Notes under the pieces: generated by a model
Database searches by the model: none
What the model was told of the DNA's origin: nothing
Seen by the model: only the letters and a program-made list of their open reading frames with translations
Made by a program: the position numbers and the translations under genes
From: Antrodiella citrinella
Taxonomy: Eukaryota; Basidiomycota; Agaricomycetes; Polyporales; Steccherinaceae
Length of the DNA: 13,649 nucleotides
Reading direction: 5' to 3'
Assembly: GCA_004802725.1 (NCBI GenBank)
Contig: SGPM01000526.1
Location: 1 to 13,649, forward strand
Part shown: in pieces, positions 1-13,649 of the stretch
Position numbering within the stretch: the stretch's first letter is position 1
Layout of the letters: each line of letters begins with the position of its first letter

Positions 1-329
1 CAGTATGAGCTGTTGGCAATACCGGAGAGTCTAGAACCTGTACACCAGGCTTGTTGAGACCTGTATCTTCTAGCGTTCATACTGTTTGGAACGCACCTTC
101 CACATCTCATCGAGGACCACCTGAGCCTCTTCTGTGGAGGCCAAAGGTTGCTCGACATCGTCGGTACGACGCAGAGCAGTCGACATGAAGTGCGCTATCG
201 CCGACTCGGGTGGCTATCAGTTTTCAGTGTCAAAGCTGTGGTCGCGATATGAATGAGTAGTTTACTGACGGTTGTGATGGAAGAGTTGTTGGATCTTGGA
301 CTGGACGGAGTGCTAGCGTCCGAGTCCAT
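1..329 (-). CDS. 5' end of a protein-kinase-family gene, paralog of the kinase-WW-HECT gene (partial, runs off left edge)
   Basis: Inferred exons on the minus strand are 329-270, 213-97 and 37-1, with introns 269-214 (gtcagt..tag) and 96-38 (gtgcgt..cag). The first 71 residues or so match the N-terminus of the kinase-WW-HECT gene that starts at 9947 on the other strand. That includes ITT at the end of exon 1, SAIAHFMSTALRR in exon 2, and VLDSPVLPTAHT in exon 3. Exon 2 carries two extra codons (CCC GAG) relative to the other copy. Positions 1-204 are identical to the reverse complement of 10064-10267. The kinase core and any WW-HECT half would lie outside the window, so it cannot be said whether this copy is a plain kinase or also a chimera. 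The start at 329 is chosen because the ATG and its CAAC context are shared by both copies. Confidence 0.7.
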
Positions 330-645
330 GTTGAAGAACAGTATCGACGTTGCTCGCTACGTGTATCGTTACGAGCTATGGGCCCAGTGCACATGGAAAC
401 TTTCGTCTGAATGCCTTGTCGTGAAGTAAATCGGGGTACAGCGGTGAGCTTTGGCTCAATACGCAGCTCCCTCCGTGCAGTGTTCGCAGCCTTCGTAGCT
501 GAAAGACTTGAAGTGTATCAGATGCTTGATCGTCGAAGTTCGCAGTCAGAAGTTGTACAACAGTTTGTATACTGTGCAAGGAGAGCAAGATCAGCGTCTC
601 CGAGTCATCAGGCAGCGACGGAACGTCAAGTTCCTTCCCATGCTT
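1..645. repeat. Left arm of a long imperfect inverted duplication (partner 9620-10267)
   Basis: This arm matches the reverse complement of 9620-10267. The match is perfect for positions 1-204 (position p pairs with 10268-p). It is patchy but clear beyond that: the shared start-codon region near 329, a block at 411-422, a block at 514-528, and a 20-bp exact match at 624-643. Arm lengths agree to within a few bases (645 and 648). The arm contains the kinase 5' end on the minus strand and a small degraded gene on the plus strand, so it is a duplicated divergent gene pair rather than a transposon terminus. The true arm end to the left lies outside the window. Confidence 0.85.
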
Positions 646-693
646 GTCGTCTCTGTATATCATTCATCTATGTACTCCCTAATAACGACCTAA
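395..693 (+). pseudogene. Degraded copy of the small unidentified gene found at 9506-9878
   Basis: Three translated blocks resemble the minus-strand reading of 9506-9878: CLVVK (around 411), VYQMLDRRSSQSE (around 512-550), and GTSSSFPC (around 619-645). Here the blocks fall in different frames. The first is interrupted by a TAA where the other copy has CAA, and about 40 extra bases separate the first two. No single open frame or convincing intron set joins them, so I read it as a broken copy, though an unrecognised spliced gene cannot be excluded. It is divergent from the kinase 5' end at 1-329. I do not recognise the protein family. Confidence 0.45.
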
Positions 694-801
694 TCAAAAC
701 GAAAGGATTCAATTCACAAAGAATGTGACGAGAGTAGCGAAAGACTACAGTCTTTATGTCCCCCAACCCCTCTCAAGACCGATACACCAGTTATAACCTC
801 T

Positions 802-3169
802 TTACTCCTTGACATCCGGGTCTTCCGTGGCAACAGAGGCACGTTGTCTCAACCCAGATGGACCGGCGGTGGAAGCGGGCTCGTCGGCAGCACGGAATGT
901 GTACTCAACGAGGCTTTCTCGGAGCCATTTGGACTGCGGGACAAAGTACCAACTCAAGACACCGAATATGGTAACAACACCAAGGATGACCGGTGCGAAG
1001 TTGAAGGTAGCCGCCGTGACGGGGAAGAAGAAAGGCGAAATTTGAGTCTAGATCAGGGCAAATGATGAGCAAACATCCTATGCAGGTTATATGATGACGC
1101 CACTCACAGCAAGGATCAGTCCGTTGAACAGGATAGCGGCAATGTACATTGGCTTCCGCCATCTTCCCAGGTAGAAATGAGACGATTTGAAATCGTCCGG
1201 AGTCATCGTCAACCTTAACAAGGCGATGAGACCGTATGCGGCAGTCGTAGGTATTCCTCCAGCGGAGATGAGAGAGGTGAATGCGACTTGAGAAGGAATA
1301 ATGGTGCACAAGAGGCATGCACCAAAGATGAACATGATCGTGACAGCGTTCTTGGGCTGTTTGTTCGAATCGACCTGGCCAATCCATCTCGACATCGGGA
1401 GAACACCATCACGAGCGACGGCATAGATGAGACGGGAAGCAGCTACGATAGCGACACTGGTGCTCTGAAATGCATATTAGCCTATGGTGCAACTCTCAAC
1501 GATATCGTCACGTACCAAAATAAGGCCAAGAACAGCGATGATCGTCATGAAAATGCTGGGACCTTTGCCCAAGGCCAGCGCATAGATCTGGACGAAAGGC
1601 TGAGGTGCATCCAAGGCGAAGAATACGTCCAGATCTGGAGTGCAGAATAGGAACAGGATGGTCGTAGCGAAACCGAGGACACCAGTAGCGACCACACTGG
1701 TGATGATCCCACGGCCAGCGACCACACTGGCATTCTTCGTTTCCTCTGCAATGTGACCAGAGGCATCAAACCCGATCATGGTACCGGCGGAGAACAGGAA
1801 GGAAAGAATCCAGTTCCACGCTGCGGGAGCACCGGTTCCGTTATCTAGAGAGCACAATAAGTTTCCGGTAGATGCATTCAAACGACATCTTAAACATACA
1901 GGACATGGTGAAGACATCTTTCGCAGAGCGGAAACCGTACGTCCTGGAGACGCCGATGGGGAGCCAGATCACGCAAAGCAAGAAGTCGAGTATATACAAC
2001 CCGACAGAAATTCGGAAAATCCTGGAGTACCACCGGGGAGGTATATAGTTGATAGCGATAGCGCAGCAGAGGATGCCCTCCGAGATCGCCCAAATGACGG
2101 CTCTCCATTTGACGTTGTCGTAAGTGGTGCCTCCGGGGAAATCAATGTCCCATACCGAAATCTCCGACACGATATAATTGGCGGCAGTCTACGATAACGA
2201 CACAACATCAGCTTTGTTTACACATGGACAAATGATGTCTTACCTGACAATTACCAGCAGCGAAGGTCATCCAGGCTGTGCAGGACCACCAGGCTACGAT
2301 GAAACCGAAGAATCGGCCGTACTTAGGCCCAGCACTTTCAGCGGCCCAGATATAAATGGAACCGCTGATAGGCAGGGCAGAGCAAATCTCGGCCAGAACC
2401 ACGGCTGTGATGAACATGAAGATCATCGAGATGATGTAAGTTGACCTGCCAATTTGCATGAGATACGCCGTGTGCTGAGTTTTGTATATACCAACCACAC
2501 TGCCATAGGACCGCCAGCGAGAAGACCCAAGAATATGCCGGCTCTAGAAGCGCGGAGTGAGTGGTTATAAATTACGCTTGAAACCCACAGCACGGACCTG
2601 ACACCTCCAATGAAGTTGAGGGCGACGAAACTAGCAGCGAAACTCTCGAGGAGATGCCAGCTACGATGCAAAGTCTATGCGACAAGACATGGAGTCAGTA
2701 ACGGGTATAACAAATCTATTATACGAAAGGCCTTACTGGCTTGTAACCTAATTTTCGCTAAAGAAAAACATCAGTACGCTGCTACCAGTCCCTCATGAGG
2801 GGCGAGTAATAAAGGCTACACTGGGGGCTTCCCTACGCAGGTCTCAGCGCTGATCAGGTTCGAACGGTATACTCTCAATCCCTATGCTCTCCTCTGCACG
2901 CTCGACAGAACCGACGACCCAACTTCGGATACGGTCGACAAAGCGAGAGATACAGTCTCAAAACACAAGGATACCCGTAGCCTTGTCCAGTTCACCACTA
3001 GAAACGGACGTTACCGATGGTAAAGTCCCACAGCCGCCATTCAACACCGCATAAGTTGGTCCCCCTTCAGCATGTCCTATGCTATTACCAGCTGGAGTTC
3101 ATCTTCGTCGAGGATGGAACCATTCTCGGAGTCACCCTTGACAGAGTTTGAGGCGTCTTCTTCTTGCAT
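802..3169 (-). CDS. APC-family amino acid / GABA permease (fungal Uga4-like type), complete, 9 exons
   Basis: Exons on the minus strand: 3169-3089, 2757-2737, 2674-2598, 2543-2496, 2445-2244, 2188-1900, 1844-1516, 1464-1108, 1047-802. They total 1650 nt, giving 549 residues and TAA at 802-804. It is a plasma-membrane or organelle transporter that moves amino acids or GABA across the membrane, with about 12 membrane segments expected. Family signatures in order: an acidic N-terminus ending EDELQL; LGYKP (30-34); the first membrane region with ALNFIGGVR and GLLAGGP; SALPISGSIYIWAAESAG; GFIVAWWSCTAW; FDASGHIAEETKNAS; SRLIYAVARDGVLP; and a hydrophilic tail ending in DPDVKE. The start is chosen because ATG 3169 lies 96 bp behind a TATATAA box and gives the acidic N-terminus typical of the group. 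The first intron is 331 bp whereas the others are 50-62 bp, and exon 2 is only 21 nt. Substrate cannot be read from the sequence. Confidence 0.9.
2758..3088 (-). other. Unusually long first intron (331 bp) of the permease gene
   Basis: The donor is gtaata just after the codon for Leu27 and the acceptor is ctttag before the 21-nt exon 2, with a branch-like ctgat nearby. All other introns of this gene are 50-62 bp. Stop codons interrupt the frame reading through it, and I could not find a convincing extra coding exon inside. It contains two perfect palindromes, a 12-bp one at 2790-2801 and a 10-bp one at 2844-2853. It may hide an alternative first exon, a regulatory element or a small insertion. 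Confidence 0.6.
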
Positions 3170-3264
3170 GACGGAGGCTTTAAAGGAAAGAAGGCCTTTG
3201 CAGGCGTTGAGACGGTTGAGTAGAGAGGAGAAAGAGGGCGAAGAAGGAACGAAAATTTCCCGGG

Positions 3265-3271
3265 TTATATA
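3265..3271 (-). promoter_or_regulatory. TATA box of the permease gene
   Basis: The minus strand reads TATATAA here, 96 bp upstream of the chosen permease ATG at 3169. That leaves room for a leader of roughly 50-70 bases. No equally good TATA box is seen for the methyltransferase on the plus strand. Confidence 0.6.
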
Positions 3272-3286
3272 GGTCTCCGTTATCGC

Positions 3287-3331
3287 ACGCGTACGAGCGC
3301 TAGTAGTTGTTTTTGCCACGCGTATGAGCGT
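3287..3331. promoter_or_regulatory. Pair of ACGCGT (MluI cell-cycle box-like) elements in direct repeat
   Basis: ACGCGT occurs at 3287-3292 and 3318-3323, each followed by AyGAGCG, so a 13-base unit is repeated 31 bp apart. ACGCGT is the core of the MCB element bound by the MBF complex at G1/S in yeasts. Binding here is inference only. Either divergent gene could be controlled. Confidence 0.4.
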
Positions 3332-3472
3332 CTAATGGCATGCATCTCCTCCTCGAGCTCTTTGTTACTGTATAACTCTTGTCATTGTCTCGTCCCGTTC
3401 CGTTCCACTTTACTTAACTCTCGTATAATCTGTTGGATACATCTTGCTCTGGCTGTACGTTTTACTTCTCAC

Positions 3473-5665
3473 ATGCCTGCGTTTGATCCCGTTCGAGATG
3501 CCGTCCTCAACTCTCCAATCACACAAACAAGGCCACTTCCTTCCAGGATACACCTCGACCTCTCCTCGCTCTCCAATGGACCAAATCCATCGCCCACAGG
3601 CTCGGACTCGGCCATATTGACTGCCAGTCCACTTACTCGCAGAGCCACCGACCTTTCCATGCTTCTCAATTCCGATTCCGTAGAGCCTTCCTCCATGGGT
3701 ACACCACTCTTCACACCTACTACACCTCGCGCACCCATCAACTTCTCGCATCTCCTTCACAATGACTCACCATCCTATCCCAACGAGGACGCGCTCAGCC
3801 ACGCTACCCCGCTGCGGAGGCGATCGTCCGCAGAATCGTCCTCCTACTTTCCTCAAACCGAATTCAGTGGTCGTGCCTTCGGCTCTGTCCCTCCTCTCAC
3901 ACCAAGTCCTCTTCCGTTCCCTGTCAGTTCACCATCCCCATCAGGCCCGTCGCGACCTGCGACGTCCGGATCCAACGCATCTCGCCCGTCTGCATCCCCT
4001 CCCACTGCGAAACAACTTCTGCCAAAGCGACCACATTCACCGAAAGAGATGCCCCCGCCTCCAGTGCCAACTCAGTTGTCCGTGCTGCCTCGACCACAAT
4101 CGCCGCCTCGAAAATCTAATATTCCGTACGCACCACGGCGCCGTATATCAGCACCCGCGTCTGTTCTGAAGCCTCTCACTCCAGCTGAGATTGAGTGGTA
4201 CAAGAACTATCCGGGAGGTATAGGCTCGCAGGTTTTGAAGAGCAAGCGGAAACGCGCAGACTCTCAGGAGGCGGATGCCGACGGCCCGCCCTCCAAGAAA
4301 GCCAAAGACGTCAAATTGGTGGCGGAGCACTGTCAGTGATCTCAGACCTTTTTCTGCTGTGGCGAGCACTTATCCGTACACACCAGACAACGCGCGTCCA
4401 GAGGTTGGTGTGCAACAACGGAATGAATCACCAATCATTGGTTTGAAGAACTTCAACAATTGGGTGAAAAGCGTATTGATTTCGCAATTCGCGCATCCCG
4501 TGTTGGCTGAGAGTCCCAACTCCGGCCCCTATGCGCAGACGGGACCCGTCAGCATGCGAGCTCGTCCAATGGGTCGAGGTGCTGGCAAGGTGCTAGACAT
4601 GGGTTGTGGCAAAGGTGGCGATTTGACGAAATGGGCGAAGGCGCGGATTAAAGAATACATCGGTGTCGGTGAGTTGCATGTGTTCTATGGCAGGCGTCAG
4701 GACTGACGCTTATATGTCAGATATTGCCGCTGTCTCTGTTGACCAGGCGCGTGAACGCTATAGTACACTACGAGGTCCAAAATTCTCTGCTGCCTTCGCT
4801 GCCGCGGACTGTTACACCCAGCTGTTATCCGCCAGTTTACCTCCGTCCATGACGCAGAGCATCCTACCACCTCATGGGCAGCCATTTGACGTCGTGTCGA
4901 TGCAATTTTGCATGCATTATGCTTTTGAGAGCGAGTATAAGACTAGGACCATGCTTCAAAATGTAAGCAATTGGCTCAGACCAGGCGGTGTGTTCGTGGG
5001 TACGGTGCCGAATGGTGCACAGCTTCTGTGAGTTGCACCATGTTATTTGCATGTCTCTGACATCTGATACCCCTGCCTCCTTCAGAGAGCGGTTGAATGG
5101 CATACCTGCGAATGCCAGTGAACTTTCCTTCGGCAACGATGTCTACACAATTCGGTTCGATGAGCGCGTACATCATGGTGTATATGGACATCGATATTCT
5201 TTCTATCTCAAGGACGCGGTGGACGATGTTCCTGAGTACGTCGTACATTGGGATCATTTCTTAACGTGAGTAGCGATGCTATACAGGATGAAAATAGCCT
5301 GATTATACTCCGTATCAGGACAGCGGCAGAGTATGGCTTGCACGTCAAATACAAGAAGGAGTTTCACCAGGTTTTTGCTGACAATCAAGAGCATGCCGAC
5401 TTCGGACCGTTGTTGCAGCGTATGAGGGTGGTCGACGGCAATGGTGAAAGCCATATGGACGAAGACCAGTGGGAAGCAGCCAGTGAGTGTCTGCTTACGT
5501 CTCCCAGCGTCCGTAGTCGCAGTAGTACGCCGGTACATGTCGTTATTCCATGTATCGGTATCGTCATCCTTTTGTCTTCTGGGCTCACATCGTCCTTCTG
5601 CGCATCGCTGACAATATCTCTTCCTCATAGACATATACATCGCATTTGCTTTTGAGAAGCGGTGA
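3473..5665 (+). CDS. ABD1: mRNA cap guanine-N7 methyltransferase (Abd1/RNMT type), complete, 6 exons
   Basis: Exons: 3473-4331, 4387-4668, 4721-5027, 5086-5265, 5319-5482, 5631-5665, giving 608 residues. The enzyme transfers a methyl group from S-adenosylmethionine to N7 of the guanosine cap on nascent mRNA in the nucleus. Residues 1-286 are a Ser/Pro-rich low-complexity region ending with a likely nuclear localisation signal (KSKRKR at 256 and SKKAK near 276). The catalytic domain begins with VAEHYNARPE and the family motif SPIIGLKNFNNWVK. It continues with the SAM-binding loop VLDMGCGKGGDL (355-366), then EYIGVDIA, FDVVSMQFCMHYAFES (cap/SAM pocket), LRPGGVFVGTVPNG, and the conserved C-terminal IYIAFAFEKR. 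Yeast Abd1 is 436 residues, so the extra length is the N-terminus. The start at 3473 begins MPAFDPVRDAV. The last intron (5483-5630, 148 bp) is longer than the others. Confidence 0.95.
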
Positions 5666-6090
5666 CATGACACCGCTCCGGGCATCCTCTTCTGACCGAT
5701 GAAAAACTCGGGCGAGATTATGGTTGGGTGCTACAGTGTTCCACGGGTGATTGAGGAAGTACGATTAGCCTTCCAACGTAACCTGTGAACATGTACGAAT
5801 TGGATACCAATTGCACTGGACGCTGTAACATAGCTCTGAGGTGTGAGTACCTCCGGTTTCGTACGAAGGAATCCGAAAGAAGACCGGGCCGACGGCGCGT
5901 TGGCGTGAGAATATGTACAAACGCCCGGCAAGAGGCGCAGTCAGTATAGGCGCTAAAGTCGTTGACGATCCCTCTCTCATTGTCAAAACGTCTCTCCTCG
6001 TCGTTGCCCTCGATAGCGACACTACTGTCGCCGTCCCAGCCGCATTTCAGAAGGCCTTGCTTCCTTTCAGTCCGTCAGTTCGGCTCAGCC
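5666..6090. other. Intergenic region: 3' end of cap methyltransferase and promoter/leader of RSP5
   Basis: No coding exon is supported in these 425 bp. Open frames present are short and lack recognisable domains. The last 100 bases or so before the RSP5 start are pyrimidine-rich on the plus strand, as expected for a fungal leader, and contain several tttcag-like sites, so a 5' leader intron is possible. No clear TATA box was found. Confidence 0.5.
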
Positions 6091-9075
6091 ATGTCGGCTG
6101 CTCCCAGCGCACAGTATGTCCCCTCTCATAATCTCATTAGTAAGATGATTCCCAACATTGTTCGCTCCTTCCCCCTCGTCCTCGCAGGAAGAAGATTAGG
6201 ATTACCGGTATGTTCTACTATGCTCTTTGCGAGGGCGTCATCACTGACCGCTCTGGTCCATTCGTAGTGGTCGCTGCCGATGGTCTCTCCAAGCGCGAAG
6301 TGTTCCGCCTTCCGGACCCGTTTGCTGTAATCACCGTCGATGCGGAGCAGACCCATACTACTAGTGTTATCAAGAAGACCTTGAACCCATACTGGAACGA
6401 AAGCTTTGATATGTGTGTACACTTTCGGGCTCGCCCTTGTACTCGATCTAGTATTCATGCGTGTTGCCACAGTACCGTGAAGGACTCGTCTGTCATTGCG
6501 GTGCAGATATTTGACCAGAAGAAGTTCAAGAGGAGGGATCAGGGTTTTTTGGGTGTGGTCAACGTTCGTGTGAGCGACGTGATAGACTTGGATTTGGGTG
6601 GTCATGGTGCGTCCTCTCATTTTCACAATCACACTTGATCTAACTTGTGACCTCAGAGATGCTTACTCTGGACCTTAAGAAGTCCAACGACAACCTCGTC
6701 GTTCACGGGAAGCTTATCATATACCTCTCAACGAATATCAGTCAACCTATCAACAACCCAACTGGCTCTCCTGCTGCAGACGGATCTGTTGTAGACAACG
6801 CCAGCTCCGCCAATCTCGCTGCCAGTAACAGCAACCTCTCTCGTACGCCTTCACACAATACAGGTGCCGCTGACAATGCGAGCGTCCACGTTACTATGCC
6901 TACCCCTAGCGCAACCCCTGCTGCTGCGACCGTTCCGTCGCCCGAACCACAAGCACCAATCTCGGCGTCTAATCCCACGCGACCAGTTTCTTCCGGCAGT
7001 GCAGTCTCCCCCTCCGCTCAGACCCAAGCACCCACCACCTCCGCCGGTGCGAACGCACAAGCGGCGTCTAACAACAACGCTCAGATGCGCAACTTCAACC
7101 CTCACGAAGACCAATATGGTCCCCTTCCCGGAGGGTGGGAGCGCAGGATCGACCCGCTTGGTCGTACATACTACGTAGATCACAACACTCGCAGCACGAC
7201 ATGGAACCGGCCATCGGCAAGTCAGACTGTCAACACCAACGCCCAGGATGGCGAGACGAATGCCGCTCGCGATCAGCACAATCGTCGTATTTTGGCCGAC
7301 GACATGTTGGAAGCAAACAACTCTGGCAACGTGACCCGTGCGCCCTCAACTGCGCCCCCCGCGGCCAACACCGCCGCAGCCGCTGTGATGGCAAGCGGCA
7401 ATGTCACAACTTCTGGAGCTGGTCCTCTTCCCGCAGGATGGGAAGAGCGATACACCCCTGAAGGGCGACCTTACTATGTTGATCACAACACTAGGACGAC
7501 GACCTGGGTTGATCCCCGCCGGCAGACTGTTATCCGCGTTATGGGTCCCAACGGGCAAAACGCCGCTCTCCAGCCCCAGACTATTTCTCAGCTGGGTCCT
7601 CTTCCCTCAGGATGGGAGATGCGTCTCACTTCAACCGCTCGGGTTTACTTCGTGGATCACAACACGAAGACGACTACTTGGGACGATCCTCGCCTGCCCT
7701 CGACTCTGGATGCGAACGTGCCTCAATACAAACGTGACTTCCGAAGGAAGCTCATCTACTTCAGGAGTCAGCCCGCCATGCGTGCTCAGCCTGGAAACTG
7801 CCAGGTTAAAGTTCGCCGTAATCATATCTTCGAGGACAGTTATGCAGAAATCATGAGACAGACACCGAATGATCTGAAGAAGCGTCTCATGATTAAGTTC
7901 GACGGAGAGGACGGTCTTGATTATGGAGGTCTTTCCAGGTACGTTTTAATACTTTTCGGAGGGTTCGTAGTACTGACTAATAGCTTAGGGAGTTCTTCTT
8001 CCTGCTCTCGCATGAGATGTTCAACCCATTCTACTGTCTCTTCGAGTATTCGGCACATGACAACTACACCCTGCAGATTAACCCTGCATCTGGTGTTAAC
8101 CCTGAGCACTTGAACTACTTCAAGTTCATTGGTCGTTGCCTAGGCCTTGGTATTTTCCACCGCAGGTTCTTGGACGCGTACTTCATTACCGCGTTCTACA
8201 AGATGATTCTGAAGAAGAAGGTCACTCTCGCTGACTTGGAGAGTGTCGACGCTGAACTGCATCGCGGTTTGACTTGGATGCTGTGCGTAGTGCCTTCGTG
8301 CTTTGTTCGACGAAAAGAATATTCACCCTCATTGCAGTGACAATGATATCACGGATGTCATCGACGAGACCTTTACCACCACCGAGGAGCGATTCGGTGA
8401 GATGGTGACTGTTGAGCTCAAGCCCGGAGGTGGCGACGAGCCGGTCACAGAAGATAACAAGAAGGAGTATGTCAACTGTGTGGTGGAGTACCGTATCAGC
8501 AAGCGTGTCAAGGAGCAGTTCGACGCTTTCATGTCTGGCTTCAGCGAGCTCATCCCGCAGGAGCTCGTCAATGTCTTCGACGAGCGCGAGTTGGAGCTGT
8601 TGATTGGTGGTATGTCCGAGATTGATGTGTACGTGTCTCACTTCATACTCGAAGCGCATATGCTAATCTGCATGATTTAGCGATGACTGGAGCAAGTTCA
8701 CCGACTATCGTGGCTACGAAGTCAACGACGAAGTCATTCAATGGTTCTGGCAGTGCATTCGCAGCTGGCCACCTGAACGCAAGTCTCGTCTGCTTCAGTT
8801 CGCGACTGGCACGTCTCGTATTCCCGTCAACGGGTTCAAGGATCTCCAGGGCTCCGATGGTCCCAGAAGATTCACTATTGAGAAGTCTGGTGACCCAAGC
8901 CAACTACCAAAGAGTCATACATGCTTCAACCGCATTGACTTGCCACCGTACAAGGATTATAACACGTTAGAGCAGAAGTTGACGTTGGCGGTAGAGTGCG
9001 TATGGTTTTCTTTGGTCTCCGTATTATGCTGATCTGCTTCGCTACAGGGAAACTGTTGGCTTCGGTCAAGAGTAA
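6091..9075 (+). CDS. RSP5: Rsp5/NEDD4-type HECT E3 ubiquitin ligase (C2-WW-WW-WW-HECT), complete, 9 exons
   Basis: Exons: 6091-6113, 6188-6207 (a 20-nt micro-exon), 6268-6412, 6473-6606, 6657-7938, 7989-8282, 8338-8628, 8681-8995, 9048-9075; 843 residues. The ligase attaches ubiquitin to membrane proteins and other substrates, many recruited through PPxY-bearing adaptors. An N-terminal C2 domain (about 10-125; [35 protein letters not shown]) binds phospholipids. A Ser/Ala/Pro/Thr-rich linker follows. The WW domains start with GPLP at 262, 363 and 421. The HECT domain fills about 500-843, with [14 protein letters not shown] and the catalytic Cys in [11 protein letters not shown] at residue 811. 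Thirty-two residues follow the Cys, the same as in yeast Rsp5 (C777 of 809). It ends ETVGFGQE with the -4 Phe. It is the evident parent of the WW-HECT half of the gene at 9947-13206. Confidence 0.97.
7595..9075 (+). repeat. WW3-HECT segment of RSP5, parent copy of a direct duplication (partner 11805-13206)
   Basis: From the GPLP of WW3 to the C-terminus the protein aligns almost without gaps to the WW-HECT part of the downstream chimera, with a single one-codon insertion near SGVNPEH. The three introns inside the aligned HECT region (7939-7988, 8283-8337, 8629-8680) sit at the same codons and phases as those of the partner (12146-12194, 12492-12546, 12838-12884). The last RSP5 intron (8996-9047) has no counterpart. 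Confidence 0.9.
8922..8924 (+). other. RSP5: Catalytic cysteine codon of the RSP5 HECT domain (Cys811)
   Basis: TGC lies in the context [13 protein letters not shown], which matches the conserved thioester-forming cysteine of the HECT C-lobe. It is the reference point for the Cys-to-His change in the neighbouring chimera at 13126-13128. Confidence 0.95.
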
Positions 9076-9505
9076 AGTCACGAAAGCCCACGACAGTCAC
9101 GCCGGAAGGATTTTTTGTGTTCGCCCTCACTTATCTCCCACACCCCACCGTTCACTCATGATATCCTATGCACCGTTTTTGGATTGCACATGTTCCCATA
9201 ATGTCTTCGCGACGCCTCTCCCCATGCCTCGTCCCGTCTGTATCTATTTCTCTTTGCCTGCCTCTTACACTGGCTTTCTCGCTCTCGGTGTTGGTCTCTA
9301 TGATGTTCTTCTTTTTATCCGTCTCTATCTGTCTTTCGTCTCGTGTGCTCTGTTACTTTACACGGTGACAATTTCTTCCCGATGTGTAGCAACGGACGTT
9401 TCTACCACAGCACGATGCAAGCTTTTTACACTGTAACATGATGCGAAAAGTGGCTATTCCTGCCGACTGCATAAAGCCACAACGCTCAATGTCCACCTTC
9501 CCTTC
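9076..9505. other. 3' region of RSP5, no gene seen
   Basis: The stretch is pyrimidine-rich on the plus strand (tct/ctt runs between 9120 and 9360). Its open frames have no recognisable domain, and the longest, ending near 9436, is simply the retained last RSP5 intron read on in another frame. I read it as the 3' untranslated region of RSP5 meeting the 3' end of the small minus-strand gene. Confidence 0.5.
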
Positions 9506-9878
9506 CTATGTCACATCTGTAACGATGAATGCGTTCAGTTCTATCTGCTGATCCTGCGCAGGCGTGAACGTCTTTCGCTGAACCTCAGTGATACACACGT
9601 ACATGTAAAGCTTGCCTTGGCATGGGAAGGAACTTGACGCTGTGCCGTTGCCTGTTTCAACGACTATACTAATAGACTGCAGCTGGGGGACGTTGACCTT
9701 CCTCAGGCTCTTCTTGCGCTGCATTCCAACTTTGTTCAGCTTCTGACTTAGAGCTTCGACGGCCAAGCATCTGATACACGGTGACTTTCAATCCTCCGGT
9801 CGGAGCTACGCATCCTGCGTAGACGTCGAGTTGCTTTACGACAAGGCATTTGGACCTAAGTCTGAATCTCCATGACAC
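9506..9878 (-). CDS. Small unidentified gene, divergent from the kinase-WW-HECT gene; structure unresolved
   Basis: Two overlapping open frames exist on the minus strand. The first (9878-9669) begins MSWRFRLRSKCLVVKQLDVY and contains GGLKVTVYQMLGRRSSKSEAE. The second (9766-9506) ends with GNGTASSSFPCQGKLYMYVC and TPAQDQQIELNAFIVTDVT. Blocks from both frames recur in the inverted copy at 395-690, which supports real coding history. In the overlap the changes between copies favour the first frame (AGT/AGC and TCG/TCT are silent in it). The two frames may be joined by an intron or by a frameshift; no intron of normal size was found. Its ATG lies 69 bp from the kinase ATG, so the pair would share a very short promoter. 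I do not recognise the family. Confidence 0.4.
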
Positions 9879-10267
9879 TTTGGGGCATGATTATAACGAT
9901 AAAAACAATATACTGATAGCGAGCAACGTCGCTACTATTCTTCAACATGGACACTAGCAATCCGCCCAATCCAGGATTCAACAACTCTGCCCACAGAGTC
10001 ACAACTGTTGGTACACTACTCATTTCACAGTGTCCAACCTTTGACGCTATATATTGACAGCCATCGGCGATAGCGCACTTCATGTCGACTGCTCTGCGTC
10101 GTACCGACGATGTCGAGCAACCTTTGGCCTCCACAGAAGAGGCTCAGGTGGTCCTCGATGAGATGTGGAAGGTGCGTTCCAAACAGTATGAACGCTAGAA
10201 GATACAGGTCTCAACAAGCCTGGTGTACAGGTTCTAGACTCTCCGGTATTGCCAACAGCTCATACTG
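9620..10267. repeat. Right arm of the inverted duplication (partner 1-645)
   Basis: The reverse complement matches 1-645. Positions 10064-10267 are a perfect 204-bp match that covers most of exon 2, the whole 59-bp intron 2 and the first 37 bases of exon 3 of the kinase chimera. Upstream, exon 1 and intron 1 are only partly similar (a 6-bp indel at the start of exon 2, many substitutions). Farther out, a 20-bp exact match sits at 9620-9639. Confidence 0.85.
9879..9946. promoter_or_regulatory. Very short divergent promoter between the small gene (-) and the kinase chimera (+)
   Basis: Only 68 bp separate the two proposed start codons. The stretch is A/T-rich around 9895-9915 (ataaaaacaatatactg), the best candidate for a TATA-like element on the plus strand. 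The part adjoining the kinase ATG (gagcaacgtcg..ttcaac) is conserved in the inverted copy near 330-355. Confidence 0.4.
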
Positions 10268-13206
10268 GTGGATCTCCGTTCTTCGTCTATCGAAATTCAC
10301 TCCGGAAGCTCTGCCTCAAAGTGGCTATCAGGCATGACATACTGCCTACCGCGCTCATTCTCAAAGAGGTGCATGTAATAGAGGGGATCGAGTGCGGTGG
10401 TGGTGGTTTTGCAGACGTGTATTGCGGCACGTTCCGTGGAGAGAAAGTCGCTCTCAAGCGGCTTCGTATTTATCTCATGTCTTCGCAAATACAAAAGCAA
10501 GAAATCAAGAAGGTTGGTCATGTAGTCCTTGTTTCCGAATCATTTCGATGCTGAAAGACAAATTCCTTCGTAGGCATTTTGCCGCGAATCGATACTGTGG
10601 AAGAACCTGGTGCACGACCATATACTTCCGTTCCTGGGGGTTGCGGAAGATGCGTTCAAAGGTGCAATCTGCATGGTGTTGCCCTGGCAAGAGCGGGGTA
10701 GTCTTCGACACTACCTTGAGGCTCAGAAGCAGGTCGAGGAGATGAGTGACGAGCAGATCGCGTTGGCTGTGGATCGATGGGTACGTTGCAGTCATCGCAT
10801 GACTCGCAGTGCTAGTCCCCTAACGACACCGTATAGCTCTATAGCTCTATCAGACCGGTCTTGGTTTGGAGTATCTACACGAGGAAGGGATCGTCCACGG
10901 CGATTTGCACGCAGGCAATATTCTCGTCGACGACGTCGGCAACGCACGTCTCACTGACTTCGGCATGGCGCTGATCGCTGAAGCTAATGAGTACAACTAT
11001 GGTTCTATTCACGGAGGAGGCGCGACTCGTTGGCAAGCTCCGGAGCTCATAGACCCCGAGGAGTTTGGGCTGACGTCGAGGCGACCAACGAAGCAGAGCG
11101 ACATGTTCTCGTTCGCATGCACGGCTATAGAGGTGCGCTTCTTGTATGTATGAGTCGAGTCTATGTCTGACATGCATTTCCCGAATGGGCAGCTTTACAC
11201 CGGCAAGCCACCATTTCCCGATATCACCAACCACAAAGTATCCGTTCGGTACGTGAGCGGCGACAGGCCGCCCAGGCCCTCTCTTCCTGCTGGAACATTC
11301 ATGTCCGATGCGGTGTGGACGTTGATGGATTCGTGTTGGGCGCACCGGATTTTGGCGCGCCCTCCTGTCCAGCAGGTTGTTGTCGAGCTCGCAGCAGTCA
11401 CAGCGGGTGTTTCGAACTCGGAACGATTGGCGGCAAGCCTAAGTGCAATCCGAATCACAGCTCGAGCTTCGGAGCCAAGTGTCACTCAGAGTTTACCCCG
11501 GGTCCGTCACGAGATTCCTCCTTTGTCGCGTAGTACCACACATCCCGCCGTCCTCGCATCTGCTGAAATGTTTGACTCGCGCACTCTCAGCTGGGAGCCT
11601 GAGCATTACCATAGTATTGCCACCAATCCGATATCGCAAATATCTCCGGCGGCAAGACCAGGCGTAGCAGCCGTGAAGAATGGCACCACGGCTTCAAATA
11701 TTGATCTCCTTGCCGACAGGGAAGGCCAGTTCTCTGATGCCAACGGTATGGCCTGTGGTGATCATGAATCTACCGCTTCTCAGTCTCGCCCTGGTGCTTC
11801 ACTGGGACCTCTTGCGGAACGATGGGAGATGCGTCACGACCGCACTGGTCGTACGTACTTCGTTGACCACAAGCTGAAGATAAGTTTCTGGGATGATCCT
11901 CGCCTGCTCGCTGAGGAAGGAAGCACGCCTGAATATCACCGTGACTTTCGACAAAAGCTTTTCTACCTCAGGAATCTGTCTGCGCTTCGTCCTCGGGCTG
12001 GAGACTGCCATGTGGAAGTCCGTCGTGAATTCATCTTTGAAGACAGTTACAGAGAGATCATGAAGTGGAAACCGGATGACCTGCAGAGACGTCTCATGAT
12101 CAAATTCAATGGCGAAGACAGTTTAGATTATGGAAGTCTTTCTAGGTAAGTCCTAATCCTGCTCAAGGTAAACAAACCGTGACAAATCGTTCAGAGAGTT
12201 ATTCTTCCTACTCTCGCAAGCGATCCCCAATCCGGCCTACTCTCTGTTACAATACTCCACGCCAAACAGACAGGATACCTTGCGGATTAACCCAACGTCT
12301 GGTGTCGATACCGAGCAGTTGAATCGTTTCAGGTTTATCGGACATTGTGTGGGCCTTGGAATCTTTCACCATAGATTTCTGAATGTCCGCTTTGTCGACC
12401 CATCGTACAAGATGATCTTGAAGAAGAACGTTAACCTCGTTGACTTGGAGAGCGTCGATCATGGCGCGTATCGCAAATTATCTTGGTTATTGTACGTACT
12501 CTCCCAATTCATTGCAAGCTCGCCTGACAGAAGTCTTGCTTCCCAGAAATAACGACGTTACGGATATTCTGGACGAGACATTCAGCGTTACCGAGGAGCA
12601 CCTCGGCAAGCAAGTCACACTCGATTTGAAACCAGGGGGTAGACATGTGGAACTCACAGAAGACAACAAACAAGAGTACATCGATCTCGTCGTGGAGTAT
12701 TATGTCTGCAAACGTATACAGCCACAGTTTGATGCCTTCATGTCCGGGCTCAACGACCTCATCCCGCAGGCTCTAATCGAAGTCTTTAATGAGGCCGACC
12801 TGGGGCTTTTGATTGAAGGAATCATCGAGCTCGATGTGTGCGTGTTTTGATTCCCTGATTTAAACTTTCAGATACGTGTACCAGCGACGACTGGATGAAA
12901 TTCACCGAATATCGTGGTTACAAAACCACTAATGATGTCGTTCAGTGGTTTTGGCGGTGCATCCGACATTGGTCGTCTGAGCGCAGATTGCGTCTGCTCC
13001 AGTTTGCAACTAGATCGTCTCGTATCCCCATGAACGGATTCAGGGCTCTTCAGGGCTCTGAAGGTCCTACAAGATGTACCATCGAGAAGTCTCTTGATCC
13101 AAGCCAGCCCCCGAAGAGTCGTCCCCACCTCAATAGCATTGAGTTGACACCATATGGGACTTACAGCATATTGGAACAGAACCTGCTGTCGGTTGTGTTG
13201 AATTAG
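9947..13206 (+). CDS. Chimeric protein: TKL-like protein kinase - WW - catalytically dead HECT domain, complete, 9 exons
   Basis: Exons: 9947-10006, 10061-10171, 10231-10512, 10574-10780, 10845-11132, 11193-12145, 12195-12491, 12547-12837, 12885-13206; 936 residues. The kinase (about 106-385) has a glycine loop GGGGFADVYCG (113-123), VALK lysine 133, likely helix-C Glu156, the HGDLHAGN catalytic loop with Asp240 and Asn245, DFG (258-260), APE (285-287) and SDMFSFA. It therefore looks active. A 135-residue linker without recognised domains follows. A WW domain (about 521-553) keeps both Trp residues (527, 549), YF and His542. The HECT domain (about 590-936) is clearly related to that of adjacent RSP5. 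Its catalytic Cys is His911, and the protein ends VVLN, lacking the RSP5 tail GFGQE. It may be a kinase targeted by Rsp5-like recognition, or a competitor of Rsp5; function is inference. ATG 10082 is an alternative in-frame start. Confidence 0.85.
10231..11350 (+). other. Kinase module of the chimera
   Basis: This stretch spans the kinase-coding part of exons 3 to 6. The order of motifs (G-loop, VALK, HGDLHAGN, DFG, APE, then DSCW and RPPVQQV near the end) is that of TKL-like kinases that are expanded in mushroom-forming fungi. The catalytic loop has HGD in place of HRD, as is frequent in that group. The aspartate and asparagine needed for catalysis and metal binding are retained. A second copy of this gene's 5' end is at 1-329. 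Confidence 0.8.
10837..10853 (+). other. Tandem candidate splice acceptors at intron 4 of the chimera
   Basis: A small direct repeat (tatagctctatagctctatcag) places AG acceptors at 10836, 10844 and 10853. Use of 10844 gives the family-like sequence RW-LYQTGLGLEYLHE. Use of 10853 would stay in frame and drop the residues LYQ, while 10836 would shift the frame. I chose 10844. Confidence 0.6.
11805..13206 (+). repeat. WW-HECT segment of the chimera, diverged duplicate of RSP5 7595-9075
   Basis: It begins GPLAERWEMR (RSP5: [10 protein letters not shown]) and runs to the C-terminus, with shared blocks such as YFVDH, WDDPRL, IFEDSY, RLMIKF, FIGxC, HRFL, MILKK, LESVD, TEDNK, EYxxx[17 protein letters not shown] and YRGY. 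The C2 domain, WW1, WW2 and the low-complexity linker of RSP5 are absent. Only the WW3-HECT part was captured downstream of a kinase. Confidence 0.9.
13126..13128 (+). other. HECT active-site position of the chimera: His911 in place of the catalytic Cys
   Basis: CAC occupies the position that is TGC in RSP5 (8922-8924). The flanks align without gaps: RSP5 [15 protein letters not shown] against PKSRPHLNSIELTPY here. Without the thioester-forming cysteine the HECT domain cannot carry ubiquitin by the known mechanism. Confidence 0.9.
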
Positions 13207-13649
13207 GTATCGTTCTTTGTTCTTATTTGTCTTAAGCCAACACTCATCTGTTCTGTTCTGATGAAGGCGGCGAAAACCATATAGCACCGTGTAGATTATC
13301 GAGTTGATGGCAGGATAACCATTGGCGATTCATATACTCATCTCCCATCCGTTTGTAAGATGTACACACTGTGCGATGCATGTAATGGAGTCTATTTCTT
13401 TTTCTGACATCGTCTTTCGTAAGATATCAAGGTATACATATGTGAGTCAACAATAGCAGAGGTCTAAAAAGAGAATATAGGAACTACATGAATGCTGGAG
13501 ACTGTTTCCCTTCGTCGAATATGCTCCGTGTATGCTAAGCTGGAGTTTCGAGTCAAGATATTCCGTTAAGATCCCTAGGACGGACTTCGAGTCCATATTC
13601 TGGCCTCTTCAGTACTAGTCAAATATCGGTACCTAGGATCCTTGAAGCC
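13207..13649. other. 3' flank of the kinase-HECT gene, no gene seen
   Basis: No open frame with a recognisable domain was found on either strand. A possible decayed remnant of the last RSP5 intron may lie just after the stop at 13204-13206 (tatcgttctttgttc resembles the pyrimidine-rich part of the RSP5 intron), but no match to its final exon was seen. A small hairpin, GGACT-tcg-AGTCC, sits at 13582-13594. Confidence 0.4.

Follow-up and report, generated by a model that had tools for sequence, protein, structure and literature searches.

Ubiquitin ligases of the Rsp5/NEDD4 family, such as yeast Rsp5 (PDB 3olm, 4lcd), carry WW domains followed by a HECT domain. Work on the HECT ligase E6AP has reported that the substitution F821A, beside the catalytic Cys, strongly impairs thioester formation, that H818A and T819A impair isopeptide formation, and that the tail of the protein is required for chain elongation (PMC6463701). 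On the side of the protein kinases, an expansion of the TKL type was reported in Laccaria (PMC2838846); the main text of that article mentions neither a HECT nor a WW domain. Kinases joined to unrelated domains are described in wheat, where a decoy logic has been hypothesised for the kinase fusion proteins Lr9 and Sr43 (PMC10260399). Judged by titles, the beginnings of abstracts and passages of PMC2838846, none of the papers returned by our literature searches is about a kinase-HECT fusion.

The window analysed here is an entire contig of 13,649 bases from Antrodiella citrinella (Steccherinaceae, Polyporales), a fungus regarded as a mycoparasite of Fomitopsis pinicola (PMC12878558); any link between this lifestyle and the genes described below would be speculation. 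The window carries, at 9947..13206 of the plus strand, a gene (EUX98_g8727, hereafter chimera 1) that encodes a kinase, a linker, a WW domain and a HECT domain in 936 amino acids. With the Rsp5/NEDD4 family it shares the order of WW and HECT and, in the case of the Rsp5 of A. citrinella itself, the introns of the HECT part. It differs from that family by a kinase in front, by the lack of a C2 domain, by one WW domain instead of three, and by the loss of the catalytic Cys and of the C-terminal tail. It resembles the TKL-type kinases expanded in Agaricomycetes in its intact motifs and its large family, and differs from them in carrying WW-HECT. The wheat proteins are likened to it by architecture; they are plant genes with other fused domains.

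Gene structure and the kinase half

The gene was rebuilt from nine exons (9947-10006, 10061-10171, 10231-10512, 10574-10780, 10845-11132, 11193-12145, 12195-12491, 12547-12837, and 12885-13206), which splice into a frame of 936 codons with a single terminal stop. All eight introns run from GT to AG, and two of the eight donors have the unusual form GTTGGT. The last splice (12838-12884) requires the second of two AG acceptors; use of the nearer one would give an intron of 34 bases and break the frame. The first 830 residues of the public model (P0001, 833 amino acids) agree with ours; the model then runs on through this last intron to a stop, and is left without the end of the HECT C-lobe.

A Pfam scan of the spliced protein, made on a version of 909 amino acids starting at 10082, returned kinase (PK_Tyr_Ser-Thr, 3.2e-40), WW (1.9e-6) and HECT (1.2e-67) in that order, the last match spanning positions 2-295 of the 306 in the profile. 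No C2 domain was found in chimera 1 by Pfam; its place is occupied by the kinase. From the Pfam spans, and by hand calculation, the kinase lies at 10393..11390 (introns included), the WW domain at 11814..11900, and the HECT domain, in three exons, at 12208..13191, all on the plus strand. The WW domain is the weakest of the three, with 28.2 bits against a cut-off of 26.9. The spliced frame joining a TKL-type kinase to WW and HECT, on which the original prediction was built and for which it proposed such a domain search, is thus confirmed by the rebuilt exons and by Pfam. Its placing of the junction holds as well: the exon at 11193..12145 (plus strand) codes in one open frame for the end of the kinase C-lobe, the linker, the WW domain, and the start of HECT. 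We therefore reject, as the original prediction did, the idea of two genes read through an intron, because the junction sits inside a single exon.

The kinase keeps the motifs GGGGF, VALK, HGDLHAGN, DFG and APE. With the catalytic Lys, the HxD motif, the Asn, DFG and APE all present, it has the features of a TKL-type kinase and is predicted to possess an intact catalytic set. In the PDB, the sequences that match it best are those of EGFR, MET, ErbB4, SYK, and B-Raf. Its family is large in A. citrinella, with 177 exon-level matches, the chimera's own exons counted, in the 602 of the 1,228 published contigs (30 Mb) that all our genome-wide counts cover. Relatives occur in Steccherinum ochraceum and Cristinia among the matches listed. 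The linker is probably disordered; used as a query of 131 residues, it matched only itself in the 602 contigs.

The WW-HECT half has its nearest counterpart close by. A canonical Rsp5 of 843 amino acids (C2, three WW, and HECT with both the Cys and an FGQE tail) lies just upstream of chimera 1, at 6091..9075 of the plus strand. The WW-HECT half is 58% identical to it in protein over 428 columns and 67% identical in DNA, and three introns of the HECT part fall at the same codon places in both genes when the exon tables are compared by eye. The matching introns speak for a duplication at the DNA level and not for a retrocopy. The Rsp5-type origin first proposed for this half is supported. Within the 602 contigs there are five HECT genes, two of them in the window and one on each of three other contigs (C583, C11, and C17).

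The second copy and the assembly

A second chimera is represented by the partial protein P0002 (EUX98_g9549; 678 amino acids), located on a separate contig of 4,106 bases that is not among the 602. According to Pfam it contains the second half of a kinase, the linker, WW and HECT; the kinase motifs can be read in it only in that second half, the N-lobe lying outside the protein. A stretch of 250 residues (249-498) is the same in P0002 and chimera 1; from the WW domain onward their identity is 62%. The WW domain is recognisable in both, with a score of 39.9 bits in chimera 2.

The block shared by the two copies corresponds to 10064..11738 of the plus strand and is known for the second copy at its ends only: 10064-10267 is identical in DNA, and 10929-11738 identical in protein. 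The first of these ends recurs, inverted, at the left edge of the window, where 204 bases of the minus strand (positions 1-204) are identical to 10064-10267, intron included. The region 1..329 (minus strand) probably holds the 5' end of the second chimera, with exon 1 at 329-270 (open and in frame), exon 2 at 213-97, and exon 3 running from 37 off the contig. Upstream of the identical stretch the two copies are no longer the same, with agreement at 115 of 139 aligned bases next to it and a further match of 74 columns at 81%. The left edge is thus probably the 5' end of an inverted second chimera that has P0002 as its 3' end, a join that we infer from the letters. The two copies would then be old paralogues, whose kinase-linker part has presumably been made uniform by gene conversion.

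The published assembly was made with MIRA from single-end Ion Torrent reads with a mean length of 222 bases, and its gene models are ab initio AUGUSTUS predictions (PMC12878558). Because the reads are short and single-end, the shared block of about 1.7 kb is not phaseable; the pairing of 5' flank and HECT is therefore not fixed, and a collapse of the block could overstate the identity of the copies. Such data, together with a contig that begins inside a repeated block, might suggest that the fusion is unreal and stems from the assembly or from the gene models. We consider this very improbable, since one exon with an open frame codes for kinase, linker and WW, and a second contig shows the fusion again, there with a HECT that has diverged. 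Under either pairing of the flanks around the shared block there are two kinase-WW-HECT genes.

Active site and constraint in the HECT half

The catalytic Cys, Cys 777 in yeast Rsp5 numbering, is absent from both chimeras. Aligned with Rsp5, chimera 1 has His 911 in its place (codon CAC at 13126..13128, plus strand), and RPHL for HTCF, the wider stretch reading KSRPHLNS against KSHTCFNR in Rsp5. Chimera 2 has RVHQ for HTCF, with His again replacing the Cys. The C-terminal end has been lost too: at 13192..13206 (plus strand) the frame of chimera 1 closes with VVLN and a stop where its own Rsp5 has ten residues and ends in ETVGFGQE, and chimera 2 closes with LVD and a stop, so that the tail is absent from both. 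In ligases of the Rsp5/NEDD4 family this tail carries a conserved Phe. No hidden tail exon was seen beyond 13200 when the region was inspected by eye.

Among 316 HECT sequences aligned at the Cys position, the chimeras included, 293 have Cys, nine W, six S, six a gap, and two His. The two with His are chimera 1 and P0002, and the truncated P0001 is one of those with a gap. Eight of the W sequences and the other gapped ones break off at the Cys position or immediately behind it, a pattern suggestive of missed introns; the ninth (P0240) is misaligned, since HTCF is present in its letters. The S sequences are P0040 from Russula and five proteins whose ends are nearly identical. P0040, a partial Rsp5-like protein of Russula decolorans, resembles the chimeras in an active site without Cys (DTSF) and a lost tail, but it is a C2-WW-HECT protein with no kinase, and its change is C-to-S, not C-to-H. 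Its lost active site may be an effect of the gene model or of the assembly.

With the Cys changed to His and the conserved tail lost in both copies, no normal ligase is predicted to remain, whichever gene model is right. The working ligase half implied by the original prediction is accordingly the part that did not hold, and we rejected an active ligase on these grounds. A functional kinase-ligase could be argued from the strong Pfam score of the HECT domain and from the public name, HECT-type E3 ubiquitin transferase, but the residues H, T and F beside the Cys have changed as well, and the public model itself is without the end of the C-lobe; we regard the chance of an active HECT as practically negligible. 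The public name is misleading, as the dead site is not visible in the truncated public model.

A lost active site raises the question of decay. The two genes could be chimeric pseudogenes, made when a local duplication joined half an Rsp5 to a kinase, with the HECT half drifting ever since; the lost catalytic site and tail would fit, as would the long branches of the chimeras in our tree. Over 412 codons chimera 1 and Rsp5 differ at 166 amino acids, with dN 0.27 and dS 1.21, the dS of the middle third being near saturation (4.2). When neutral evolution was simulated 500 times to the same number of differences, the sequences acquired a mean of 7.5 stops (range 1-16), and not one of the 500 stayed free of stops; codon changes that are synonymous only numbered 110, against a simulated mean of 42. 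Rsp5 hardly changes between species, so nearly all of the amino-acid change must lie on the chimera branch, whose own dN/dS would consequently exceed the pairwise 0.22 and may by our estimate be near 0.45.

The distribution of the changes follows the conservation of the family. In bins drawn from 75 non-redundant reference sequences, chimera 1 is substituted at 64% of the variable columns and at 23-25% of those in the two bins of highest conservation, a fall seen in chimera 2 as well, from 71% to 12-19%. Of 84 columns conserved to at least 98%, 60 are kept in both copies, 17 are changed in one and seven in both. Of the last seven, five fall between -6 and +3 relative to the Cys (Fisher p 1.4e-5, for a window chosen post hoc); the Cys column itself, conserved in 68 of 70 sequences, is outside the 84. 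The long branches, and the 24 strongly conserved columns out of 84 in which one copy or both have changed, indicate that constraint has been relaxed, and this counts in favour of decay. Against it, neither copy has a stop or a frameshift despite an amino-acid divergence of about 40%, none of the neutral simulations remained open, and substitution is far lower in the most conserved columns than in the variable ones. With no stops, no frameshifts, and constraint still visible in both HECT halves, the pair looks like constrained kinase-pseudoligases and not like decay, which we think unlikely.

The same columns bear on another reading, in which only the kinase matters and the WW-HECT part is a passive tail, kept open to avoid harming the kinase. 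This would agree with a kinase-linker stretch that is identical between the copies and a WW-HECT part that differs, and with the long HECT branches. An inert tail, however, would hardly need to keep family-conserved HECT residues to the extent observed, or a WW domain that is recognisable in both copies, and we hold this reading to be distinctly improbable.

The ubiquitin-binding surface is only partly preserved. Taking the exosite residues as defined in yeast Rsp5 (PMC9282857), N513 and Y516 are kept in both chimeras and V622 is kept; Y521 has been retained by chimera 1 and replaced in chimera 2, the reverse of R651, which chimera 1 has replaced and chimera 2 retained. In both chimeras F618 has become Leu and the V621 position Gln, the latter being Met in the Rsp5 of A. 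citrinella. The substitution F618A is reported to abolish ubiquitin binding in yeast Rsp5 (PMC9282857); Leu at this position may be milder than Ala. Given these two changes, ubiquitin binding by the chimeras may be weak. An AlphaFold model of P0002, based on 38 sequences, has a mean pLDDT of 70.5 and a pTM of 0.52, with fair to good pLDDT for WW and most of HECT, and values below 50 in the linker (155-265), the cut start of the kinase (1-32), and two short stretches at 620-632. Foldseek gave Rsp5 (4lcd) as the top PDB match of this model (E 1.7e-39, TM-score 0.71 by target); since HECT homologues in the alignment help to produce the fold, the prediction is not independent proof of folding.

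Relationships and possible role

In the tree the two chimeras form one clade (100/100) with long branches of 0.71 and 0.47. They share 51 residues that go against the majority, 33 of which are absent from all 26 other proteins of the tree. On the strength of this single clade and the shared residues, the loss of the Cys most likely predates the split of the two copies. In topology tests, neither a clade of the chimeras with the A. citrinella Rsp5 (p 0.099) nor a clade of Polyporales Rsp5 proteins excluding the chimeras (p 0.52) was rejected. A short WW-HECT protein of Cerrena zonata (P0141), which shares some residues with the chimeras, was considered as an intermediate and rejected: it keeps HTCF and the tail and has no kinase. 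Read by eye, its start has residues resembling the end of a C2 domain and a linker.

Our protein database search scored the 7,994 candidates sharing most words and listed the best 120 of 438 matches. Kinase and HECT are both present in two of these 120, namely P0001 and P0002 of A. citrinella, and no other species has a kinase-HECT protein among them, in agreement with the initial remark that no established family has this architecture. For S. ochraceum, of the same family, kinases are among the matches listed, and a separate search found an ordinary Rsp5 (P0238).

The explanation we tentatively favour, and regard as quite possible without being confident of it, is that A. citrinella possesses two kinase-pseudoligase genes with a gene-converted kinase-linker part, in which a kinase tethered by its WW domain modulates Rsp5. 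That the WW domain might steer the kinase to substrates of Rsp5, as originally proposed, is plausible. The WW domain, perhaps with the N-lobe of HECT, would dock the kinase on partners of Rsp5 that carry PY motifs; the docked kinase would phosphorylate them, and the dead HECT, which retains most of its predicted fold, would sit there without transferring ubiquitin. The net effect might be a kinase-driven modulator of Rsp5, or a brake on it.

By analogy with the wheat proteins, the dead HECT could instead be an integrated decoy, an Rsp5 bait that senses a factor acting on Rsp5, with the kinase as signalling output. In favour of this, the kinase carries a domain copied from another protein: a dead yet constrained copy of a central host protein is joined to a kinase with intact motifs, and the kinase is uniform where the appended part diverges. 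Six of eight S. ochraceum kinases that we scanned also have an extra domain (RPA3-like, Mcp5_PH, DM9, PhoD_2, ZZ, and EH), but the eight were chosen partly for their listed domains, and the extra ones may be artefacts of gene calling. We find a decoy rather improbable. To the broader form of this analogy, that an expanded kinase family of the Steccherinaceae picks up domains of the fungus's own proteins as bait, with gene conversion keeping the kinase uniform as the bait diversifies, we likewise attach a low probability.

A uniform kinase module joined to a diverging appended domain is a pattern that could be searched for in all the expanded kinase families of fungi. The predicted proteins suggest that a dead ligase has become the base of a signalling protein, and not that a new ligase has arisen. 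If this is true, the pair would be a natural kinase-pseudo-HECT, in which a copy of Rsp5 has lost catalysis, kept its fold, and been wired to phosphorylation, and A. citrinella would offer a testable case of the reuse of a ligase scaffold after ligation was lost.

Genes to the left of the chimera

At the left of the window, an amino-acid-permease-like gene was recognised by eye in the translated frames (905-2543, minus strand); this putative gene separates the second kinase copy from the methyltransferase. The latter belongs to the public gene EUX98_g8726 (3224-9075, plus strand), whose predicted protein (P0237; 1,373 aa) joins an mRNA cap methyltransferase to Rsp5. From the sequence, this fusion looks like an annotation error, because the gene model leaves one Rsp5 intron unspliced and Rsp5 has its own start codon, the ATG at 6091, inside the annotated span.

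Other HECT proteins

Four short public WW-HECT proteins of 573-598 aa, P0029, P0135, and P0158 (Hymenochaetales) and P0036 (Schizopora), for which a C2 domain is not listed, group as a separate clade in the HECT tree (support 100/98) and retain the catalytic Cys; possibly, they represent an additional Rsp5 paralogue. In P0040, a partial Rsp5-like protein of Russula decolorans (825 aa), DTSF replaces HTCF and the tail is lost; it may be another dead HECT paralogue, without a kinase. Five proteins of 720 aa with near-identical ends (P0229, P0230, P0232, P0235, and P0236) carry KRSFNR at the active site and retain the GFGQE tail; the altered motif would reflect either a gene-model effect or another loss of the Cys.

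Kinases of Steccherinum ochraceum

One protein of Steccherinum ochraceum, P0003, contains three consecutive kinase domains. Relatives of the chimera kinase in this species (P0004, P0048, P0056, P0064, P0072, and P0073) carry additional domains: RPA3-like, Mcp5_PH, DM9, PhoD_2, ZZ, and EH. Judged from these predicted proteins, such additions would point either to gene-call artefacts or to a fusion-prone kinase family.
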